From NCBI RefSeq assembly GCF_008297975.1, contig NZ_VLNY01000007.1, positions 1 to 64,000 of the forward strand: DNA of 64,000 nt. Reading direction: 5' to 3'. A program made the translations under genes and the position numbers. The notes beneath the pieces are model-generated. The model saw only the letters and a program-made list of their open reading frames with translations, did not search any database and was not told the origin of the DNA. The DNA comes from Antrihabitans cavernicola (lineage in GTDB: Bacteria > Actinomycetota > Actinomycetes > Mycobacteriales > Mycobacteriaceae). Shown piece by piece: positions 1 to 64,000 of this stretch (position 1 is the stretch's first letter; each line of letters begins with the position of its first letter).

Positions 1-117
1 TGGCGCGGTATCGCGACCCGCTACGACAAATACGCCCTGACCTACCTCGGTGGTGTCCTGCTGGCCTGCGCCGTCATCCACGCCCGCGTCGGAGCCAACC
101 AATTGAGAGACACGCCC
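1..117 (+). mobile_element. Right end of an IS5-family insertion sequence
   Basis: This is the 3' end of an insertion sequence whose body lies left of the window. The reading frame from base 1 encodes WRGIATRYDKYALTYLGG and continues to a stop, the C-terminal signature of IS5-type DDE transposases. The last bases (read on the minus strand, GGGCGTGTCTCTC) look like the GG-CGTGTCTC terminal inverted repeats common in this family. The phage sequence resumes at TAG (118-120), a plausible part of a TNA/CTAG-type target duplication. The element sits inside the second tail-chaperone frame of the prophage. The exact end and duplication are inferred because the left end is not visible. Confidence 0.75.
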
Positions 118-120
118 TAG
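1..120 (+). CDS. Transposase, IS5 family, C-terminal fragment (partial)
   Basis: Thirty-nine codons of the C-terminus are visible, ending at TAG 118-120. The residues WRGIATRYDKYALTYL match the conserved tail of IS5-family transposases that follows the catalytic glutamate. The DDE catalytic residues lie left of the window, so activity cannot be judged. If the element ends at 117 as its inverted-repeat sequence suggests, the stop codon is supplied by the target DNA rather than by the element. Confidence 0.75.
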   Translation, partial: WRGIATRYDKYALTYLGGVLLACAVIHARVGANQLRDTP

Positions 121-472
121 CCGCTAGCACGTCTCTAATCTCATCCAGCGGAACGGCTTCCGGCTCCGCAGCCTCTACTTGCTCACCCTCGGCAGGACGC
201 CGCACGGGTTCCGGCTTGTCGCCTTCGCCGCCAGCTCGTTGCCAATTGGCGCCCTGCATCGCGTAGAGCTGCATAGCCAAGAAATCCATTTCAGGCGTCC
301 AGTACCAAGAGCGCGGATACCGCGCCCGGTACAGTGCAGACTCACCATTCGGTGGAGTGTGTTCAAGCAATACGTGCAACTCGTGCCACGAAAGGCGCTC
401 TGTCCCAATGTCGCTCAGCCTGAAACCGCGACAGAGTAAGTCGTACTCGACGGCCCCCGCGTGCTCCTTTAG
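74..472 (-). CDS. Second tail assembly chaperone frame (reached by -1 frameshift), disrupted by IS
   Basis: This frame has no start of its own. It is entered by a -1 shift at a GGGGGAA heptamer (493-499) near the end of the upstream chaperone gene, giving the longer tail-chaperone form that is standard in siphoviruses. It encodes acidic and aromatic-rich sequence (SWYWTPEMDFLAMQLYAMQG) and a Glu/Pro-rich tail. From about base 117 leftward the codons come from the insertion sequence, so the last residues (about ACLSIGWLRRGRG) are foreign. The natural C-terminus is therefore lost or displaced, and the tape-measure gene expected next is separated by the element. Confidence 0.7.
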   Translation of the reverse strand, partial: LKEHAGAVEYDLLCRGFRLSDIGTERLSWHELHVLLEHTPPNGESALYRARYPRSWYWTPEMDFLAMQLYAMQGANWQRAGGEGDKPEPVRRPAEGEQVEAAEPEAVPLDEIRDVLAARACLSIGWLRRGRG

Positions 473-789
473 GAGTTGTCGGAGGCCAAGGATTCCCCCA
501 CGGAAGCCGTGGACGCCTCTGCCCAGGCTTCGCCAAGCGCCTTGACCTGATCGCGCGACATCTTCGCCACGGCCTCGCTAGCGTCGGGAGACTCAATCTC
601 AACCAGACGCCGCGTAAGACGAATCTCGTCGTGCCCCTTCTCTGCGGCCTCTTCCAGGTAGTCCGCGCCAGCGCCCGAAAGGTACTGAACGAACGGCACA
701 CTGAAAACCTTGCCGCCGTCAGCGACACGGAACGGGAAACGGTTGACACGCTTGGAACCAAGGGACTTCGGAACAGTAAATACAGTCAT
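469..789 (-). CDS. Tail assembly chaperone (short, in-frame form)
   Basis: A 106-residue protein encoded directly after the major tail protein, the fixed position of the G-type tail assembly chaperone in long-tailed phages. Together with its frameshifted GT-like form it binds the tape measure during tail assembly and is absent from the virion. The sequence is mixed charged helix after a beta-like start (MTVFTVPKSLGSKRVNRFPF). The reading frame contains GTG GGG GAA near its end, so a -1 slip on GGGGGAA continues into the overlapping frame that runs to about base 74. Assignment rests on position and the slippery site, not on strong sequence motifs. Confidence 0.75.
   Translation of the reverse strand: MTVFTVPKSLGSKRVNRFPFRVADGGKVFSVPFVQYLSGAGADYLEEAAEKGHDEIRLTRRLVEIESPDASEAVAKMSRDQVKALGEAWAEASTASVGESLASDNS
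493..499 (-). promoter_or_regulatory. Programmed -1 ribosomal frameshift site GGGGGAA
   Basis: On the minus strand the bases read GTG GGG GAA in the zero frame. A -1 slip gives GGG GGA, keeping pairing of the P-site tRNA. The zero frame stops 24 bases downstream while the -1 frame stays open into the next chaperone frame. G-run heptamers at this place are well known in phage tail chaperone genes. Confidence 0.75.
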
Positions 790-892
790 TGACCAGACCT
801 CTTAGAATCGAAAGTATTTGGGAGACACGGACCCGTGAAGTCCCACCCGGCAAGGTGGGTCCGGTCAAAGAAACACTCACCGGGCGGAACGC

Positions 893-1483
893 TTACGGCG
901 CAGTAATGCCGTCATACAGGTACTCGCGCACGAAAAACGCCTTGTCGCCGTCCACGTACTCAAAGCACTCGATAGTGACGTTGTACTTAACAACGTCCTT
1001 ACTGACCTGCACCACGTCGCCAACCTTCGTAGGCTGACCAATCGGCACAACCTGCCGACGCAAACCCTTGCCCTGCGCCGTGTCAACCACGTAGACCGAC
1101 TTGGGCAGAGCCGCCGCAGTGTGGTCAACCACGATCTGAGCGCCCTTGTCCGGAGTCGCAGCCGTAAAGCTCACGTTGTCGGACCCGAACACGGTCTTGA
1201 GAGTTTCCAGGTTGGTCGATTCCAGAAACTCGACGGTCAGCGTCTCGCTGTAGTCGCTCTGAGGCGTCGCGACAGTCTTGCCGCCAAAGTCCTTGACCTT
1301 AGTGACATCACGCGACTGCGCATTAGTGATGCCCGCATCAGACACGCCGCCCTGATCCTTGTACGCCACGGCCAGATCGGTAGCCGCGTCCTCGGGAAGT
1401 TCGGTGCCCAGCTCCGCGCGGTGGATAACACCCTTGACCTTAGGGGGCGCCGGAACAAAGACCTTGCTGGTATCAGTAGCCAT
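893..1483 (-). CDS. Major tail protein
   Basis: A 196-residue protein rich in Thr, Val and Asp with a beta-sandwich-like pattern, lying between the tail terminator and the tail chaperones. This is the conserved place for the tail tube subunit of long non-contractile tails. Start ATG at 1483 is preceded by GAAGGGG, a strong ribosome site fitting a highly expressed structural protein. Length is typical for the family. No Ig-like C-terminal extension is visible. Called from context and composition rather than a specific catalytic motif. Confidence 0.85.
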   Translation of the reverse strand: MATDTSKVFVPAPPKVKGVIHRAELGTELPEDAATDLAVAYKDQGGVSDAGITNAQSRDVTKVKDFGGKTVATPQSDYSETLTVEFLESTNLETLKTVFGSDNVSFTAATPDKGAQIVVDHTAAALPKSVYVVDTAQGKGLRRQVVPIGQPTKVGDVVQVSKDVVKYNVTIECFEYVDGDKAFFVREYLYDGITAP

Positions 1484-1549
1484 GAGAAATAGACCCCTTC
1501 AATGGGAAAAGCCCCGGCAGTCGCCAGGGCATGAAATGAATTGCTGTAC

Positions 1550-1957
1550 TTAGACGTTGCTCGAAATGCCAAGCTCGACCGTCAACGTCCAACGGTCCTG
1601 ATCCGGAACGTCAAGGTCCGGATTCTCAGCGGGTGCCCCAACTTCCGCGTAGCTCGAAATCCATGCCTGCCGCATGGTTCCGTCGTCGTTCATGTAGTCA
1701 ACAAATGAACTCGGCGCCGACTCGCAAATCTCGGACACACGCAGCGCCAAGGCTTCCGCGCTATCGAGCGCGTAACACTCAAAGGTGAGCCAAGGCCCAT
1801 CCGTAACCGCATTGATCCGACTGCCGCCCGTCCGTGCAACTCGCACAAACGAATCAGGGCGCTTAGTCGGGACGCGGCTACCCACATCAATGTCTAGGTT
1901 CGCGGTCAACAGCGCGACCGCAACCGAAATTGCCGGTTTCCGCGTATTACCTGGCAC
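1550..1957 (-). CDS. Tail terminator protein
   Basis: A 135-residue protein between the neck protein and the major tail protein. Genes at this place encode the terminator (lambda gpU / HK97 gp9-like), which caps the tail tube and joins it to the head. The sequence alternates hydrophobic and polar segments and includes AEALALRVSEICESAP followed by a C-terminal strand DRWTLTVELGIS, as seen in actinophage tail terminators. The start overlaps the end of the upstream neck gene by 11 bases, consistent with translational coupling. Confidence 0.7.
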   Translation of the reverse strand: MPGNTRKPAISVAVALLTANLDIDVGSRVPTKRPDSFVRVARTGGSRINAVTDGPWLTFECYALDSAEALALRVSEICESAPSSFVDYMNDDGTMRQAWISSYAEVGAPAENPDLDVPDQDRWTLTVELGISSNV

Positions 1958-2204
1958 TGTCCAGCGCTCTAATCAACGTGTGATTCTTCGCGTTGCTTTT
2001 CCGCGCCTTGTAGTCCGCAGTCACAACAGACGCGCGCCAACGGCCCTGAGGGCGACTGGCGCCCTGCCGTGAGCCCGTGACGTACTTGCCGCCGTCAGCC
2101 TCCGCAGCCTTTTGCACCCGCCGCGCCCGCCTGTCCAAGTCGGCAATGACTCCCGGCGCCCGCCGCAACTCCTGAAATGCCCCGCTCTTAAACTCAATCT
2201 TCAT
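1947..2204 (-). CDS. Neck / minor tail protein, HK97 gp10-like
   Basis: An 85-residue basic protein opening with MKIEFKSGAFQELRR and a run of Arg/Lys residues typical of HK97 gp10-type head-tail joining proteins. It starts inside the end of the preceding small gene and overlaps the tail terminator gene, so the connector genes are tightly coupled. It is shorter than many gp10 homologues (about 110-150 residues). The basic tail SNAKNHTLIRALDSAR ends the protein. Function is inferred from order: stopper, small protein, gp10-like, terminator. Confidence 0.65.
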   Translation of the reverse strand: MKIEFKSGAFQELRRAPGVIADLDRRARRVQKAAEADGGKYVTGSRQGASRPQGRWRASVVTADYKARKSNAKNHTLIRALDSAR

Positions 2205-2367
2205 CGAGCTTCACCGCAGACACCCACTTGCCTTCGGCCCATGCCCCGAAGACCGCGCCACTATCGTTGTAAACCTCAAGGTTGTTCGTTTCCTCGTCCG
2301 TCCGGAAACCCGTTGCATCCCCGAACGTCTCAACCTCGCCGAACTCATCCTTGACCCGAATGGCCAC
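2194..2367 (-). CDS. Small head-tail region protein
   Basis: A 57-residue acidic protein starting with GTG directly at the stop of the head-tail stopper gene (TAGTG overlap) and ending inside the start of the gp10-like gene. The sequence MAIRVKDEFGEVETFGDATG then a WAEGKWVSAV segment suggests a small beta domain. It fills the gap between two connector genes exactly, and both junctions overlap, which argues that it is translated. Similar tiny genes occur at this place in actinophages; no function is assigned. Confidence 0.65.
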   Translation of the reverse strand: MAIRVKDEFGEVETFGDATGFRTDEETNNLEVYNDSGAVFGAWAEGKWVSAVKLDED

Positions 2368-2714
2368 TAACCCTCAACTCTTTTCAGATTCACGACCATG
2401 CCAGGGCGGAACCCGAAAGGCCCGTTGTTGAAGTCCTCCGGATAGCCGATAGCGTCGTACTCAGCACCGGCAATAATCACCTTGTCTTGCGGACCAACGT
2501 CGAAGCCCTCGGGTACGCAAAGCTCAAGCTCGACAACAACCCGGTCATGCCCAACAACTTTCGGCTCAGCTTGGTTCGCATTGGCCGGACCCCAGCAAAT
2601 CGCGCGCTGCTCGACGGCAGGTGCCCAACGCTTAACCTTGTTGCCGCGCGGGTCTTTGTCCGGCCCCTCGCTGAACTTCCGCGTGCCAACCTTGTATCTC
2701 GCCCGCAGGCTCAC
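2367..2714 (-). CDS. Head-tail stopper protein
   Basis: A 115-residue protein in the neck gene cluster, matching the position of the stopper that seals the capsid after DNA packaging. GTG at 2714 is chosen because it overlaps the upstream TGA as GTGA; an ATG at 2735 is also possible and would add seven residues. The end (FGFRPGMVVNLKRVEG) and the Gly/Pro-rich core look like compact beta domains of SPP1 gp16-type proteins. Assignment is by synteny. Confidence 0.65.
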   Translation of the reverse strand: MSLRARYKVGTRKFSEGPDKDPRGNKVKRWAPAVEQRAICWGPANANQAEPKVVGHDRVVVELELCVPEGFDVGPQDKVIIAGAEYDAIGYPEDFNNGPFGFRPGMVVNLKRVEG

Positions 2715-3154
2715 AGGCCCGGTTCCGTCCCACATGGACCATTAACCCAAGCGCCCGCAAGCGTTGGCGCAATGCCCGGCTCAGGTGGCATCGTGTCGAT
2801 AGTGAATGCCTTGCCCCGGCTCGACTTGCATAGCTTTTGCAGGTCCGTGATTTCAGTGGGGTAGAACATGGCACGCCGCACCTGCCGCGTATCCAACGTC
2901 TCCGTGTGACCGAACTGCCCAGCCGTATCGGACACCTGCGACTTTGCTCCCGTACCGGACTCCGCCCAGCGCAGGATGGCGCCGCGAATGATCGCCTTAG
3001 CCGCAGCCGGGTACTTGAATCCATCTTCAAGGATGCACGGTGCAGCTACAGACGCCGTTGCTAGCGCGTCCTCAATCATCAAGAGCGCCTTCGCGTTCTC
3101 TATGTCTTCAATGAACGGGCGCAAGTCCGCGTCAATATCGAATGCAATTGCCAC
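2711..3154 (-). CDS. Head-tail connector protein
   Basis: A 147-residue protein with an N-terminal helical half (FIEDIENAKALLMIEDALAT, then the segment ILEDGFKYPAAAKAIIRGA) and a flexible C-terminal part. This is the pattern of gp6/gp15-type adaptor proteins that form the ring below the portal. GTG at 3154 is chosen because AGGGG lies eight to nine bases upstream. It overlaps the stopper gene start by four bases. The conserved acidic-helix arrangement and its location after the capsid gene support the call. Confidence 0.7.
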   Translation of the reverse strand: MAIAFDIDADLRPFIEDIENAKALLMIEDALATASVAAPCILEDGFKYPAAAKAIIRGAILRWAESGTGAKSQVSDTAGQFGHTETLDTRQVRRAMFYPTEITDLQKLCKSSRGKAFTIDTMPPEPGIAPTLAGAWVNGPCGTEPGL

Positions 3155-3164
3155 GATTGCGCCC

Positions 3165-3344
3165 CTAGCTTGTCGGAATCGGATTCTTTCGCGGCCTCCC
3201 GCGACCGCGCTTGACTGGCGCAACTTCCGGCGCGACCGGCCCAGGGCTGGACTCCAACGGAACCCAGCCAAGAGCCTTCAACGCATGCGTGCCATCGCCC
3301 GGAATCGCCAACACTTCGCCTTGCGGCGACTTCCAGAGCGCCAC
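3165..3344 (-). CDS. Small AT-hook-like protein after the capsid gene
   Basis: A 59-residue protein that begins with GTG two bases after the capsid stop codon. The N-terminal part (VALWKSPQGEVLAIPGDGTH) resembles a small domain found in genes at this position in actinophages, and the C-terminus has KRGRGRPRKNP, an AT-hook-like basic motif. No separate ribosome site is obvious, so it probably depends on coupling with capsid translation. A role in the head or in DNA contact is possible, but nothing in the sequence proves it. Confidence 0.65.
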   Translation of the reverse strand: MALWKSPQGEVLAIPGDGTHALKALGWVPLESSPGPVAPEVAPVKRGRGRPRKNPIPTS

Positions 3345-3346
3345 GA

Positions 3347-4300
3347 CTACGGGGTAAGGTCAGGCGTAATGACCGCAGCCGGGTAGCGCTTGGTCTTGTC
3401 CGTCTCAACCCGGTTCAGCGGGTTAGCGATCTGGAAGCCAACACGGAACACGACGCGAAGCGCCTTACTGTCCTGCTGCATCAGGTTCAGGATCACCTTG
3501 CCGTCAGCGTCGGAGATGACGCCCTCGCTGAACATGTCAAAGGTCACGTCCTGGCGAATGCCGACAACCACCTTGGACCAATCAGCCGCGACCAGAGTTG
3601 CAGCGTCTTCTTTCCATGCGCCGTTGCGAACCTCGTTGAGCGGCAGGCCATAGAGACCGGACGGCAGGCCAGCGGCAAGACCCTGCGCAGGCGTGTAGAT
3701 GCTCACACCCTGCGCGTTGCGCAGACCAACCATCTTCCACTGCAAACCGGGACGCGAGGCAAAGCCGTTGATAGCGAAGCCCTGCTTGCTCAGCTTCTCG
3801 CCCAGGAATGCCACGTTCTCGCCAATGTCGGCAGTCTCAGACTCCGCGACAGTGTTACCCATCGCGATAGCGCCGGGAACCAACGCGGTCGGCCAAGAGG
3901 CGGGCTTATCAACGCCGAAGATGCCTGCGCCGTCAACCTTCTTGCCGATTGCCTCAGTGAGCAGAGGCTTAATTTCATCCCACAGCGGGACGTTCGAGTC
4001 CGAGACCAGAGCGTCGGGAATCGGCACGATAACGGCAAGCTCTTCCGCCGTCATGGTCACGTTTTCCCAACCTGTCTTAGTGGTCTGCTTAAGACCCGTG
4101 TCACCGTCAACCCAGTAGGCATCCGGCAGCGACGCAAGCACCGGCTGCTTGGTCTTCTTCGTGCCCATTCGCACGTTTCGCGCCCGCTGAATGAGCGCCG
4201 ATTGTTCCGGCAGAGTCTCAATCACGTTCTTGACGATGGCCTCAGGAATCTGCGCGTCGGTAAGATCGGCACGACCCTGGACATTTGCAAAGCCACTCAT
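3347..4300 (-). CDS. Major capsid protein, HK97 fold
   Basis: A 317-residue protein following the scaffold gene. It has the layout of phi1026/HK97-type capsid subunits without a long delta domain: an N-terminal arm rich in Gln/Arg (SALIQRARNVRMGTKKTKQP), a spine-helix region, and a C-terminal P-domain with ALRVVFRVGFQIANPLNR, a motif often seen near the end of actinophage capsids. The high-frequency start is ATG at 4300. With a separate scaffold and MuF protein next to it, capsid assembly here would use scaffold rather than a fused delta domain. Confidence 0.9.
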   Translation of the reverse strand: MSGFANVQGRADLTDAQIPEAIVKNVIETLPEQSALIQRARNVRMGTKKTKQPVLASLPDAYWVDGDTGLKQTTKTGWENVTMTAEELAVIVPIPDALVSDSNVPLWDEIKPLLTEAIGKKVDGAGIFGVDKPASWPTALVPGAIAMGNTVAESETADIGENVAFLGEKLSKQGFAINGFASRPGLQWKMVGLRNAQGVSIYTPAQGLAAGLPSGLYGLPLNEVRNGAWKEDAATLVAADWSKVVVGIRQDVTFDMFSEGVISDADGKVILNLMQQDSKALRVVFRVGFQIANPLNRVETDKTKRYPAAVITPDLTP

Positions 4301-4334
4301 GTTTGTATCCCTCAGTTAGAATTGAAGATTGGAA

Positions 4335-4847
4335 TTAACGACGGTTGAGGCTGTCTCGCAGCCAATCGCCGGTAGAGCCCGAATCGCCGCCATTACCGCC
4401 GCCCTGCCCCTGGCTAGGGTCCGGCTGAGGCGTACGCGGACCATTGGCCGCGCCTGCGAACTGCAACAGAGCATCGGCTTGCGCCTCAAGCTCTTCTTTT
4501 GTCCCACCATTGAGCAGAGCCACCGGGACACCCTTCGCGCTTGCAACCTCGAAACGCGCCTGTTTGCTGAGCAATTCGGCGTACTTAGTTTCCGCGTCCT
4601 GCCGCGCCAGCTTTTCGCGCTCAATCTCATCGAGCTTCGCCAGCTCGCCAGCATCGAACTTGCCAGCCTTGTCTTTCAGCGCGTCGTAATCCGCATACTT
4701 GGCGTTCTCCCGCTCAAGCCGCGCACTGATCGCCCGGTCAAAATCCGCCTGAGACGTAATCGCCTGAAACGCGTTCCCGCCGTTGCCGTCAGGCTCGCCG
4801 CCCCCGGCGCCAGCATCGTCCGGCGTAGTCTTTCCAGCGTCACTCAT
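4335..4847 (-). CDS. Capsid scaffolding protein
   Basis: A 170-residue protein with disordered Gly/Asp-rich ends and a central charged coiled coil of about residues 35-110 (such as ERENAKYADYDALKDKAGKF and AKLDEIEREKLARQDAETK). This is the classic form of phage scaffolds, which bind capsid subunits and leave before or during packaging. It lies directly upstream of the capsid gene. No protease motif is present. The acidic, low-complexity tail (QGQGGGNGGDSGSTG) also fits the family. Confidence 0.85.
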   Translation of the reverse strand: MSDAGKTTPDDAGAGGGEPDGNGGNAFQAITSQADFDRAISARLERENAKYADYDALKDKAGKFDAGELAKLDEIEREKLARQDAETKYAELLSKQARFEVASAKGVPVALLNGGTKEELEAQADALLQFAGAANGPRTPQPDPSQGQGGGNGGDSGSTGDWLRDSLNRR

Positions 4848-4921
4848 TGATAGAAACTCCGTATCTCGTCAGATCGAACAAACCGCCCTTTAGCCGCAAG
4901 GCGTCCGCGTAAGTTGTTGCG

Positions 4922-5590
4922 CTACTGCCCAAGTTGGCGATACGCCGCCATAATTTCCTTCACGTCACCCGACCCCGCCAGCCTGCGCGCAGCCTTGTAA
5001 TCCGCTTCCCACGCACTCACATAGGGCGCAGGCTCGAAACTGCAGCCGGGGCGAACCATGACGGCAAGACAATGGCAATTGTCGTGATACCTAGAGCCGG
5101 ACTTGCCGTGCTCCGCAGCGCCTTTCGAGACGTACACGTTCGAGCGTGTAGCCAGCATCCGGCAGAACGAACACGCCGTACCCGACGCGTGACGCGCCCA
5201 CGTGGCGCCCGCCTCTTGCTCAACCGCGCCAAGGACTGTTTGCCTCGAACCGTTGAACAACATGCGTTGCGCCGAACCCGCCAGCAACTCGAACGCCGAT
5301 TCATTCGACAGAGCCCAGCCAGCCGACGCCCGCATTTGCTCCACAGGCGGAAGTGCCGCAGGCTTGGCCTTGAACTCAAGCTCAGGCGCCGCGTCGTCGT
5401 ACCAATCAGCGGCCAAATCTCCCGCAGCATCCACGTAAGGGCTCGCAACGTCCGGATAGGCGTCCAGCACCCAAGACCGGAACTCCTGCGCATCCCAATC
5501 CGCCGCATGGCTCCACATGGCGTCAAGGTCGCCCAGCATCACCGTATTTAGGTCGCCTAAGACCGCCTGAAACTCTGCCGCCGTGGTCAA
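4922..5590 (-). CDS. MuF-like minor capsid protein
   Basis: A 222-residue protein between portal and scaffold genes, the usual position of MuF/SPP1 gp7-like minor head proteins that bind the portal and enter the capsid. The C-terminal half carries CSFCRMLATRSNVY and later YHDNCHCLAVM, the Cys/His-rich pattern of the MuF domain in actinophages. The start (ATG 5590) overlaps the last bases of the portal gene. In related phages this gene is often labelled a capsid maturation protease, but no protease triad is evident here. Confidence 0.8.
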   Translation of the reverse strand: MTTAAEFQAVLGDLNTVMLGDLDAMWSHAADWDAQEFRSWVLDAYPDVASPYVDAAGDLAADWYDDAAPELEFKAKPAALPPVEQMRASAGWALSNESAFELLAGSAQRMLFNGSRQTVLGAVEQEAGATWARHASGTACSFCRMLATRSNVYVSKGAAEHGKSGSRYHDNCHCLAVMVRPGCSFEPAPYVSAWEADYKAARRLAGSGDVKEIMAAYRQLGQ

Positions 5591-7035
5591 TTGCCCTCAG
5601 CCGGAACGCGCCGACTCGCTGCCTCCGCAACGCGCGGGTTCGCCGTGGCCACATCCGCCGCGCCCGCTATCCCGCCCAGAATTGCTCGACTTCGTGCGCG
5701 CCGTTTGTCCGCCTCAACCTGCTCCTGCTCGCGAGGCGTCAACCCGATTCGGTCGTACGTCACAGACGAATCAGGCGGAAGGACCTCCGCAGCAACCAAT
5801 TTCGTAGCTTCATCGGCAGCCGCCGAACGGGTAGGCGTCGCAGCATCGCGCCACTTGACCGACACGCCATCAGCGAATCCGTCAGGCACCTTGCCGTCAC
5901 GCACCAACAGCGCCAACCGTGCAACCTCAAGCCACGCCTTGCCAAACGCAGCCTGACGACGTTCTGCACGCTTCACAAGCCGTGCTTCCATCGCCCTGAT
6001 AGCGTCCGCAGACGCAGCCTGATCCGTCGCGAAGCCCAAATACGTAGGCGGAATGGCACACTCAGCCGCAAGCAACTGCGCAAGCCCTCGCACCTGATCC
6101 AAGTACGGACCCGGCTGAGACTGCGCGAACTGCCCAACTTCCGGCTTTGCCTCCGGATTGTCCTCGTCAAAAGGAACCGCAAGCATCCGCGACATGATCG
6201 CCTCAAAGCCCGTCACAACGGACCCGTCGCCCTTATCGAACTGATCTTCCGCAGCGTTCAGCAAGTACCGTTGAGGCGCAGAATAGAACTCGCGGTTGAC
6301 TTCCATGCCAAGCAAAGTGCGAACCGCCGCATTCGTGTACCCGCGCACAGAGTGCGAAATCTCAGAGCGCCCAGTCATCCGGCTAGAGCGCGGACGGTTC
6401 ACCAATTGCGCAACCGGAACCCGGCCCAACTTGTGCTGATCGCGGTTAACGACCGCCCAGGCCGCACCCTCGCTGCTGCGAGCTACGCGGATCGTTTCGT
6501 TCTTGAGGTAGAGCGTTGCGCCGTTGTCGAAGTCCTTGCCTTCGTCGCGGAACCGGGACGCCGCAGCCGTCAACCGCCGCGTGCGCGCATCCCGTAGGCC
6601 CGTCATGTTCTTGGGCGACTCAACGGTAATCAGTGGCGACGGTTCGCCATTGTCTCCCGTGCCGACTGCCACGAATGCCGTCCCGCAAATCAGGGCGTCA
6701 AGATGACCCAAGCCAGAATCAACGTCTAAATCGTTTGCATTGAAAATACTACCCAAATCGTATTTCGCGCCGGTTTCAACCCAGCCAAGGAAATCTAGGC
6801 GCTCTTCCAGAACGTCAACGGCAGTACCCGACCATCCAACAACAGTCGCAATCTTGTCAGCGAGAGTTGCCGGAATAGCAATTCCCAACTGTTTGACCCG
6901 CTGCTCACCTTCGTAGTACGCCTCTTTGGTCGCATTCGCCCGCGTAAATGCAGAAACGCGAGTCAAGAGCATAGCAAGTAGCCCCGCCTCATCCGCGCTG
7001 AGCGCATCGAGGGTTGCAATATTGGGCGCAGTCAC
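5587..7035 (-). CDS. Portal protein, SPP1 gp6-like
   Basis: A 482-residue protein matching the size and layout of portal proteins: an N-terminal YYEGEQRVKQLGIAIP segment typical of actinophage portals, a central domain with the QSQPGPYLDQVRGLAQLLA stretch, a stem helix region and a charged C-terminal crown (REQEQVEADKRRARSRAILG). Twelve copies form the DNA entry ring at one capsid vertex. It follows the large terminase gene with a four-base overlap, which is the standard packaging order. Confidence 0.9.
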   Translation of the reverse strand: MTAPNIATLDALSADEAGLLAMLLTRVSAFTRANATKEAYYEGEQRVKQLGIAIPATLADKIATVVGWSGTAVDVLEERLDFLGWVETGAKYDLGSIFNANDLDVDSGLGHLDALICGTAFVAVGTGDNGEPSPLITVESPKNMTGLRDARTRRLTAAASRFRDEGKDFDNGATLYLKNETIRVARSSEGAAWAVVNRDQHKLGRVPVAQLVNRPRSSRMTGRSEISHSVRGYTNAAVRTLLGMEVNREFYSAPQRYLLNAAEDQFDKGDGSVVTGFEAIMSRMLAVPFDEDNPEAKPEVGQFAQSQPGPYLDQVRGLAQLLAAECAIPPTYLGFATDQAASADAIRAMEARLVKRAERRQAAFGKAWLEVARLALLVRDGKVPDGFADGVSVKWRDAATPTRSAAADEATKLVAAEVLPPDSSVTYDRIGLTPREQEQVEADKRRARSRAILGGIAGAADVATANPRVAEAASRRVPAEGN

Positions 7036-8474
7036 ATCATCACCTGTACTTTTCGCTTACCTTGTTTCTGGCGCCGCTTCGGTCGCGCAACAACAAACCC
7101 ATAGAGAGCAAGGGTTGCCGCGACAACGGGCGTAATATCCGACTCGCTGGTCTTCCGCCCCCAAGCCCACATATCGCCAAGGGGACGTTTACGTGCGGCG
7201 TCAATTGCTGAGGAAAAGAGCGGCTGCTCAGGATGGCGAAGCGTTTGGTTAAAAACTGCGTCGTAGAACATGCCGCAGGCAATTCCGAACTCTGAGACGC
7301 CCGTCGAATAGACCGGAACGCCAAGAGTCGTTAACTCGGGAACCAATGACGCAGCGGGACCGTCAACGACAATCGCAATAGGGGACCACTGAGCACACAG
7401 CCGCGTAAGCCGTGGAATCAGCCAATCAGTTCCCTTGCGGTTCTCAGTTACCTCAACGTGGTAAAGCCCGTCAGGGCGCACGCCAGACACCGCAATAGAC
7501 GCCATGCCACGATCAGGCGCAATATCCACAGCGAAAGACACAGGATCGAGCAATTCAGACGCAGGATCGCCAACGTCGTCCCACGTATCCGCATCAATTA
7601 CCGCGTCAGTGCCCGCGAACGACCACAAACCGCCACGCTCGCGCGCGAAGCCTTCATCGGAATACGTCGCGCGGTCTTCCGCCAACTCTTCCAAGCCCAG
7701 CCGAAATCCAAGCGCCGGATTAGCCTGCGCCCACGTATGCGGGTCATCTAGATCAGAATCCGCGTCAATGGACCACTCAAGCCAACTCAGGCGCCGCGAA
7801 TTACCATCTAACGCCTCCGCGCGGATACGCGTAAAGACTTCGCTAGGCATTCCAGGCGCCGGAGGCGTACCCGCCCAAATGAGCTGACGATTCTTAAGCG
7901 GAGCCGCCGCAGTCGTAGGACCAAGCGCCTCAAGCGAGTCGTCGTCCATCTGCTGTGCCTCATCCATGACAACAACGTCCACAGTGAAGCCGCGCGCAGA
8001 GCCCTTAGAACGCGCCACGAACTCAACAGAGCCGCCATTGCGCAGAACAATGGCCTCTTGCCCATTGGTGCGGCGGATTTCCTTAACCATCGCCGCAAGC
8101 TCAGGGTATTTCTTCGTATTCTCAAAGAACGACGCCAAACGCAGGAATGCTTTACGCGCGGTCTTAACTTCGTGGGCAGTGTGCAGAAACTTTTCACCCA
8201 AGCCGACCATGCCGAACAGCTCGCGAATCTCAATCAGCGCGTTCTTGCCATTCTGGCGTGGCACAGACAAACCGCAGCGAGACGCACTCCACTTGCCATC
8301 AGCTCGATAACCAAGCCACTGCTCAAGAACTAAAAGCTGCCACGGGTCCGGAATCAGTCCATACGCGGAGGCAAAGCTAGCGGCCTCTTCGGCAAAGGTG
8401 CCGATATAATCGCAGCTAACTGCCAGTCTCGGGGATTGACTGCCTCTTACTGGCAAGTCGTTGTGTGAACTCAT
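7032..8474 (-). CDS. Terminase large subunit
   Basis: A 480-residue DNA-packaging motor. The N-terminal ATPase has a Walker A-like SVPRQNGKN at residues 70-78 and Walker B VVVMDE ending at 172. The C-terminal nuclease shows AVDIAPDRG and IVVDGPAAS segments, each with an acidic residue suited to metal binding. The length and the PRQNGK motif are typical of HK97-like terminases of actinophages. The start ATG (8474) lies 59 bases inside the small-subunit gene; a later start is possible but would cut into conserved sequence. Confidence 0.93.
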   Translation of the reverse strand: MSSHNDLPVRGSQSPRLAVSCDYIGTFAEEAASFASAYGLIPDPWQLLVLEQWLGYRADGKWSASRCGLSVPRQNGKNALIEIRELFGMVGLGEKFLHTAHEVKTARKAFLRLASFFENTKKYPELAAMVKEIRRTNGQEAIVLRNGGSVEFVARSKGSARGFTVDVVVMDEAQQMDDDSLEALGPTTAAAPLKNRQLIWAGTPPAPGMPSEVFTRIRAEALDGNSRRLSWLEWSIDADSDLDDPHTWAQANPALGFRLGLEELAEDRATYSDEGFARERGGLWSFAGTDAVIDADTWDDVGDPASELLDPVSFAVDIAPDRGMASIAVSGVRPDGLYHVEVTENRKGTDWLIPRLTRLCAQWSPIAIVVDGPAASLVPELTTLGVPVYSTGVSEFGIACGMFYDAVFNQTLRHPEQPLFSSAIDAARKRPLGDMWAWGRKTSESDITPVVAATLALYGFVVARPKRRQKQGKRKVQVMM

Positions 8475-8667
8475 CTAGTGGCGTGTCCTTCACATCGGGA
8501 GGCGTTAGCTCCGCAATCTGCGCAAGCACGTCCAATAGCTGTTTCGCCAGCGCGGCCAAACCAACGGCGCCGGACGTTGCATCAATTGCTGACGCGAGGC
8601 TGTCCCTCAATGCCTCAAGCGTCTTAAGGCGGTCACCAATCTCTGCCGCGACTTCAACGGAGCCCAT
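8416..8667 (-). CDS. Terminase small subunit-like protein
   Basis: An 83-residue, mostly helical protein immediately upstream of the large terminase. Its pattern (RLKTLEALRDSLASAIDA, then ALAKQLLDVLAQIAELTPP, ending in a basic RLASKR region) is the typical small protein found before the large terminase in Rhodococcus, Gordonia and corynephage genomes, where it is taken as TerS. There is no obvious helix-turn-helix. It would select phage DNA for packaging. Confidence 0.65.
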   Translation of the reverse strand: MGSVEVAAEIGDRLKTLEALRDSLASAIDATSGAVGLAALAKQLLDVLAQIAELTPPDVKDTPLDEFTQRLASKRQSIPETGS

Positions 8668-8849
8668 CAGCGCCGCGCCTTGTACAAACGGGAAGTTTTC
8701 TTCACCTCCACCGCGCCGGGAAAATTAATTTCCGGCAATTTCCAGATCGCAGGGTAAAAAGCATTGGGAACCGGGAAATGACCAGCCCACTGCCGATCAG
8801 CGCGCGCCTTAGCCATACGGCGAACCTCACGGTCATAAACGGACGACAA
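8667..8849 (-). CDS. Hypothetical protein at the head of the late operon
   Basis: A 60-residue basic protein, first gene after a terminator-like hairpin. TTG at 8849 is chosen because AGGAGG lies four bases upstream; an ATG 12 codons later (MAKARADRQW) is the alternative. The core HFPVPNAFYPAIWKLPEI is aromatic and proline-rich and the ends are Lys/Arg-rich. No family was recognised. Its position before the small terminase suggests a packaging-related or late-regulatory role, but that is only inference. Confidence 0.55.
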   Translation of the reverse strand: MSSVYDREVRRMAKARADRQWAGHFPVPNAFYPAIWKLPEINFPGAVEVKKTSRLYKARR

Positions 8850-9033
8850 AACGCCTCCTGAAATGTGAAAACCGCCTAACAGAACGAATCTGTTGGCGGT
8901 TGTATTTAGCTCGGGGGGATATCGGCACGTATGCCTGAGGGGAGGCCGCAAGACCCCACGGGAGGGGTTATAGCCCCCTATGCATTGCTGGCTCTGTGTT
9001 CAACGCTGAGCGTCGTTCTCGCCTTTGTTGTGC
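8850..9033. other. Intergenic region between middle and late prophage genes
   Basis: About 180 bases without a convincing gene. It contains the terminator-like hairpin at 8868-8899 and a second small dyad (GGGG, six-base loop, CCCC) at 8964-8977. It is the most likely place for a late promoter reading leftward, but I could not pick a clear -35/-10 pair. Confidence 0.4.
8868..8899 (-). terminator. Intrinsic terminator-like hairpin before the late operon
   Basis: On the minus strand CCGCCAACAG is followed by a seven-base loop and CTGTTAGGCGG (one bulged base), then TTTTC. It lies between the early/middle genes and the terminase operon. It could end early transcripts or be an antitermination target. 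Confidence 0.6.
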
Positions 9034-9357
9034 CTAGGTCTGCTGTGCGCATTCTGTGCCGTTAGGGCGGTAGCACTGTGCGGGGCATAGTGTTGTTCGT
9101 CCTGCACTGTTCAACCATTGGCTGTGCTTAGCGCAACCCGTGGGCAGGTGCATCATCGCTATTCGTAGTTGGTCCCTGAGTTGGGCATAGCCTGTCTGCT
9201 CCGCTACCCCTGGCAGTTCCTCATACCCGTGTAGCCGCATCCCCCGTAGGCGATCACTTGACCTTGGCGTGATCACTACCCATTGGTGGCGGTCTAGCTT
9301 GCGGCGTGCGATATGCGCATTGCCCTGTGCCTGCGATATGGCTAGTAGTGCCTGCAT
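9034..9357 (-). CDS. Hypothetical phage protein
   Basis: A 107-residue basic protein starting at the stop of the small membrane-protein gene (TGATG overlap). It has an Arg/His-rich first half (HIARRKLDRHQWVVITPRSS) and two Cys residues near the end. No domain was recognised. It is the last gene before the intergenic break that precedes the late operon, and the overlap with its neighbour supports translation. Confidence 0.5.
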   Translation of the reverse strand: MQALLAISQAQGNAHIARRKLDRHQWVVITPRSSDRLRGMRLHGYEELPGVAEQTGYAQLRDQLRIAMMHLPTGCAKHSQWLNSAGRTTLCPAQCYRPNGTECAQQT

Positions 9358-9560
9358 CAGCCCTTGCCTGCCTCAATGGGTCGCGCATAGCCAGTGACCG
9401 CAGCGTTCAGCTCGTCAGGCAGTGACGCAGTGTCGAGCACGTACACACAACCGAATACCCTTCGGCTCGCCCTTAAATGAGTTGACCTCACGTACAGGTA
9501 AACGAACGTCAGGTAAGAGCCGACAGCCCCACCCGCGATAAGCGTTGGGAATAGCTTCAT
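9357..9560 (-). CDS. Small membrane protein
   Basis: A 67-residue protein with one N-terminal hydrophobic segment (LFPTLIAGGAVGSYLTFVYLYV) followed by a basic and then mixed C-terminal part, so a single-pass inner membrane protein is likely. The ATG directly follows the stop of the Acb2-like gene (TAAATG). No family was recognised. It may simply travel with the anti-defence gene or act with it at the membrane; the sequence does not decide. Confidence 0.6.
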   Translation of the reverse strand: MKLFPTLIAGGAVGSYLTFVYLYVRSTHLRASRRVFGCVYVLDTASLPDELNAAVTGYARPIEAGKG

Positions 9561-9778
9561 TTAGCCCGCGCAATCGCCGCATTCGACCAGAACATTGCCT
9601 CTTCCAGCTTTGTCAGCGCTGTTGCTTTCTCGCGCCCATTGGGCAATGCGTCATCAAGCTTGAGGGCTAGAGCTTTGCAGGCTTCACGAATAGAGCCGTG
9701 CTCGCCCCGCTTCTCGTCGGTGCTTGCCGGGTGGAAATCAAACCTGTGTGCAATCTCTTCGTGCGCCATCATCACCAT
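9557..9778 (-). CDS. Acb2/Tad1-type cyclic-nucleotide sponge (anti-CBASS / anti-Thoeris candidate)
   Basis: A 73-residue helical protein whose sequence matches the small Acb2/Tad1 hairpin family (DUF7681). The segments HRFDFHPASTDEK, IREACKALALKLDDALPNG and REKATALTKLEEAMFWSNAAI reproduce the family layout: an N-terminal arm, a long helix, then the highly conserved ALTKLEEA-W-NAAIAR helix at the C-terminus. In studied phages, Acb2 binds cyclic di- and trinucleotides made by CBASS cyclases and so blocks effector activation; the related Tad1 binds Thoeris signals. The start codon overlaps the end of the HNH gene. I am confident of the family; the ligand here is unknown. Confidence 0.85.
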   Translation of the reverse strand: MVMMAHEEIAHRFDFHPASTDEKRGEHGSIREACKALALKLDDALPNGREKATALTKLEEAMFWSNAAIARAK

Positions 9779-10056
9779 TGCCTTGTCGTTGGTAGTTGGT
9801 CTATCCGCTCAGGTGGCCTGTTCCCGCGCGAGCTATTGCAGGACCTATGTGCCGCCCGCAGTTCCCCCAGTAGGTGACCGCCCTTTGAGCGCGGTATTAC
9901 GTGGTCCGCAGTCCATGACATCGGGTCATTGGATGGCAGGTCTACGTCTATCCATTTACCGCAGAGCCAGCATGTTCGTGCGTTTTGCCGCAGCCGGTTC
10001 TTTGCCCGCCTGTACGCCCGGTGATCGAGGCCGCTTCGCTTAGTGCGTGGGGGCAT
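9772..10056 (-). CDS. HNH endonuclease
   Basis: A 94-residue HNH nuclease. A first Cys pair (CWLCGKWI) is followed by WTADHVIPRSKGG, the core HNH motif with the metal-binding DH, and a closing AHRSCNSSRG. HNH proteins near terminase genes assist the packaging endonuclease in HK97-like phages, and this copy lies in the same transcription direction a few genes before the terminase. A possible 18-codon open frame precedes it and overlaps the start; it may only couple translation. Confidence 0.88.
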   Translation of the reverse strand: MPPRTKRSGLDHRAYRRAKNRLRQNARTCWLCGKWIDVDLPSNDPMSWTADHVIPRSKGGHLLGELRAAHRSCNSSRGNRPPERIDQLPTTRQW

Positions 10057-10095
10057 TGTGTAGCTCTTTCAGTGGCTCAAGCGCGTCCTCATCCA

Positions 10096-10263
10096 TCACT
10101 TACCCGCTGTGTAGTCGCGGATCAGGACCCACTTGCCTTTACCGCCGATCTTCGCCAAGTCCATTTCGGCACTGACGGGCGCGTTCTTAGCTAGGCGCTC
10201 TGCCCATGTTTGGACGGGTGCGCGCTTGTAGATCGTTATTGGCCCGATTCGGTACGTTTTCAC
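10096..10263 (-). CDS. Small basic protein
   Basis: A 55-residue protein starting with GTG behind an excellent ribosome site (AAGGGGG, seven bases upstream). It has the sequence MKTYRIGPITIYKRAPV at the start and ends in KGKWVLIRDYTAGK, giving a compact beta-rich, basic domain. It sits in an otherwise empty gap between a putative membrane peptide and the HNH gene. No family was recognised. The strong ribosome site and the tight fit to the gap are the grounds for calling it. Confidence 0.6.
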   Translation of the reverse strand: MKTYRIGPITIYKRAPVQTWAERLAKNAPVSAEMDLAKIGGKGKWVLIRDYTAGK

Positions 10264-10280
10264 CAGTAGCCCCCTTAGGG

Positions 10281-10415
10281 TCAGCGCTTCGCGACCGCGA
10301 TACCGAACGGAAACAACCCAGCCGACGCAATAAACCCGGTATTCGTCCGCTGAGCCTTCCAGCCAATACGGCCATCATCGAGACTCGCCAACCTGTACAA
10401 ATGGATACTGATCAA
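10281..10415 (-). CDS. Possible small membrane protein
   Basis: A 44-codon frame that starts with TTG overlapping the TGA of the preceding membrane peptide (TTGA) and ends before the next ribosome site. It contains FIASAGLFPFGIAVAKR, a short hydrophobic segment followed by basic residues. Support is limited to the overlap and the tight packing; no separate ribosome site is seen. Confidence 0.35.
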   Translation of the reverse strand: MISIHLYRLASLDDGRIGWKAQRTNTGFIASAGLFPFGIAVAKR

Positions 10416-10510
10416 AGCAGAATCCCCAATACGGACACAATCACGCTCAGCACCGTTACGGCGCCCTTGCTAATAGTGAGCCAGTCAGCCCACGAAATAC
10501 CGAACAGCAT
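10412..10510 (-). CDS. Small single-pass membrane protein
   Basis: A 32-residue protein (MLFGISWADWLTISKG, then the hydrophobic AVTVLSVIVSVLGILL) with AAGGATTGAAG ahead of its ATG. It has one membrane segment at the C-terminus. It follows the phosphoesterase gene closely and overlaps the next small frame. The size and tandem arrangement recall small holin-like or accessory membrane peptides, but no lysis enzyme lies nearby, so the role is open. Confidence 0.6.
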   Translation of the reverse strand: MLFGISWADWLTISKGAVTVLSVIVSVLGILL

Positions 10511-10527
10511 TCTTCAATCCTTAATCG

Positions 10528-11640
10528 TTAGACCAGAGACATACGGCTGATTTCGCCGTTCTTGAGCAAGTACGCGAGTCCGCCGCGCTTAGATTCGCCA
10601 CCGTGCGCACCCCGATACCAATCAGAGCCACAGTCGTAGGTAGGCGAAGCAACGCGAACACGGTCCCGTGTGGTTTCCAATTCCCACCTGTGCCCGTGCC
10701 CGTGCTGCAGCACCTGAGCGGACGCAGCGGGTTGATTACCAAATGCCTGTTCTTGCCACCACGCCATGCCCTTGCCAATGCGCCATTGGTGACCATGAAC
10801 GACAGTGACCAGAGACGAACCAACCTCGTTGGTCATATCGGGACACCATTTATCCGGCGTGCGAACCTCAACATGCCCGTAAGCGGCTTTATTGATTTCG
10901 AGGGCGTCAGCTACCGCAATAGCCGATTCAGTCGCCCAGCCGTCACCGGGATATGTGTTCTGCTCGCGCTGGGCTTCATCATGGTTGCCGTTAACAACGT
11001 CCAGGTACACGCGGTCAGTCAGTGGTGCGAACGCCTCTACTGTGTGCAGCATGAGGCGCCGCAAAATGCGGAACTGCTCAGTGATTGTTTCCTGAGTCAG
11101 CCACAGGTTCTTACTGCTCTGCGATACGACGCCTTCTAGGCAGTCACCCGGCATCGAAATCTGGATTCCCTCAATGCCGTGCCGCTTGAGGTCTGCGAAC
11201 TCTTCCGTGGCCTGTTGGACGCTATCTAGGTAGCGTTCGATGATTTCGGCAGTCGAGCCGTCACGGGAGCGTTTACCGATTTGCTGATCGCCAGCCTGAA
11301 ACACGAACCAGTGCGGACCGGTGGAACCGTCAGCGACACGCTTGGGCGCGGCCTTGATTCGCTCAATTAAAGGCTCAACGCTTGATTCGCGCTTTGCAAT
11401 GAGCTTGTACCTGTATGTCGTGGCCTGTGTGCCGTCAGCTTTCCAACGGGTGTAAACGGACGGGGGCGCTGCGAATCCAACCTGAGAGGGATCATGCCCA
11501 CACGATTCAAGAATTGCGCCGTAGTCAGACGCGTCGTGCGGTCCCTCAATCAGGGCCGCTAGCGCTCGCCCGTCCTGCTCATCGGGTTCTTGTGGTTGCT
11601 GCGCAGGTTCGCCCCTCAGTAAGTCAGCCAACGCGCCCAC
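10528..11640 (-). CDS. Calcineurin-type metallophosphoesterase
   Basis: A 370-residue protein with metallophosphoesterase motifs in order: AGDQQIGK, MPGDCLEG, NGNHDE (the GNH[DE] motif), VVHGHQW and a final HGHGHR. These His/Asp/Asn residues bind two metals. The N-terminal ~100 residues are Gln/Glu/Pro-rich and then include a region with YTRWKADGTQATTYRY that may bind DNA or substrate. Similar proteins in actinophages are annotated as phosphoesterases of the Mre11/SbcD type and lie near replication genes. GTG start at 11640 follows AGGGG. Confidence 0.85.
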   Translation of the reverse strand: MGALADLLRGEPAQQPQEPDEQDGRALAALIEGPHDASDYGAILESCGHDPSQVGFAAPPSVYTRWKADGTQATTYRYKLIAKRESSVEPLIERIKAAPKRVADGSTGPHWFVFQAGDQQIGKRSRDGSTAEIIERYLDSVQQATEEFADLKRHGIEGIQISMPGDCLEGVVSQSSKNLWLTQETITEQFRILRRLMLHTVEAFAPLTDRVYLDVVNGNHDEAQREQNTYPGDGWATESAIAVADALEINKAAYGHVEVRTPDKWCPDMTNEVGSSLVTVVHGHQWRIGKGMAWWQEQAFGNQPAASAQVLQHGHGHRWELETTRDRVRVASPTYDCGSDWYRGAHGGESKRGGLAYLLKNGEISRMSLV

Positions 11641-11727
11641 GTAATCAACCCCTAGTTATTAGTCCGCAAACAGGCTCAAAAGCCTTTGAAGTGCAGTTAT
11701 GCCAATGCCCGGCATATGTCCCGCGGT

Positions 11728-11934
11728 TTACTCCGCTACGCAAGCGCAACGCTCTTTTAAGTGGTCCTTGAACGTCGTAAGACCGGCTACTAGACCAACG
11801 GTCTTGCACCGCTCGAACAGCGCAGCCATCGAACCGCCATCGGTTAGGAACTTGTGCAGCTCCGCGCGGTCATCGTCGTCTAGCTGATCTACCCATCCGG
11901 CGATCTTGCAAGCGATGACTGTTCCCGCGCTCAT
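11728..11934 (-). CDS. Hypothetical phage protein
   Basis: A 68-residue protein whose ATG overlaps the stop of the NrdH gene (ATGA). It has helical, acidic sequence (VDQLDDDDRAELHKFL) and three Cys residues (ACK, RCK, RCACVAE). The acidic patch and its size resemble small helical phage regulators, but no family was recognised. It is followed by an 87-base gap before the phosphoesterase gene that holds no other feature I can support. Confidence 0.55.
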   Translation of the reverse strand: MSAGTVIACKIAGWVDQLDDDDRAELHKFLTDGGSMAALFERCKTVGLVAGLTTFKDHLKERCACVAE

Positions 11935-12161
11935 GCGTCCGCCTTCAATGACTTGAGGCGTTCCCGCCTGAATCCTGACCAATGTTCGGTAGGCGTGACC
12001 ACAACGGGAAGCTCTAGGTAGCCCAGCGCCTCAACAGCCGCGTAGCCGTCCGCGTCCTTACTCACGTCCACCGCTCGATATTCGGTGCCTTGAGCGTCCA
12101 GCGCCCTAAAGGTCTGCCTGCATCGAACGCAGTCGGGCTTGGTGTAGACAGTGACAAGCAA
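11931..12161 (-). CDS. nrdH: NrdH-like glutaredoxin
   Basis: A 76-residue redoxin. The start VTVYTKPDCVRCRQT holds the CxxC active site (Cys11, Cys14), and ELPVVVT with the cis-proline plus HWSGFRRERL near the end are NrdH signatures. NrdH donates electrons to class Ib ribonucleotide reductase; many actinophages carry it to keep host nucleotide synthesis going. TTG at 12161 is chosen with AGAGGG nine bases upstream. A longer frame upstream would run through the tRNA gene and is not credible. No phage reductase gene is seen in the window. Confidence 0.85.
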   Translation of the reverse strand: MLVTVYTKPDCVRCRQTFRALDAQGTEYRAVDVSKDADGYAAVEALGYLELPVVVTPTEHWSGFRRERLKSLKADA

Positions 12162-12205
12162 CGCGAGAATCCCTCTAACAGTGTCGATTTGGTCAATTTG
12201 AATTG

Positions 12206-12280
12206 CGGGGACTGCTGGACTCGAACCAACAACCTGCGGGTTTGGAATCCGCCGCTCTACCCATTTTGAGCTAAGCCCCA
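12206..12280 (-). tRNA. Phage-borne tRNA-Trp (CCA anticodon)
   Basis: On the minus strand the sequence folds as a tRNA: acceptor TGGGGCT with AGTCCCC (one mismatch at the end pair and one G-T), TA, D-arm GCTC..GAGC, anticodon arm GCGGA-TTCCAAA-CCCGC with anticodon CCA, and T-arm GTTGG-TTCGAGT-CCAGC. CCA is not encoded. The mismatches at pair 1-72 and the base of the anticodon stem are unusual, so it may be a diverged but working phage tRNA. It sits between the excisionase-type HTH gene and nrdH in the early operon. Confidence 0.8.
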
Positions 12281-12395
12281 TGAGGCCCTTGATACGGAGG
12301 TCTGCAACTCCGGACGCTAGATGACGGGCGCCGCCCGATGCTCGGATTGAGGCCGGAATGCGTTTAGTGTCTTGGGATTCCGTTTGGCCGCTCAA

Positions 12396-12674
12396 TCAAG
12401 CACAAAACAAAGGTAACTGATCCTCATTTCGAGCCAGTTTCTTATGACCACGCCCAGGACCGGCCAGATAGCGCCGGTTCTGATTCTGCAACTCCGTCGC
12501 CTGCTGCCTACGCTTAGCCTCTTTGCGCGCCTCACGCAATGAGTCCTTGTCGTAGTACCACTTGCCGCGTTTCGTGCCCACCTTGACGATTCCAGCCTTG
12601 CGCCACCTGTAGAGGGTGACGCGCGACCTGCCGACGAACCGCATTGCGTCCCACTCGTCCAGCCAAACCGTCAA
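12396..12674 (-). CDS. MerR/excisionase-type helix-turn-helix protein
   Basis: A 92-residue protein with WDAMRFVGRSRVTLYRWRKAG, an HTH_17-like winged helix, then GTKRGKWYYDKDSLREA (wing and second helix) and a basic tail (KEAKRRQQA, GRGHKKLAR). Such proteins act as excisionases, recombination directionality factors or small regulators. It starts at TTG overlapping the methyltransferase stop. Because another excisionase-like gene lies beside the repressor, this one may instead regulate the operon. Confidence 0.7.
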   Translation of the reverse strand: MTVWLDEWDAMRFVGRSRVTLYRWRKAGIVKVGTKRGKWYYDKDSLREARKEAKRRQQATELQNQNRRYLAGPGRGHKKLARNEDQLPLFCA

Positions 12675-13366
12675 CGGGCTAGCGCGAACAAACTTGACGC
12701 GGGCGCCATGCCCGAAAGCAACTGCCGCCCAATGTGCTCCGTGTACGCGGGCGGAATAGCTTCGGATAGTTCGTTCATTGTCATTTTATGACCGATACCC
12801 ATTGCCTCATAAGCAAGACTCTTCTTGTCGTAGCCGGGAAAATCAGCGCCCGTCTCGCGCCAAAACTTGCTACTCCGACAACGGACGTGACCACCGTAGA
12901 CGCCGATTGTCGGCAAACTGTGTTCGCACAGCCTCGGGGCCGTGATTGGTAGGCTCGATTCAAACTGTCGGTGCCTGCGCAACCCGAAACCTTGCGCATT
13001 GAGGGCAAACATTGAGCCACACAGAACGATTGATCCGGCCATCGGCGCTCCGACGACGTTCTCTATAACCCACGGCAAACCCAACTTAGTCAACAACTCG
13101 CGCGTTGGTTCGATCAACTCCGGATGCGCCTTGGCGTCAGGCATATGCTTCATAGCGCTGTAAGCTTGGCAAGGTGGACTAGCATGTACCGCGTCGAATC
13201 TTGTCCAGTTCCAGCGCAGAAAGTCCAACGCGTCCGCTTGGTGAAACTCGAACGGAGAGTTTGGCTGCGGGATAATATCCACCCCGATAACTTCAAATCC
13301 CGCGCGGTCGTACCCCTCTGCCGCGCCGCCAGCGCAACAAAATAGGTCAAGTAATTTCGGCTTCAA
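12671..13366 (-). CDS. DNA cytosine-5 methyltransferase
   Basis: A 231-residue C5-MTase. Motif I DLFCCAGGAAEGYDRAGF binds S-adenosylmethionine, motif IV ASPPCQAYS holds the catalytic Cys66, motif VI has ENV at 102-104, motif VIII is recognisable as RRHRQFE, and the end (NELSEAIPPAYTEHIG) is motif X. TTG at 13366 is chosen because AAGGGG lies upstream at correct spacing. No restriction enzyme gene accompanies it, so it is probably an orphan methylase that protects phage DNA from host restriction. The target-recognition region is short (about 40-50 residues). Confidence 0.9.
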   Translation of the reverse strand: MKPKLLDLFCCAGGAAEGYDRAGFEVIGVDIIPQPNSPFEFHQADALDFLRWNWTRFDAVHASPPCQAYSAMKHMPDAKAHPELIEPTRELLTKLGLPWVIENVVGAPMAGSIVLCGSMFALNAQGFGLRRHRQFESSLPITAPRLCEHSLPTIGVYGGHVRCRSSKFWRETGADFPGYDKKSLAYEAMGIGHKMTMNELSEAIPPAYTEHIGRQLLSGMAPASSLFALAR

Positions 13367-13376
13367 TAGCTTCCCC

Positions 13377-13892
13377 TTAGAGAGATAGTGCGTACTGGTT
13401 TGGGTCATCCACCCTCGAACGCTCCACAATCGGGCGCTCCAAGAACACGTCTAGCTCAGGCCAATTCTTCCGGTTCGTGTTCCGCACCGAACGAATATCA
13501 TCGAGCATCCCGTCCGGCGCATTCCCGCCAGCCCGTAGCCAATCGGTCAACAGTTTGGTCACGTCACGCACAGCCCGCGTGTCGTCATAGAGCACGCCGC
13601 GCGCTACACCATTGACCCGCCAAACCCAACCGCGATACTGCCCACGCAAGCCCAGCGTGTCAGCCCATCCGATCAGTGCCGCAACCTCAGCGTCCGCCGC
13701 GTCCATCGCATCAAGATTGAACGGAGGCTTAGACTTTGGCTTCGCGCCCGTGGACACTTCCCGCCCGGTTTCCTGCCGTTCGCCGTCGCCCTGAGCCGCC
13801 CCGTCTTGCGGCTTAGCCCTCGCGAACATTTGCGCCCGCAAGAACTCCACCGCATCCCACGTATCGGAAATCAGCTCTTCAAGTTCGGTCAA
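13377..13892 (-). CDS. Hypothetical phage protein
   Basis: A 171-residue protein with a helical N-terminus (MTELEELISDTWDAVEFLRA), a Gly/Lys/Pro-rich linker at about 25-55 and a conserved-looking second half (GWVWRVNGVARGVLYDDTRA, then VTKLLTDWLRAGG and KNWPELDVFLERP). Similar proteins occur in the replication regions of actinophages without known function. It overlaps the preceding gene by four bases and is followed by the methyltransferase. Confidence 0.6.
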   Translation of the reverse strand: MTELEELISDTWDAVEFLRAQMFARAKPQDGAAQGDGERQETGREVSTGAKPKSKPPFNLDAMDAADAEVAALIGWADTLGLRGQYRGWVWRVNGVARGVLYDDTRAVRDVTKLLTDWLRAGGNAPDGMLDDIRSVRNTNRKNWPELDVFLERPIVERSRVDDPNQYALSL

Positions 13893-14083
13893 GCGCGGAT
13901 TCCTAGCCCGAACTGCCGACCTGTTGGCGTTTCATGGATTCCGCCGTGCTCGCCCTTGGGCAAAACACAGTCGAGATACCAAGGCACGCCGCTGATCCGG
14001 CGTTCAAGCTTCGCCAGGCAGGGATAACCCGGCTCAAGCTGATTCTCCGAAACGTCCATCATTTCTGCCACTTGCTCGCCCAC
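13889..14083 (-). CDS. Hypothetical phage protein
   Basis: A protein of up to 64 residues, with a GTG start at 14083 or an ATG at 14062/14059. The sequence holds PGYPCLAKLERRISGVPWYL and PTGRQFGLGIRA. It overlaps the zinc-ribbon gene upstream and the next gene by four bases. No domain was recognised; the start is uncertain because it overlaps the C-terminus of the upstream frame by about 50 bases. Confidence 0.5.
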   Translation of the reverse strand: MGEQVAEMMDVSENQLEPGYPCLAKLERRISGVPWYLDCVLPKGEHGGIHETPTGRQFGLGIRA

Positions 14084-14207
14084 TTCCAGAGTCGTTCAAC
14101 CGCTTAGCTATTCCCGGGCATTCACATTGGGCGCAACCGTTGTGCTTGGCGTGTAGCTGGACTGCGTGCCTGCACACCGGGCACCTAGGGACTGGAACAA
14201 AGGCCAC
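14034..14207 (-). CDS. Small zinc-ribbon protein
   Basis: A 57-residue protein with paired cysteines, CPVCRHAV and CAQCEC, spaced as in a zinc ribbon. It begins with GTG immediately after the stop codon of the Hjc-like nuclease, so it is probably translated by coupling. The C-terminal third is Ser/Gly/Arg-rich and low in structure. It likely binds nucleic acid or a partner protein. The long overlap with the next gene means its true end in expression is unproven. Confidence 0.55.
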   Translation of the reverse strand: MAFVPVPRCPVCRHAVQLHAKHNGCAQCECPGIAKRLNDSGSGRASGRNDGRFGESA

Positions 14208-14582
14208 CTAGTCGCCCAACGCTGTTCCGTAGCCCGCCCGACGCAACAGATACGTCATCGCGTCCACCGGCATAACCGCCAAGTTCAACGGCGCCTTACC
14301 GGGACGTGACCGCTTCCAGGCAATGAATCCAACCTCTGCCCGCGACTCACCAACCTGCTCCGTGAGTCCGTCCAGCCATTCGGACCACAAGGGCGTTTTC
14401 ACGTCCTTGCACTGCACGATTACACCCGGCCCGATACCCAAGACCGGATCAAGGTGCAGGTCACCCGCGTCACGTTCGTAACCGGCTTTCGTTCGCTCGC
14501 ATCCAGGGAAACCGTTAGCGCGGAACAGCTCTCGCATATCTCGCTCGTAACGGTCGCCCTTGGCCTTCATGCGGTTAGTCAT
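14208..14582 (-). CDS. Hjc-type PD-(D/E)XK endonuclease (Holliday-junction resolvase-like)
   Basis: A 124-residue nuclease. The start MKAKGDRYERDMRELFRANG gives the basic helix and catalytic Glu; ERTKAGYERDAGDLHL supplies the Asp, and VIVQCKDVK supplies the Glu/Gln-x-Lys part of the PD-(D/E)XK core. This layout matches archaeal Hjc and phage VRR/Hjc-like resolvases that cut branched DNA before packaging. It is in the replication operon after the lipoprotein gene. Confidence 0.75.
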   Translation of the reverse strand: MTNRMKAKGDRYERDMRELFRANGFPGCERTKAGYERDAGDLHLDPVLGIGPGVIVQCKDVKTPLWSEWLDGLTEQVGESRAEVGFIAWKRSRPGKAPLNLAVMPVDAMTYLLRRAGYGTALGD

Positions 14583-14591
14583 CGCTTTACC

Positions 14592-14984
14592 TCACGGTCG
14601 GTCAATGTCGGGAATGATGACCTCGGGCTTGAAAATCACCCGGTAGTGATCAGTGCTCACGCTCGCGCTTTCGAGCTGTTCAGCTACATAGGTCACGTTG
14701 TCGCTCAATCCGAGAAAGTGCTTCTTGTACTCGCCCTCGCCCGTTTTGCAGGTGACTTCCAACTGCCCGCCGTCGTCGTGGATCGCACACCTGCCCTCAA
14801 TGGTGAGCAGATACGTATCCGTGATCCCGTTGAAGAACACAATGCGCCGGTCAATCTCGAACTGATCCGCAGCCTTAGACAGGTTCGCGGAAGCAACGTC
14901 AGCGTCCGTATCGGTGCAACTCGTCAGCGTGACCATTGCCGCGACGCCCGCAACCACTGCCGCAAATCTCATACCCTTGTTCAC
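14592..14984 (-). CDS. Phage lipoprotein, beta-sandwich type
   Basis: A 130-residue protein with a lipoprotein signal: basic start, hydrophobic FAAVVAGVAAMVT and lipobox LTSC. The mature part has a paired Cys (CAIH, TCKTG) and strands, and matches a group of small beta-sandwich lipoproteins common in mycobacterial and rhodococcal phages. Expressed prophage lipoproteins of this type are candidates for superinfection exclusion at the cell envelope. GTG at 14984 has AGAGAGG seven bases upstream; ATG at 14972 is an alternative. Confidence 0.75.
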   Translation of the reverse strand: MNKGMRFAAVVAGVAAMVTLTSCTDTDADVASANLSKAADQFEIDRRIVFFNGITDTYLLTIEGRCAIHDDGGQLEVTCKTGEGEYKKHFLGLSDNVTYVAEQLESASVSTDHYRVIFKPEVIIPDIDRP

Positions 14985-14986
14985 TC

Positions 14987-15166
14987 TCAAGCCTCTCTGA
15001 TAACTGTTGCCGGTAAACCGATTTCTCCATACGGGACAAGCCGCCCAGTCAAGCTGTCCACGAACCCCTTTGGCATCTTGGTCAGGCTCGAACCGTCATG
15101 CGCTCGAATCTCGCTGCGCAGTGCTAGCGCAACAAGTTCCACGCTCTTGCTAATCTGCCGCGCCAC
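14987..15166 (-). CDS. Small hypothetical phage protein
   Basis: A 59-residue protein whose GTG start lies inside the end of the DUF3310 gene (overlap 17 bases) with GGAAAAG upstream. A helical first half (QISKSVELVALALRSEIRAH) is followed by GFVDSLTGRLVPYGEIGLPA. Longer reading upstream would duplicate the DUF3310 region and is unlikely. No family recognised. Confidence 0.5.
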   Translation of the reverse strand: MARQISKSVELVALALRSEIRAHDGSSLTKMPKGFVDSLTGRLVPYGEIGLPATVIREA

Positions 15167-15386
15167 TTGACTTTTCCAGGTTCGCGATCTTGCGTTCGAC
15201 ATACCAAATAGCCTTACGCAAATCCTGAATTGCACTGTCCGACTTGAGCCCTGCCCGCCATATGTACTTGACCGCGTTGCCAAGCGTGAAGTCCATATGT
15301 TCGGTCACCTGTATGCACTCAATGCCGCTCGGATGACTCCGGTAGTGAGACGGGTTGATTGCGTCCACCGCAACGTCATTCGCCAT
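15150..15386 (-). CDS. DUF3310 protein (T7 gp1.7-like fold)
   Basis: A 78-residue protein with the DUF3310 signature: NPSHYRSHPSGIECIQVTEH, FTLGNAVKYIWRAGLK and DLRKAIWYVERKI. The family includes phage proteins related to a T7 nucleotide kinase region and others called SaV-like; the exact reaction in most phages is unknown. The gene begins inside the small Cys-rich gene before it, keeping the operon tight. Confidence 0.88.
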   Translation of the reverse strand: MANDVAVDAINPSHYRSHPSGIECIQVTEHMDFTLGNAVKYIWRAGLKSDSAIQDLRKAIWYVERKIANLEKSSGAAD

Positions 15387-15498
15387 CAGTCACCGCCTCA
15401 ACCGTCTCGAACGGGTCATCCGGCAACCCACGGCAATGCCAGCACCAATCAGGCGGGAAATCCGAACGCACGCAACGCCCGTCAACAAGCTCGATCAA
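15376..15498 (-). CDS. Small Cys-rich protein
   Basis: A 40-residue protein with a possible metal site formed by RCVRS and CWHCRG. TTG at 15498 has GGAGGGG seven bases upstream, an ideal ribosome site placed in the end of the upstream gene. It overlaps the DUF3310 start by 11 bases. The sequence PPDWCWHCRGLPDD suggests a zinc knuckle. No family recognised. Confidence 0.55.
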   Translation of the reverse strand: MIELVDGRCVRSDFPPDWCWHCRGLPDDPFETVEAVTDGE

Positions 15499-15500
15499 TC

Positions 15501-15836
15501 TCAAACCCCTCCCAGCTTCACAACAACCACCTTCGATGCAACCGGTTCAAGGATCAGACCGCGACCGCCGCGAACCTCCACCCGATCACCATTGAGACCC
15601 ACGGCCACCTCATCGAACAGCCGATCAGTACCGCCTACCCGAAAATGGATCTCCTGATAGCCGTAGCGCTCAGGCAGGTAGACCGGATTGTCATAGCCCC
15701 CATACCAAATGGGCGACTCAACAACAGTGCCCAGGTGCTCGGCTAGCTTGGCCTGCGCGTCGCTCGCCTTCCGCCGTTCGCTGCCCAACAGCTCCCGCGC
15801 CCACCGTGGCAACTTGTCCTCACGCGGATCACTCAA
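15501..15836 (-). CDS. Hypothetical phage protein
   Basis: A 111-residue protein with a charged helical start (PRWARELLGSERRKASDAQA), then YDNPVYLPERYGYQEI and strands ending VVVVKLGG. Proteins with this layout occur beside RNA ligase or replication genes in actinophages; no function is known. Its ATG overlaps the end of the RNA ligase gene. Confidence 0.6.
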   Translation of the reverse strand: MSDPREDKLPRWARELLGSERRKASDAQAKLAEHLGTVVESPIWYGGYDNPVYLPERYGYQEIHFRVGGTDRLFDEVAVGLNGDRVEVRGGRGLILEPVASKVVVVKLGGV

Positions 15837-16423
15837 GCGTTCGCACCCTTCGGCAAGTGGTCATTCTCAAGTAGCACCTTGAACCCCTGATTGGCCGCAG
15901 GCAGGTACACGATCACACCCTCGGGGCGCATGAATCCCGGCGCCGCAATCGACCCACCATCATCCAAATCAGTTGTCAGCTCAACGATCTTCTCGGTACT
16001 GAAATCGCCCTCATACAGTTCTGGAACGACTCCCAAACCCTCCGGAACAGGCAGCCCCTCACGCTCACGAAAGGCCAACTTTTCAGGCAGGACGAACCGC
16101 CAGCGCGGCACATTGAACAGAGAGAACCGGCGCTCACCCGCAGACAACCCGTAGCCGCGCTGAATGCCGCTGCCCCACCACTCGCCATAGTGGTAGCCCG
16201 GACCAAGAATGTCGGCCAACTCAGCGGCATTCGCGTACGCCCACAACGCAAACCCCGCGTTGTCCTTGCCCGGCTCAATCAACCGATTGCGCGACTGCGC
16301 ACCAACCTGCCCATCCTCGGTCACGATCACGCACGCATTGGTGCCGTCGATTTTCTCCGATACGACCATGCTGCGCTTGAGTCGCGGAGTCTTCGGCCAC
16401 GGTCGAAATTCCAAAGCGCTCAC
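15833..16423 (-). CDS. RNA ligase family protein (nucleotidyltransferase domain)
   Basis: A 196-residue protein with the motifs of covalent nucleotidyltransferases: motif I SEKIDGTNAC with Lys24 as the AMP-accepting residue, motif III-like RRFSLFNVPRWR, motif IV EGVIVYL and motif V FKVLLEND. It lacks DNA-ligase accessory domains and matches the RNA_ligase family of phage Rnl2-like proteins. Such enzymes mend broken tRNA or seal RNA nicks, often in answer to host anticodon nucleases. No polynucleotide kinase/phosphatase gene is seen nearby, but a phage tRNA is in the same operon. Confidence 0.85.
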   Translation of the reverse strand: MSALEFRPWPKTPRLKRSMVVSEKIDGTNACVIVTEDGQVGAQSRNRLIEPGKDNAGFALWAYANAAELADILGPGYHYGEWWGSGIQRGYGLSAGERRFSLFNVPRWRFVLPEKLAFREREGLPVPEGLGVVPELYEGDFSTEKIVELTTDLDDGGSIAAPGFMRPEGVIVYLPAANQGFKVLLENDHLPKGANA

Positions 16424-16653
16424 TTAAACCACCTAACGGTAATCAAACGATCTTGAAGTACAACGCGTGCAACACAATCCGCACACGCGAAGTCTGCAGC
16501 CGGACCACTCAGAGACACGTAATCCATGTCTGACACGGCTGGCGCAGGCCCACAATCAACCCGCCCATCCGGCCCCCAACGCACTCCACACCGGGCGTCA
16601 AAATCCAAACCTGACAGGACTTCGACGCCCGACCGCTCAGCAACGTCCGGCAA
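16420..16653 (-). CDS. Small Cys-containing phage protein
   Basis: A 77-residue protein starting at TTG right after the SSB stop. It has Cys at RCGVRW, DCGPAP and CADCVARVV, so it may bind zinc through a CxxC and earlier cysteines. It ends with LQDRLITVRWFK overlapping the RNA ligase start (ATGA). No family recognised; the start is uncertain. Confidence 0.5.
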   Translation of the reverse strand: MPDVAERSGVEVLSGLDFDARCGVRWGPDGRVDCGPAPAVSDMDYVSLSGPAADFACADCVARVVLQDRLITVRWFK

Positions 16654-16656
16654 CGA

Positions 16657-17121
16657 TCACCAACCGTTGCTCGGGTTGTTCGCCGGGTTGCTACCCCACG
16701 GGTTCGACCCCTTGGACTTAGCCGCCTGCTGACGCTTGGCGCCGTTGTTGCCGCCCCCGCTGCCGCCACCGTTGTTGCTGTCGCGCTTAGGAACAGGACC
16801 GCCAACCTTGCGAACAACCATCGCCGTAGCCGAACCCTCAGAGCCGTCACGGCGCTCGAACTTTTCCGTGTAGACCTCGCCCGACAGGTCAATATCAACC
16901 TTGCTCGAAAAGTTGTCGGCAATGAACTGCGCCAGATCGCCCCAAGCCGTAGCCCGAACAACGATTTCGTGCGTCCGTTCCCATTCGTCCGTCTGCTCAT
17001 TCTTGCGGGACTTGTTGAACGCAACCGTGAAGTTCGCGACAAGCTGACCCGACGCAAGCGCCTTGAAGTCAATCTCATCCGAGATGATGAATCCGCGACC
17101 GTCAATAGTTGGCAATGCCAT
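16657..17121 (-). CDS. ssb: Single-stranded DNA-binding protein
   Basis: A 154-residue SSB with an OB fold: GQLVANFTVAFNKSRKNEQT, WERTHEIVVRATAWGDLAQ and DLSGEVYTEKFERRDG are the classic strands. The C-terminal third is Gly/Asn-rich and disordered. It ends NPANNPSNGW rather than the usual acidic DDDIPF tip, so contact with host SSB partners may be altered. ATG at 17121 has GGAG upstream and is preferred over a longer frame. Confidence 0.92.
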   Translation of the reverse strand: MALPTIDGRGFIISDEIDFKALASGQLVANFTVAFNKSRKNEQTDEWERTHEIVVRATAWGDLAQFIADNFSSKVDIDLSGEVYTEKFERRDGSEGSATAMVVRKVGGPVPKRDSNNGGGSGGGNNGAKRQQAAKSKGSNPWGSNPANNPSNGW

Positions 17122-17137
17122 AGTGTTTCGCTCCCAG

Positions 17138-18535
17138 CTAGTTGAACTGATACTTTTCTTCGTGCATTTTCTGGTAGTAATCGGCGTCCGGAATCCACGG
17201 CAATTGCTCACTACTGCCCTGAGACAACCCGTTCGGCCACGCCCGTTCTTCACGCGCACCACGCCACGGCACTACGTCAACAATCGACGCCCTCGCTTCC
17301 CCAGGATCATCCGGCGCCCGACGCAGACCGAAACCAAACTCAGGCCACCGCAACCACATTGACGAACCGACAGGCGCAACCGTCCGAACCTCACGGCCCG
17401 CATTGTCTGCCGTCTTGCCCTTGCCGCTGTGCGCTTCCGTGAGTAGCGCGAACCCGTACCGCTCCCGCAACCCATCGAGCACGCCCGACACTTTCCGCGC
17501 TGGCGCCTCCGCGTTTGGGTCCTCGAAATGCAACTTGTACAACGGACCCAACACCACAAGATCAGGCTCGAACGCCTGCACTGAGTGCTCAATCCACGCC
17601 CGATCGCGCGAACCCAACAAGTCGATACCGCCAGGACGGAAGTCGATTGCCATCTGCTTCGACCAATCGATCGGGTCATGGTCGAAAATCTTGCGAACGT
17701 GCTTGACCCGCTCGACAACCCACCGATAACGCCGCCGCGACTGATTCGGACTGTTCTCGCAATCGAGCACCAACACGCGAACACCCTTGTCTCCGTCGCC
17801 CATCACACGGCCCGTGAACGGATGCACGCCGCCAGCGAGACAAGCCGCTATCTGAGTGCAGAGCACCGACTTGCCGCCACCCTCAGCGCCGGTAATGACA
17901 ACGCGGTCCATCCGTTCAAGCAAGCCCGGCACAAGCCAGTCATACGTACTCGGCTGCGCCAAGAACTCGCCCATCCCCAACAGGTCAGGATTCGCGTTGC
18001 CCGAAAGGATCACACTCTCGGCTTCATCGCACTTTTCCCGCAACGCCTCAATAGCGAATTGAACTGAGCCTGTCTCGTCTGCCGAACCAGTTTCTAACGC
18101 CTGTACGGCACGCGTAGCGCCTACAGCCAGCTTCCGCATACCCGACAAGGCGCGAACCCGATTAGCGTGCGTACGGGCGCCCTCAGGCGTGATTGCCGTC
18201 TGCATCAGTGTGACCAACTGGGGCGCGTCCCAAATGTGGGCAAACCCCTGCGCCTGACACTGACCAAACGCCGTCATCGCATCGACCGTCTGACCCGCCC
18301 GAAACATTCCGCGAATCACAGCCGCCAAGTCCGCGTGCGCTGGCTTGTACCAATCATCGTGCTCGACCGAACGCAATGCCTCCCGGCATACGTCCCGGTC
18401 CGGCCACATCAACGCCGAACCTAAAACGGCCTTCTCCGCTATCTCATCCCAACGATTTGCAATATCCGCGCCGCTTATATTTCCTCCCAATTTCCTATTT
18501 GGCGCCGCGTCACAACTTCCGGTTGGTTGTCCCAC
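17138..18535 (-). CDS. Replicative helicase, DnaB-N/RepA-like AAA ATPase
   Basis: A protein of about 465 residues. Residues 30-130 form a DnaB N-terminal-like domain (EKAVLGSALMWPDRDV); the C-terminal part is a RecA-like ATPase with Walker A GAEGGGKS at 216-223, Walker B VLVLDCEN and DLVVLGPLY. It unwinds the phage origin, loaded by the DnaD-like protein next door. The start is unclear: GTG 18535 overlaps the upstream gene by 61 bases, while a strong GGGAGG in the upstream gene end points to a start near 18478 where only AAT/ATA codons occur. Confidence 0.85.
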   Translation of the reverse strand: MGQPTGSCDAAPNRKLGGNISGADIANRWDEIAEKAVLGSALMWPDRDVCREALRSVEHDDWYKPAHADLAAVIRGMFRAGQTVDAMTAFGQCQAQGFAHIWDAPQLVTLMQTAITPEGARTHANRVRALSGMRKLAVGATRAVQALETGSADETGSVQFAIEALREKCDEAESVILSGNANPDLLGMGEFLAQPSTYDWLVPGLLERMDRVVITGAEGGGKSVLCTQIAACLAGGVHPFTGRVMGDGDKGVRVLVLDCENSPNQSRRRYRWVVERVKHVRKIFDHDPIDWSKQMAIDFRPGGIDLLGSRDRAWIEHSVQAFEPDLVVLGPLYKLHFEDPNAEAPARKVSGVLDGLRERYGFALLTEAHSGKGKTADNAGREVRTVAPVGSSMWLRWPEFGFGLRRAPDDPGEARASIVDVVPWRGAREERAWPNGLSQGSSEQLPWIPDADYYQKMHEEKYQFN

Positions 18536-19212
18536 GACTCAGCATTCAGCCAAGTCGCCGCATTCTTGGTGAACTTCGGATCACGCCCCGGCTCATTCCG
18601 ATAACTAATTGCACCGGCCAGAATCACAGACGGGTCAGCCCTCGCAATGGCCTTGACGTACGCCCGTCTCGCGGCGCCCTTATCTGCCGTTTTCGGGTAC
18701 GCCTGCCAGAACTCCGCAAACCCGTCAGGTTCTAGTTCTTTACTACGGGTCGGGTCGGGTCGGGTCGGGATGGACGGAGTACCCACAGGACTCGCGCCGG
18801 ACTCCGCAAGGACTCCGCCATTTGTCCGCGTGGACATTTCGGCATCATTGCTGGTAGCGGCTATTTCGTATGTACCGTCAGGCTTTCGCCGCCTCGCCCG
18901 CTTTCGCTCCGCGTCGGAATGCCGCTTTGACCGGACTTCCTCAGCGGTCGGTTGGTACTTCGACCAGTTCGCGAAAGCAAACCCGTTACCGCCCCTCAGC
19001 CAAAGCCCGCAGGCCACTAGCTCGCCCGCCAGTTTCTCCGTGCCGCACAGCTCTGGAAGCATGAAAGCCGGAACATTCCCGTCCGTCAGTTCCTTAGCGG
19101 ACCACGCGCCCGCCAGCGTCCAGAGGCCAATAGCCGCCGCGCGTTGACGTTTAGGAATCTGCATCACCTGACGTGAGCTACTAAACCCATCATCAACTTT
19201 GAACCACGGCAC
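18475..19212 (-). CDS. DnaD-like replication initiator / helicase loader
   Basis: A 245-residue protein with an N-terminal winged-helix region of about 100 residues (MPWFKVDDGFSSSRQVMQIP, ELCGTEKLAGELVACGLWLR), a basic linker (AERKRARRRKPDG), a Pro/Thr-rich part and a C-terminal helical domain (GFAEFWQAYPKTADKGAARR, TKNAATWLNAESWDNQP). This is the layout of phage replisome organisers. The linker includes a run of five CCCGA-type pentamers (18746-18770), which could slip during replication and change the frame. Confidence 0.8.
   Translation of the reverse strand: MPWFKVDDGFSSSRQVMQIPKRQRAAAIGLWTLAGAWSAKELTDGNVPAFMLPELCGTEKLAGELVACGLWLRGGNGFAFANWSKYQPTAEEVRSKRHSDAERKRARRRKPDGTYEIAATSNDAEMSTRTNGGVLAESGASPVGTPSIPTRPDPTRSKELEPDGFAEFWQAYPKTADKGAARRAYVKAIARADPSVILAGAISYRNEPGRDPKFTKNAATWLNAESWDNQPEVVTRRQIGNWEEI
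18746..18770. repeat. Pentanucleotide tandem repeat (CGGGT)4 CGGGA
   Basis: Five consecutive 5-base units, four identical and one with a single change, lie inside the DnaD-like gene. Because the unit is not a multiple of three, gain or loss of one unit shifts the reading frame and would cut off the C-terminal domain. Confidence 0.85.
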
Positions 19213-19540
19213 AACTAACCATTCCTCCGTTCTGCTCTAGTAACTTGAATGTGCCCCGATAAAGAACCGGAACAACTGCCGGATCGCCCGCGAAATGAAC
19301 CAACCAACCAGCCTCGCGGGACGTATCCCTATCCGACTCAATAAGCCGATGGCACGGGTAACAAACGTGAAGCAAATTGCACAGGGAATTAATCAGCGCT
19401 TCGCGGCTTCCGCCCATGCCGCGCGGTTTCCTATGGTGTATTTGCTGCCCCTCAGCCCATCCGCACTTTTCGCAGATCGCGCCTGAGCGTTCCCGTACTG
19501 CCGCAATTGTCGCTTTGTCCGGTCCTGTCTTGCGTGCCAC
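19193..19540 (-). CDS. HNH endonuclease
   Basis: A 115-residue HNH nuclease with Cys pairs at CEKCGWAEG and CYPCHRLIE around the core QQIHHRKPRGMGG, plus LCNLLHVC, the standard zinc-stabilised beta-beta-alpha-metal fold. It overlaps the start of the DnaD-like gene by 20 bases. Unlike the HNH gene near the terminase it sits in the replication block, so it may be a recombination or homing-type nuclease. Confidence 0.88.
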   Translation of the reverse strand: MARKTGPDKATIAAVRERSGAICEKCGWAEGQQIHHRKPRGMGGSREALINSLCNLLHVCYPCHRLIESDRDTSREAGWLVHFAGDPAVVPVLYRGTFKLLEQNGGMVSCAVVQS

Positions 19541-19545
19541 CGCGC

Positions 19546-19824
19546 CTAGTTGGTTGTCCAGTAGGCGACACCCGCAACGAACGCCTCAAGCTCGACTTCG
19601 CCGGAATTGAACCCCGCCACCAGCTCGCGCACCTTGCCCAGTGGCACCGCCAACTGCTCAGCCGTGTTCGAGGCAATCCGGTACTCCCGGCTCAGAGCCT
19701 CATTGCGCCGCAGCAAGTCTTTGGCGTATGCAATGACCCGCAAAAGCTCCACGGGTGAGCTGACGCCGTTCCTGGCTCGCCGTTCGATGGTTTCCAGCGC
19801 GCCGGGCTCAATGCTCACGCTCAT
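19546..19824 (-). CDS. Hypothetical phage protein, helical
   Basis: A 92-residue helical protein (SSPVELLRVIAYAKDLLRRN, EQLAVPLGKVRELVAGFNSG). Its ATG overlaps the previous gene's stop (ATGA). It lies between the coiled-coil protein and the HNH gene in the recombination block. No family recognised. Confidence 0.55.
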   Translation of the reverse strand: MSVSIEPGALETIERRARNGVSSPVELLRVIAYAKDLLRRNEALSREYRIASNTAEQLAVPLGKVRELVAGFNSGEVELEAFVAGVAYWTTN

Positions 19825-20222
19825 GCGCCACCCTTTCCTGAAAGTTGCAGCTCTGCACGCAGATTCGCCGATCGCGTCTGCAATGCATCCTTTTCCCGGT
19901 CCAAGGACCGGCTCACGTCCTGCGAATACTTGAACGCGGCGTCTGCAATTTGGTACGCCTCACGCTCAAGCCCAGTCGCCAAGAACGCCCGCGCCTCGCG
20001 CTCACCAGCGGTCAACTTGCGCCCGTCATCTTCAACCGGAACCGCAAGCAACGCTTTAGCTTTCGCCGTGTTGTAGCGCTCTTCCGCGACCACAAGCGCG
20101 TTGCGCTCACGGCCCATTGCCAGCGGCCCGCGATAGATGGCAACCTCAATCTCCATCAGCCGCGAAGTAATGTACGCAAGCGAGTCTTCCGGCTCGATAA
20201 CGTAGTCGGCGTCTGCGCCCAT
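19821..20222 (-). CDS. Hypothetical coiled-coil phage protein
   Basis: A 133-residue, highly helical protein with heptad-like charged sequence (LMEIEVAIYRGPLAMGRERN, SRSLDREKDALQTRSANLRA). It directly follows the ERF annealing protein, a place where small helical recombination partners are often found. No nuclease or DNA-binding motif is visible. A structural or accessory role in annealing is possible. Confidence 0.55.
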   Translation of the reverse strand: MGADADYVIEPEDSLAYITSRLMEIEVAIYRGPLAMGRERNALVVAEERYNTAKAKALLAVPVEDDGRKLTAGEREARAFLATGLEREAYQIADAAFKYSQDVSRSLDREKDALQTRSANLRAELQLSGKGGA

Positions 20223-20852
20223 CTAGGCCCCCTTGATCATGTCGATTGCCCCGCGAAGAACGGCAACGTCCGTGCATTCGGAAATCTTGCCCACGCCGCC
20301 AACGGCTTTGAACTGCTCCGTGCCCTCAGCGGGCGTAAGGCCCTTCACCTGGCACAGCTCGACCAACTGATTCCGCAAACCCACGAACTCCGGCACTTGC
20401 TCGTCATAGCTCGCATCAGGGTCCGGCTCATCAGTCGGCAGCATCAACGCCTGCAACAGCGCGGTACGCAAGGCAACGCTCATTGCCTTAGCCGTACCCT
20501 TGTCCGCCGAATCGTTGCCCTCAGCGGCAACAACCGCAGTCACGGAATCGCCAGCGGGACCAATGAACTGGTACTCAACCAGCAACCGCACAGACGTTGC
20601 AGGCGTTGCGTTCCGGCCAATCGTGACCGGCAGATAGTCAACCGTCAACACACGCGGGATGACCACAACGCCGTGCTCGTTGAGTGCCGCATGGACCGCA
20701 TTCACAACCGCGTCGATTCCGCGAAAGTTGAACTTTTGCCCTTGGTTGAAGTCGTCTTTGCGTACGGCGCCAACCGCCTTCGAAACCCGGTTTAGCGCTT
20801 CATATACGGCTGGAATTGCGTTGTCAGGCAAGCGGATCACCGTATCGCGCAT
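20223..20852 (-). CDS. erf: ERF-family single-strand annealing protein
   Basis: A 209-residue protein of the ERF superfamily. The signature KFNFRGIDAVVNAVHAALNE followed by GVVVIP is diagnostic; later the segment DKGTAKAMSVALRTALLQAL gives the second conserved block. ERF proteins form rings on single-stranded DNA and anneal complementary strands in phage recombination, working with the exonuclease encoded two genes upstream. ATG 20852 overlaps the previous gene by 28 bases; GTG starts at 20885 or 20840 are also possible. Confidence 0.9.
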   Translation of the reverse strand: MRDTVIRLPDNAIPAVYEALNRVSKAVGAVRKDDFNQGQKFNFRGIDAVVNAVHAALNEHGVVVIPRVLTVDYLPVTIGRNATPATSVRLLVEYQFIGPAGDSVTAVVAAEGNDSADKGTAKAMSVALRTALLQALMLPTDEPDPDASYDEQVPEFVGLRNQLVELCQVKGLTPAEGTEQFKAVGGVGKISECTDVAVLRGAIDMIKGA

Positions 20853-21213
20853 CGGCGTCTGCAACAGCTTGGCCCCACGGCTCACCCGCGTCTTGACTGC
20901 TCTGCACCGAAGCCGCCCAGTCGATGACTTTGCAGCTCAAACCGAAGTTTGGCAGAACGTAGTCCGCGTTCGAATCGCTCAGCCTGTCCAGCGCTGAAAC
21001 CTCTGCCAGCGGCGCGCCAGCGGCAAGCAACGCCTGCCCGATAAGGCAACTCCCGCGAACAACACCCTCGCGCGTCTCCGCGTATTTGCACTCGCAACTG
21101 CCGTCAGGCGTCATCTTCCGCATGTCCGCGCGGTAGACGAAACCCACCGCGTCACCCGCCAGCGTGCGGACCGCCGCCACAAACGCGTTGTCATCCAACT
21201 GTGTATTCATCAT
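20824..21213 (-). CDS. Hypothetical phage protein, Cys-containing
   Basis: A 129-residue protein between the nuclease and the annealing protein. It has a basic-aromatic motif FVYRADMRKM and CECKYAETREGVVRGSCLIG with three Cys, then NFGLSCKVIDWAASVQSSQD. Proteins with this layout recur in actinophage recombination regions without known function. Its ATG overlaps the nuclease stop (ATGA). Confidence 0.6.
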   Translation of the reverse strand: MMNTQLDDNAFVAAVRTLAGDAVGFVYRADMRKMTPDGSCECKYAETREGVVRGSCLIGQALLAAGAPLAEVSALDRLSDSNADYVLPNFGLSCKVIDWAASVQSSQDAGEPWGQAVADADARYGDPLA

Positions 21214-22055
21214 CCAATTGCCTCCAATGCCTTAACTTTTCGGAACTCACTAGCAACCTGGCGCGCCACCTGCGCCGCCCTCCAGCCACGCTCCAAATCG
21301 AGCGGGTACAACTTCGCGGACGGAACACCACCGCGAACCGGAACATGAATCAGCAACCCGCGCTTAAGGTCAATGTCCGGATGCAGCGGCGTACGAACGC
21401 CCGTCGCTTGGTCGTACTTTTGCCCGTGGGCGTAACACGCAACCTGAATCTCAACCTTGAGCGGATAGAACGGGTCAGACGCCCCGGTCTTGAGGTCTGC
21501 CGCAACAATCGCGCCGGATTCCCTGTGCCGCAGCAACTTGTCCATCGAGCCTGCAACCTGCAGCTCATCGACCACAAGGAACGGTTCAGCGTCCAACACT
21601 TCCCACGCGGCCATTACCTCCCGGTACGCGGCCAACCATGGGCGGAACATTTCGAGCATGAAATCCGGCTCTTGCCCCTTGTCGTCAACCTCCGTCAAGT
21701 CGTGAAACGCCGTCCCCAAACCTGAGCCATCATCGGAGGACGCGGCTTGCTGCGCCCGCGCAACCAATTGCTTGAGTTGCGTTTTCGACTCGCGCCATGG
21801 GTCTTTGTGCTTGCTGACCAGTGACGCAAGCTGCGCGTACACGGACCGTTCACGCACTACACCAATTGCGGTTTGCGCGGCCTGCCATTCGCCAAGCATC
21901 GACTTGTCATCCAGCACGCCCGCCAGCGTCGAAACCCGCTGGTAACCAACGGCGTTGGTTGGCGTCTTGCGCTTGCCCTCGAACTTGAGTGGTCCGCCAT
22001 CCTGGCTGACGAACGGCCTGCCCCACTGGTCGCGAATTACGCTGTAGTCGGTCAC
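21210..22055 (-). CDS. RecB/Cas4-like PD-(D/E)XK exonuclease
   Basis: A 281-residue nuclease. GTAFHDLTEV gives the His of motif I, ELQVAGSMDKLL the Asp of motif II, and AADLKTG the D-x-K core of motif III, followed by VEIQVACYAHG with the QxxxY-like motif IV. There is no cysteine cluster for an iron-sulfur site, so it is closer to RecB/YqaJ-type phage exonucleases than to true Cas4. Next to an ERF gene it should make the 3' single strands that ERF anneals. Confidence 0.85.
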   Translation of the reverse strand: MTDYSVIRDQWGRPFVSQDGGPLKFEGKRKTPTNAVGYQRVSTLAGVLDDKSMLGEWQAAQTAIGVVRERSVYAQLASLVSKHKDPWRESKTQLKQLVARAQQAASSDDGSGLGTAFHDLTEVDDKGQEPDFMLEMFRPWLAAYREVMAAWEVLDAEPFLVVDELQVAGSMDKLLRHRESGAIVAADLKTGASDPFYPLKVEIQVACYAHGQKYDQATGVRTPLHPDIDLKRGLLIHVPVRGGVPSAKLYPLDLERGWRAAQVARQVASEFRKVKALEAIG

Positions 22056-23239
22056 TGCGGCACTTCATTTGCCCAACGGTCAACCTCAACCGCTGCCACT
22101 ACAACCGCCGCCGCTTTGCACTTGCCCCCCAGGGGAACCAGCCCGCTAACCGCCACGCCCACGCGAACGAACTTGGTAGCGTCCGGCATGTAAACCCTGG
22201 AATGTCCAGGCGTAGCGCCGAAATGCAAGCCATTCCCGCAGTGCGGCGCGGCATCCCAATCGGGCGCTACCGTCTTGCTACCGGGCGAGTAATCGAAACC
22301 CCGATCCGTCGTCCACGCATCATTGACCGCCTTGTAAACGTAGGCGATACCACCATCGACCGTGACACCGTGGAACTCGCACCACTGCACGGGATCGGAC
22401 AAGTCGATAGCCGTTAGGTCAATGACAACGCCGCCCGCAAGGATGACGCGCTGCGAGTGCAGATGCACGGCAACAAATCGCGACGCCACAACGTGCGAAC
22501 TGTCCCACGCCTCAACGTGCGAACTGCCCCGCGCCTCAACGTGCGAACTGCCCCACGCCTCAACGTGCGAACCGTCCCACGCCTCAACGTGCGACCTGCC
22601 CCACGCCTCAACGTGCGAACTGCCCCGCGCCTCAACGTGCGACCTGTCCCGCGCCTCAACGTGCGAACTGTCCCACGCCACAACGTGCGACCTGTCCCAC
22701 GCCACAACGTGCGAACTGCCCCGCGCCTCAACGCGCGAACCGTCCCACGCCACAACGTGCGAACTGTCCCACGCCTCAACGTGCGAACTGCCCCGCGCCT
22801 CAACGTGCGAACTGCCCCACGCCTCAACGCGCGAACCGTCCCGCGCCACAACGTGCGAACTGTCCCACGCCACAACGTGCGAACTGCCCCACGCCACAAC
22901 GCGCGAACTGCCCCGCGCCTCAACGCGTGAACCGTCCCACGCCACAACGTGCGAACTGTCCCACGCCACAACGTGCGACCTGCCCCGCGCCTCAACGTGC
23001 GAACTGCCCCACGCCTCAACGCGCGAACCGTCCCACGCCACAACGTGCGACCTGTCCCGCGCCTCAACGTGCGAACTGCCCCGCGCCACAACGCGCGAAC
23101 TGCCCCGCGCCACAACGTGCGAACTGCCCGCGCTGTCAACCAGGAGGCGAACTCCCGCAGGTGCATCAATGTAGATGATGCTCGTTTTTGCCGTAAGCGC
23201 GTCGTCTAGCTCGCGCTGATTGGTGACCGTGATTGCCAC
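22052..23239 (-). CDS. Octapeptide-repeat protein with DUF7666-like C-terminal domain
   Basis: A 395-residue protein. After a short N-terminal domain (residues 1-37: VAITVTNQRELDDALTAK...) come 27 tandem eight-residue repeats of the form G/D-x-S-H/R-V-x-A-R/W, with no breaks. The C-terminal ~140 residues (QWCEFHGVTVDGGIAYVYKA, HCGNGLHFG, KFVRVGVAV) match the DUF7666 domain found in many actinophages. The regular repeat should fold as a parallel beta-solenoid with the Val and Ala pointing inward. GTG 23239 is chosen; frames upstream overlap another small gene. Function is unknown; a long rod that displays the C-terminal domain is a reasonable guess. Confidence 0.8.
   Translation of the reverse strand: MAITVTNQRELDDALTAKTSIIYIDAPAGVRLLVDSAGSSHVVARGSSRVVARGSSHVEARDRSHVVAWDGSRVEAWGSSHVEARGRSHVVAWDSSHVVAWDGSRVEARGSSRVVAWGSSHVVAWDSSHVVARDGSRVEAWGSSHVEARGSSHVEAWDSSHVVAWDGSRVEARGSSHVVAWDRSHVVAWDSSHVEARDRSHVEARGSSHVEAWGRSHVEAWDGSHVEAWGSSHVEARGSSHVEAWDSSHVVASRFVAVHLHSQRVILAGGVVIDLTAIDLSDPVQWCEFHGVTVDGGIAYVYKAVNDAWTTDRGFDYSPGSKTVAPDWDAAPHCGNGLHFGATPGHSRVYMPDATKFVRVGVAVSGLVPLGGKCKAAAVVVAAVEVDRWANEVPQ
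22481..23128 (-). repeat. Tandem 24-bp coding repeat, 27 copies
   Basis: Twenty-seven head-to-tail 24-bp units with third-position and a few first-position changes, encoding the octapeptide rod of the repeat protein. Variation is confined mainly to four positions: G/D, S/R/G, H/R and R/W with V/E. Copies differ in a patchwork manner, suggesting growth by recombination or slippage. It is not a CRISPR array: there are no spacers. Confidence 0.95.
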
Positions 23240-23310
23240 AACAAACCCACTTTCAGACAGACGTATCCCCCGAATGGACACGCAAGAATTGTTTGAACCC
23301 AGCCGAACAG

Positions 23311-23403
23311 CTAGAGCAACAGTCGCGAAAAGCCAAGCGCCACATACGCGACGACACAAAACACAACCAACCAGAACGTCGGATCGAACCGGCGCAACCT
23401 CAC
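23311..23403 (-). CDS. Small single-pass membrane protein
   Basis: A 30-residue protein with GTG overlapping the stop of the upstream gene (GTGA). It has a basic start MRLRRFDPTF and one membrane segment WLVVFCVVAYVALGF, ending SRLLL. This is the form of a small inner-membrane peptide. It fills the gap between two genes; a 71-base leader then precedes the repeat protein. Family unknown. Confidence 0.6.
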   Translation of the reverse strand: MRLRRFDPTFWLVVFCVVAYVALGFSRLLL

Positions 23404-23621
23404 GCCAAACCCTCAATCACACCCGACGCCAACGCAAACGCCATATCCAGATCACGCGCCCAAGACTCCACGTACGCATCCTCAAGCGTCGTCACAATCC
23501 GCCAACCGCGAATGACCCACTCTCGCGGAACCTGAACCCGCACAAGGAAACCAACCGGATCGCTCGTTACCGTGAACACGGAAAGCCCATGCTTGCCCAA
23601 GGTGTCACGAAACTTGTCCAT
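23400..23621 (-). CDS. Hypothetical phage protein
   Basis: A 73-residue protein starting directly after the upstream stop. It has a beta-alpha pattern: GLSVFTVTSDPVGFLVRVQV, then WRIVTTLEDAYVESWARDLD and a helix AFALASGVIEGLA. No family recognised. Gene order and overlaps on both sides support translation. Confidence 0.55.
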   Translation of the reverse strand: MDKFRDTLGKHGLSVFTVTSDPVGFLVRVQVPREWVIRGWRIVTTLEDAYVESWARDLDMAFALASGVIEGLA

Positions 23622-23996
23622 CTATGCCGCCTTCGCTCGATATACGGTCACCGTGTCATTGCCAGAAACGGTGGGCTTCCGGCGCCCTACACGCTCAAAA
23701 CGTCCGCGCCGACAATCGCGCCGAAGAATCCCGTTCACAAACTCGCCGTCGCCCGGAATGTGATCCACTGTGAACGGCACGCCCTCAGATACCAGCCGAT
23801 CTAGCACGCGCAACGAATGCGCCTCTTCCGGCTCCGGAATGCAAATGCCTAACCTGTCAACCCTCCGCAGCAACGAACCGCGCTGCACGCCCAACCTGTC
23901 GGCAATCCGTTGGTGCGACATACCTAGCTCTCGAAAGTGCTTGTAGTCCAAAGCGAACGCGGCACTTCGGGTCAACGCCGAACGCTCGCCGGTCAC
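23622..23996 (-). CDS. Helix-turn-helix phage protein
   Basis: A 124-residue protein. FRELGMSHQRIADRLGVQRG followed by SLLRRVDRLGI is a clear helix-turn-helix. The C-terminal half (GVPFTVDHIPGDGEFVNGIL, then GRFERVGRRKPTVSG) looks like a small winged or beta domain. GTG at 23996 overlaps the previous stop (GTGA); an ATG at 24041 would overlap by 49 bases. It may control early genes or mark an origin. Confidence 0.6.
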   Translation of the reverse strand: MTGERSALTRSAAFALDYKHFRELGMSHQRIADRLGVQRGSLLRRVDRLGICIPEPEEAHSLRVLDRLVSEGVPFTVDHIPGDGEFVNGILRRDCRRGRFERVGRRKPTVSGNDTVTVYRAKAA

Positions 23997-24175
23997 TTGA
24001 TCCGAACTTTCATCCGACGCGCAACCTTGCGCTGCACCCAATGCGGGGCGTGCAGGATCGCGTCAATATCTGCCGCACTTCCCGCGAGGTCGGCCTTCGT
24101 CACGCGCGGCTCGACGTATCCAGCTTCCGCGAGAATCCGGTCGGCCTCACGCTCAAGCGTGTCCGCGTACGCCAT
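23993..24175 (-). CDS. Hypothetical small phage protein
   Basis: A 60-residue charged protein (DTLEREADRILAEAGYVEPR, VTKADLAGSAADIDAILHAP, HWVQRKVARRMKVRIK). Mostly helical with a basic tail, which would suit DNA binding. ATG overlaps the antirepressor stop (ATGA). No family recognised. Confidence 0.55.
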   Translation of the reverse strand: MAYADTLEREADRILAEAGYVEPRVTKADLAGSAADIDAILHAPHWVQRKVARRMKVRIK

Positions 24176-24831
24176 CAGATCGCCACATTCATCACGCGCA
24201 CAAGCTCGTTGACACCTTCGGGCGTGACACGCACGACGCCCTTGCGATGACGATTTGCGCAGTCAGTCAGGACCAACATGCCATCAGCGCACCCGCGCGG
24301 CTCGCCGAAGTGATCCGTCCACGCAATGCCTTCGTTCAGAAAGCGCTTGAGCCGATTTTGGCCCGTATCGATCCCCTGGCGCCCAAGGATTTCCGCCGTC
24401 TCGCTCAGCGTGTACGTCTTGGTGGGCTCCGGATCGGAGAACAGCGGACGCAGGAACGTCAGGGGGCCGTACCCCTCGGTCTCGTCCCATTCGTTCGGGT
24501 ACTCGTCCTGAATCGTGCGCCCGTTGAATCGGGTCAACTGCCAGCCATCATCCGACTTGCACCACTCGTCGCCCTCGCGGTCCTCGTAGTAGCCGAAATC
24601 CAGTGGCTCGCCGTCTACAGTCTCAGCCGGAACGAACGGCACCGGCTCGTCGGGATCGAACTGCGCGAACGCAATTCCCGCATCCTCAGCCACGGCCTTG
24701 CCTGCATCCGTCAACATGAACGGCACAGGCGCGTCCAGTCCGGCACGCAGCGCCACGTTCTCAAGGACCAGGGCGCTCAGCGCCTGCACGGTCGCGGTCA
24801 TCGTCTCAATAGAGACGGTAAGCTCAGTCAT
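24175..24831 (-). CDS. Antirepressor-like protein with KilA-C-type domain
   Basis: A 218-residue protein. Residues 1-40 are helical; residues 50-140 are acidic and aromatic; the C-terminal ~75 residues (TYTLSETAEILGRQGIDTGQ, NRLKRFLNEGIAW, KGVVRVTPEGVNELVRVM) match the phage antirepressor KilAC domain. No Bro-N domain precedes it, so the partner-binding part is different from the usual antirepressors. Its place as first large gene of the leftward operon fits an early regulator that helps leave lysogeny. Confidence 0.65.
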   Translation of the reverse strand: MTELTVSIETMTATVQALSALVLENVALRAGLDAPVPFMLTDAGKAVAEDAGIAFAQFDPDEPVPFVPAETVDGEPLDFGYYEDREGDEWCKSDDGWQLTRFNGRTIQDEYPNEWDETEGYGPLTFLRPLFSDPEPTKTYTLSETAEILGRQGIDTGQNRLKRFLNEGIAWTDHFGEPRGCADGMLVLTDCANRHRKGVVRVTPEGVNELVRVMNVAI

Positions 24832-24921
24832 TGAACAGCTCTCTACTCATTGTGTGGGTCTGATGGTTTGTTCGCTGGCCCGGTAAGTGGTTGCCGCCGC
24901 TTGCCGGGCTGTTCGTTGTGG

Positions 24922-25002
24922 CTAACTGCTCCCGGTAATGAGGAACGGGATCGACTGCGTGAAGCGCAGAACGGCCATAGAAAGGAACGCCAGTGCGGTC
25001 AT
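24922..25002 (-). CDS. Small membrane peptide
   Basis: A 26-residue protein, MTALAFLSMAVLRF then TQSIPFLITGSS, with AGGAGA at ideal spacing before the ATG. It is hydrophobic with one Arg, so it is likely membrane-bound. It lies alone in the gap between the excisionase-like and antirepressor genes. No family recognised; the strong ribosome site is the main support. Confidence 0.5.
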   Translation of the reverse strand: MTALAFLSMAVLRFTQSIPFLITGSS

Positions 25003-25077
25003 TTTGGATTCTCCTGAGTCTCGTTGCGTCACAGTGACGTTTAGTCGCTGAGTGGTTTTCTTGCTTGCAAGTAGGGT

Positions 25078-25269
25078 TTAGGCGCTTACCTGCTCGCCCC
25101 TGAGCCATGCGGCCAAGTCCCGCACGTCAATCCGCCAAGACGCCCGAGCTTTCCGCTGAAAGCCGCGCAACTCACCAGACTGCAAAGCTGTGTAAATCGT
25201 GTTCGCGTGTAGCCCCGCCTCAGCCGCAGCCTCTTTAACTGAGACCAGCTCGAACCGCGCCCGGCTCAC
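25078..25269 (-). CDS. Excisionase-like helix-turn-helix protein
   Basis: A 63-residue MerR/excisionase-type protein: LVSVKEAAAEAGLHANTIYT is the HTH, RKARASWRIDVRDLAAWL the wing and second helix. It overlaps the Cro-like gene stop by four bases. Such proteins bend the attachment site and direct the tyrosine integrase to excision, and its location on the leftward early transcript means it is made when the lysogenic state ends. Confidence 0.8.
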   Translation of the reverse strand: MSRARFELVSVKEAAAEAGLHANTIYTALQSGELRGFQRKARASWRIDVRDLAAWLRGEQVSA

Positions 25270-25511
25270 GACGCCCGCATTTCGCGGATGCTCACGGCCT
25301 GAACAACACGGTCCAGCCCTCTACCCGACAAGATGCTAACGCTGCAAATCAGTATCGCCGTGGGAGCCTGCGAGCCGGACTGAACCCGGCGCAAAGTTCC
25401 CTGGCTAACACCCAGGGCGGCAGCAAAATCGCGTTCGTTCTTGAAGCCCCGCGACTCTCTGACCAGCTCCAATAGTCCCGGAAGGAACCTTAGGGTTGTC
25501 TGCCCCGGCAT
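25266..25511 (-). CDS. Cro-like helix-turn-helix regulator
   Basis: An 81-residue protein with an XRE-type HTH: RGFKNERDFAAALGVSQGTL followed by RRVQSGSQAP. It is divergent from the repressor gene and first on the leftward early operon, the place of Cro. ATG 25511 has GGGGCAGGG upstream. Its job would be to switch off the repressor promoter and set lytic growth. A longer frame upstream is not credible because it runs through the repressor gene on the other strand. Confidence 0.75.
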   Translation of the reverse strand: MPGQTTLRFLPGLLELVRESRGFKNERDFAAALGVSQGTLRRVQSGSQAPTAILICSVSILSGRGLDRVVQAVSIREMRAS

Positions 25512-25561
25512 CCCTGCCCCCTGTCTTACATCGTTGTTATTCGTTCTTGGCGACGTGAGAA

Positions 25562-25589
25562 CTATTACATGACCGCGGCAGACTTGCAA
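25562..25589 (-). promoter_or_regulatory. Candidate leftward early promoter
   Basis: TTGCAA (25584-25589) and TAATAG (read on the minus strand, 25562-25567) are separated by 16 bases, a good sigma70-type promoter for the Cro-like operon. It lies in the 178-base control region between the divergent regulators. Confidence 0.5.
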
Positions 25590-25602
25590 CACTCTGCGCC
25601 GT

Positions 25603-25683
25603 AAGTGGCGCAGATTTGTGCGCACGAAAAACAAAACCCGCAGGTCGGAGCGGTTGAGGTTGCGCCGGAAGTGGTGCAAGATT
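25603..25683 (+). promoter_or_regulatory. Candidate operator repeats in the lysogeny control region
   Basis: AAGTGGCGCAGATT (25603-25616) recurs as AAGTGGTGCAAGATT (25669-25683), just before the repressor ATG. The two share 13 bases with one insertion and sit 66 bases apart. They lie between divergent repressor and Cro-like genes, so they are good candidates for regulator binding sites. No experiment supports this. Confidence 0.4.
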
Positions 25684-25689
25684 AGCGAC

Positions 25690-26166
25690 ATGAACCGATT
25701 CCAAGCATGGAAATACGCCGTGGCAGGAACCGACAGCAACCGAACGATCGGCGAACGCATGGGTGTCGATAACACGAAAGTTGGTCGGCACCTTGACGTT
25801 AACCCGGTCAAGTTTGCGGAAACGGTCGTTGACTTCGCGCGCGCATACGGCGCAAGCCCCATAGACGGACTAGTAGCGGCTGGCCTCATAGATGAATCAG
25901 AAGTGGCGCACAGCAACGCCACACGCGCACTACGCGCCGCAACCTCAGTCCAACTACTGGCCGAACTGACCCGCAGAGAGGACGCCCACAGAGAGGACCT
26001 AGACGCGGAAGAGGAACCCGAACCAGTAACAGTCAGACGATTTAAGATGAAACCTGAGTCACGCGGAGCCGGGGGCAATCGAGCGACACTCAGACCCAAT
26101 CAGGACAGCGCACGGGGGGCGAAAACCCAACAGCGCGAACGACTCCGCAAAGGCTTATTGGAATGA
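25690..26166 (+). CDS. Immunity repressor-like protein
   Basis: A 158-residue protein starting MNRFQAWKYAVAGTDSNRTI, then GERMGVDNTKVGRHLD, a helix-turn-helix like those of actinophage immunity repressors. The C-terminal half is Arg/Glu-rich and disordered, with no LexA-like Ser/Lys protease, so inactivation by RecA cleavage is not expected. It is divergent from the Cro-like gene and co-directed with the membrane protein and integrase. Its own start may overlap an operator repeat, allowing self-control. Confidence 0.75.
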   Translation: MNRFQAWKYAVAGTDSNRTIGERMGVDNTKVGRHLDVNPVKFAETVVDFARAYGASPIDGLVAAGLIDESEVAHSNATRALRAATSVQLLAELTRREDAHREDLDAEEEPEPVTVRRFKMKPESRGAGGNRATLRPNQDSARGAKTQQRERLRKGLLE

Positions 26167-26888
26167 CACACGCGTTGCATATGGCTGCAATCTTGGCCGC
26201 AGGTTCCGCCGCTTGGCTCCGGTCTAATCGTTGGGCTCGACGCGAGTCCCGCCCTATGACCATCGCCCTCGCGGGACTCGCCGCGTACTGCGTGCTCCGC
26301 AGCCCGGTCCTTGGCAACGTCTGGATTAACGAGGCGCTCGACGCTGCCCTTAGCGTCCGGAACCTTGCCGACTTGTGCGGAGACCTATGCGGGTTGCTCG
26401 CTCTCTGCGCTCTCGTCATCCACGCCGCGAACGCGTGGGGCAAGCCGGAACTCAACGGGTTCATTGCACATGCTGGGATTGCAGTCGCCGCATTCGTCAC
26501 CCTCGCATTCGTCAAAGCGGGTGGTGCAAGTGCGGACATTAGCTACATCGGCCACCTTGGCGGATGGGCTGAGGCATATTCGTACGTTGCCGCCGTCGCA
26601 ATCCTTATCGCGAACGTCGTAATTTTCGGGTCTGTGATCCTCGCGCACGAATCGAAAGATCGGGTATGGCTAACCGTCCTGCTCCCGCTTGGCGCCGGTT
26701 CGCTCTGCGGAATCTTCGTGGGCGCATACCGCGCAACCGAATACCTGCACGCCGATATGTTCGCCAGCTCGCAGGACGCCGTTGTATGGCCGCTCAGTGC
26801 GCTCACGACCTTTCTCTACGCCGTAGCCGCGCACGGCAATTACCGGATCAAGACAACCGAACCAATGCCAGAAAGAGAGCGCGTCTAA
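26163..26888 (+). CDS. Multi-pass membrane protein, prophage lysogeny region
   Basis: A 241-residue protein with about six to seven membrane segments (for example LAALCALVIHAANAW-like, IAVAAFVTLAFVK, VAAVAILIANVVIFGSVILA, VLLPLGAGSLCGIFVGAY). The layout resembles seven-helix proteins of the MAB_1171c/DUF6545 type, though no strict motif allows a firm call. It starts at the repressor stop (ATGA) and ends one codon before the integrase. Expressed from the lysogen, it is a candidate for superinfection exclusion or a host-interaction function. Confidence 0.6.
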   Translation: MTHALHMAAILAAGSAAWLRSNRWARRESRPMTIALAGLAAYCVLRSPVLGNVWINEALDAALSVRNLADLCGDLCGLLALCALVIHAANAWGKPELNGFIAHAGIAVAAFVTLAFVKAGGASADISYIGHLGGWAEAYSYVAAVAILIANVVIFGSVILAHESKDRVWLTVLLPLGAGSLCGIFVGAYRATEYLHADMFASSQDAVVWPLSALTTFLYAVAAHGNYRIKTTEPMPERERV

Positions 26889-27992
26889 ATGGGATGGGCG
26901 GAAGCGTTACCGTCCGGAAAGTATCGGGCGCTCTACCGCGATGGCGACGGACGCAAGCGGTCCGCAGGGACGTACACGCACAAACGTGAGGCAGTACGGA
27001 AAGCGAACGCCGCCGAAGAATCGGAACGCGATACACCAACGCCCAGCGAAGCCCGAAAGATCACGTGGGGTGAATGGGAACCACGTTGGCAAAGCTCCCG
27101 CAGAGTAGCGAAGTCCACCGCGCGATCAGACGACGGACGAATACGCGACCACTTGCGCCCGCACTGGTCGAATAAGCCGCTAAATTCGATCACGAAAGAA
27201 TCGGTAGAGGCGTGGGTTGCTGAGCTGACAGATAAGCAATTGGCGCCCTCTACTGTCGCCAAGTGCTATTTCCTCCTGAGCGCGTCACTCAAGGGCGCCA
27301 ACGGCGCCCGCCTGATCGCCTACAACCCATGCAAGGGCGTAACGCTGCCCAAGCCCGGCCCAATGCCGGAACGGTTTCTAGAGACGGAAGAGTTTCGGGC
27401 AATTCAATGCTCGCTTGACGACTTCGACAGGTTCGCCACCGACGTACTCATTGGGACCGGCGCCCGACTGGGGGAAGCGTTGGGATTGCATCTTGAACAC
27501 GTATTCCCTGAGCGCAAGCTAGTGCGAATCGAATGGGCGTACGACCCGGTTGCCCGTGTGATGAAACCGCCGAAGGACTATGAGCGGCGCGACATACCAA
27601 TTGGCTCCACCCTGGCGGGGCAACTCGCAGAGCTGATTAAGCGCAACGGTTACGGGAGTCCGGCGCCCGTTGAGTATCCGCGTGGGGCGCGTTTGCACAG
27701 TGGCCTAGTGCTCGCTCACGTCAACGGCAAACCTCCGGACAGTAGCAACCTGAGGCACCGGTTCGAGGCGTCCACGCGGATCGCCTACACAGGCAAGCGC
27801 GGCGCACGCAAACCCGTGGGGCATGTACGGCTGCATGACTTGCGGCACACGTACGCCAGCCGCCTACTCCGCGCGGGAGTGTCACTCGCGGAGGTCAAGG
27901 AACTCATGGGGCACGCGTCGATTACAACGACGATGCGATACGCCCACCTTGCCCAATCGAATTGGGACAACGTGCGAAAAGCGTTGGGTTAG
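26889..27992 (+). CDS. int: Tyrosine-family integrase
   Basis: A 367-residue integrase. The N-terminal ~60 residues form an arm-type DNA-binding domain (SGKYRALYRDGDGRKRSAGT); residues ~62-155 are the SAM-like core-binding domain; the catalytic domain has Arg193 (TGARLGEAL), Lys in PPKDYERRD near 229, HDLRHTYA with His316 and Arg319, His342 (MGHASI) and nucleophile Tyr351 (YAHL). It is adjacent to the attachment site 180 bases downstream, as expected. It would insert the phage into the tRNA-Lys gene. Confidence 0.95.
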   Translation: MGWAEALPSGKYRALYRDGDGRKRSAGTYTHKREAVRKANAAEESERDTPTPSEARKITWGEWEPRWQSSRRVAKSTARSDDGRIRDHLRPHWSNKPLNSITKESVEAWVAELTDKQLAPSTVAKCYFLLSASLKGANGARLIAYNPCKGVTLPKPGPMPERFLETEEFRAIQCSLDDFDRFATDVLIGTGARLGEALGLHLEHVFPERKLVRIEWAYDPVARVMKPPKDYERRDIPIGSTLAGQLAELIKRNGYGSPAPVEYPRGARLHSGLVLAHVNGKPPDSSNLRHRFEASTRIAYTGKRGARKPVGHVRLHDLRHTYASRLLRAGVSLAEVKELMGHASITTTMRYAHLAQSNWDNVRKALG

Positions 27993-27995
27993 CGG

Positions 27996-28038
27996 CGTGG
28001 GGCAGCGGGGCGCCAGCCGTGGGGCAAAACGTGGGGCA
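27996..28038 (+). repeat. Three CGTGGGGCA repeats, candidate integrase arm sites
   Basis: CGTGGGGCA occurs at 27996-28004, 28018-28026 and 28030-28038, directly after the integrase stop and about 130 bases before the core site. Direct repeats at this place are usually arm-type sites for the integrase N-terminal domain. Spacing is 22 and 12 bases. Confidence 0.6.
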
Positions 28039-28166
28039 CAGAGATTGATAGAGGCTGTGAATCGTTGTGAAGGAACGGCAGCGTCAAGTGCCGGTAACCG
28101 CAGCTCAAGGCATTAAAACGGGTGACTGTTTGTGAAAGATTGTGGCGTGTGGTACTAATAACTTGC

Positions 28167-28213
28167 GCGGACTTTTAATCCGCAGGTCCTCGGTTCGAGC
28201 CCGAGAGGGGGCA
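28167..28213 (+). other. Prophage attachment site: displaced 3' half of tRNA-Lys(TTT)
   Basis: The bases hold the anticodon arm GCGGA-CTTTTAA-TCCGC (anticodon TTT), T-arm CTCGG-TTCGAGC-CCGAG and 3' acceptor AGGGGGC, but the D-arm and 5' acceptor are absent; phage sequence precedes it. This is the right-hand attachment site (attR). The full tRNA must lie at the other end of the prophage, outside the window. The core crossover should be within this 47-base identity. Confidence 0.85.
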
Positions 28214-28277
28214 CAAATTTGCCTCGCAGGGCAGCACTGAGGTGTACGTATCTGACGTCGCGCGGCATCATCGAGTC

Positions 28278-29231
28278 ATGCTCCAGACCGCCTTCACCGA
28301 ACTACTCGGCGTCGATCACCCGATAGTCCAAGCGCCGATGGGCGGATCCGCCGGCGGCGCTCTTGCCGCTGCAGTCTCCAACGGCGGCGGGTTGGGCATG
28401 ATCGGTGGCGGTCGCGGAGATCACGACTGGCTGGCGACCGAGCTGGCAATCGCTGCAGACCGGACCGACAAGCCCTGGGGTATCGGCTTTCTGACGTGGG
28501 CGATCGACTCGGCCGTCATCGAATGGTCATTGGAACAGCGTCCGGCGGCGTTGATGCTGTCGTTCGGGGATCCGACACCGTTCGTCGAAATCGTTCGCGA
28601 CGCCGACATTCCGTTGATCGTGCAGGTAACGAACCTCGATGACGCCCGCCGTGCACTCGACCTCGGCGCCGATGTCGTCGTTGCTCAGGGCGGTGAGGCA
28701 GGCGGCCACGGTGGGGGTCGGTCGACCCTCCCCTTCGTTCCCGCTGTCGTCGACATCGCAGGCTCGGTACCGGTTCTCGCTGCAGGCGGGATCGCCGACG
28801 GGCGAGGTCTCGCTGCTGCGCTGGCACTCGGCGCATCAGGTGCGCTGATCGGAACGCGATTCCAAGCAACGCATGAGGCATTGATTCCAGCGCAGGTCGG
28901 CAAGGCGATCGTCGATGCTCATGGCAGCGAGACAGAACGCGGTCGGGTCTTCGATATCGCGGGTGGCGCGCAGTGGCCTGCGGAGTTCAGCTCGCGAACT
29001 GTGTGCAACGCGTTCCTCGAGCGCTGGCGTGGCCGCGAAGTCGAGCTCGCGAAAGATATTGCAACACAGCAGGAGTACTCGCGATCGGTTGCTCGCGGCG
29101 ACACCGACGAGATGGCTGTCTGGGCCGGAGAGGCAGTAGATCTGATCACCGAATTGCATTCGGCCGCCGAACTGGTGCCGCTGATCGTCGCCGGTGCCGA
29201 ACGAGCGATTGCAAACATTCGGCGCACCTGA
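28278..29231 (+). CDS. Nitronate monooxygenase family protein
   Basis: A 317-residue TIM-barrel flavoprotein. HPIVQAPMGGSAGGALAAAV is the FMN-binding start, ADVVVAQGGEAGGHGG is the signature QG-E-GGH motif with the catalytic His, and VLAAGGIADGRGLAAALALG and GALIGTRF bind phosphate. It oxidises alkyl nitronates or propionate-3-nitronate. ATG 28278 aligns to the family start (LQTAFTELLG); it is the first host gene beyond the prophage, with no clear ribosome site, so it may have been expressed with genes now separated by the insertion. Confidence 0.88.
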   Translation: MLQTAFTELLGVDHPIVQAPMGGSAGGALAAAVSNGGGLGMIGGGRGDHDWLATELAIAADRTDKPWGIGFLTWAIDSAVIEWSLEQRPAALMLSFGDPTPFVEIVRDADIPLIVQVTNLDDARRALDLGADVVVAQGGEAGGHGGGRSTLPFVPAVVDIAGSVPVLAAGGIADGRGLAAALALGASGALIGTRFQATHEALIPAQVGKAIVDAHGSETERGRVFDIAGGAQWPAEFSSRTVCNAFLERWRGREVELAKDIATQQEYSRSVARGDTDEMAVWAGEAVDLITELHSAAELVPLIVAGAERAIANIRRT

Positions 29232-29258
29232 CCCGCGGGTATGCGGGAGAATTTCTCG

Positions 29259-29687
29259 ATGGAACAGAGCATCACCGTCGACATCGATGCTTCGCCCGAG
29301 CGAGTGTGGGCAGTCCTGGCCGACGTCGAGCGATGGTCCGAGTGGACCGAAACCGTCACCTCGGCGACTCGCCTCGATGAAGGGCCATTGCAGGCAGGGA
29401 GCATGGCGCGACTTCAACAACCGAAGTTGCCGCCGACCGAATATGTCGTGACCGAATGCCAGCCCGGCCATTCGTTCACCTGGGTCGCCACGAGTCCGGG
29501 TGTGCGGACCACTGCCAGCCACGCGCTCGAACCCCTCACGGACGGCGGGACTCGCGTGCGCTTGGGCGTCGAGCAATCCGGTGTCCTCGGCGTGGTGATG
29601 GGCCGCCTCTTCTTCAGAGGTCTCACCGATCGCTATCTCGCAACCGAAGCGAATGGACTGAAGGCGCGCAGCGAGGGCACACGCTGA
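29259..29687 (+). CDS. SRPBCC-family protein
   Basis: A 142-residue START/polyketide-cyclase-like fold: SITVDIDASPERVWAVLADV, then WSEWTETVTSATRLD, and a long C-terminal helix FRGLTDRYLATEANGLKARS. The fold binds lipids or hydrophobic ligands, but this family gives no specific substrate. ATG at 29259 has GGGAGA upstream and is preferred over ATG 29241. It follows the monooxygenase by 27 bases and may be co-transcribed. Confidence 0.8.
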   Translation: MEQSITVDIDASPERVWAVLADVERWSEWTETVTSATRLDEGPLQAGSMARLQQPKLPPTEYVVTECQPGHSFTWVATSPGVRTTASHALEPLTDGGTRVRLGVEQSGVLGVVMGRLFFRGLTDRYLATEANGLKARSEGTR

Positions 29688-29690
29688 CTC

Positions 29691-30062
29691 TCACCCCGCG
29701 TCCTCTTCCTCCACAACGCGCGCCAACTTCTTCGGCGCTACCAACGTGTACGACGTGCGAACCCACTCGCGCACCTGCTCCCACCGCGCAGCGCTGACAC
29801 GCCCGCTCAGCTGCACTCGTACCCAGCCGTGCCTGCCGAGCCCATAGGCGACGGGCTCGGCATTCGGGTCGGTGGCGATCACGGCCGCGGCCTCGTCCTT
29901 GCTCAGCTTGAACGACAGCGAGGTTGCGTCGTGGTCGCTGAACACGAAGTTCTTGTTCCGGACCCTGAACGTGGGATGGCCGCCCCACTCGATCACGTTC
30001 ACGCGTTGCGCTTCGGGCAACTCGGCGACTATCGCTTCGAGCCGCTTCATGTTCTGCGCCAT
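29691..30062 (-). CDS. MmcQ/YjbR family protein
   Basis: A 123-residue protein of the MmcQ/YjbR double-wing fold: MKRLEAIVAELPEAQRVNVI, GGHPTFRVRNKNFVFSDHD, SFKLSKDEAAAVIATDP and YGLGRHGWVRVQL. Members are small DNA-binding or uncharacterised proteins. ATG 30062 is chosen so that it does not run into the divergent membrane-protein gene; ATG 30050 is also possible. It is convergent with the SRPBCC gene, ending four bases after it. Confidence 0.85.
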   Translation of the reverse strand: MAQNMKRLEAIVAELPEAQRVNVIEWGGHPTFRVRNKNFVFSDHDATSLSFKLSKDEAAAVIATDPNAEPVAYGLGRHGWVRVQLSGRVSAARWEQVREWVRTSYTLVAPKKLARVVEEEDAG

Positions 30063-30114
30063 CGGGCAATCGTGGCACGGCGAGTGTCGCCGTGACCCGA
30101 TACCGTTGGTTACC

Positions 30115-30552
30115 ATGCGCAGCTTCGTCCACCTTCTTCTTTTCGTCTGTGCGATCGGGTTGGCGGTCGGCTCGTTTCTCCCCGTGATCGGTCGGGTCGT
30201 ACCGACGAACGTCGCTCTGGTCGACCTGCGAGACGGCTTCGGACCGGGCTGGGGACTCGATCAGATCGCCGACAGATCAGTGACCTTCTACACATCCATG
30301 AACGTGTTGCTGCTTGGCGCCGCTGTGCTTCTGCTGCTCGCAGGTCTGATCGGCTGGCGGATCGCAGGTTGGCTCGGTGTGGTGCTCGGCTTCGGCACGC
30401 TCGGTGTTTTCGCTTGGCGCCTGAACGCGAATTCGGGCCAGATGATCCGCGACAACTACAGCACTCTGCTTGCCGATCGGTGGGGTCTGAATCTGGTGGG
30501 CGGCGCGCTGGTGATCGCACTGCTCGCGTGTCTGGTTCCGCGCGGCGCGTAG
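30115..30552 (+). CDS. Small multi-pass membrane protein
   Basis: A 145-residue protein with three to four hydrophobic segments: an N-terminal FVHLLLFVCAIGLAVGSF, then VLLLGAAVLLLLAGLIGW, IAGWLGVVLGFGTLGVFAW and a final LVGGALVIALLACLVP. A hydrophilic loop of about 30 residues follows the first helix. No family recognised; similar small membrane proteins are frequent in Rhodococcus. It is divergent from the MmcQ/YjbR gene. Confidence 0.75.
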   Translation: MRSFVHLLLFVCAIGLAVGSFLPVIGRVVPTNVALVDLRDGFGPGWGLDQIADRSVTFYTSMNVLLLGAAVLLLLAGLIGWRIAGWLGVVLGFGTLGVFAWRLNANSGQMIRDNYSTLLADRWGLNLVGGALVIALLACLVPRGA

Positions 30553-30656
30553 GGCACATCGCGGCGACGCAAACTCTCCCGTAACCGTTCCCGCTTCACT
30601 AGGGTCAGCTAATAGGGGGCATTTGCCGAAAAATGCCCACGAGTAGGCGGGTCAGA

Positions 30657-31256
30657 ATGGCGTCCTTCGAAGATCTTTTGTCCCAGATCCCCATCAGCCA
30701 GATCGCACAGCAGCTCGGCGTCGACGAGCAGACCGCGACCACCGCGGTCAAGTCCACGCTCCCCACGTTGCTCGGCGGTCTGCAGGCCAACGCGCAAGAT
30801 CCGGGTGGTGCTGCTTCGCTGACAAATGCACTGAACAACCACGGCACCCTGCTCGATCAGGGCGTCGATGTCAGCAAGATCAACGTCGCCGACGGTCAGA
30901 AGATCGTCAGCAATGTCTTCGGCGGCGCACAGGACCAGGTGGTCAACACCCTCGGAAACGTCGGCGGTGCTGGCGGCAACGCGATCATCGCCAAGCTGCT
31001 TCCGATCCTCGCTCCGATCGTGCTGGCGTACCTGGCGAAGCAATTCGCCGGCAACGCCGCTGCTCCGCAGGCTCAAGCCAGCGGCGGCGGAGGCGGAATC
31101 GGCGACGTCCTCGGCAGCATTCTGGGTGGCGCGGGCGGCGGCCAGCAGGCGGCAGGCGGCGGCCTCGGCAACATCCTCGGCGGCCTGCTCGGTGGCAGCG
31201 GCGGCGGCGCATTGGGCAACGTGCTCGGCGGCCTTCTGGGTGGCGGCAAGAAGTAG
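30657..31256 (+). CDS. DUF937 protein
   Basis: A 199-residue protein. Residues 1-110 carry the DUF937 pattern (MASFEDLLSQIPISQIAQQL, GVDEQTATTAVKSTLPTLLG, GQKIVSNVFGGAQDQVVNTL). The rest has a hydrophobic LPILAPIVLAYLAKQF followed by Gly-rich repeats based on DVLGSILGG and NILGGLLGG. Start ATG at 30657 has AGGCGGG. The family is of unknown function. A strong palindromic terminator follows. Confidence 0.85.
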   Translation: MASFEDLLSQIPISQIAQQLGVDEQTATTAVKSTLPTLLGGLQANAQDPGGAASLTNALNNHGTLLDQGVDVSKINVADGQKIVSNVFGGAQDQVVNTLGNVGGAGGNAIIAKLLPILAPIVLAYLAKQFAGNAAAPQAQASGGGGGIGDVLGSILGGAGGGQQAAGGGLGNILGGLLGGSGGGALGNVLGGLLGGGKK

Positions 31257-31262
31257 TAACGG

Positions 31263-31294
31263 CCACGACGGGGTGCCGCGGCACCCCGTCGTGG
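31263..31294. terminator. Perfect 32-bp palindrome, terminator of the DUF937 gene
   Basis: CCACGACGGGGTGCCG and its exact complement lie back to back five bases after the stop codon. It is a very strong hairpin without a T-run, common for actinobacterial terminators. It also isolates desA from upstream transcription. Confidence 0.75.
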
Positions 31295-31376
31295 ACTGTC
31301 CGACGCACACCTTCGCTACGGTGGATCGGAAGGGCTGCGGCATCACTTTCGGCGCGCCGACGCGTTTCGAATCACA

Positions 31377-31400
31377 CCTACGGTGCCGTAGGCTTGCCTA
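31377..31400. promoter_or_regulatory. Two overlapping inverted repeats upstream of desA
   Basis: CCTACGG-TG-CCGTAGG (31377-31392) overlaps TAGGC-TT-GCCTA (31389-31400). They are 60-80 bases before the desaturase start, a usual place for an operator. Regulators of fatty-acid desaturase genes use such dyads, but the specific factor is not known here. Confidence 0.4.
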
Positions 31401-31458
31401 AACCGGCCACCGTGCCGTGGTGGCGCACAGACATCTGCAATCGATCGAGGGGCAAGCA

Positions 31459-32415
31459 ATGGCGAGGGATCTCACCCAACTCGAACTCCTTACCGAGCTG
31501 TTGCCGGTGGCAGAAGAGAACGTCAACCGGCACATTTCGATGGCCAAGGAATGGCACCCGCACGATTACGTGCCGTGGGACGAAGGCCGTAACTTCGCGG
31601 CGATGGGCGGCGAGGACTGGGATCCCAGCCAGTCCCAGCTGGACGAAGTTGCCAAGGCCGCGATGATCACGAACCTCCTCACCGAGGACAACCTGCCGTC
31701 GTACCACCGCGAAATCGCCGAGAACTTTTCACAAGACGGCGCCTGGGGCACCTGGGTCGGTCGTTGGACCGCCGAGGAAAACCGCCACGGCATCGTGATG
31801 CGCGACTACCTGGTGACCACCCGCGCCGTCGACCCCGTCGCGCTCGAGCAGGCTCGCATGGAGCACATGACCAATGGCTTCGCGTCGCCCGAAACCGAGG
31901 GTGCAGGGCTGCTGTATTCCGTGGCATACGTGACGTTCCAGGAACTCGCGACCCGGGTTTCGCACCGCAACACCGGCAAGGCATGCAACGAGCCGATCGC
32001 CGACCGCATGCTCCAGCGCATCGCCGCCGACGAGAACCTGCACATGATCTTCTACCGCAATCTGTGCGGTTCGGCTCTCGACATCTCGCCTGACCAGACC
32101 ATCGAAGCGATCGACATGATCGTCCAGAACTTCCAGATGCCCGGCGCAGGCATGCCCAACTTCCGCCGCAACGGTGTGTTGATGGCCAAGCACGGCATCT
32201 ACGACCTTCGCCAGCACCTCGAAGAGGTGATCATGCCCGTCCTGCGCAAGTGGAACATCTTCGAGCGCACGGACTTCACCGCCAAGGGCGAGAACACCCG
32301 CGAGAGCCTCGCAGGCTTCCTCGAGAAGCTCGAGAAGGATGTTCTCAAGTTCGAGGAACAGCGCGATCGCATGTTGGCCCGCGAGGCAAAGAAACGGGAA
32401 ATGCAAGCTAGCTAG
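31459..32415 (+). CDS. desA: Acyl-[acyl-carrier protein] desaturase (DesA type)
   Basis: A 318-residue soluble diiron desaturase. Metal-binding motifs are EENRHG (around residues 106-111) and DENLH, plus LTEDNLPSYH for the first Glu/His pair. The enzyme inserts double bonds into acyl-ACP chains used for membrane and mycolic acids; the mycobacterial orthologue DesA1 (Rv0824c) lies in the same neighbourhood. ATG 31459 has GAGGGGCAAG upstream. A terminator follows at 32466. Confidence 0.93.
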   Translation: MARDLTQLELLTELLPVAEENVNRHISMAKEWHPHDYVPWDEGRNFAAMGGEDWDPSQSQLDEVAKAAMITNLLTEDNLPSYHREIAENFSQDGAWGTWVGRWTAEENRHGIVMRDYLVTTRAVDPVALEQARMEHMTNGFASPETEGAGLLYSVAYVTFQELATRVSHRNTGKACNEPIADRMLQRIAADENLHMIFYRNLCGSALDISPDQTIEAIDMIVQNFQMPGAGMPNFRRNGVLMAKHGIYDLRQHLEEVIMPVLRKWNIFERTDFTAKGENTRESLAGFLEKLEKDVLKFEEQRDRMLAREAKKREMQAS

Positions 32416-32465
32416 TCCGCCGCTGGGCCTCCTCTCAGCGACTTCAGCGCACTGGTTGTGGTGCG

Positions 32466-32491
32466 CCGCCGGTCCCGTTGCGGGCCGGCGG
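32466..32491 (+). terminator. Intrinsic terminator after desA
   Basis: CCGCCGGTCCCG, a short loop and CGGGCCGGCGG are followed by TTCTGTTTTT. The T-run makes this a classic intrinsic terminator. It lies 50 bases past the desA stop. Confidence 0.8.
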
Positions 32492-32571
32492 TTCTGTTTT
32501 TCCTGCCCTTTGGGCGTACCCCTGGAGTTACCCATGTTCTTCATTGATCAGTTGTCCCGGATACTGAATTG

Positions 32572-33714
32572 ATGAGTGCGCTTCGAATCGGTTCCTTGGA
32601 ACTCGCGAGTCCGGTCGTTCTTGCCCCGATGGCGGGGATCACGAACGTCGCCTTCCGGACCTTGTGCCGCGAGCTCGAGATGGAGCGGGCAGGCAGCGTT
32701 TCCGGCCTCTACGTCTGCGAAATGGTCACCGCCCGCGCGCTCGTGGAGCGCCAGCCTGCCACGCTGCACATGACGACCTTCGGGCCCACCGAGACGCCGC
32801 GATCGCTGCAGCTCTACACGGTCGACCCGCAGACCACCTACGACGCGGCCAAGATGATCGTCGACGACAACATGGCGGACCACATCGACATGAACTTCGG
32901 CTGCCCGGTCCCCAAGGTCACCCGCAAGGGCGGCGGTGCAGCGCTGCCGTACAAACGGACGCTATTCGGCAGAATCGTCGCGGCCGCTGTGAAGGCCACC
33001 GAGGGCACCGACATTCCGGTGACCGTGAAGTTCCGCGTCGGCATCGACGAGGAGCACCACACCCACCTCGATGCCGGTCGGATCGCCGCAGCAGAAGGCG
33101 CAGCCGCCGTCGCACTACACGCTCGCACCGCCGCACAGCGCTACTCGGGAACGGCGGATTGGTCACAGATCAGCAGGCTCAAGGACTACGTCACAGACGT
33201 GCCTGTGCTGGGCAACGGTGACATCTTCGCCGCTCAGGACGCCGTCCGAATGATGGCGGAAACCGGATGCGACGGCGTGGTGGTCGGCCGCGGATGTCTG
33301 GGTAGGCCATGGATGTTCGCCGAGTTGAGCGCCGCCTTGAGCGGCACGCCGGAACCGGTGCCCCCGACGCTCGGCGAGGTCGCGACGATCATGCGCAGGC
33401 ACGCGGAGTTGCTCGCCGCGCACCACGGTGAAGACAAGGGCCTGCGCGAGCTGCGCAAACATATCTCCTGGTACCTGCGAGGATTCCCGGCCGGACCGGA
33501 GTTGCGTGTCGCACTCGCGCTGGTGTCGTCGCTGACCGAACTCGACGGTTTGCTCGATCAGCTCGACCCCACCGTCGCCTTCCCCAAGGACGCCGAAGGC
33601 CCACGCGGACGCCAGGGCTCGCCCGGCGCCGTTGCCCTTCCGGAGGGGTGGCTCGACGATCCCGAGGACGTGCTGGTGCCTGCCGGCGCAGACCTCATGC
33701 ACAGCGGCGGCTGA
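32572..33714 (+). CDS. dusB: tRNA-dihydrouridine synthase, DusB type
   Basis: A 380-residue flavoenzyme. VVLAPMAGITNVAFR binds FMN, IDMNFGCPVPKVTRKGGGAA contains the catalytic Cys and a GGGAAL-like motif, and VLGNGDIF and VVVGRGCLGRPW complete the barrel. It reduces uridine in the D-loop of tRNAs. It is the Rv0823c orthologue by context, just after desA. ATG 32572 follows TTG directly; ATG is preferred. Confidence 0.93.
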   Translation: MSALRIGSLELASPVVLAPMAGITNVAFRTLCRELEMERAGSVSGLYVCEMVTARALVERQPATLHMTTFGPTETPRSLQLYTVDPQTTYDAAKMIVDDNMADHIDMNFGCPVPKVTRKGGGAALPYKRTLFGRIVAAAVKATEGTDIPVTVKFRVGIDEEHHTHLDAGRIAAAEGAAAVALHARTAAQRYSGTADWSQISRLKDYVTDVPVLGNGDIFAAQDAVRMMAETGCDGVVVGRGCLGRPWMFAELSAALSGTPEPVPPTLGEVATIMRRHAELLAAHHGEDKGLRELRKHISWYLRGFPAGPELRVALALVSSLTELDGLLDQLDPTVAFPKDAEGPRGRQGSPGAVALPEGWLDDPEDVLVPAGADLMHSGG

Positions 33715-33870
33715 GCAACATCGGGGCTATTGCCGGGCCCGATCGGACCGCACGGTTCCTTTGTGGACCGAGGTGGCTGGATCGTTATCATTGCTCGAGT
33801 CGTCGCAATGCCGGTGGCGGTTTCCATACCAGTGGCGGTTCGACTAGTTGCGAGAGGCAAGGTTCGTTAG

Positions 33871-36003
33871 GTGGGTGACGACGAAACTCCAGGCTCGCAG
33901 CCGCCTGGAAGTCGCGCACACTGGGAACGCTATTTTTCCGATCCGAGTGAACTCCCCGGCGCCGATCCCGAGCCCACGCTGAAGGACAAGATCGCGTCCA
34001 AGCTTCCCTTCGGAAAGAACGCGCCGAAGAAGTCGGAACCCAAGAATCCTGTCCGGTCGCGCCAGGCGCCCAAGCCACGCGCACCGCGTGCGCCGCAGGC
34101 AGGCAAGTCGGACTCCGATTCGGTTTCGGTTTCCGATCTGGTGAACAAGGTCGGCGGCGAAGCCGAAACGGATCAGTTTCCCAAGATCACCGATCGCACC
34201 GAGCCGCCCACCCGGCAACGCCCGACGACGCCACCCCAGGTCAGGCGACCCAATCCCCCGGTGCCGACTCCACGAGCGGCACCGAAACCGCCTACACCCA
34301 AACGGATCCCGCCAAAGCCGCTGCCGCCCAAACCAGTCCCACCGCAGGCCGCGCCGCCGCAGAACAGAGCTCAACCACCCGCACCCGAGGTGCCCGCCAC
34401 CCCGTTGGCGGAGCGACTCGCCGAAACCCCGCCCGCTCCCGCGAAACCAGAGGTCATCGCGGCGCCACAGCTGACGCGCCTGGCATTGAGCAAGGTGCGG
34501 CGCAAGCGTCGGATGCGGATCGTCGGCCGCACGACCATTGCGATGTTCGCAGTGGTCGCACTGTTCCTCACCGGCTTGGTCTGGGGCTACCTCCGCTCGA
34601 CGGACAACGGCTTTGCGCAGGTCGCGGCGTTGGACGAGAACTCGACCGACGTCGTCGATCCCGGCGGTCAGACCGGCGACGAGACGTATTTGATCGTCGG
34701 CACCGACAGTCGCGCGGGCAAGAACAGTTCGGTGGGAGCAGGAACGGTCGACGACGCTGAGGGCAGCCGATCCGACACCGTGATGCTGGTGAACATTCCC
34801 GCCAATCGCAAGCGCGTCGTGGCCGTATCCTTCCCCCGCGATCTCGACGTCACCCGCCCGGTCTGCAAGGGCTGGGACAACGATGCAGGCAAATACACCG
34901 ACGAGACCTACCCGGCCGCGGAGGGCGACAAGCTCAACGCCACGTATGCGCTCGGCGGGCCCAAGTGCCTGGTCAAGGTGATTCAGAAGATGTCGGGCCT
35001 GAAGATCGGCCACTTCGTCGGCATGGACTTCTCCGGGTTCGAGTCCATGGTCAACGAGGTAGGTGGCGTCGAGGTGTGCAGCTCGACGCCCCTGACCGAC
35101 GGCGAGCTGGGACCGATTCTGACCAAAGCCGGCAAACAGACCGTCGACGGCAAGACGGCATTGAACTACGTGCGCGCGCGCACCATCGAATCCGAGGGCA
35201 ACGGCGACTACGGCCGGATCAAGCGGCAACAGCGCTTCTTGTCGTCGCTGCTGCGATCGGCGCTGTCGAACAAGGTGTTGCTCGATCCGGGCAAGCTGAA
35301 CGGTTTCATCAACGCCTTCACCCGCGACGTGTTCGTACAGAACGTCGCGACGAAAGATCTTGTGATGCTTGGCCGTTCGCTGCAGAACGTGGACGCCGGC
35401 GCCGTCACGTTCCTCACCGTCCCGACGGCGGGCACCACGGACTACGGCAACGAGATTCCGCGGACCGACGACATCACGGCCATCTTCAAAGCCATCATCA
35501 ACGACGATCCGCTGCCGGGCGAGGAAGGCAAGGACAAGCCGAAGCCGTCGTCGACGACGCCGTTGCCACCACCGCCGAACCAACCGGTGCAGACGGCCGT
35601 CGACCCGAGTTCGATCAGCCTGCAGGTCTCCAACGGATCGGGTGCGTCGGGCATGGCGGCCACCGCGGCCGACAATTTCGGCAGCCTCGGCTTCTCGATC
35701 TACAGCGTCGGCAACTACAGCGGCACCAGCACCGCAACGATCGTGCGCTACTCCACGGGCAACGAGGCACAGGCCGAGACCGTCGCCTCCACCATCCCCG
35801 GCGCCACGCTGCAGGAATCGGACGATTTGGGCAACATCGTCGAAGTTGTCGTCGGCTCCGATTTCTCCGGGAAGGTGAAGGATCCGACTCCGGCAGGCTC
35901 ACCGCTGGCACCGGTGGCCACCCAACCGTCGTCGACCAACGGGGCACCGTCGCTTCCGGTGGACCTCAGCGTGACCAACGCCGCCGACGATTCCTGCTCC
36001 TGA
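33871..36003 (+). CDS. LytR-CpsA-Psr family cell-wall ligase
   Basis: A 710-residue protein. Residues 1-205 are a Pro-rich, basic cytoplasmic region; a membrane helix lies near 218-240 (IAMFAVVALFLTGLVWGYL); the LCP catalytic domain spans about 265-470 with TYLIVGTDSRAG, RSDTVMLVNI, SFPRDLDV and the Arg-rich YVRARTIES; a LytR_C domain lies near 580-665 (SLQVSNGSGASGMAATAA). LCP enzymes attach arabinogalactan or teichoic-type polymers to peptidoglycan. The long Pro-rich N-terminus is typical of mycolata. GTG start at 33871. Confidence 0.93.
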   Translation: MGDDETPGSQPPGSRAHWERYFSDPSELPGADPEPTLKDKIASKLPFGKNAPKKSEPKNPVRSRQAPKPRAPRAPQAGKSDSDSVSVSDLVNKVGGEAETDQFPKITDRTEPPTRQRPTTPPQVRRPNPPVPTPRAAPKPPTPKRIPPKPLPPKPVPPQAAPPQNRAQPPAPEVPATPLAERLAETPPAPAKPEVIAAPQLTRLALSKVRRKRRMRIVGRTTIAMFAVVALFLTGLVWGYLRSTDNGFAQVAALDENSTDVVDPGGQTGDETYLIVGTDSRAGKNSSVGAGTVDDAEGSRSDTVMLVNIPANRKRVVAVSFPRDLDVTRPVCKGWDNDAGKYTDETYPAAEGDKLNATYALGGPKCLVKVIQKMSGLKIGHFVGMDFSGFESMVNEVGGVEVCSSTPLTDGELGPILTKAGKQTVDGKTALNYVRARTIESEGNGDYGRIKRQQRFLSSLLRSALSNKVLLDPGKLNGFINAFTRDVFVQNVATKDLVMLGRSLQNVDAGAVTFLTVPTAGTTDYGNEIPRTDDITAIFKAIINDDPLPGEEGKDKPKPSSTTPLPPPPNQPVQTAVDPSSISLQVSNGSGASGMAATAADNFGSLGFSIYSVGNYSGTSTATIVRYSTGNEAQAETVASTIPGATLQESDDLGNIVEVVVGSDFSGKVKDPTPAGSPLAPVATQPSSTNGAPSLPVDLSVTNAADDSCS

Positions 36004-36036
36004 ACTGCACAAACAGTTGTGGGAAGGTGACGGCCC

Positions 36037-36058
36037 ATTCACCTCACGTTTACCGCCT
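36037..36058 (+). promoter_or_regulatory. Candidate PHO box upstream of phoU
   Basis: Two adjacent 11-base units, ATTCACCTCAC and GTTTACCGCCT, give the TTCACC/TTTACC direct repeat with an 11-base period. This matches PhoP/RegX3-type boxes of actinobacteria. It lies about 45-60 bases before phoU. Confidence 0.5.
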
Positions 36059-36099
36059 GATCGTGACGCGGACCATACGGCACAGTAGGCTTGGTTATT

Positions 36100-36774
36100 A
36101 TGCGCGCCGCTTACAACGAACAAATGACCGATCTTGCGAAGCTCCTCGGCGAAATGGCCGGACTCGCGGGCTCGGCTATGGAACGAGCCACCCAGTCGCT
36201 CCTCCAGGCAGATCTCACCCTCGCCGAACAGGTGATCACCGAATACGACCGGATCGCCGAACTCAGCCAGCTCGCCGAGGAACGCGCGTTCGCGCTCCTC
36301 GCGCTGCAGGCACCCGTCGCCGGTGACCTGCGATCGGTGGTGAGCGGAATCCAGATCGTCGCCGATGTGGATCGGATGGGCGCGCTGGCGCTGCACGTCG
36401 CGAAGATCGCACGCCGTCGCCACCCGAACCACGTCCTGCCTGAAGAGGTCAACGGCTACTTCGCCGAGATGGGTCGGATCGCGGTCCAGCTGGGCGCTTC
36501 CGCCAAAGAGGTCCTCGAGACCCGCGATCCCGAGCGTGCCGCCCGCCTCAGGGAAGAGGACGAGGCGATGGACGACCTGCACCGTCACCTGTTCACGGTG
36601 CTGATGGATCGCGACTGGAAGCACGGCGTTGCCGCCGCCGTCGACGTGACGTTGCTCGGCCGGTTCTACGAGCGGTTCGCCGACCACGCCGTCGAGGTCG
36701 GTCGTCGCGTGATCTTCCTGGTCACCGGCAAGATGCCGACCGATGCCGACGCGCCCTTGCATTCGGCGCAGTAG
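36100..36774 (+). CDS. phoU: Phosphate signalling regulator PhoU
   Basis: A 224-residue protein of two three-helix PhoU bundles: [60 protein letters not shown] and the C-terminal [20 protein letters not shown] with the E/D-x3-D metal motif. It passes phosphate status from the Pst transporter to the SenX3/PhoR-type kinase. It faces the pst operon and shares a bidirectional terminator with it. Corresponds to phoY2 (Rv0821c) in M. tuberculosis order. Confidence 0.95.
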
Positions 36775-36787
36775 GTCGGGAAACCAA

Positions 36788-36827
36788 AAAAGCCGCCGCC
36801 CGCTGATATCAGCGGGCGGCGGCTTTT
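36788..36827. terminator. Bidirectional terminator between phoU and pstB
   Basis: A perfect 40-bp palindrome: AAAAGCCGCCGCCCGCTGAT followed by its exact complement. Each strand ends in TTTT, so it serves both convergent genes. Confidence 0.92.
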
Positions 36828-36839
36828 CCAATCGACTGT

Positions 36840-37616
36840 TTAGCCGAAGCGGCCGGAGATGTAGTCTTCCGTCGCCTTCTGCGTGGGGTTGGAGAAGATC
36901 TTCTCGGTGTCGTCGATCTCGACCAGCTTGCCCGGCTTACCGGTGGCTTCGAGGTTGAAGAACGCGGTCTGGTCGCTGACGCGGGCGGCCTGCTGCATGT
37001 TGTGCGTGACGATCACGATGGTGAAGTCCTTCTTCAACTCCGTGATCAGGTCTTCGATCGCCAGCGTGGAGATCGGGTCGAGGGCCGAGCACGGCTCGTC
37101 CATCAGCAGCACGTCAGGCGAAACCGCAATTGCGCGGGCGATGCACAGACGCTGCTGCTGACCACCGGAGAGGCCACCACCCGGCTTGTCCAGGCGATCC
37201 TTGACCTCGTTCCACAGGTTGGCACCGCGCAGCGAGCGCTCGGCGACCTCGTCGAGTTCCTTCTTGCCGCGCACGCCCTGCAGCTTGAGGCCCGCAACCA
37301 CGTTGTCGCGAATCGACATGGTGGGGAACGGGTTCGGACGCTGGAAGACCATGCCGATGGTGCGGCGCACACCCACCGGATCCACCTGCGAGCCGTAGAT
37401 GTCTTCACCGTCGAGCAGGATCGCGCCTTCGACGCGGGCGCCCGGGGTGACCTCGTGCATACGGTTCAGCGAACGCAACACCGTGGACTTGCCGCAACCC
37501 GAGGGCCCGATGAACGCGGTGACGTTGCGAGGCGGCACAGCGAGGCCGACGTCTGCCACGGCGTGGAACTTGCCGTAGTAGATATTGACGTCCTTGAGAT
37601 CCAGACGCTTGGCCAT
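36840..37616 (-). CDS. pstB: Phosphate ABC transporter ATPase PstB
   Basis: A 258-residue ATPase. Walker [10 protein letters not shown], signature LSGGQQQR, Walker [13 protein letters not shown] and the H-loop [10 protein letters not shown] are present; RPNPFPTMS is typical of PstB. It powers high-affinity phosphate uptake with PstC and PstA. Last gene of the pstSCAB operon. ATG 37616 is 37 bases after pstA. Confidence 0.97.
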
Positions 37617-37653
37617 CAGTACTCCCTGCTCGTTATGTAGGTCATGTGGTTGG

Positions 37654-38565
37654 TCACCGGGTATTCACCGACGAGAATCGGCCGACGAGTTTCGCGAAGA
37701 TGTTCAGAATCGCGATCAACAGGATCAGCGTGAGCGCTGCACCCCAGATTCGGTTCACGCCGGCATCGGTCGGGTTGTTCATCTCCGCGACCATGACGCC
37801 GGGCAGCGAGCCCATCTCGCCCTTGAACATGTCGAAGTTGATGAACGGCGCGTAGCCGACCAGGATCAGCAGCGGCGCAGTCTCACCCATCACGCGGGCG
37901 AGGGCGAGCATGACGCCGGTGATGATTCCGGACAGCGCGGTTGGAATCACGATGCGCGCGATGGTCTTCCACTTCGGAACACCCAACGCGTAGGACGCCT
38001 CGCGCAGATCCTGCGACACGATCTTCAGCATTTCCTCGGTGCTACGCACGACCACGGGAACCATCAGCAACACCAAGGCAAGCGATACGGCGAATGCCGA
38101 CTTGGTCATTCCGAACGTCACGACCCACAGCGCATAGATGAACAGGGCCGCCACGATCGACGGAACACCGCTGAGGATGTCGACCATGAACGTGGTGAGC
38201 TTGCCGAGCCGGCTGTTGCCCGCGTACTCCACCAGGTAGATCGCGACGAAGATGCCGAGTGGGATCGAGAAGACAGCGCAGACCAGGCCTTGGATCAGTG
38301 TGCCGATGAGGCCGTGGTAGACACCACCGCCGGGCGAGGCCGGGAGAAGCCCACTGAGCGAGTTGGTGAACCAGGTCTGGCTGGTGACGGCGGGAAGGCC
38401 CTTGGCGATCACGGTCCACAGCACCCATACCAGCGGCACCAGTGCGATGAGCACGGACAGTGTCACTAGGACGGTCGCGGTGAGATCGGTGACACGACGT
38501 CGCGTGCCGACGCCTTGGAAGGTCTTGCGCTTGACGGGCTTGTCCAGCGTGGTGGTTGTCATCAA
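37654..38565 (-). CDS. pstA: Phosphate ABC transporter permease PstA
   Basis: A 303-residue permease with six membrane helices ([40 protein letters not shown], and others). The EAA loop is visible as [20 protein letters not shown]. It forms the channel with PstC. Its start overlaps the pstC stop by four bases. Confidence 0.96.
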
Positions 38566-39644
38566 TGCTTCTTCCCTGCAACGGCGGCACGCGCGGTGGC
38601 GTTGACGACGAACGTGAGGACGAACAGCACGAGGCCGACGGCAATGTAGGCGCCGGCCTGCGTCGAGTTGTTGAACTCCGCGTATCCGAGCGCAATCTTC
38701 GACGCGATCGTGGCTCCGCCGTCGAACAGCGAGCCGCTGAACGACTGTGCCGTGGTGCGCAGGATCAGATACAGCGCCATGGTTTCACCCAGCGCGCGGC
38801 CCAGGCCAAGCATGGAACCACTGATGTAGCCGGACTTTCCGAACGGGATGACGGTGGTCTTGACCACCTCCCAGCGGGTTGCACCGAGGGCGAGAGCGGC
38901 CTCGATGTGTGCGGTGGGCGTCTGCGTGAAGACCTCGCGGGTCACTGCGGTGATCACCGGCAGGATCATCACGGCAAGAACGATGCCCGCGGTGAAGATG
39001 GTGCCGCCACCTGCGACCGAACCCGATCCGGTCTTGACCAGGAAAATCCAGGACAGGTGGTCGTTGAGCCACACCGCGACGGGGCGGATCACAGGCGCGA
39101 AGACCAGCAGACCCCACAGGCCGTAGACGATCGACGGCACTGCGGCCAGCAGATCGATCACGTACGCGAGCGGCTTCTTGAGCTGCTTCGGCGAGTATTC
39201 GGTGAGGAAGATGGCGATGCCCAGCGCGATGGGCATCGCGAGGAGCAGGGCGAAGAACGAGACCAACATGGTGACCAGGAACAAGTCCCGAACACCGAAC
39301 AGCATGGCGTTGATGTTCTCGGTTTTCCAGACGTTGCTCGTCAGGAAGTTCACTTCGTTGCGACTGAGCGCCGGAATTGCGCGCCAGATCAGAAAGACAC
39401 CGATCGCACCGATCAGGACGGTGACGAAGATCGCCGAACCCGATGCGAGTGAACTGAAGATTCGATCGCCCGGCCGTGTGGCCTTACCGGTGATCGAGCT
39501 TGCCGATGAATTGATCGGGGCCTCCGGTAGTTCTGGTGAAACTGATGGTTCGGGTGAATCTGCGCCGAGGGGACCGCCCCCTCCAGCCCTGCCGCCGGCA
39601 GGACTGGAGGACGACGGCTTCGATTGGGTAGGCGCCTCACTCAT
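38562..39644 (-). CDS. pstC: Phosphate ABC transporter permease PstC
   Basis: A 360-residue permease. A Ser/Pro/Gly-rich N-terminal region of about 60 residues precedes six helices (FVTVLIGAIGVFLIWRAIPA, FLVTMLVSFFALLLAMPIAL, others). The EAA loop is EAALALGATRWEVVKTTVIP. The end has LVLFVLTFVVNATARAAV. Second gene of the operon, between pstS and pstA. Confidence 0.96.
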   Translation of the reverse strand: MSEAPTQSKPSSSSPAGGRAGGGGPLGADSPEPSVSPELPEAPINSSASSITGKATRPGDRIFSSLASGSAIFVTVLIGAIGVFLIWRAIPALSRNEVNFLTSNVWKTENINAMLFGVRDLFLVTMLVSFFALLLAMPIALGIAIFLTEYSPKQLKKPLAYVIDLLAAVPSIVYGLWGLLVFAPVIRPVAVWLNDHLSWIFLVKTGSGSVAGGGTIFTAGIVLAVMILPVITAVTREVFTQTPTAHIEAALALGATRWEVVKTTVIPFGKSGYISGSMLGLGRALGETMALYLILRTTAQSFSGSLFDGGATIASKIALGYAEFNNSTQAGAYIAVGLVLFVLTFVVNATARAAVAGKKH

Positions 39645-39712
39645 ATGCGCTCACAATCCTGTCATCTGAATATAAGGCCAATGTCTCTTCCCGATCGACC
39701 CCCGGCGATCTG

Positions 39713-40852
39713 TCAGCTGATTGCGTCGATGGACGCGACAACCGTCTTCTTGAACGCATCCGGCAGCGGGATGTAGCCCGACTCTTCGAGGGTCGACTGA
39801 CCCTCGTTGGCCGCACTGGTCAGGAACGACTTGACGGCAGCCGAGGTATCGGCGTCGTAGCCCTTTGAGCAAACGACCTCGTACGTCGCGAGGATCAGCG
39901 GGTACGCGCCTGCTTCTTTGCTCGCGTAGGTGGCCTTGAGATCCAGAGCCAGGTCCTTGCTGCCTTCGGTCTTGAACTTGGCGCTTTCGATCGACTTGGT
40001 GGCGCTCGCGGTGGTCAGCTCGACCGGGCCGCTGCCGTTGTCGATCTGGGCCGACTTCAGCTTGTTCTGATCGGCGAACGACTTCTCGACGTATGCGATG
40101 GAGCCGGGGGTGCTGGACACGCCCTGCGCGACGCCTGCCGAGCCCTTGGCACCCTGGCCGACGTTGCCCTTGAAGTCCGAGCCGGTCGCGTCAGCAGCCC
40201 AGGCACCGTTCGAGGCGGCGGCGAGGTACTGCTGGAAGTTGTCGGTGGTACCCGAGGAATCCGAGCGGAAGAACACGGTGATGTCCGTGTCCGGCAGCTT
40301 GGCACCGCTGTTGAGAGCGGCGATCGCCGGATCGTTCCACTTCTTGATGGTGCCGTTGAAGATCTTGGCGGCGGTCTCACCGTTCAGGACCAGCTTGTCG
40401 ACGCCGTCGACGTTGAACGCCAGCGCGACCGGACCGAAGACCAGCGGCAGGTTCCACGCGTCGTTGCCCGCGCAGCGTGCTTTGGCATCGGTGGCCTGCT
40501 GATCCTTGATGGCCGAGTCGGAGCCGGCGAAGTCGATCTGCTTCGCGATGAACTGGGTACGGCCGTCACCGGAACCGCTGGGGTTGTAGGCGACGTTGAC
40601 CGTCTTGCCCTTGGCCTGGCAGGCCGAAATGTATGCAGCCGTGAACGCATCCATTGCGTTCTTCTGAGCCGACGAGCCCGCACCCGAAAGGTTGGACTTG
40701 CCATCGCACGACGCGGTGGACGCGGCGGCGGCGGATGCGCCACCGGACGCGGACGTCGTCGATGCCGTGTTGTTGTCGCTGCCACATGCGGCGAGGGTCA
40801 TGGCACCGAGGGCCACTACACCGACCAGGGCGCTGCTGCGCTTGAGATTCAC
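39713..40852 (-). CDS. pstS: Phosphate-binding lipoprotein PstS
   Basis: A 379-residue lipoprotein with signal ending in lipobox LAAC (Cys23). Phosphate-binding motifs are LSGAGSSAQKNAMDAF, NPSGSGDGRTQF, FAGSDSAIKD and FFRSDSSGTTDNFQ. It captures phosphate at the membrane for PstCAB. GTG 40852 has GGAGG at correct spacing. A PHO-box-like repeat lies about 150 bases upstream, so low phosphate should induce the operon. Confidence 0.96.
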   Translation of the reverse strand: MNLKRSSALVGVVALGAMTLAACGSDNNTASTTSASGGASAAAASTASCDGKSNLSGAGSSAQKNAMDAFTAAYISACQAKGKTVNVAYNPSGSGDGRTQFIAKQIDFAGSDSAIKDQQATDAKARCAGNDAWNLPLVFGPVALAFNVDGVDKLVLNGETAAKIFNGTIKKWNDPAIAALNSGAKLPDTDITVFFRSDSSGTTDNFQQYLAAASNGAWAADATGSDFKGNVGQGAKGSAGVAQGVSSTPGSIAYVEKSFADQNKLKSAQIDNGSGPVELTTASATKSIESAKFKTEGSKDLALDLKATYASKEAGAYPLILATYEVVCSKGYDADTSAAVKSFLTSAANEGQSTLEESGYIPLPDAFKKTVVASIDAIS

Positions 40853-40993
40853 CTGTTTCCTCCGGGAAACTTTGTCCGACTCGCCGACTGGTCGGCGGTA
40901 AGAATGTGGTGCCCGCATCGAATCGGCATGCACCGGGCAGCGCGGCGCCGCCCACCGAGAAAGGTAAGGGCATGCGGTGGACGTTTGGTCCCC

Positions 40994-41020
40994 GTTCGGT
41001 GAACGGAGAGTGAACAGGTG
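40994..41020 (-). promoter_or_regulatory. Candidate PHO box upstream of pstS
   Basis: On the minus strand GTTCACTCTCC is followed at once by GTTCACCGAAC, two 11-base direct repeats with a shared GTTCAC. This is the form of PhoP/RegX3 boxes. It lies 147-170 bases before the pstS start. Confidence 0.7.
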
Positions 41021-41047
41021 GGCTGAATGTCCGTTTTTGGCGCCGAA

Positions 41048-41959
41048 TCAGACCGAATGTGACGTAGTCGCATACGCGACGTCCACATGGAACCGCTCGA
41101 AGCCCAGCCGACCGTAGGTATGGACCGCCGCGACGTTGTCCGCTTCGACGTATAACAACACCTCCGCAAGCCCCCGATCTCGCAGGTAGCGCAGGCCCGC
41201 GACGGTGAGCAGCCGTCCCAATCCCCTGCCCTGTGCGGCCGGATCGATCGCGACCACGTAGACCTCGCCGATGGGCGAATCGGTCTCGGAATGGACCTTG
41301 GTCCAATGGAAGCCGACGAGGCGTTGCGGGCCGTCGGCTGCGTTTTCCGAGAAGGCCAGGAAGAGCCCCTCTGGATCGAACCAGTCGGCGGTGCGGCGCT
41401 CGTCGATCTCGGCCTGGGTCCAGCCGCCTTGTTCTGGATGCCACGAGAACGCCGCGTTGTTGACCCGCAGAATATCGGCGTCGTCGCCGGTTCCACCGTA
41501 TGTGCGCAGCGAAATACCTTCTGGCACAACGACATCCGGCAGTTCCGGCGCGGCAAGGGGGCGTCGAAGCTGGAGCAGCTCACGTGCGCTGCTCAGGTTC
41601 AGCTTCGACGCGATCGCACGCGCGGCCGGCAGATCGCCGTGCGCCCACACGCGGGCACCGGGGCCACCCTCGCTCAACGCGGCGCGCACCAGGTCGGTAC
41701 CGACTCCGTTGCCTCGCGCGGCAGGATCGACGACCACCTCTGCCATCGCACCGTGCTCGCCGTGCGCGGGAATCAGGTTGGCGTAGCCGACGATCGTGTC
41801 ATCGACCGAATGCGTGAGGTGGAGCGCGTCGGATTCCGTGGTCAGCGACAGAACCGCCTGCTCGTCGATCGGCGTGCCCCCGTCGAGCGCGGTCGCGGCC
41901 TCGACCAGTTCACCGATGCGCCGTGCCGAATCGGCATCGAGGGCACTGGACCAGCCCAC
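41048..41959 (-). CDS. mshD: Mycothiol synthase MshD
   Basis: A 303-residue protein with two GNAT acetyltransferase domains. The N-terminal domain has EVVVDPAARGNGVGTDLVRA; the C-terminal one has VVAIDPAAQGRGLGRLLTVA and YVEADNVAAVHTYGRLGFER, both acetyl-CoA binding. It adds the last acetyl group to mycothiol, the main thiol of actinobacteria. It begins one base from the glnR stop and is convergent with nothing; the order glnR-mshD is conserved in mycobacteria. Confidence 0.95.
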   Translation of the reverse strand: MGWSSALDADSARRIGELVEAATALDGGTPIDEQAVLSLTTESDALHLTHSVDDTIVGYANLIPAHGEHGAMAEVVVDPAARGNGVGTDLVRAALSEGGPGARVWAHGDLPAARAIASKLNLSSARELLQLRRPLAAPELPDVVVPEGISLRTYGGTGDDADILRVNNAAFSWHPEQGGWTQAEIDERRTADWFDPEGLFLAFSENAADGPQRLVGFHWTKVHSETDSPIGEVYVVAIDPAAQGRGLGRLLTVAGLRYLRDRGLAEVLLYVEADNVAAVHTYGRLGFERFHVDVAYATTSHSV

Positions 41960-42709
41960 TCAGCCGACCGATCCGTTGGCAGGCGCGAATTCGGCGTCGT
42001 CATCGTCGTCGACCGGGCCGGAGCTGTCCGACTTGGCACTGCGGCTCGGTCGAACAGCCTTGTAGCCGACGTTGCGTACGGTGCCGATGAGCGATTCGTA
42101 TTCGGTGCCGAGCTTGGCGCGGAGGCGTCGAACATGGACGTCGACGGTGCGGGTGCCACCGAAGAAGTCGTAGCCCCACACCTCCTGCAGCAGCTGGGCA
42201 CGGGTGAAGACCCGGCCTGCGTGCTGCGCGAGGTACTTGAGAAGTTCGAATTCCTTGTAGGTGAGATCCAGCGGACGCCCACGCAGACGTGCCGTGTACG
42301 TGCCTTCGTCGATCACCAACTCGCCGAGCGTGATCTTGCCCGAGTTCTCCGGGCTGGCAATGCCACCGCTGCGAGCGACCAGCAGGCGAAGCCGTGCATC
42401 CACCTCGGCGGGACCGGTGCCGGGAAGAAGAATGTCGTCGAGTCCCCAGTCCGAGTTGACGGCGACCAAGCCACCCTCGGTGAGCACCGCGACGACAGGA
42501 ACAGCGGAACCGGTGCTGCCGAGCAGTCGACACAGCCCACGCGCCGCAGCCAGATCGGTACGCGCGTCGACGAGGGCAACATCGGTACTGCCTGCCTCGA
42601 GAAGCGACGACACCTCGGTGGGAACAGGGCGGACCGTATGCGCGAGCAGCGCAAGCGACGGCAGTACGGACTCGGGATCGGGGTCCGACGTGAGCAGCAG
42701 CAGCTCCAT
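41960..42709 (-). CDS. glnR: GlnR-like OmpR-family regulator
   Basis: A 249-residue response regulator. The receiver domain (residues 1-115) keeps [10 protein letters not shown] with the Asp but lacks some standard acidic residues. The winged helix ([50 protein letters not shown]) is full OmpR type. A Ser/Asp-rich tail follows. GlnR senses nitrogen state without a partner kinase and controls glnA, amt and nir genes. Its position before mshD matches Rv0818. Confidence 0.9.
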
Positions 42710-42843
42710 CTTCAGACCCTCCCATCGCGCGTTGCGAGTGCGTGTACGTCGGATGACAGACTAGCGCGCCGATGTGGGAACACGTCGGGTCACGACGACG
42801 CCGCGCGGGCGGTGCACTCGGCCGGGTCGGTCACAATGGTGCG

Positions 42844-43626
42844 GTGCGGAAACTCATCTTAGGACTGGCGATCCTCATCGGACTTGCCGTGGTCGTCGAC
42901 TTCGGCGCCGCGGCGTACTCCGAATACCGAGTGTCTCGGGCACTGCGCGAAGGCGGCGAGCTGAGTTCGGATCCCGAGGTGACCATCCACGGTTTTCCGT
43001 TCATCACGCAGGCCATCGACGGCAAGTACAAGAACATCGAGATCAGGGCTCAGGGCGTACGCGCCGATCTGATCAGCAACACTACGCTGGAAGCAACGCT
43101 GAACGGCGTGTCCATTCCGGCGAGCGACCTGATCGAAGGCAAGGTGCACAAAGTGCCTGTCGATCACATCGGCGGACGACTGAAGATCGACGCCACCGAG
43201 CTCGGCCAACTCCTAGGCATCCCTGACCTGCAGGTTTCGGCGTCGCCGGCGGACAAGTCGGACGGCACCGGCGGATCCGGCGGGTCGGGAATGACCACGA
43301 CCGGCGGCGGCGTTGTTCTTACCGGCACAGTCACCATCGGCCCCTTCACCCAGAAGGTCAGCGTGAAAGCCGATCTGGTCCTCGACGGGAATCAGGTGAA
43401 GATCGCAGCCAGCGACTTCTACACCGGCGGCGACGGCGGGATCGACGTCGCGGTGCCGGAGCAGTTGAAGGCGACCGTGCTCGGCTTGTTCGACAGATAC
43501 ATCGACACCCGGCAATTGCCGTTCGGCGTGGTTCCGACCAAGGTGTCGGCGCAGGGCTCGCAAATCGTCATCGAGGGTGAAGGCGACAACGTGACCATCG
43601 ACATCGACCAACTCCAGAGGCCATGA
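42844..43626 (+). CDS. LmeA-family lipomannan elongation protein (DUF2993)
   Basis: A 260-residue protein with an N-terminal membrane/signal segment (LILGLAILIGLAVVVDFGAA) and a DUF2993 region (GFPFITQAIDGKYKNIEIRA, FDRYIDTRQLPFGVVPTKVS). A Gly/Ser/Thr-rich stretch of about 20 residues interrupts the middle. The mycobacterial homologue (Rv0817c) is the LmeA periplasmic mannosyl-lipid protein, but I rely on synteny for that. GTG 42844. The stop overlaps the thioredoxin start. Confidence 0.8.
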   Translation: MRKLILGLAILIGLAVVVDFGAAAYSEYRVSRALREGGELSSDPEVTIHGFPFITQAIDGKYKNIEIRAQGVRADLISNTTLEATLNGVSIPASDLIEGKVHKVPVDHIGGRLKIDATELGQLLGIPDLQVSASPADKSDGTGGSGGSGMTTTGGGVVLTGTVTIGPFTQKVSVKADLVLDGNQVKIAASDFYTGGDGGIDVAVPEQLKATVLGLFDRYIDTRQLPFGVVPTKVSAQGSQIVIEGEGDNVTIDIDQLQRP

Positions 43627-44057
43627 CACAAATCACAATTCTGCTGATCGCGCTGGTACTCGCCGTAGGCATCGGCCTCTTCCTCCGCAGTCGGGCAGGC
43701 AAAGTCCGCAATGTCTCACCCACCGACGGTCAGGGTTCGCGCACCGACATGCTCACCGCTGTCGGTGTCGACGGTGCACGGCCGACGATTTTGCACTTCT
43801 CCGCCGACTGGTGCGGTCCGTGCGCGGCGGTACGGCGGGTCGTCGGGCAGGTGGTCACCGACCTGTCGGGCACGCCACGCCCGCCCGTCGAGATCGAACT
43901 CGACATCGACGAAAACCCGCAGCTGGCCAAGGAACTCGGCGTTCTGTCCTTGCCGACCACCTTCATTCTGGACGCCGATGCGGCCGAGCGATTCCGGATT
44001 GCAGGAGTCCCGTCGGTTGCCGATCTGCGCGGCGCACTCGAGCCGTTGAGCGCCTGA
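43623..44057 (+). CDS. thiX: Membrane-anchored thioredoxin-like protein (ThiX-like)
   Basis: A 144-residue protein. An N-terminal anchor (ITILLIALVLAVGIGLFL) is followed by a thioredoxin fold with HFSADWCGPCAAVRR, active Cys64 and Cys67, and cis-Pro in LSLPTTFILD. It reduces disulfides outside or near the membrane. The four-base overlap with the lmeA-like gene and its place before the sulfur operon match Rv0816c. Confidence 0.9.
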   Translation: MTQITILLIALVLAVGIGLFLRSRAGKVRNVSPTDGQGSRTDMLTAVGVDGARPTILHFSADWCGPCAAVRRVVGQVVTDLSGTPRPPVEIELDIDENPQLAKELGVLSLPTTFILDADAAERFRIAGVPSVADLRGALEPLSA

Positions 44058-44116
44058 GCTCGAAGGCCAAAAGTGGTGGTCGCGGGGCCAGAAGTTCAAT
44101 TTCCGGCAGAAACAGG

Positions 44117-44122
44117 TAAACT
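44117..44122 (+). promoter_or_regulatory. -10 element of a leaderless promoter (TAAACT)
   Basis: TAAACT ends seven bases before the GTG of the Cys-rich leader peptide, with GTTCAA at 44094-44099 as a fair -35 (17-base spacing). This spacing predicts that transcription starts at the GTG itself. Confidence 0.65.
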
Positions 44123-44129
44123 CCGTGTC

Positions 44130-44219
44130 GTGCAAATCCGCCGCGAGCTCATGCTCACCCGTCGCCGCACAGTCGACCTGTGCCGCCTCGGCGGTTGTTG
44201 CTGCCTCTGCTGTCGCTGA
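44130..44219 (+). CDS. Cys-rich leader peptide, candidate cysteine-responsive attenuator
   Basis: A 29-residue peptide, MQIRRELMLTRRRTVDL then CRLGGCCCLCCR. Six of the last 12 residues are Cys, including CCC and CC runs. It has no ribosome site and a -10 seven bases upstream, so it should be a leaderless transcript. In mycobacteria, polycysteine leader peptides upstream of the orthologous operon act as cysteine-sensing attenuators; the match in peptide style and position makes the same role likely here. Confidence 0.85.
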   Translation: MQIRRELMLTRRRTVDLCRLGGCCCLCCR

Positions 44220-44336
44220 TCGCGTCGTTCTTCGCTTTCACATCGTTGCCCGCACCTCGTTGCGCCACGTCGTAAATCGAACACCTTCGCCTCACAACTT
44301 CCGGCCATCAAGCCATTCCCAGCGCAGGAGCACGTC

Positions 44337-44807
44337 ATGTCCACAACCACCAACACCCCGCTCGAGCAGGTCGATGTTCGCGGCCCCCGATTCGCCGCAT
44401 GGATCACCACCGCAGTTCTGGTGATCGTCCTGCTGGTTGCCAGTTTCTCCGTCGCGACCGCCGCGGTGATCCTTGCCCTGCAGGCCGTCGTTTTCGCCGT
44501 CGGTGCGGCCGTCGGCCCGCGTCGTAGCCCCTACGGCCAGATTTTCGGAAAGCTTGTCGCCCCGCGGTTGAGCAAGCCCACCGAGAAAGAACCAACACCG
44601 CCGCTGCGCTTCGCCCAGCTGGTCGGCTTCATCTTCGCCGCGGCAGGCCTGATCGGTTTTGTCGCTGGTGCTCCCGTGATCGGCGCGATCTTCACAGGTT
44701 TCGCGTTGTTTGCGGCGTTCCTCAATGCTGCTTTCGGAATCTGCCTCGGATGCCAGATCTACCCTCTGGTCGCACGATTCCGTACCTCTACCCCCGCTGC
44801 CGCATAA
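44337..44807 (+). CDS. DUF4395 membrane protein
   Basis: A 156-residue protein with four hydrophobic segments (FAAWITTAVLVIVLLVASFS, AVILALQAVVFAVGAAV, FAQLVGFIFAAAGLIGFVAG and the FTGFALFAAFLNAAFG end) and a CLGC motif near the end. DUF4395 proteins accompany thiosulfate sulfurtransferases and thioredoxins. The CxxC suggests thiol chemistry or sulfur handling at the membrane. GCAGGAG precedes the ATG. Confidence 0.85.
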   Translation: MSTTTNTPLEQVDVRGPRFAAWITTAVLVIVLLVASFSVATAAVILALQAVVFAVGAAVGPRRSPYGQIFGKLVAPRLSKPTEKEPTPPLRFAQLVGFIFAAAGLIGFVAGAPVIGAIFTGFALFAAFLNAAFGICLGCQIYPLVARFRTSTPAAA

Positions 44808-44839
44808 CTCCTAACACGATCACACCCGAAAGGATCACC

Positions 44840-45673
44840 ATGGCTCGCTCCGATGTACTGGTCACCACCGACTGGGCAGAGCAGAACCTGACCGCCCCCA
44901 AGACGGTTTTCGTCGAGGTCGACGAAGACACCGCGGCCTACGACACCGGCCACATCGAGGGCGCCATCAAGCTCGACTGGAAGAAGGATCTGCAGGACCA
45001 GGTCAACCGCGACTTCGTCAATCGTGAGCAGTTCTCCGATCTGCTGTCGGCTCGTGGCGTTGCCAACGACGACACCGTGGTGCTCTACGGCGGCAACAAC
45101 AACTGGTTCGCTGCCTACGCCTACTGGTACTTCAAGCTCTACGGCCACCAGGACGTCAAGCTGCTCGACGGCGGTCGCAAGAAGTGGGAGCTCGACGGTC
45201 GTCCGCTGTCGCAGGATGCCGTGACCCGCGAGGCCACCCAGTACAAGGCGGCTGAGCCCGACCTGACCATCCGTGCGTTCCGCGACGAGGCCATCGATGC
45301 CATCGGCAACAAGAACCTGGTCGACGTCCGTTCGCCCGACGAGTTCTCCGGCAAGATCCTCGCCCCGGCGCACCTGCCGCAGGAGCAGAGCCAGCGTCCC
45401 GGCCACATCCCGGGCGCCCTCAACGTGCCGTGGAGCAAGGCAGCAAACGAAGACGGCACCTTCAAGGCCGACGAAGAGCTCACCGAGATCTACGGCGAGG
45501 CCGGCCTGGACGGCTCCAAAGACACCATCGCGTACTGCCGGATCGGCGAGCGTTCCTCGCACACCTGGTTCGTACTCAAGGAACTCCTGGGCCACGAGAA
45601 CGTCAAGAACTACGACGGAAGCTGGACCGAGTACGGCTCCCTCGTCGGAGCACCTATCGAGTTGGGAGCATAA
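44840..45673 (+). CDS. cysA: Thiosulfate sulfurtransferase (CysA2/SseA type)
   Basis: A 277-residue tandem-rhodanese enzyme. The first domain (TVFVEVDEDTAAYDTGHIEG) is inactive; the second has catalytic Cys233 in YCRIGERSSH. It moves sulfur from thiosulfate to a thiol acceptor. AAAGGA precedes ATG 44840. Operon with DUF4395 and sseC, matching Rv0815c. Confidence 0.93.
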   Translation: MARSDVLVTTDWAEQNLTAPKTVFVEVDEDTAAYDTGHIEGAIKLDWKKDLQDQVNRDFVNREQFSDLLSARGVANDDTVVLYGGNNNWFAAYAYWYFKLYGHQDVKLLDGGRKKWELDGRPLSQDAVTREATQYKAAEPDLTIRAFRDEAIDAIGNKNLVDVRSPDEFSGKILAPAHLPQEQSQRPGHIPGALNVPWSKAANEDGTFKADEELTEIYGEAGLDGSKDTIAYCRIGERSSHTWFVLKELLGHENVKNYDGSWTEYGSLVGAPIELGA

Positions 45674-45675
45674 AT

Positions 45676-45981
45676 ATGTGTGCAGCACCTACCCAGGGCC
45701 AGGCCATTCCGGCGGGCGTTGATGTGGAGAAGGAAACGGTCATCACCGGCAAGGTCGTCGCCAACGACGGCCAGCCTGTCGGCGGCGCGTTCGTGCGGCT
45801 GCTCGACGGCACCGGCGAGTTCACCGCCGAGGTAGTCGCCTCGGGCACCGGTGACTTCCGCTTCTTCGCCGCCCCCGGCGACTGGACCGTGCGCGCGCTG
45901 TCCAGCTCGGGCAACGGTGACGCCAAGGTGCGTCCCGAGAGCAACGGCATCCACAACGTGGACGTCACCGTCTCTGCTTGA
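45676..45981 (+). CDS. sseC: SseC, DUF1416 protein
   Basis: A 101-residue beta-sandwich protein (TVITGKVVANDGQPVGGAFV, GTGDFRFFAAPGDWTVRALS) with a Cys at residue 2. DUF1416 proteins always follow CysA2 in mycobacteria (Rv0814c) and appear to help sulfur transfer. ATG is two bases after the cysA stop. A strong hairpin terminator follows. Confidence 0.93.
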   Translation: MCAAPTQGQAIPAGVDVEKETVITGKVVANDGQPVGGAFVRLLDGTGEFTAEVVASGTGDFRFFAAPGDWTVRALSSSGNGDAKVRPESNGIHNVDVTVSA

Positions 45982-45988
45982 TCTCACT

Positions 45989-46049
45989 GCCGAACGGGCG
46001 GTTACCGGACAATGCACTCGGCATTTGCTCCGGTAACCGCCCGTTCGGC
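45989..46049. terminator. Terminator hairpin after sseC
   Basis: A 21-bp perfect stem (45989-46009 with 46029-46049) with a 19-base loop. It lies between convergent genes and should stop both transcripts, though no T-run follows. Confidence 0.85.
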
Positions 46050-46051
46050 GT

Positions 46052-46546
46052 TCAATCTTCGGTGAAGTCGAGGTTGACGGGTTCTGTGATCGCAGAATCC
46101 GTTGTCGGCACGTCCTTTCCGACCTCTTCGAACCGAATATCGGAGATGTCGACGGCCCCGCAGCCGCTCAGCAGGACGCCGAAAGCAATGGCTTGCGCCT
46201 CTGTCGCATCCACGTCGAGCACGATTTCGACGCGACGCCAGCCGGAGGATCCGGTCAGCGCACGATCCTGCATGTTGTCGAAGCCGAGCATTCCCCCGTG
46301 CGCTCGATCGATTCGCATCCACAGCCCGGCCCACCCTTCGATGGCGTTGGCGCGCAACGACGCCGACAACCGCATCCGCTTGCCCGCATAACGGTTGGAC
46401 TTGACGACCTGCGTCATCGTGCCGAAGCCGATGACCTTGTCCCCGCCGAATTCCAACCGCGCGACCGGCTTGCCGCCGAGCATCTCGTCGATCTTCTCGA
46501 CGTGATAGTCGTGTGGATGGCTCCCACCCATGATCCAGCCCTTCAT
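46052..46546 (-). CDS. CIA30/AraC-effector-like beta-sandwich protein
   Basis: A 164-residue protein, MKGWIMGGSHPHDYHVEKID, followed by a jelly-roll-like set of strands (ARLEFGGDKVIGFGTMTQVV, RMRLSASLRANAIEGWAGLW, WRRVEIVLDVDATEAQAIAF, VDISDIRFEEVG). Similar proteins are annotated as transcriptional regulators and often carry a sigma factor or HTH upstream. ATG 46546 has GAGGAG and overlaps the sigma stop (ATGA). The frame is open further upstream and there encodes a sigma-factor C-terminus; see the sigma entry. Confidence 0.65.
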   Translation of the reverse strand: MKGWIMGGSHPHDYHVEKIDEMLGGKPVARLEFGGDKVIGFGTMTQVVKSNRYAGKRMRLSASLRANAIEGWAGLWMRIDRAHGGMLGFDNMQDRALTGSSGWRRVEIVLDVDATEAQAIAFGVLLSGCGAVDISDIRFEEVGKDVPTTDSAITEPVNLDFTED

Positions 46547-47046
46547 CTGCCTGCTCCTCGTTGTCGTAGGTCTCCGAAGCGATGACGCCAGGACTGCACG
46601 GGCGCGGTGCAAAGTGCTTTCACGGTGCCAGGGGTGATGCCGAGGTGCTCGCCGATCTCCGCAACACTCAGGTCGCCGTAGTAGTGCAGGACCAATACCT
46701 CGGCCTGGCGGCGCGGCAGCTCGATGATGGCGTCGGCCACCTCACCGAGTCTCTCCAGCCGGTCCAGACCGCCGATCATGTTCTGCGGCAACCCGATCCG
46801 TCGTAATGCTCGCTCTTCAGCTCGCCGACTCCGGATCGTGTCGAGGCCGACGTTGTGCGCAACAGTCGTGATCCACGCGGGCAACGACCTGATCTCGGTC
46901 CCCTGCTCGGTCGTCAACCAGGCTCTGATCAACGCTTCCTGAACAGCGTCCTCGCCGTCCGCCCAGCCGTCGAAGCGCCCTGCCGCGCGCTTTGCAGCCG
47001 CCGTGAATTCTTCGGCGACGTAGAGCGCGAATCCCTCCTCCCCCAT
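46543..47046 (-). CDS. ECF-type RNA polymerase sigma factor with an apparent C-terminal frameshift
   Basis: A 167-residue sigma factor. Region 2 is DGEDAVQEALIRAWLTTEQG and LPAWITTVAHNVGLDTIRSR; region 4 begins ELPRRQAEVLVLHYYGDLSV, AEIGEHLGITPGTVKAL. After TVKAL the frame gives CTAPVQSWRHRFGDLRQRG, which is not sigma-like, while the -1 frame gives LLHRARAVLASSLRRP, the normal end of region 4. The correct frame then runs on without stop into the neighbouring CIA30-like protein. Either a one-base change has broken the gene or a fused protein is made by frameshifting. Confidence 0.8.
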   Translation of the reverse strand: MGEEGFALYVAEEFTAAAKRAAGRFDGWADGEDAVQEALIRAWLTTEQGTEIRSLPAWITTVAHNVGLDTIRSRRAEERALRRIGLPQNMIGGLDRLERLGEVADAIIELPRRQAEVLVLHYYGDLSVAEIGEHLGITPGTVKALCTAPVQSWRHRFGDLRQRGAGR

Positions 47047-47142
47047 TGCCCTCCTTCCAACCCGTTCATTGTCATGACGCGCGCCGAGGCGCGAAAGGTT
47101 GCTTTTGGTAGCTCCCGTTCGGTGGTGGGCACACGCGCGGTC

Positions 47143-47148
47143 TAAACT
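47143..47148 (+). promoter_or_regulatory. -10 element TAAACT, leaderless promoter
   Basis: TAAACT is followed by seven bases and then the GTG of the small membrane gene, the same arrangement as at the Cys-rich leader. A leaderless transcript is expected. No strong -35 is visible. Confidence 0.55.
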
Positions 47149-47155
47149 GGCCGAC

Positions 47156-47254
47156 GTGGTCCTCTTCTACGAATTACTCCTTGGTGCGGCAGCCCTCCTG
47201 ATCACTTGGTTCGGGCTGTATGTGATCTACCGACTGGTCACCGACGAGTCGTGA
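47156..47254 (+). CDS. Small single-pass membrane protein, leaderless
   Basis: A 32-residue protein, [20 protein letters not shown] then [12 protein letters not shown]. It has one membrane helix and a short acidic tail. Its stop overlaps the nitrobindin start (GTGA). No ribosome site; a TAAACT box lies seven bases upstream. It likely drives translation of nitrobindin by coupling. Confidence 0.7.
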
Positions 47255-47964
47255 GTCAGGACCCTGCGGGTAGCCCCGATCAGGATCCCGGCGTCGAGTC
47301 CGCTGTCGACGAGCACGTCGACGCACCTGCCGTGGCACGACCCAGCGGCGATCAGGCCGTAGCCGAAGCTGCAATTCGCGCCGAAGAAACCGGCGGGCGC
47401 AATATTCCGGCACTGCCTGGGCTGCCGCTGCCCGAGGACACGGCGAACCTTCGCCTCGGTCCCGATCTGAATCCCGCGATGCTCGCATTGCTGCCGCTGG
47501 TCGGAGTCTGGCGCGGCGAGGGCGAGGGCCACACACCCGAGACCGGCGATTATCGCTTCGGCCAACAAGTTGTCGTGTCGCATGATGGCGGCGATTTCCT
47601 GGCCTGGGAGTCTCGAAGTTGGGTACTCGATGCCGACGGCGAGTACACCGGCCCTGATCTGCGGGAGACCGGATACTGGCGAATCGGCGGCGACTCGACC
47701 AAGGGCGACGAAACCGTCGAACTGCTGCTCACCCACAGCTCGGGCATCATCGAGCTCTTCTACGGCGAAGCCCTCAACCAGTCGTCCTGGCAATTGGCGA
47801 CGGACGTGGTGATCCAGAGCAAGTCGGGTGTGGTGGTCGGCGGCGCGAAGCGGTTGTACGGCATCGTCGACGGCGGCGATCTGGCATACGTGGAAGAACG
47901 AATCCAGCCCGATGGCGAACTAGCGCCGCGGCTATCGGCAAGGCTTCAGCGCTACATCGGTTGA
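47251..47964 (+). CDS. Nitrobindin-like heme-binding protein
   Basis: A 237-residue protein. After an acidic disordered ~75-residue N-terminus comes the 10-strand beta-barrel: [20 protein letters not shown] is the family GxWxGxGxG motif, followed by [20 protein letters not shown]. Family members bind ferric heme and isomerise peroxynitrite. Orthologue of Rv0813c by position. GTG 47251. Confidence 0.88.
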
Positions 47965-47969
47965 CACCC

Positions 47970-48011
47970 GTGCGTGAAGTTGGGTGCCAGAGCACTGAAT
48001 TTCACTCACGG
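47970..48011. repeat. 42-bp palindromic repeat, copy 1
   Basis: GTGCGTGAAGTTGGGTGC, four bases, then GCACTGAATTTCACTCAC, forming an imperfect hairpin. It is 35/42 identical to a copy at 49083-49124. It begins five bases after the nitrobindin stop. Confidence 0.85.
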
Positions 48012-48085
48012 TTTATCCACAGGCCTGCACGAATCCGGGACTTCTCGGCTCGTTTGTGACGGTGGCTTGCGCTATCCATCCTGCT

Positions 48086-49090
48086 ATGGAAAACGCGACG
48101 CTCCAAACATTGCTCAATACTCATAGCGGCTTAGTGACGTACCCGCATTTACGGCGGCTCGGCTATACCCGCGACCGGATCGAACACGAAGTCACCGCCG
48201 GTCGGTGGCAGCGCGTTCTCTACGGTGTCTACGCGGTCACTACTGGACCGCTGAATCGACAAATGGTCCTCGATTCCGCTCTCCTCTACGGCGGGGGCGG
48301 CGCAGTGCTGAGCCATGGCACGGCAGCGACTCTGTGGGGCATACAGCGCATCGACGAGACAGATCCGGTTCACATCACCTTGCGCTACGGGCGGTCGGCG
48401 GTCAGCCAGGCGCCTTCGCGAATTTCGCGCACAGACCAACCTGCGCCATTCATCGGCGAATTGCGACACCCTGGCGTCGTCGTTCACCGATCTCGCGCGC
48501 TCACACACATCGCGGTCGAGCGCGAATTCCCTTGCACATCCCGCGCAGACACGGTTCTCGACATGGCAGTCCTCGAGCCGACACCAAAGGCCGCGTACGC
48601 CACGCTAATCGCGTGCGCGACGAACGGCGGGGTCAGACCTGATCTACTACTGCAGCGGATGCAGGATCGAAAACCTCGCCGCTACATCAAGGCCATCGCG
48701 TCTGCTATCGATCTGCTCCGGGACGGCGTTCAGTCAATGCTGGAATTTCACTATGCTATCGACGTCGAGAAAGCACACGGCCTCCCGCGCGCAATGCGAC
48801 AATCGCCTGTTGTGGTCGACGGCCGCACGTTATACGAGGACGTCGAGTATCCAATGACCTCGTCGCAACTCATCGTTCGACTAGACGGCCGACTTGCACA
48901 TTCTTTCCGCGACATCGTGTTTCGTGACAGGCGACGTGAGAATGCGGCCGAAATCGCAGGCAAGCACAGTCTCGTTTTCGGATGGGAGGAAGTGCATGAC
49001 CAACCGTGCGCAGTTGCTGCTGAAGTGCGATTGGTACTGGTCCGCGGTGGCGTGGATCTCGGCCCGAACCCCTGCCCGAACTGTGAGTGA
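48086..49090 (+). CDS. AbiEi-type antitoxin-domain protein with nuclease-like C-terminus
   Basis: A 334-residue protein. Residues 1-60 (LLNTHSGLVTYPHLRRLGYT, RDRIEHEVTAGRWQRVLYGV) match the AbiEi_4 winged-helix domain of type IV antitoxins; the middle has HGTAATLWGI; the C-terminal ~100 residues (YEDVEYPMTSSQLIVRLDGR, HSFRDIVFRDRRRENAAEI) look like a DUF559/Vsr-type nuclease fold. No AbiEii toxin lies nearby. Sequence style is less GC-biased at third positions than neighbours. The stop lies inside the second palindromic repeat, and a first copy lies before the gene, suggesting acquisition. Confidence 0.75.
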   Translation: MENATLQTLLNTHSGLVTYPHLRRLGYTRDRIEHEVTAGRWQRVLYGVYAVTTGPLNRQMVLDSALLYGGGGAVLSHGTAATLWGIQRIDETDPVHITLRYGRSAVSQAPSRISRTDQPAPFIGELRHPGVVVHRSRALTHIAVEREFPCTSRADTVLDMAVLEPTPKAAYATLIACATNGGVRPDLLLQRMQDRKPRRYIKAIASAIDLLRDGVQSMLEFHYAIDVEKAHGLPRAMRQSPVVVDGRTLYEDVEYPMTSSQLIVRLDGRLAHSFRDIVFRDRRRENAAEIAGKHSLVFGWEEVHDQPCAVAAEVRLVLVRGGVDLGPNPCPNCE

Positions 49091-49124
49091 AATTGGGTGT
49101 TGGGGCACTGAATTTCACGCACGG
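49083..49124. repeat. 42-bp palindromic repeat, copy 2
   Basis: GTGAGTGAAATTGGGTGT, TTGG-type centre, then GCACTGAATTTCACGCAC. It supplies the last codon and stop of the AbiEi-like gene. Same orientation as copy 1. Confidence 0.85.
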
Positions 49125-49145
49125 GCGGCGGAGCCGCACATGGAA

Positions 49146-49207
49146 CGACCCCCGAGCCATACCTGCTTTCAGGTCCCGGTCTGGACTGACCGGGGGCTCG
49201 GGGGTCG
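49146..49207. repeat. Long inverted repeat in the gap before cydC
   Basis: CGACCCCCGAGCC (49146-49158) pairs exactly with GGCTCGGGGGTCG (49195-49207), and a shorter CCCGGTC..GACCGGG lies inside. The 228-base gap 49125-49352 otherwise shows no gene. It may be a terminator or a remnant of a mobile element. Confidence 0.7.
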
Positions 49208-49352
49208 GGTAGCTGCCTGGGATTCGCCAGCCGCTCGCGCGGTCAATGAATCCGTCAGCGGTAGCGGCTAGCTGGCAGCCACCTCACGCGTCCTAAAATT
49301 CACCAACTTCAGACCACCTCCTTCCTCGTGTAATTCCGAAGGTACTGCGCAC

Positions 49353-51029
49353 TCAGGGAGTCGGCAACAGATTTTCTCGCTGCGCATAATTCAGCGATAT
49401 CACCTGATCGGCGCGCGTATCGGTCGGCAATTGGTGCGTCACGACCACGACCGACCTGTCCGCACCCAGCAGCCCCGAATCGCGATCGAGCAGCGCACGC
49501 AGCAGCTCTGCACCCGCCGCGGCGTCCAGATGCTCGGTCGGCTCGTCCAGCAGCAGCACGTCGGCAGGCGCAACCAACGCTCGCGCCAGCAGGATCCGCC
49601 TACGCTGACCACCCGATACCGCACGATCACCACCGACCAGCACCGTGTCGACACCGTCCGGCAGTGCATCGACCCAGTCCCGCAGCCCGACAGCCCGCAA
49701 CGCCGCCACCGCATCGACCTCGTTCAGATCACCCCTCGCGACGCGCAAATTCTCCAATAAGGACGTCTCGAACAGATGCGCATCCTCGGCGAAGAACGTC
49801 ACCCGCTGCCGCAGCTCGGCGGGATCCAATTCCGTGACGTCGATACCGCCGACGTTCACCCAACCCGCAGTCGGGGGAAGCAACCCGGCAAGCGTCATCA
49901 GCAGCGTCGTCTTCCCCGATCCGCTCGGCCCCACGATCGCAACCCGACCGCCTGGCGGCACCGTCATGTTCTGCGGCCGGGTGGCCGTGCCGCCCGGCCA
50001 TCCGGCACACACATCCAATGTCTCGATATCCACGCCAACGACGGGCACAACGCCGTCGCGCCCAGCTGCAGTCGCCTTGTCGACCAACTCCATGATCCGA
50101 CCGGCCGCGACTCGCCCGCGGGTGAGAGCCTGGGCAGCGGCAGGCATCGGCCCGACCGCCTCGAACGCCGCCAACGGCAACAGCACTAGCACCGCGAGCG
50201 ACATCGGCGACATACCGTTGTCCGCCAACAGAATTCCGATCATCAACGACGCCAGCACGCTCACTCCGATACCCAGGGGCGTCGCTGCGGCCGCGAACGC
50301 TGCGCCGCCTGCCGCCCGATCGGACTCATGGGCAGCACGGTTGCTCGCCGCCTTCGCCGCTTCGATCACCACATCGCTTCGGCCTGCGACGCGCAGCTCC
50401 GCCGCGTGATCCAGTACGGTGACGGCATTTTCGGCATAGGTCGCCGACGCGGTCATCGCTGCGGCCTCGGCAGCGCGGGCGGCCCGTGCGGAGAACATCG
50501 GAGCGACCACGCCGGCGACCACCAACGCAACCGCCAGCACACCGGTAGCGGCCCAAGAGATCATGCCGAGCAGAACGACGGCAGCGACCGACAGCACCGC
50601 CGCGACCGCCATCGGCACCAGCGCCCGCACCACCACCGCGCCCACGGTGTCGACATCGTCGCCCGTCCTCGTCAGCAGATCGCCGCGCCGAAGTCTCGTC
50701 ACAGCAGCGGCGTCACCGACAGCAAGTTTTCGATAGATCTCGGCACGGGCCGACGTTGTGCCGCGAAAAGCAGTGTCGTGACTGGCAAGTCGTTCGAGGT
50801 AGCGGAACAACCCCCGCGTGATCCCCAACGCCCGCACCGACACGACGGCAACCGAGAGGTCCAACACCGGCGGCATCTGCCAAGCCCGAGCGATCAACCA
50901 GGCAGCCAAAGCCGCCAATGCAAGCGCGCTACCCAGCGCGATCACACCGGCGCCGACGGCGGCAGTGATTCGCTTGCGCGGCAGGTCCAGCAACGACAAC
51001 GCCCGAAGCAATGGATCAGTCATGGCCAT
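49353..51029 (-). CDS. cydC: Cytochrome bd assembly ABC transporter CydC
   Basis: A 558-residue half transporter. Six membrane helices cover residues 20-310; the ATPase has Walker A GPSGSGKTT, signature VSGGQRRR and Walker B VLLLDEPTEHLD. With CydD it exports cysteine/glutathione-type thiols needed for bd oxidase assembly. It overlaps cydD by 14 bases and is last in the operon. Confidence 0.94.
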   Translation of the reverse strand: MAMTDPLLRALSLLDLPRKRITAAVGAGVIALGSALALAALAAWLIARAWQMPPVLDLSVAVVSVRALGITRGLFRYLERLASHDTAFRGTTSARAEIYRKLAVGDAAAVTRLRRGDLLTRTGDDVDTVGAVVVRALVPMAVAAVLSVAAVVLLGMISWAATGVLAVALVVAGVVAPMFSARAARAAEAAAMTASATYAENAVTVLDHAAELRVAGRSDVVIEAAKAASNRAAHESDRAAGGAAFAAAATPLGIGVSVLASLMIGILLADNGMSPMSLAVLVLLPLAAFEAVGPMPAAAQALTRGRVAAGRIMELVDKATAAGRDGVVPVVGVDIETLDVCAGWPGGTATRPQNMTVPPGGRVAIVGPSGSGKTTLLMTLAGLLPPTAGWVNVGGIDVTELDPAELRQRVTFFAEDAHLFETSLLENLRVARGDLNEVDAVAALRAVGLRDWVDALPDGVDTVLVGGDRAVSGGQRRRILLARALVAPADVLLLDEPTEHLDAAAGAELLRALLDRDSGLLGADRSVVVVTHQLPTDTRADQVISLNYAQRENLLPTP

Positions 51030-52713
51030 TCACCTCCACGATCCTGTCGGCGACGGCGAGCACGGCAGGCCGATGTCCGACCATCACCACGGTCGCTCCC
51101 GATGCCGCCTTACCTACGATCGAATGCAGTACCGCCGCTTCCGTTTCCGCATCCAGGTGCGCGGTCGGCTCGTCGAGCAGCAGCACCGGCCGCTCGGTCA
51201 GCAGCACCCGCGTCAGCGCGAGCCGTTGCCGCTGGCCCAGCGACAGCCCGACTCCCCCGGCACCGACCACGGTGTCCCAGCCATCGGGCAGGTCCGCAAG
51301 TACGTCGTCGAATCCGGTTGCAGCACAGGCCGCTGCGATATCACCGCCGACGATCCCGGTCAGCTCCAGATTCTCTCGCAACGAGCCCGGGATCAGCACA
51401 GGGCGCTGCGGCAGCCAAGCAACACGACTCCACCACCAGTCCCGATCGAGCGCGGTGACATCGATCCCATCGACCAGCACCCGACCGGACGACGCCGAGA
51501 CCAGACCCAGAACTGCCTGCAGCGCAGTCGATTTACCGCTGCCGTTCGGACCGGTCAGCACGGTGATCGAGCCTGGACGCAGGGTGCCCTCCAATCGATG
51601 CGGGGCCGTGCGATCGCGTGCCTGGACGCTCACACGGGCGAGATCGATCCGGTGATGAGCAGTCAACGTGAAGCGGTCCCCCGTCACGACGTCCGCCGAG
51701 GCACCCAGTACACCGAACGCTCGTCCGGCCGCGGCCATACCGTCCTCTGCGGCATGGAATCGCTCACCGACCGACCGCAACGGCAGGTACACCTCGGGCG
51801 CCAGAATCAGCGCAATGATGCCCGCCTGCAGCGCCATGTCACCGAACACCAAGCGAAGGCCGATGCTCACTGCGACCAGCGCAACGCTCAGTGTTGCAAG
51901 CAGTTCCAGCACCATCGAGGACAGAAAGGCAACCCGCAACGCCTTCATTGCCGTCCGGCGGTGACCGTCACCCAGCTCGCGAACCCGCTCGGCGGGACCC
52001 TTCTCACGACCGAGTGCGCGCAGCGTGGGCAGCCCCGCGAGCAGGTCGAGCAGTTGGTCCGACAGCCTGCTCAGCGATGTCAGCGTCCTGTTGGCGGACG
52101 TGGAGCCTGCGGAATGTCCCGAAGCCACTACTCCCCTCGTCAGCAGGCCGATCAGAATCATGAACACCGGAATCAGCGGCAACGTGATCGCGATGATTCC
52201 CGCCGAGGTCAGATCCTGCGTCGCGATCACAATCAGCAGGCACGGCGGGACGATCACAGCGAGCAGCAATGCGGGCAGGTAGCCTGCGAGGTACGGCCGC
52301 AGGTCTTGCAACCCGCGCGTCAACACCGTGGCCAGTTCGCCTCGCCGACTGTCCAATTCGCGGGGCGGCAAGACCACGGACGCCGCCAACACATCGCCTT
52401 CCAATTCCGCGACCACCTGGGTGGCGGCTCGGTGCCCGAACCGAGCTTGCAACCACGTCGTCGCGACACGAACGGCTACGGCGCAGGCGAGGATCACCAA
52501 CTCCGGCACCCACGATCCGATCGTCCGACGATCCGCGGTCACGATCACCCCGGCAAGAATCTCCCCGATCATCAGGGCCGACACCACGATCGCCGCGGTC
52601 GTCACAACCGACAGCACCACGGACAGCACCAGATACCTGCGTGCAGAGCGCGAGTAGTGCCACAGCCTCGGATCGATCGGGGCGCGGCTGGTGCGGTCTG
52701 CGGATATGGTCAT
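51016..52713 (-). CDS. cydD: Cytochrome bd assembly ABC transporter CydD
   Basis: A 565-residue half transporter. Membrane domain (YLVLSVVLSVVTTAAIVVSA, VTTWLQARFGHRAATQVVAE) then ATPase with Walker A GPNGSGKST, signature LSLGQRQR and Walker B VLLLDEPTAHLD. The ATG at 52713 overlaps the cydB stop (ATGA), so a longer frame is not used. Partner of CydC. Confidence 0.94.
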   Translation of the reverse strand: MTISADRTSRAPIDPRLWHYSRSARRYLVLSVVLSVVTTAAIVVSALMIGEILAGVIVTADRRTIGSWVPELVILACAVAVRVATTWLQARFGHRAATQVVAELEGDVLAASVVLPPRELDSRRGELATVLTRGLQDLRPYLAGYLPALLLAVIVPPCLLIVIATQDLTSAGIIAITLPLIPVFMILIGLLTRGVVASGHSAGSTSANRTLTSLSRLSDQLLDLLAGLPTLRALGREKGPAERVRELGDGHRRTAMKALRVAFLSSMVLELLATLSVALVAVSIGLRLVFGDMALQAGIIALILAPEVYLPLRSVGERFHAAEDGMAAAGRAFGVLGASADVVTGDRFTLTAHHRIDLARVSVQARDRTAPHRLEGTLRPGSITVLTGPNGSGKSTALQAVLGLVSASSGRVLVDGIDVTALDRDWWWSRVAWLPQRPVLIPGSLRENLELTGIVGGDIAAACAATGFDDVLADLPDGWDTVVGAGGVGLSLGQRQRLALTRVLLTERPVLLLDEPTAHLDAETEAAVLHSIVGKAASGATVVMVGHRPAVLAVADRIVEVNGHD

Positions 52714-53735
52714 CGCGTCCGCAATCCGATCGGCGGCGGGATGTGCGCCATCGAGATGCGTTGCCGGAAAACCCAATACGTCCAGGCTTGATACCCGATC
52801 ACCACGGGAGCGGTGAACAGCGCCGCCCACGACATGATGCGCAACGTGTAGGCGCTCGACGACGCGTTGTGGATGGTCAGATCGAACGCCGAGTCGATGG
52901 TCGACGGCAGCACGTTCGGGAACATCGATCCGAAGACCAGCACCACCAACGACGCGACGGCGGCAGCTGTCGCTCCGAACGCCCAGCCTTCACGACCGGC
53001 CCGTGCCAGCGGCAATGCAATTGCCAACGCCGCGAGGACAAGACCGAGAGCGATCCACGTCCACCCCTTGCCGTACGCGAGTTGCGTCCACAGGGCCCAG
53101 GCACCGGTCACGACCACGGCAGGAACAGCAAGGGACACAGCCAGTTTCCCCGCATCCACTCGCACTTCGTCGGCTGTCTTCAACGCGATGAACACGGCAC
53201 CGTGCAACGCGAACAGCAACGCCGTCGTCAACCCACCGAGCAGTGCGTACGGGCTGAACAGATCGAGCAGTCCGCCGGTCACCTGCTTGTCGGAGTCGAC
53301 CGCCACACCACGAATCAGGTTCGCCAGCACCACTCCCCACAGCACCGCCGGTATCCACGATCCGATTCCGATACCGGCGTCGCACCGCGCCCGCCAGACC
53401 GGATCGTCGATCTTGCCGCGGTATTCGATAGCGCACACCCGCAGAATCAAAGACACGATCAGCACCAGGAACGGCAAGTAAAACCCGGAAAGCAACGTCG
53501 CGTACCACTCGGGAAACGCTGCGAACAACGCGCCGAGCGCGGTGATCAGCCACACTTCGTTGCCGTCCCATACCGGTCCGATCGTGTTGAGCACGACCCG
53601 TCGACGCTTCTCGCTGCCAGCACCCCGACCCAGTATCGGCATCAACATTCCGACGCCGAAGTCGAAGCCTTCCAACACGAAATAGCCGAGGAACAGGAAG
53701 GCGATGACCACGAACCACGCCTCGTGAATACCCAT
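52710..53735 (-). CDS. cydB: Cytochrome bd oxidase subunit II
   Basis: A 341-residue membrane protein with about eight helices. MGIHEAWFVVIAFLFLGYFV and LEGFDFGVGMLMP are the subunit II signature; NEVWLITALGALFAAFP is conserved too. It binds quinol oxidase subunit I. ATG 53735 has AGGAG upstream. Confidence 0.96.
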   Translation of the reverse strand: MGIHEAWFVVIAFLFLGYFVLEGFDFGVGMLMPILGRGAGSEKRRRVVLNTIGPVWDGNEVWLITALGALFAAFPEWYATLLSGFYLPFLVLIVSLILRVCAIEYRGKIDDPVWRARCDAGIGIGSWIPAVLWGVVLANLIRGVAVDSDKQVTGGLLDLFSPYALLGGLTTALLFALHGAVFIALKTADEVRVDAGKLAVSLAVPAVVVTGAWALWTQLAYGKGWTWIALGLVLAALAIALPLARAGREGWAFGATAAAVASLVVLVFGSMFPNVLPSTIDSAFDLTIHNASSSAYTLRIMSWAALFTAPVVIGYQAWTYWVFRQRISMAHIPPPIGLRTR

Positions 53736-53744
53736 CACACGCTC

Positions 53745-55208
53745 CTAGTAGGCGAACGAAAGTTGCGAGGGCGCATCGGAATCGGCGTCCGATTCGTCGT
53801 CACCCGGCGGATGCGCATCGTGCTCGAGTGGACCCGCGATCACGTACCGACGGATCAGGCCGAACCACACCGCACCGAGGCCGGCGTAGATCACCGTGAA
53901 CGTGACAAGCGAGATCACCACCGTCGACGTCGGATGATCGGACACACCCTGCGACACCATCAGTCGGATCTGGTCGACACCCGTGGGATTCGGCGCGACA
54001 ACCCAAGGCTGCCTGCCCATCTCGGTAAAGACCCAGCCCGCACTGTTGGCGAGGAACGGCGTCGGAATCGCGAGCAAGCTGAGCCAACCGAACCAGCGCT
54101 GATGCACCACGCGGCGGCCGCGAGTCATCCACAACCCGACCAGCGCAAGGAGTCCCGAGCCTGCCGACAAGCCGATCATGGTGCGGAAAGACCAGTACGT
54201 GACAAAGAGATTGGGCCGGTAGTCGCCGGGGCCGAACTTCTCGTTGTATTCCTTTTGCAGGTCGACGACACCCTTGAGTTCGACGCCCGAGAACTTGCCT
54301 TCGGCCAACCACGACAGAACGCCGGGCACCTCGATGAGGTGGGTGACGCTGTCACAGTTGTTGTGCGTGCCGATCGTCAGGACCGAGAACGCAGGATCGG
54401 TTCCGCTGTGGCACAACGATTCCGCCGACGCCATCTTCATCGGCTGCTGCTCGAACATCAGCTTGCCCTGCACGTCACCGGTGTAGACGAGGCCGAGTCC
54501 AGCGATGACGATCACCAGCATTCCGATGCGCGCGGCAGGGCGGAACATGGTGCGCGCAAGATCGATTTCTCCGCGTCGGACGTTGCGGACCATCCACCAA
54601 CCGGCCACGCCGGCAACGAAGGTTCCCGACGTCAGGAACGCCCCCGCAACGGCGTGCGGAAACGCCGCCAGCGCAGTGTTGTTCGTAAGCAACTCCCAGA
54701 TGCTGGTCAGTTCGGCTCGGCCTGTCTCCGGGTTGAAGCGAGCGCCCACCGGATGCTGCATGAACGAATTGGCCGCGATAATGAAGTACGCGGAAGCGTT
54801 GACACCGATGGCAACCAGCCAGATCGTCGCCAGGTGGACCAGTTTCGGCAGCCGACCCCAGCCGAAGATCCACAGGCCCAGAAAGGTCGACTCGAGGAAG
54901 AAGGCGACGAGACCTTCCAGGGCGAGTGGAGCGCCGAACACATCGCCGACGAATCGTGAGTACTCGCTCCAGTTCATGCCGAACTGGAATTCCTGCACGA
55001 TTCCGGTGGCGACACCGAGCGCGAAGTTGATCAGGAACAGCTTGCCGAAGAATTTCGTCAGCCGATACCAGTGATCCTTCTTGGTGATCACCCACAGGGT
55101 CTGCATCACCGCGATCAGCGGAGCAAGGCCGATGGTCAGCGGAACGAAAATGAAGTGATAGACGGTCGTGATGCCGAACTGCCACCTGGAGACGTCCAAG
55201 GCGTCCAT
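53745..55208 (-). CDS. cydA: Cytochrome bd oxidase subunit I
   Basis: A 487-residue membrane protein. RWQFGITTVYHFIFVPLTIG has a heme-ligand His18; FGMNWSEYSRFVGDVFGAPL and the GRQPW motif of the Q-loop region are present. The Q loop is the short type of actinobacteria. It reduces O2 to water with quinol and supports growth at low oxygen. ATG 55208 has GGAG. Two palindromic operators lie just upstream. Confidence 0.97.
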   Translation of the reverse strand: MDALDVSRWQFGITTVYHFIFVPLTIGLAPLIAVMQTLWVITKKDHWYRLTKFFGKLFLINFALGVATGIVQEFQFGMNWSEYSRFVGDVFGAPLALEGLVAFFLESTFLGLWIFGWGRLPKLVHLATIWLVAIGVNASAYFIIAANSFMQHPVGARFNPETGRAELTSIWELLTNNTALAAFPHAVAGAFLTSGTFVAGVAGWWMVRNVRRGEIDLARTMFRPAARIGMLVIVIAGLGLVYTGDVQGKLMFEQQPMKMASAESLCHSGTDPAFSVLTIGTHNNCDSVTHLIEVPGVLSWLAEGKFSGVELKGVVDLQKEYNEKFGPGDYRPNLFVTYWSFRTMIGLSAGSGLLALVGLWMTRGRRVVHQRWFGWLSLLAIPTPFLANSAGWVFTEMGRQPWVVAPNPTGVDQIRLMVSQGVSDHPTSTVVISLVTFTVIYAGLGAVWFGLIRRYVIAGPLEHDAHPPGDDESDADSDAPSQLSFAY

Positions 55209-55227
55209 CGCCACTCCTGCCGGTCCT

Positions 55228-55244
55228 TACTACATGATGTAGTA
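55228..55244. promoter_or_regulatory. Palindromic operator 1 of the cyd operon
   Basis: TACTACATGATGTAGTA: eight-base arms around a single G. It lies 20 bases before the cydA start. It resembles TACTAC..GTAGTA dyads bound by BlaI/MecI/CopY-type repressors. Confidence 0.7.
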
Positions 55245-55246
55245 GA

Positions 55247-55263
55247 TACTACCGGCGGTAGTA
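55247..55263. promoter_or_regulatory. Palindromic operator 2 of the cyd operon
   Basis: TACTACCGGCGGTAGTA: same outer arms TACTAC/GTAGTA as operator 1, with centres 19 bases apart, about two helical turns. Two dimers could bind on the same face of DNA. Confidence 0.7.
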
Positions 55264-55280
55264 GGCAGGTCAAGAGCTGG

Positions 55281-56138
55281 TTATGTGCCGATCGTCTCTA
55301 CGGCGAGGTCCACCATCTCCGCGAATTCGGCCGCTGCGGCGGGCTTGTCCAGCGGCAGTCCGTCCAGGGTGTGCACCCGAGCAGCCAAGGTGACACCAGA
55401 CACCAGCCACACTCCATCGGCCGTGATCAGGTCGGCAGGGAACATCGGCTCGTACTCACAGGTGTAGCCCTTGTCCTCGGCGACCTCGTAGAGGGCGCGC
55501 TGCGTGGTCCCGGACAGAATGCCGTGCTTCGCAGGCGGCGTGATCAGGGTCTTGTCCCGCATGATCACGACTGTCGAGCGTGGACCCTCCAGCACGCGAC
55601 CCTCGCTGCTGACGAAGATGACGTCGTCGGTGTCGTAGCGCGCCGCGAAACGCAACGCAGCCATGTTGGTCGCATAGGACAGCGTCTTCGCGCCGAGGAG
55701 CTGCCACGGCGCGGTCTGACTGAGTTCGATCGAATGCCCCCGCGCCAGCGTCATCGCCGAGACTCCCTCGGTGCGGGCGTGCTGAACCCGATCCGCGACA
55801 GGGCCGACCGTGATGAACGCCGTCGGCTCGCCACCGGACTCCCGGCCACGACTCAGGACGATCCGCAGCATCCCTTCGGCATCCGAGCCCCACTCTGCGA
55901 CGGCAACCTCCACCGCAGATCGCCATTCGTCCAAGTCGGGCTTCGGCAATTCGAGAGCGCCTGCCGACGTCGCCAGCCTCTCGAGGTGGTATTCGAGCAC
56001 ACAGGCCCGACCCGACCGCACCAGGACGGTCTCGAACACCCCGTCGCCACGGACCGCCGCCATGTCGTCCGCGCACAACAGCGGTGTATCCGCGTCATGG
56101 CTTGTTCCATCCAATGTCACCAGTACCCGCGCAGCCAT
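55281..56138 (-). CDS. pabC: Aminodeoxychorismate lyase / class IV aminotransferase
   Basis: A 285-residue PLP enzyme. DDMAAVRGDGVFETVLVRSG is the fold-type IV start; the Lys of LLGAKTLSYATNM binds PLP; SEGRVLEGPRSTVVI and GILSGTTQRAL bind cofactor phosphate. It makes p-aminobenzoate for folate. Orthologue of Rv0812. ATG 56138 chosen. Confidence 0.88.
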   Translation of the reverse strand: MAARVLVTLDGTSHDADTPLLCADDMAAVRGDGVFETVLVRSGRACVLEYHLERLATSAGALELPKPDLDEWRSAVEVAVAEWGSDAEGMLRIVLSRGRESGGEPTAFITVGPVADRVQHARTEGVSAMTLARGHSIELSQTAPWQLLGAKTLSYATNMAALRFAARYDTDDVIFVSSEGRVLEGPRSTVVIMRDKTLITPPAKHGILSGTTQRALYEVAEDKGYTCEYEPMFPADLITADGVWLVSGVTLAARVHTLDGLPLDKPAAAAEFAEMVDLAVETIGT

Positions 56139-56185
56139 GGCATCAGGGTAGCTATCGAACCTGGCAGCGCTCCTACACTGGAGGC

Positions 56186-57295
56186 GTGTCCGAATCCGCA
56201 GTTGTGTCGCCCAGCCCAATCCTCGGTACGCACGGCGCCGCACCGGGCGCTCCCGACTCGCCGGACGGCTCCGTCGCGTGGCACTACGGCGATCCGTTTC
56301 CCGAACAACGCGCAGCCGCTGCGTCGGTAGCGATCGTCGACCGTTCCCACCGATTCGTCATCGCGATCGAGGGCGCCGAGCGGCTGTCGTGGTTGCACAC
56401 CATCTCCAGTCAGCACGTCACGAACCTGCCCGACGGCGGTTCCGCCGAAAACTTGAGCCTCGACGTCAACGGGCGAGTCGAACACCACTTCGTCATGACT
56501 GACATCGGCGGCACCCTGTGGATCGACACCGAGCAGGAAAACGGCCCCGACCTGCTGAGTTTCCTGAAGAAGATGGTGTTCTGGGCCAAGGCAGAGCCGC
56601 GTGACGCCAACGACCACGCCGTCCTGAGCCTGCTCGGACCGGACGCTGCGAAGGTTCTCGACGTCCTGCCCACCGACGACTACCGCGCCGAGCCGTTGCC
56701 CGACGGCGGGTTCGTCCGGAAGGTGCCGTGGCCGACGGCGCACTCCTACGACCTGATCGTCCCGCGCGACCAGCTCGCCGCCGTGTGGTCGCGACTGACC
56801 GACTCGGGTGCGAAGCCCGCCGGGCTGTGGGCCTTCGAGGCGCTGCGCGTTGCCGCCGTCCGCCCACGGATCGGACTCGACACCGACGATCGGACCATCC
56901 CCCACGAGGTCAACTGGATCGGCGGTATCGACGAAGCCGGTGCCGTTCACCTGGACAAGGGCTGCTACCGGGGGCAGGAAACGGTCGCGCGCGTCCACAA
57001 CCTGGGCAAGCCGCCGCGCCAACTGGTGCTGCTGCACCTCGACGGGTCCGCCGATGGCAGGCCGAACACCGGCGATCCGGTGACAGCCGACGGCCGAGCC
57101 GTCGGCCGCGTCGGCACCGTGATCGATCATTACGAATACGGTCCGATCGCCTTGGCGCTGGTCAAGCGCTCGGTACCGGTGGATACCGCGCTGGGAGCCG
57201 GGCCGTGCGCGGCGTCCATCGACCCCGACTCGATCCGGACGCGCGACGAGATCCAAGCCGGCCGGGCAGCCGTCGAGCGATTGCGGGGCCGATGA
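56186..57295 (+). CDS. ygfZ: Folate-binding iron-sulfur repair protein YgfZ
   Basis: A 369-residue GcvT-like protein. The KGCYRGQE motif with its Cys is diagnostic; SHRFVIAIEGAERLSWLHTI begins the folate-binding fold. It helps build or repair iron-sulfur clusters. GTG 56186 lies six bases after a TACACT box, so it may be leaderless. Divergent from pabC, as in M. tuberculosis Rv0811c-Rv0812. Confidence 0.93.
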   Translation: MSESAVVSPSPILGTHGAAPGAPDSPDGSVAWHYGDPFPEQRAAAASVAIVDRSHRFVIAIEGAERLSWLHTISSQHVTNLPDGGSAENLSLDVNGRVEHHFVMTDIGGTLWIDTEQENGPDLLSFLKKMVFWAKAEPRDANDHAVLSLLGPDAAKVLDVLPTDDYRAEPLPDGGFVRKVPWPTAHSYDLIVPRDQLAAVWSRLTDSGAKPAGLWAFEALRVAAVRPRIGLDTDDRTIPHEVNWIGGIDEAGAVHLDKGCYRGQETVARVHNLGKPPRQLVLLHLDGSADGRPNTGDPVTADGRAVGRVGTVIDHYEYGPIALALVKRSVPVDTALGAGPCAASIDPDSIRTRDEIQAGRAAVERLRGR

Positions 57296-57927
57296 GCGCG
57301 ACGGTCCTTGCCGTCTGCGTAGTCCATGCCGATCGCTACGACAGCGGTCGTGTCGGTCTCACGGCAATCGACAAGAGACCGGTCGACGGTCCTGTTCGGG
57401 CGGCGGCATTGGGCCTGGACGGCGACCACGTGTGCAACACCGTCGATCACGGCGGGCTCGACAAAGCCGTCTACGCATACGGCGACGACGAGGCCGCGCG
57501 CTGGGCCGACGAACTCGGCGTGCCGTTGCACAACGGCTGGTTCGGCGAGAACCTGCGCGTCGCCGGTCTCCCGGTCACCGATGCGGTGATCGGCGAGATC
57601 TGGCGGATCGGCGGTGCGGTCCTGCAGGTCAGTGGTCCGCGTGTGCCGTGTGGAACCTTTCAGCGTTGGTCCGAGCAGGCGCATTGGGTGAAGCGTTTCA
57701 CCGTGCGCGGTGACGTCGGCGCCTATCTGCGGGTCCTGACAGAAGGCTCGATCGCGGCGGGTGACACCATCGATGTCGTGTCCATTCCTGACCACGGCGT
57801 CACGGTGCGCGATCTGTTCCGCGGAACGGATCGCAACCGGATGCGGCTGCTGCTTTCGGATGAACCGTCCCTCTGCGATTACGAACGCGCGCGAGCGACC
57901 AAGGCACTGGATCGGGTGCTTCGCTGA
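57292..57927 (+). CDS. MOSC-domain protein
   Basis: A 211-residue protein of the YiiM type: LDGDHVCNTVDHGGLDKAVY, then GWFGENLRVAGLPVTDAVIG and VSGPRVPCGTFQRWSEQ with the conserved Cys. MOSC domains carry sulfur for molybdenum-cofactor enzymes and detoxification. It overlaps the ygfZ stop by four bases. Confidence 0.9.
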   Translation: MSATVLAVCVVHADRYDSGRVGLTAIDKRPVDGPVRAAALGLDGDHVCNTVDHGGLDKAVYAYGDDEAARWADELGVPLHNGWFGENLRVAGLPVTDAVIGEIWRIGGAVLQVSGPRVPCGTFQRWSEQAHWVKRFTVRGDVGAYLRVLTEGSIAAGDTIDVVSIPDHGVTVRDLFRGTDRNRMRLLLSDEPSLCDYERARATKALDRVLR

Positions 57928-58883
57928 TGGGCGTCGAACTGGTCGAGGTGGTGCGTTCCGGCTTTCGCGAGTGCGTCCACAGCGGGTCGGTGGTGATCCT
58001 GCGACCCGACGGCGAACCGGATCTGGAACTGGGCGCCGTCCACACACCGATCTATCCGCGATCGTCGAACAAGCCGATGCAGGTGCTCACTTTGCTGCGC
58101 AACGGTTTTCAGCCAGTCGATACCGACGAGCTGGCCATCGCGACGGCATCCCACGAGGGCGAGCGCCAGCACATCGAGTTGGTGAAGCGGCTCCTGGATC
58201 GGCACGGCCTCGTCGAGGATCAACTGCTCTGCCCGCCTGAGCTGCCCGGCAACGAGTTCGCGCGCGCCGCGGTGATCACGGGTGGCGGGGCCCGATCCCG
58301 TCGGATCTTCATGAATTGCTCGGGCAAGCATGCCGCGATGCTGGCCACCTGCCAGGCCAACGACTGGCCCACCGAGAACTACCTCGATTCGGCGCACCCC
58401 CTGCAACGAGCGGTCGTCGACACCGTCGCCGACCTGACCGGCGAACCGGAATCCGAGCTCGGCATCGACGGCTGCGGACTACCCATCGTCCCCGTTTCGC
58501 TGACCAATCTGGCGCGCGCCTATGCGAAGTTCGTCACCGCCGAACCCGGGTCGCCGGAGCGCAACGTCGCCGACGCCGTCCGGGAGCATCCGTTCCTGGT
58601 GTCCGGGACCGACAAGGACGACCTCGTATTGATGTCGGCAGTACCGGGTCTGCTCTGCAAGGCAGGGGCCGACGGCGTCCAAGCAGGCGCTCTTCCGGAC
58701 GGAACGGCCTTCGCTTTCAAGATCGACGACGGCGGCGAGCGGCCTCGACTGCCGTTGACCGCGGCGATTCTGCATCGAATCGGGGTCGACTGGAACGAGG
58801 ATTACGCCGATATGGCGTCGCAACCGGTGCTCGGCGGGGGTGCTCGAGTGGGTACCGTTCGCGCGATCCCGGGCCTTTTCTGA
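57927..58883 (+). CDS. L-asparaginase, class 3 (ReAV-like)
   Basis: A 318-residue protein of the class 3 asparaginase family. YPRSSNKPMQVL, TASHEGERQH, MNCSGKHAAMLATCQA and DGCGLPIVPVSL are the conserved blocks, with SSNK and SGKHA carrying the active Ser/Lys pairs. It hydrolyses asparagine to aspartate and ammonia in the cytoplasm. Start overlaps the MOSC stop (TGATG). Confidence 0.88.
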   Translation: MGVELVEVVRSGFRECVHSGSVVILRPDGEPDLELGAVHTPIYPRSSNKPMQVLTLLRNGFQPVDTDELAIATASHEGERQHIELVKRLLDRHGLVEDQLLCPPELPGNEFARAAVITGGGARSRRIFMNCSGKHAAMLATCQANDWPTENYLDSAHPLQRAVVDTVADLTGEPESELGIDGCGLPIVPVSLTNLARAYAKFVTAEPGSPERNVADAVREHPFLVSGTDKDDLVLMSAVPGLLCKAGADGVQAGALPDGTAFAFKIDDGGERPRLPLTAAILHRIGVDWNEDYADMASQPVLGGGARVGTVRAIPGLF

Positions 58884-59031
58884 CGCCGATCGAAAAACCG
58901 GTGACCGTTACGCGCATCTCCTGGGAGCGCGACCGCGATTCGCACGCTAGAGTGTGAGACAGGAAAATACACACTCGAACGGGGCCGCCAAATTCCCCAG
59001 GCCGCCCCGCCGAAGCGCGAGGGGGTTAGCC

Positions 59032-59232
59032 ATGGGCCGCGGCCGGGCTAAGGCAAAGCAGACCAAGGTTGCACGTGAGCTCAAGTACAGCTCGCCATCC
59101 ACCGACCTCCAAAGTCTCCAACGGGAGCTTTCAGGTGGAGGTTCGCCTAACGCGCACCAGAACAGCGTCCGATCCGACGATCAGGACAAGTCCCGCTGGG
59201 ACGACGACGAATACGAAGAGTGGCGTCGCTGA
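59032..59232 (+). CDS. DUF3073 protein
   Basis: A 66-residue basic-to-acidic protein: MGRGRAKAKQTKVARELKYS, then an acidic DQDKSRWDDDEYEEWRR end. Conserved in all mycolata (Rv0810c) with unknown function. GAGGGGG precedes the ATG. It faces purM across a terminator. Confidence 0.93.
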   Translation: MGRGRAKAKQTKVARELKYSSPSTDLQSLQRELSGGGSPNAHQNSVRSDDQDKSRWDDDEYEEWRR

Positions 59233-59248
59233 CGCATAAGACATGAAT

Positions 59249-59282
59249 GAGGGGGAAGCCGACCGACGTCGGCTTCCCCCTC
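59249..59282. terminator. Bidirectional terminator between DUF3073 and purM
   Basis: GAGGGGGAAGCCGAC, a four-base loop CGAC, then the exact complement GTCGGCTTCCCCCTC, followed by GTTTC. It serves both convergent genes. Confidence 0.88.
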
Positions 59283-59299
59283 GTTTCACTTTTGTCTGC

Positions 59300-60385
59300 T
59301 CAGAAGCGCGGGTGATCTCCGACGAGATGTGACCGTTCCTGGTCGCTGTTCTTGTCGCTCGCCTTCTTGACAGTGCCGAGGGCCCAGCAGTCGATGTGGC
59401 GTGCCGTGAGCACGGCCAGCGCCCGGTCCACGTCTTCCGGTGCGACGACGGCGACCATGCCGACGCCCATGTTGAAGGTGCGTTCCATCTCGATGCGCTC
59501 GACGCGTCCGCGCTGGGCGATCATCTTGAACACCGGAGCGGGGCTCCAGGTGCCACGATCCAGTTCGGCGACCAGACCCTTCGGCATGACCCGCGCCAGA
59601 TTGTTGGCGAGTCCGCCGCCGGTGACGTGGGCGAACGTCCGCACGTCGGTCTCGGCGATGAGCGCCAAGCAGTCCTTGGCGTAGATCTTGGTCGGCTCCA
59701 GCATTTCCTCGCCGAGGGTGCGGCCGAATTCCTCCACGTGCCCGCTCAGCGACATGTGATCGATCTCGAGCAGGACCTTGCGCGCAAGGCTGTAGCCGTT
59801 GGAATGCAGTCCCGACGATCCCATCGCGATGACGACGTCGCCCGGTCGAACACGGTCGGGTCCGAGCACGGCATCCGCTTCGACGACGCCGATACCGGTG
59901 GCCGACAGGTCGTAGTCGCCGTCCGCCATCAATCCGGGGTGCTCGGCGGTCTCGCCACCGAGCAGAGCGCAGCCCGCCTGGACACAGCCGTCGGCGATGC
60001 CACCGACCAGTTCGGCGACCCGCTCGGGCACCACGCGACCGACCGCGATGTAGTCCTGCAGAAACAGCGGTTCGGCACCGCAGACCACCAGGTCGTCGAC
60101 CACCATGGCGACCAGATCGAGGCCGAGGGTGTCGTGCTTGTCCATCGCCTGGGCGACTGCGATCTTGGTGCCGACACCGTCGGTGGACGCTGCCAGCAGC
60201 GGTTCGCGGTAGCCGCCCTTGAGCGCGAAGAGGCCGGCGAACCCGCCGAGTCCACCCTGAACCTCGGGCCTGCTGGCCTTCTTCGCCAGCGGCGCGAACA
60301 GTTCGACCGCCCGATCCCCCGCCTCGATGTCCACTCCGGCCGCTGCGTAGGAAGCACCTGAGCGGTGGTTGGTCTGGTCTTTCAT
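59300..60385 (-). CDS. purM: Phosphoribosylformylglycinamidine cyclo-ligase
   Basis: A 361-residue enzyme of purine synthesis. YREPLLAASTDGVGTKIAVA, HDTLGLDLVAMVVDDLVVCG, GCALLGGETAEHPG and AMGSSGLHSNGYSLARKV are PurM signatures, and FAHVTGGGLANNLARVMP completes the ATP site. ATG 60385 is chosen with GGAG upstream. Confidence 0.97.
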   Translation of the reverse strand: MKDQTNHRSGASYAAAGVDIEAGDRAVELFAPLAKKASRPEVQGGLGGFAGLFALKGGYREPLLAASTDGVGTKIAVAQAMDKHDTLGLDLVAMVVDDLVVCGAEPLFLQDYIAVGRVVPERVAELVGGIADGCVQAGCALLGGETAEHPGLMADGDYDLSATGIGVVEADAVLGPDRVRPGDVVIAMGSSGLHSNGYSLARKVLLEIDHMSLSGHVEEFGRTLGEEMLEPTKIYAKDCLALIAETDVRTFAHVTGGGLANNLARVMPKGLVAELDRGTWSPAPVFKMIAQRGRVERIEMERTFNMGVGMVAVVAPEDVDRALAVLTARHIDCWALGTVKKASDKNSDQERSHLVGDHPRF

Positions 60386-60490
60386 CGGGTGCGGCTCCAA
60401 CTTCGGTTGGCGTAAGGATGCCGCCCAACGGTACCGGAGCGTGGTGCGCGCGCGGGCCACGGGCGGTCTCGACCATCGAGACGCTGCGGG

Positions 60491-61552
60491 CTAGCTGAGA
60501 CGCACGTCGGCGGTTGCCAGGCCGAAGATCTTCTTGCCGCCGGACTTCGCGGTCACCAGGATCTTCGCGGTACGTGTCTCGGGGTCGAGCGACTTCACTC
60601 GCCCGGTGTATTCGACCTCGCCTGCCTTGCCCGCTTCCACGATGGCGAAGCTGGACAACCGCGCGCCGAATCGCGTGATCGCGGCAGGATCGCCGAGCCA
60701 CGACGAGACGTAGCCCGCGGCGATGCCGATGGTCAGCATGCCGTGCGCGATCACGTCGGGCAGTTTGGCGAGGCCGGCTACGTTCTCGTCCCAGTGAATC
60801 GGGTTACCGTCGCCGGAGACGCCCGAGTAGTTCACCAGGTCACCCCGGGTGATCCGCGTGACCACAGCCGGCAGCTCGTCGCCGACCGAAACATCTTCGA
60901 ACGCAAGCGACTTGGTCTTCCGGTCGACGCTCACGGTCGACAACGTGGCTGCGACAGGAAACTTTCCCACGTCGGCTTCGTCGTAACTCGCGGCGGCTTC
61001 GCGCCGCGATTCGGCGTTCATCGCCTGCATCAACACGCCGTCGACCGCTTCGGTGATGCCCGCTTCCACTTCGTCGCTCGACACACCGACGACGGTGGTG
61101 TGCATGACGACCGCCACCTCGCCGGTGTCGTCGCTGAACGTGTTGGTGACCGTGATCAGGTCTTTGCCTGCGATGCGTCGGACCGAGGACAGTTCGACGT
61201 CGGTGATCAGCCGGTCGCCCGCGACCACCGGTTTGTGTACCTCGATCACCTGCTCGGTCTGGACGAACACGTCGTACTCGGTGATGACCTTCTCGAAGAT
61301 GCGCCGGTTGGCGATCAACGCCGGAATCGACACGAACGTCAGCGTTCCGATCAGGCCGTCGAAGCCGAGTTCCTCCGCCGCCTGCTCGCTCGAGTGCGCA
61401 GGATTGCGATCCTGCACAGCTCGGGCGTATTCGCGAATCTTCTCGCGGCCCACTTCGTAGTAGTCGTCTATCCGGTAGTGGTAGCCCTCACGCGACTTCA
61501 GGTGCTCGCCATTGTCTGCGGTGACACCGTTGTCCACGGCCGTGTCAGTCAT
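60491..61552 (-). CDS. Fused double-hotdog (3R)-hydroxyacyl-ACP/CoA dehydratase
   Basis: A 353-residue protein with two hotdog domains. The N-terminal half (YYEVGREKIREYARAVQDRN, FDGLIGTLTFVSIPALIANR) resembles HadA; the C-terminal half has the hydratase-2 motif YSGVSGDGNPIHWDENVA of HadB. Such fusions act in fatty or mycolic acid elongation, though CoA substrates are possible. ATG 61552 chosen. Confidence 0.88.
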   Translation of the reverse strand: MTDTAVDNGVTADNGEHLKSREGYHYRIDDYYEVGREKIREYARAVQDRNPAHSSEQAAEELGFDGLIGTLTFVSIPALIANRRIFEKVITEYDVFVQTEQVIEVHKPVVAGDRLITDVELSSVRRIAGKDLITVTNTFSDDTGEVAVVMHTTVVGVSSDEVEAGITEAVDGVLMQAMNAESRREAAASYDEADVGKFPVAATLSTVSVDRKTKSLAFEDVSVGDELPAVVTRITRGDLVNYSGVSGDGNPIHWDENVAGLAKLPDVIAHGMLTIGIAAGYVSSWLGDPAAITRFGARLSSFAIVEAGKAGEVEYTGRVKSLDPETRTAKILVTAKSGGKKIFGLATADVRLS

Positions 61553-61588
61553 GGAACGACACAATAGTTCGACGGCGCAGACGTGCTG

Positions 61589-63265
61589 CTACACGCCACC
61601 CGCTCTCCCCGCCAGCGCCTCTGCGCGACGACGACGCTGCTCCACTGGGTCCGGCACCGGAACCGCCGCGACGAGGCGTTTGGTGTACTCCTGCGTCGGA
61701 GCGTGCAGGATCTGCGATCGCGTCCCTTCCTCGATCAGCGCACCGTTGCAGAGCACCGCGACCCGATCGGCGAGCAGGTCGACGACGGCGAGGTCGTGAC
61801 TGATGAACAGGCACGCGAATTTGCACTCCTGCTGCAGCTGCTCGAAGAGTTCCAACACCTTCGCCTGCACCGACACGTCGAGTGCGCTGGTCGGTTCGTC
61901 GGCGACCAGCAGGTCGGGGTCGAGGGCCAATGCCCGTGCCAGACTGGCTCGTTGACGTTGCCCACCGGACAGCTCGTGCGGGTAGCGAGCTCTGGCCCCC
62001 TTGGGCAGTTGCACGTCGTCGAGCAGCTTCTCGACGCGATCGCGCAGGGCTTGGCCCTTGACGACCTTGTGCACGATCAGCGGTTCCGCAATGCATTCGC
62101 CGACCGTCAGGCGCGGGTTCATCGACGTCGCCGGATCTTGGAACACGAAGCCGAAGCGTCGGCGGATCGGCTTGAGCTGACGTTCGCGCAGGCCCGAAAT
62201 ATCTTGCCCGTGAATTTCAATGACGCCCGACGTCGGCTTCTGCAGCGCCGCGACGCACCGCCCGATGGTCGACTTTCCAGAGCCGGATTCACCGACCAAT
62301 CCCAGCGTTTCACCGCTGGCGATGGTGATGCTCACGTTGTCGACGGCCTTGAAGTTCGGCCTACCGAGAGCGCCTGGAAACTCGACTGTCAGCCCGGACA
62401 CCTCGAGAATTTGCTCTGCCGCCCCCGCGGCGACGGCGGGTCCGGAGTGCAGATCTCCTCCGGTGCCGAGGTGCGGGACCGCGGCGAGCAACGCCTTGGT
62501 GTAAGCCTGCTTCGGATGCGCGAAAAGCTCGTCGACGGGCGCGGTTTCGACGCAACGACCGTCCTTCATCACCACGACGCGGTCCGCCATGTCGGCCACC
62601 ACCCCCATGTTGTGGGTGATCAAAACGATGGCACTGCCGATCCGATCTCGTAAGTCGCACAACAGGTCCAGGATCTCGGCCTGCACGGTGACATCGAGCG
62701 CGGTGGTCGGCTCGTCGGCGATGATCACCTTGGGTTCGCAGGCGATCGCGATGGCGATGACTACGCGCTGCTTCTGGCCGCCCGAGAGCTCGTGCGGATA
62801 GAAGTCGACCCGCTGCTCCGGGTCGGGTAGGCCGACCATGCGCAACAGTTCGACCGCTCGCGCTCGCGCATCCTTTTTCGACATCGAGGTGTGTGCCCGC
62901 AGCGCCTCGCCGATCTGAAAGCCCGCGGTGAACAACGGATCGAGTGCGCTGCCCGGTTCCTGGAACACCATCGATACCGCGCCGCCGCGCAACGCCGTCA
63001 GTTCGCGTTCGCTCATCGACGTGATCTTGTTGGTGCCCAACCGAACCAGGCCACGCACCTGTGCGGTCGGTGGCAGCAGACCCATCGCTGTACGCGAGCT
63101 GACCGACTTACCCGAACCCGATTCGCCGACGACGGCGAGGACCTCGCCGGGGAACACTTCGAACGACACATCCGATACGGCGTTGACCGGGCCGGCATCG
63201 GTAGCGAAGGTCACCGACAACGATTCGACCGACAGTGCGGGCTCTTTCGTCACGATCTCGGTCAT
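61589..63265 (-). CDS. Fused dipeptide/oligopeptide ABC transporter ATPase (DppD-DppF)
   Basis: A 558-residue protein with two ATPase domains. The first has Walker A GESGSGKSVSS and signature LSGGQKQR; the second has GESGSGKSTIG and LSGGQRQR. Both end with oligopeptide-transport signatures (YTKALLAAVPH and YTKRLVAAVPVPDP). It powers peptide or nickel-type uptake with the permease upstream. ATG 63265 has GAGGAGG and overlaps the permease stop. Confidence 0.94.
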   Translation of the reverse strand: MTEIVTKEPALSVESLSVTFATDAGPVNAVSDVSFEVFPGEVLAVVGESGSGKSVSSRTAMGLLPPTAQVRGLVRLGTNKITSMSERELTALRGGAVSMVFQEPGSALDPLFTAGFQIGEALRAHTSMSKKDARARAVELLRMVGLPDPEQRVDFYPHELSGGQKQRVVIAIAIACEPKVIIADEPTTALDVTVQAEILDLLCDLRDRIGSAIVLITHNMGVVADMADRVVVMKDGRCVETAPVDELFAHPKQAYTKALLAAVPHLGTGGDLHSGPAVAAGAAEQILEVSGLTVEFPGALGRPNFKAVDNVSITIASGETLGLVGESGSGKSTIGRCVAALQKPTSGVIEIHGQDISGLRERQLKPIRRRFGFVFQDPATSMNPRLTVGECIAEPLIVHKVVKGQALRDRVEKLLDDVQLPKGARARYPHELSGGQRQRASLARALALDPDLLVADEPTSALDVSVQAKVLELFEQLQQECKFACLFISHDLAVVDLLADRVAVLCNGALIEEGTRSQILHAPTQEYTKRLVAAVPVPDPVEQRRRRAEALAGRAGGV

Positions 63266-64000
63266 GCCGCCTCCTCTGTCGCCGTCTCCTTGGATACCGT
63301 CTGCTTGGCTACCCGACGGGTACGGAGCAGCGGGTTGAGCACCTCGTTGAGGCTTTCGCCGACCAGGGTCATGCCGAGCACCACCAAGACGATGGCGACG
63401 CCGGGAAACACTCCGGTCCACCAGATTCCGTTGGACACATCGGCAAGTGCCTTGTTGAGGTCGTAGCCCCACTCCGATGCCGACGTCGGCTCGATACCGA
63501 AGCCGAGGAACCCGAGGCCCGCCAACGTCAGGATCGCTTCGGCGCCGTTGAGCGTGATGATCACCGGCAGCGACTGGGTGACGTTGGCCAGGATGTGCCG
63601 AAACAGAATCCGGGCTGTCGATGCGCCGGTGACCCGCGCGGCGTCGACGTACGGCTCCTGCTTCACCGACACAGTCGCGTTGCGAACCACCCGAAAGTAC
63701 TGCGGGACAAAGATTGCCGTGATGGCGACCGCGGCGGACAGGACCCCGCCGAAGCTGCTGGAGTTGCCGCCCGCCACCACGATCGACACGACGATCGCGA
63801 GCAGTAAGGACGGAAACGCGTACATGGCATCCATGAACAGCACCAGAATCCGGTCCACCCAGCGACCCAGGTACCCCGAGATCAGGCCGAGCGGAACACC
63901 GACCAGCAGCGACAGCACCAGCGACATCGCAATGACGAGCAACGCCGTTCGCGCACCGTAGATCACGCGCGAGAACACGTCTTCGCCGCGAACGGAGGTG
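63262..64000 (-). CDS. Dipeptide ABC transporter permease (DppC type), 5' end beyond window
   Basis: The visible part begins in SVRGEDVFSRVIYGARTALL, the conserved start of DppC-type permeases after the first helix, so the N-terminus lies beyond base 64000. Helices include LVIAMSLVLSLLVGVPLGLI and SLLLAIVVSIVVAGG; the EAA loop is DAARVTGASTARILFRHILA. Partner of the fused ATPase. Confidence 0.93.
   Translation of the reverse strand, partial: TSVRGEDVFSRVIYGARTALLVIAMSLVLSLLVGVPLGLISGYLGRWVDRILVLFMDAMYAFPSLLLAIVVSIVVAGGNSSSFGGVLSAAVAITAIFVPQYFRVVRNATVSVKQEPYVDAARVTGASTARILFRHILANVTQSLPVIITLNGAEAILTLAGLGFLGFGIEPTSASEWGYDLNKALADVSNGIWWTGVFPGVAIVLVVLGMTLVGESLNEVLNPLLRTRRVAKQTVSKETATEEAA

Follow-up and report, generated by a model that had tools for sequence, protein, structure and literature searches.

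An Acb2/Tad1 hairpin family protein, probably a sponge for cyclic nucleotide signals, in a prophage of Antrihabitans cavernicola

The gene and its surroundings

The window is a stretch of 64,000 nucleotides from Antrihabitans cavernicola (positions 1 to 64,000 of contig NZ_VLNY01000007.1, assembly GCF_008297975.1), and it opens within a tailed-phage prophage. The features at and around the gene of interest are as follows.

1 to 27992, no strand assigned: prophage of a tailed phage, with terminase, tail, head, protease, portal, repressor and integrase genes
9357 to 9560, minus: small protein of 67 aa with one hydrophobic N-terminal segment, following the candidate sponge gene with a 4-base overlap
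9557 to 9778, minus: Acb2-type hairpin gene, the candidate sponge gene, 73 aa as listed and 71 aa from the ATG at 9772
9566 to 9736, minus: Acb2_Tad1_hairpin domain, residues 15-71 (PF24729 genome search, 75.3 bits)
9611 to 9613, minus: codon of T56, aligned with T68 of T4 Acb2
9686 to 9688, minus: codon of R31, aligned with K23 of T4 Acb2
9734 to 9736, minus: codon of F15, aligned with Y8 of T4 Acb2
9772 to 10056, minus: HNH endonuclease gene directly upstream of the candidate sponge gene (PF01844, E = 9.4e-07; phrog_338, E = 4.9e-25)
10528 to 11640: exonuclease-like large gene (PHROG match)
26889 to 27992: integrase gene (PF00589), the open reading frame ending at 27992

The frame at 9557 to 9778 runs uninterrupted for 73 codons on the minus strand, and its product contains the REKATALTKLEEAMFWSNAAI block to which the sequence-only reading had drawn attention; the open reading frame is thereby confirmed. 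Compared with the DNA of a relative in Rhodococcus zopfii, it shows 12, 12 and 38 differences at the first, second and third codon positions, respectively, over 65 codons, a concentration at third positions that is expected of a real gene. The start is likely the ATG at 9772, the third codon of the frame, which would yield a protein of 71 aa. By inspection, this ATG and the stop codon of the HNH gene before it overlap in TGATG, and an AAGG lies 8 nt upstream of the ATG.

A prophage setting had been proposed for the gene, and the presence of small and large terminase, portal, head protease, head and tail, repressor and integrase genes bears this out. The gene is the third open reading frame downstream of the exonuclease-like gene, with a 55-codon frame and the HNH gene in between. 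Further downstream lie the small and large terminase, portal, head protease, major head and major tail genes, and towards the other end of the prophage are helicase, exonuclease and repressor genes, followed by the integrase. Since the window begins at the contig start, the prophage is cut. In IMG/VR, a viral region of 27,992 bases contains the gene in identical form and at coordinates equal to those in the window, and a megablast search with 10.5 kb of the prophage against 50,697 phage records found no near-identical phage.

Other genes of the prophage can be read in terms of host defence. An RNA ligase (PF09414; 15833-16423, minus strand) and a tRNA-Trp (12205-12280, minus strand) could serve as a pair in repairing or replacing tRNAs under attack by tRNA-cutting defences, and a DNA methyltransferase-like gene (12671-13429, minus strand), with a match to phrog_363 (E = 2.2e-35) and no Pfam match at 0.001, possibly guards against restriction. 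A 316-aa open reading frame at 19845-20795 lies on the plus strand, opposite to most prophage genes; it drew no match from PHROG, Pfam or PADLOC at the thresholds applied and is a candidate cargo gene.

The small protein encoded at 9357-9560 had been suggested to be a membrane protein forming a module with the hairpin protein, a proposal that we reject for want of support. It has no match in Pfam, PHROG, NCBIfam or PADLOC and no relative among the phage records. Neighbors of hairpin gene relatives were collected from 64 of 83 loci, of which 51 gave a downstream and 62 an upstream open reading frame; these picks were made mechanically, and not all of them are real genes (the upstream pick at locus L019, for example, is not). 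None of the 51 downstream and 62 upstream neighbors resembles the small protein. Its best 19-residue hydropathy is 1.45, and a single-sequence model (pLDDT, 70.6) places a helix at residues 4-45. Hydropathy over 19 residues exceeds 1.6 in 12 of the 51 downstream neighbors, yet these are unrelated to it.

Family membership and comparison with Acb2 and Tad1

The product of the 9557-9778 frame is, by sequence, a member of the Acb2/Tad1 hairpin family, as the sequence-only reading had proposed. A search against the DUF7681/Acb2 profile had been named there as the check to make; with PF24729, for which we take DUF7681 to be the former name, the match is significant (76 bits, E = 2.6e-21, against a cut-off of 27 bits), spanning residues 15-71 of the protein and positions 2-58 of the 58 in the profile. 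T4 Acb2 (Vs.4, from NC_000866), an established sponge, was scored against the same model as a control and reached 71.4 bits. The protein also matches phrog_1454 strongly over residues 3-72 (E = 6.6e-32), a family to which PHROGs v4 assigns no function, and NCBIfam and PADLOC searches returned no match.

Two sets of sequences were used for direct comparison: a 12-row profile built from the window protein together with 11 relatives, and a larger, 46-row alignment of the window protein with 45 relatives chosen from 163 loci. The closest solved chain is Acb2 homolog 43 (9ptq), at E = 6e-5 with the single sequence and 4.4e-9 with the 12-row profile. It shares the LP-GREK and TKLEEAMF blocks with the window protein, but the match is limited to the hairpin (residues 14-60 of the 76 in the chain). 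A literature search on Acb2 homologs found no paper on this one.

Resemblance to the classic Acb2 proteins is fainter. T4 Acb2 is of similar size (88 aa versus 73 aa), and its aromatic, basic and threonine positions align with those of the window protein in weak alignments; pairwise similarity is low, and a 20-residue gap falls opposite T4 in the hairpin. At the N terminus, the KGY block of T4 and PaP2 Acb2 is replaced by FHPAST. In hhalign, the 46-row alignment against T4 Acb2 scored 24.5 (probability, 37.6; single-comparison E = 3.4e-4), compared with a maximum of 20.0 among 200 shuffles of T4 Acb2, and the 12-row profile gave a probability of 22. With hmmsearch, T4 Acb2 totaled 11.3 bits against the 46-row alignment, above all 5000 shuffled T4 sequences (4569 of which were reported with scores), but two weak pieces, of 2.1 and 7.4 bits, make up this total, and the better of them falls below a single piece of 8.1 bits in one of the shuffles. 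As these direct comparisons are weak, kinship of the window protein to classic Acb2 rests on the Pfam model, which both proteins match.

The predicted fold is consistent with Acb2. An AlphaFold single-chain model (mean pLDDT, 84.8) places helices at residues 6-12, 21-44 and 49-71 and contains no strand, giving a short N-terminal helix and two long ones. This fits the published Acb2 layout, described as a short N-terminal helix followed by two long antiparallel helices (PMC12043709), and, judging from the hairpin layout, the two long helices of the window protein would likewise pack antiparallel.

We presume that a lysine, K23 in T4 Acb2 and K26 in PaP2 Acb2, contacts the ligand. The window protein has F and R where T4 Acb2 has Y and K. 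In the 46-row alignment, a chosen set whose rows are not independent because they were picked by hand and some may come from the same prophage (those of R. zopfii and locus L017 look alike), F13, H16, R31, P46, R49, T56, E59 and W64 are each present in 46 of 46 rows. At residue 15, phenylalanine occupies 31 of these rows and tyrosine the other 15; in the smaller profile, 11 of the 12 rows are aromatic there, the actinophage relative Ibantik having S. Equivalence of residue 15, R31 and T56 to Y8, K23 and T68 of T4 is drawn from the weak alignments described above. T4 Acb2 Y8A is reported to be binding deficient and T68M to have lowered affinity (PMC12657230). According to the same report, T4 Acb2 sets off cell death in E. 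coli carrying a Panoptes system, whose signal is 2',3'-c-di-AMP, and the Y8A mutant fails to do so.

An alternative is that the protein is a Tad1-like anti-Thoeris sponge that has dispensed with the beta-sheet domain and binds cyclic ADP-ribose signals instead of, or besides, cyclic oligonucleotides. Residues 47-111 of Tad1 from a Clostridium botulinum prophage (7uav, 8smd) align with residues 9-69 of the window protein at E = 0.02 with the single sequence and 0.0018 with the 12-row profile. In common are F15, E22, H27, G28 and I30, all in the N-terminal half, and an RE..A.LT..EEA..W.N block. Of six Tad1 sequences searched with the profile, five matched at E = 0.0017 to 0.002 and the sixth at 0.62, a weak similarity to the C-terminal part of Tad1. 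The same profile searched against the PDB to E = 10 listed neither T4 Acb2 (7uq2) nor PaP2 Acb2 (8h2j), and classic Acb2 was likewise absent from the hits listed for the single sequence. Potential targets for such a protein occur in the host family, with a ThsB TIR domain in 53 of 401 genomes.

Other aspects of Tad1 speak against this alternative. An F and an N of Tad1, which we take to be gcADPR contact residues, face D42 and K51 of the window protein in the HMMER alignment, by inspection. The window protein is 73 aa long with no strand in its model, whereas Tad1 is described as having a four-stranded N-terminal sheet and a gcADPR pocket that conserved loops of one protomer enclose together with helices of another (PMC12043709). 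Given the Tad1-like N-terminal half, a cyclic ADP-ribose ligand is conceivable, but we regard this alternative as quite improbable.

Relatives, hosts and gene contexts

A tblastn search found relatives in 310 of the 50,697 phage records (E up to 0.01), mostly from actinobacterial hosts: 184 from phages of Mycobacterium, 59 of Paenibacillus, 40 of Gordonia and 10 of Streptomyces, with others making up the rest. Among 60 of these records that were listed, 59 carry the annotation "hypothetical protein" and one is unannotated. A looser search reached 384 phage records, and among 60 listed at even steps, two name the product a "cyclic nucleotide sequestering protein," namely, StellaBean gp101 and Barebow gp4. 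The StellaBean, Barebow and BigBubba copies, from phages of Mycobacterium and Curtobacterium, all match PF24729; those of StellaBean and BigBubba are 46% identical to the window protein, and that of Barebow resembles it only at residues 46-69. One paper describes mycobacteriophages Xandras (gp101) and BigBubba (gp102) as carrying a cyclic nucleotide sequestering gene, the latter product being called a CBASS antagonist (PMC11953737), although the record of BigBubba gp102 still reads "hypothetical protein." Nothing besides that paper emerged from a literature search on DUF7681, the Pfam family and the sequestering protein, and a search on Acb2 in Rhodococcus found no relevant paper.

Beyond the phage records, genome loci encode relatives in R. 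zopfii (75% identity), a Rhodococcus metagenome-assembled genome (62%) and Herbidospora cretacea (57%), and relatives are found on five records of a plasmid collection, Rhodococcus, Nocardia and Prescottella among them. In IMG/VR, 299 of 325 pattern-matched stretches encode relatives, as do 202 of 228 with a Paenibacillus phage query. PF24729 occurs in 7 of 401 genomes of the host family and in one of four of the genus, the window's own genome being counted in both. A 16S search found no copy in the window's own genome and one in that of R. zopfii. The sequence-only reading had held that a rhodococcal version would widen the known host range. This does not stand, since relatives are already present in Rhodococcus and in many actinophages, some of them annotated, and a rhodococcal copy would add nothing to the known range. 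One report describes Acb2 as fairly rare and confined to particular groups of phages (PMC11722364), which does not hold for the hairpin family at large. The window copy is a sound but unremarkable member of a family that is already frequent in phages of mycobacteria and of similar bacteria.

Some of the relatives are of note in themselves. MalagasyRose gp5 (L013:922-1509; 195 aa) and a Henu3 protein (L014:809-1171; 120 aa) join the hairpin domain to a long extension. On the Rhodococcus plasmid record NZ_CP090444.1, a 61% identical copy (L190:3971-4213) adjoins a glutaredoxin gene, and phage head genes are present; the record is probably a phage-plasmid.

The contexts of the relatives bear on whether the hairpin might have been repurposed in actinophages, for example, as a small structural or lysis-timing protein that has lost nucleotide signal binding. 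Several relatives lie within a lysis cassette. In prophi91-3, a prophage of Mycobacterium abscessus, genes annotated as lysin A and lysin B precede the Acb2-type gene (L006:2429-2704) and a holin gene follows it, and PHROGs agree for these three neighbors. Among loci picked for scanning because of their similar appearance, a PHROG endolysin lies upstream of the Acb2-type gene in 6 of 6 (L017, L032, L033, L038, L039 and L048) and a PHROG holin downstream in 4 of 4 (L032, L038, L039 and L004), both flanks being confirmed in L032, L038 and L039, where the Acb2-type gene lies around 4001-4204. Such a position between endolysin and holin may result in late expression. In the window, Pfam and PHROG scans of the neighbors revealed no lysis gene beside the hairpin gene.

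Other relatives follow ThyX, or thymidylate synthase and ribonucleotide reductase genes, and still others lie beside tRNAs, adjoin the portal gene or are near the terminase. Proximity to portal and terminase genes would suit a structural role, but the position of the gene varies between phages, as one would expect if it were a transferable anti-defence gene and not a component of the virion structure. Moreover, in all 46 rows of the hand-chosen alignment, residues at the positions matched to the reported Acb2 sites are either unchanged or conservatively substituted. Repurposing with loss of signal binding is, on this evidence, very improbable.

Proposed function and its meaning for actinophages

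We consider it very probable, on the strength of the family match and the aligned residues, that the window protein, a member of the Acb2/Tad1 hairpin family, acts as a small, non-enzymatic oligomeric sponge and sequesters cyclic oligonucleotide alarm signals. The protein would be made during phage growth, each chain forming a short helix at its N terminus and then a long hairpin of two helices. Chains may assemble into an oligomer, presumably a hexamer as in Acb2 and Tad1, with putative inter-chain pockets lined by the aromatic residue 15, R31 and T56. These pockets would trap cyclic dinucleotides, cyclic trinucleotides or both, as produced by the CBASS-type cyclases of hosts encountered by the phage, and with the signal trapped, the suicide effectors of the host would stay off.

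Potential targets of a sponge exist in the host family, where a SMODS cyclase domain is found in 49 of the 401 genomes, alongside the ThsB TIR domains counted above. The lysogen's own genome has no SMODS and no ThsB TIR match, and thus a matching defence was not found in the lysogen itself. This search covered SMODS, ThsB TIR and SAVED. The SAVED model had no match in the lysogen and none in the control genomes, making its absence uninformative.

The actinophage clade is Tad1-like in its N-terminal half and Acb2-like in architecture. It is conceivable, though in our judgment rather unlikely, that the clade represents a distinct, hairpin-only intermediate between Acb2 and Tad1, tuned to a nucleotide signal peculiar to actinobacterial hosts and placed, in some phages, within the lysis cassette so as to block the alarm late, shortly ahead of planned lysis.

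Taken alone, the window copy amounts to routine annotation. What the comparison offers more broadly is support for viewing a common "hypothetical protein" of mycobacteriophages and of Gordonia and Paenibacillus phages as an anti-defence sponge. If the actinophage proteins are indeed sponges, immunity based on nucleotide signals would be a pressure that actinophages face.
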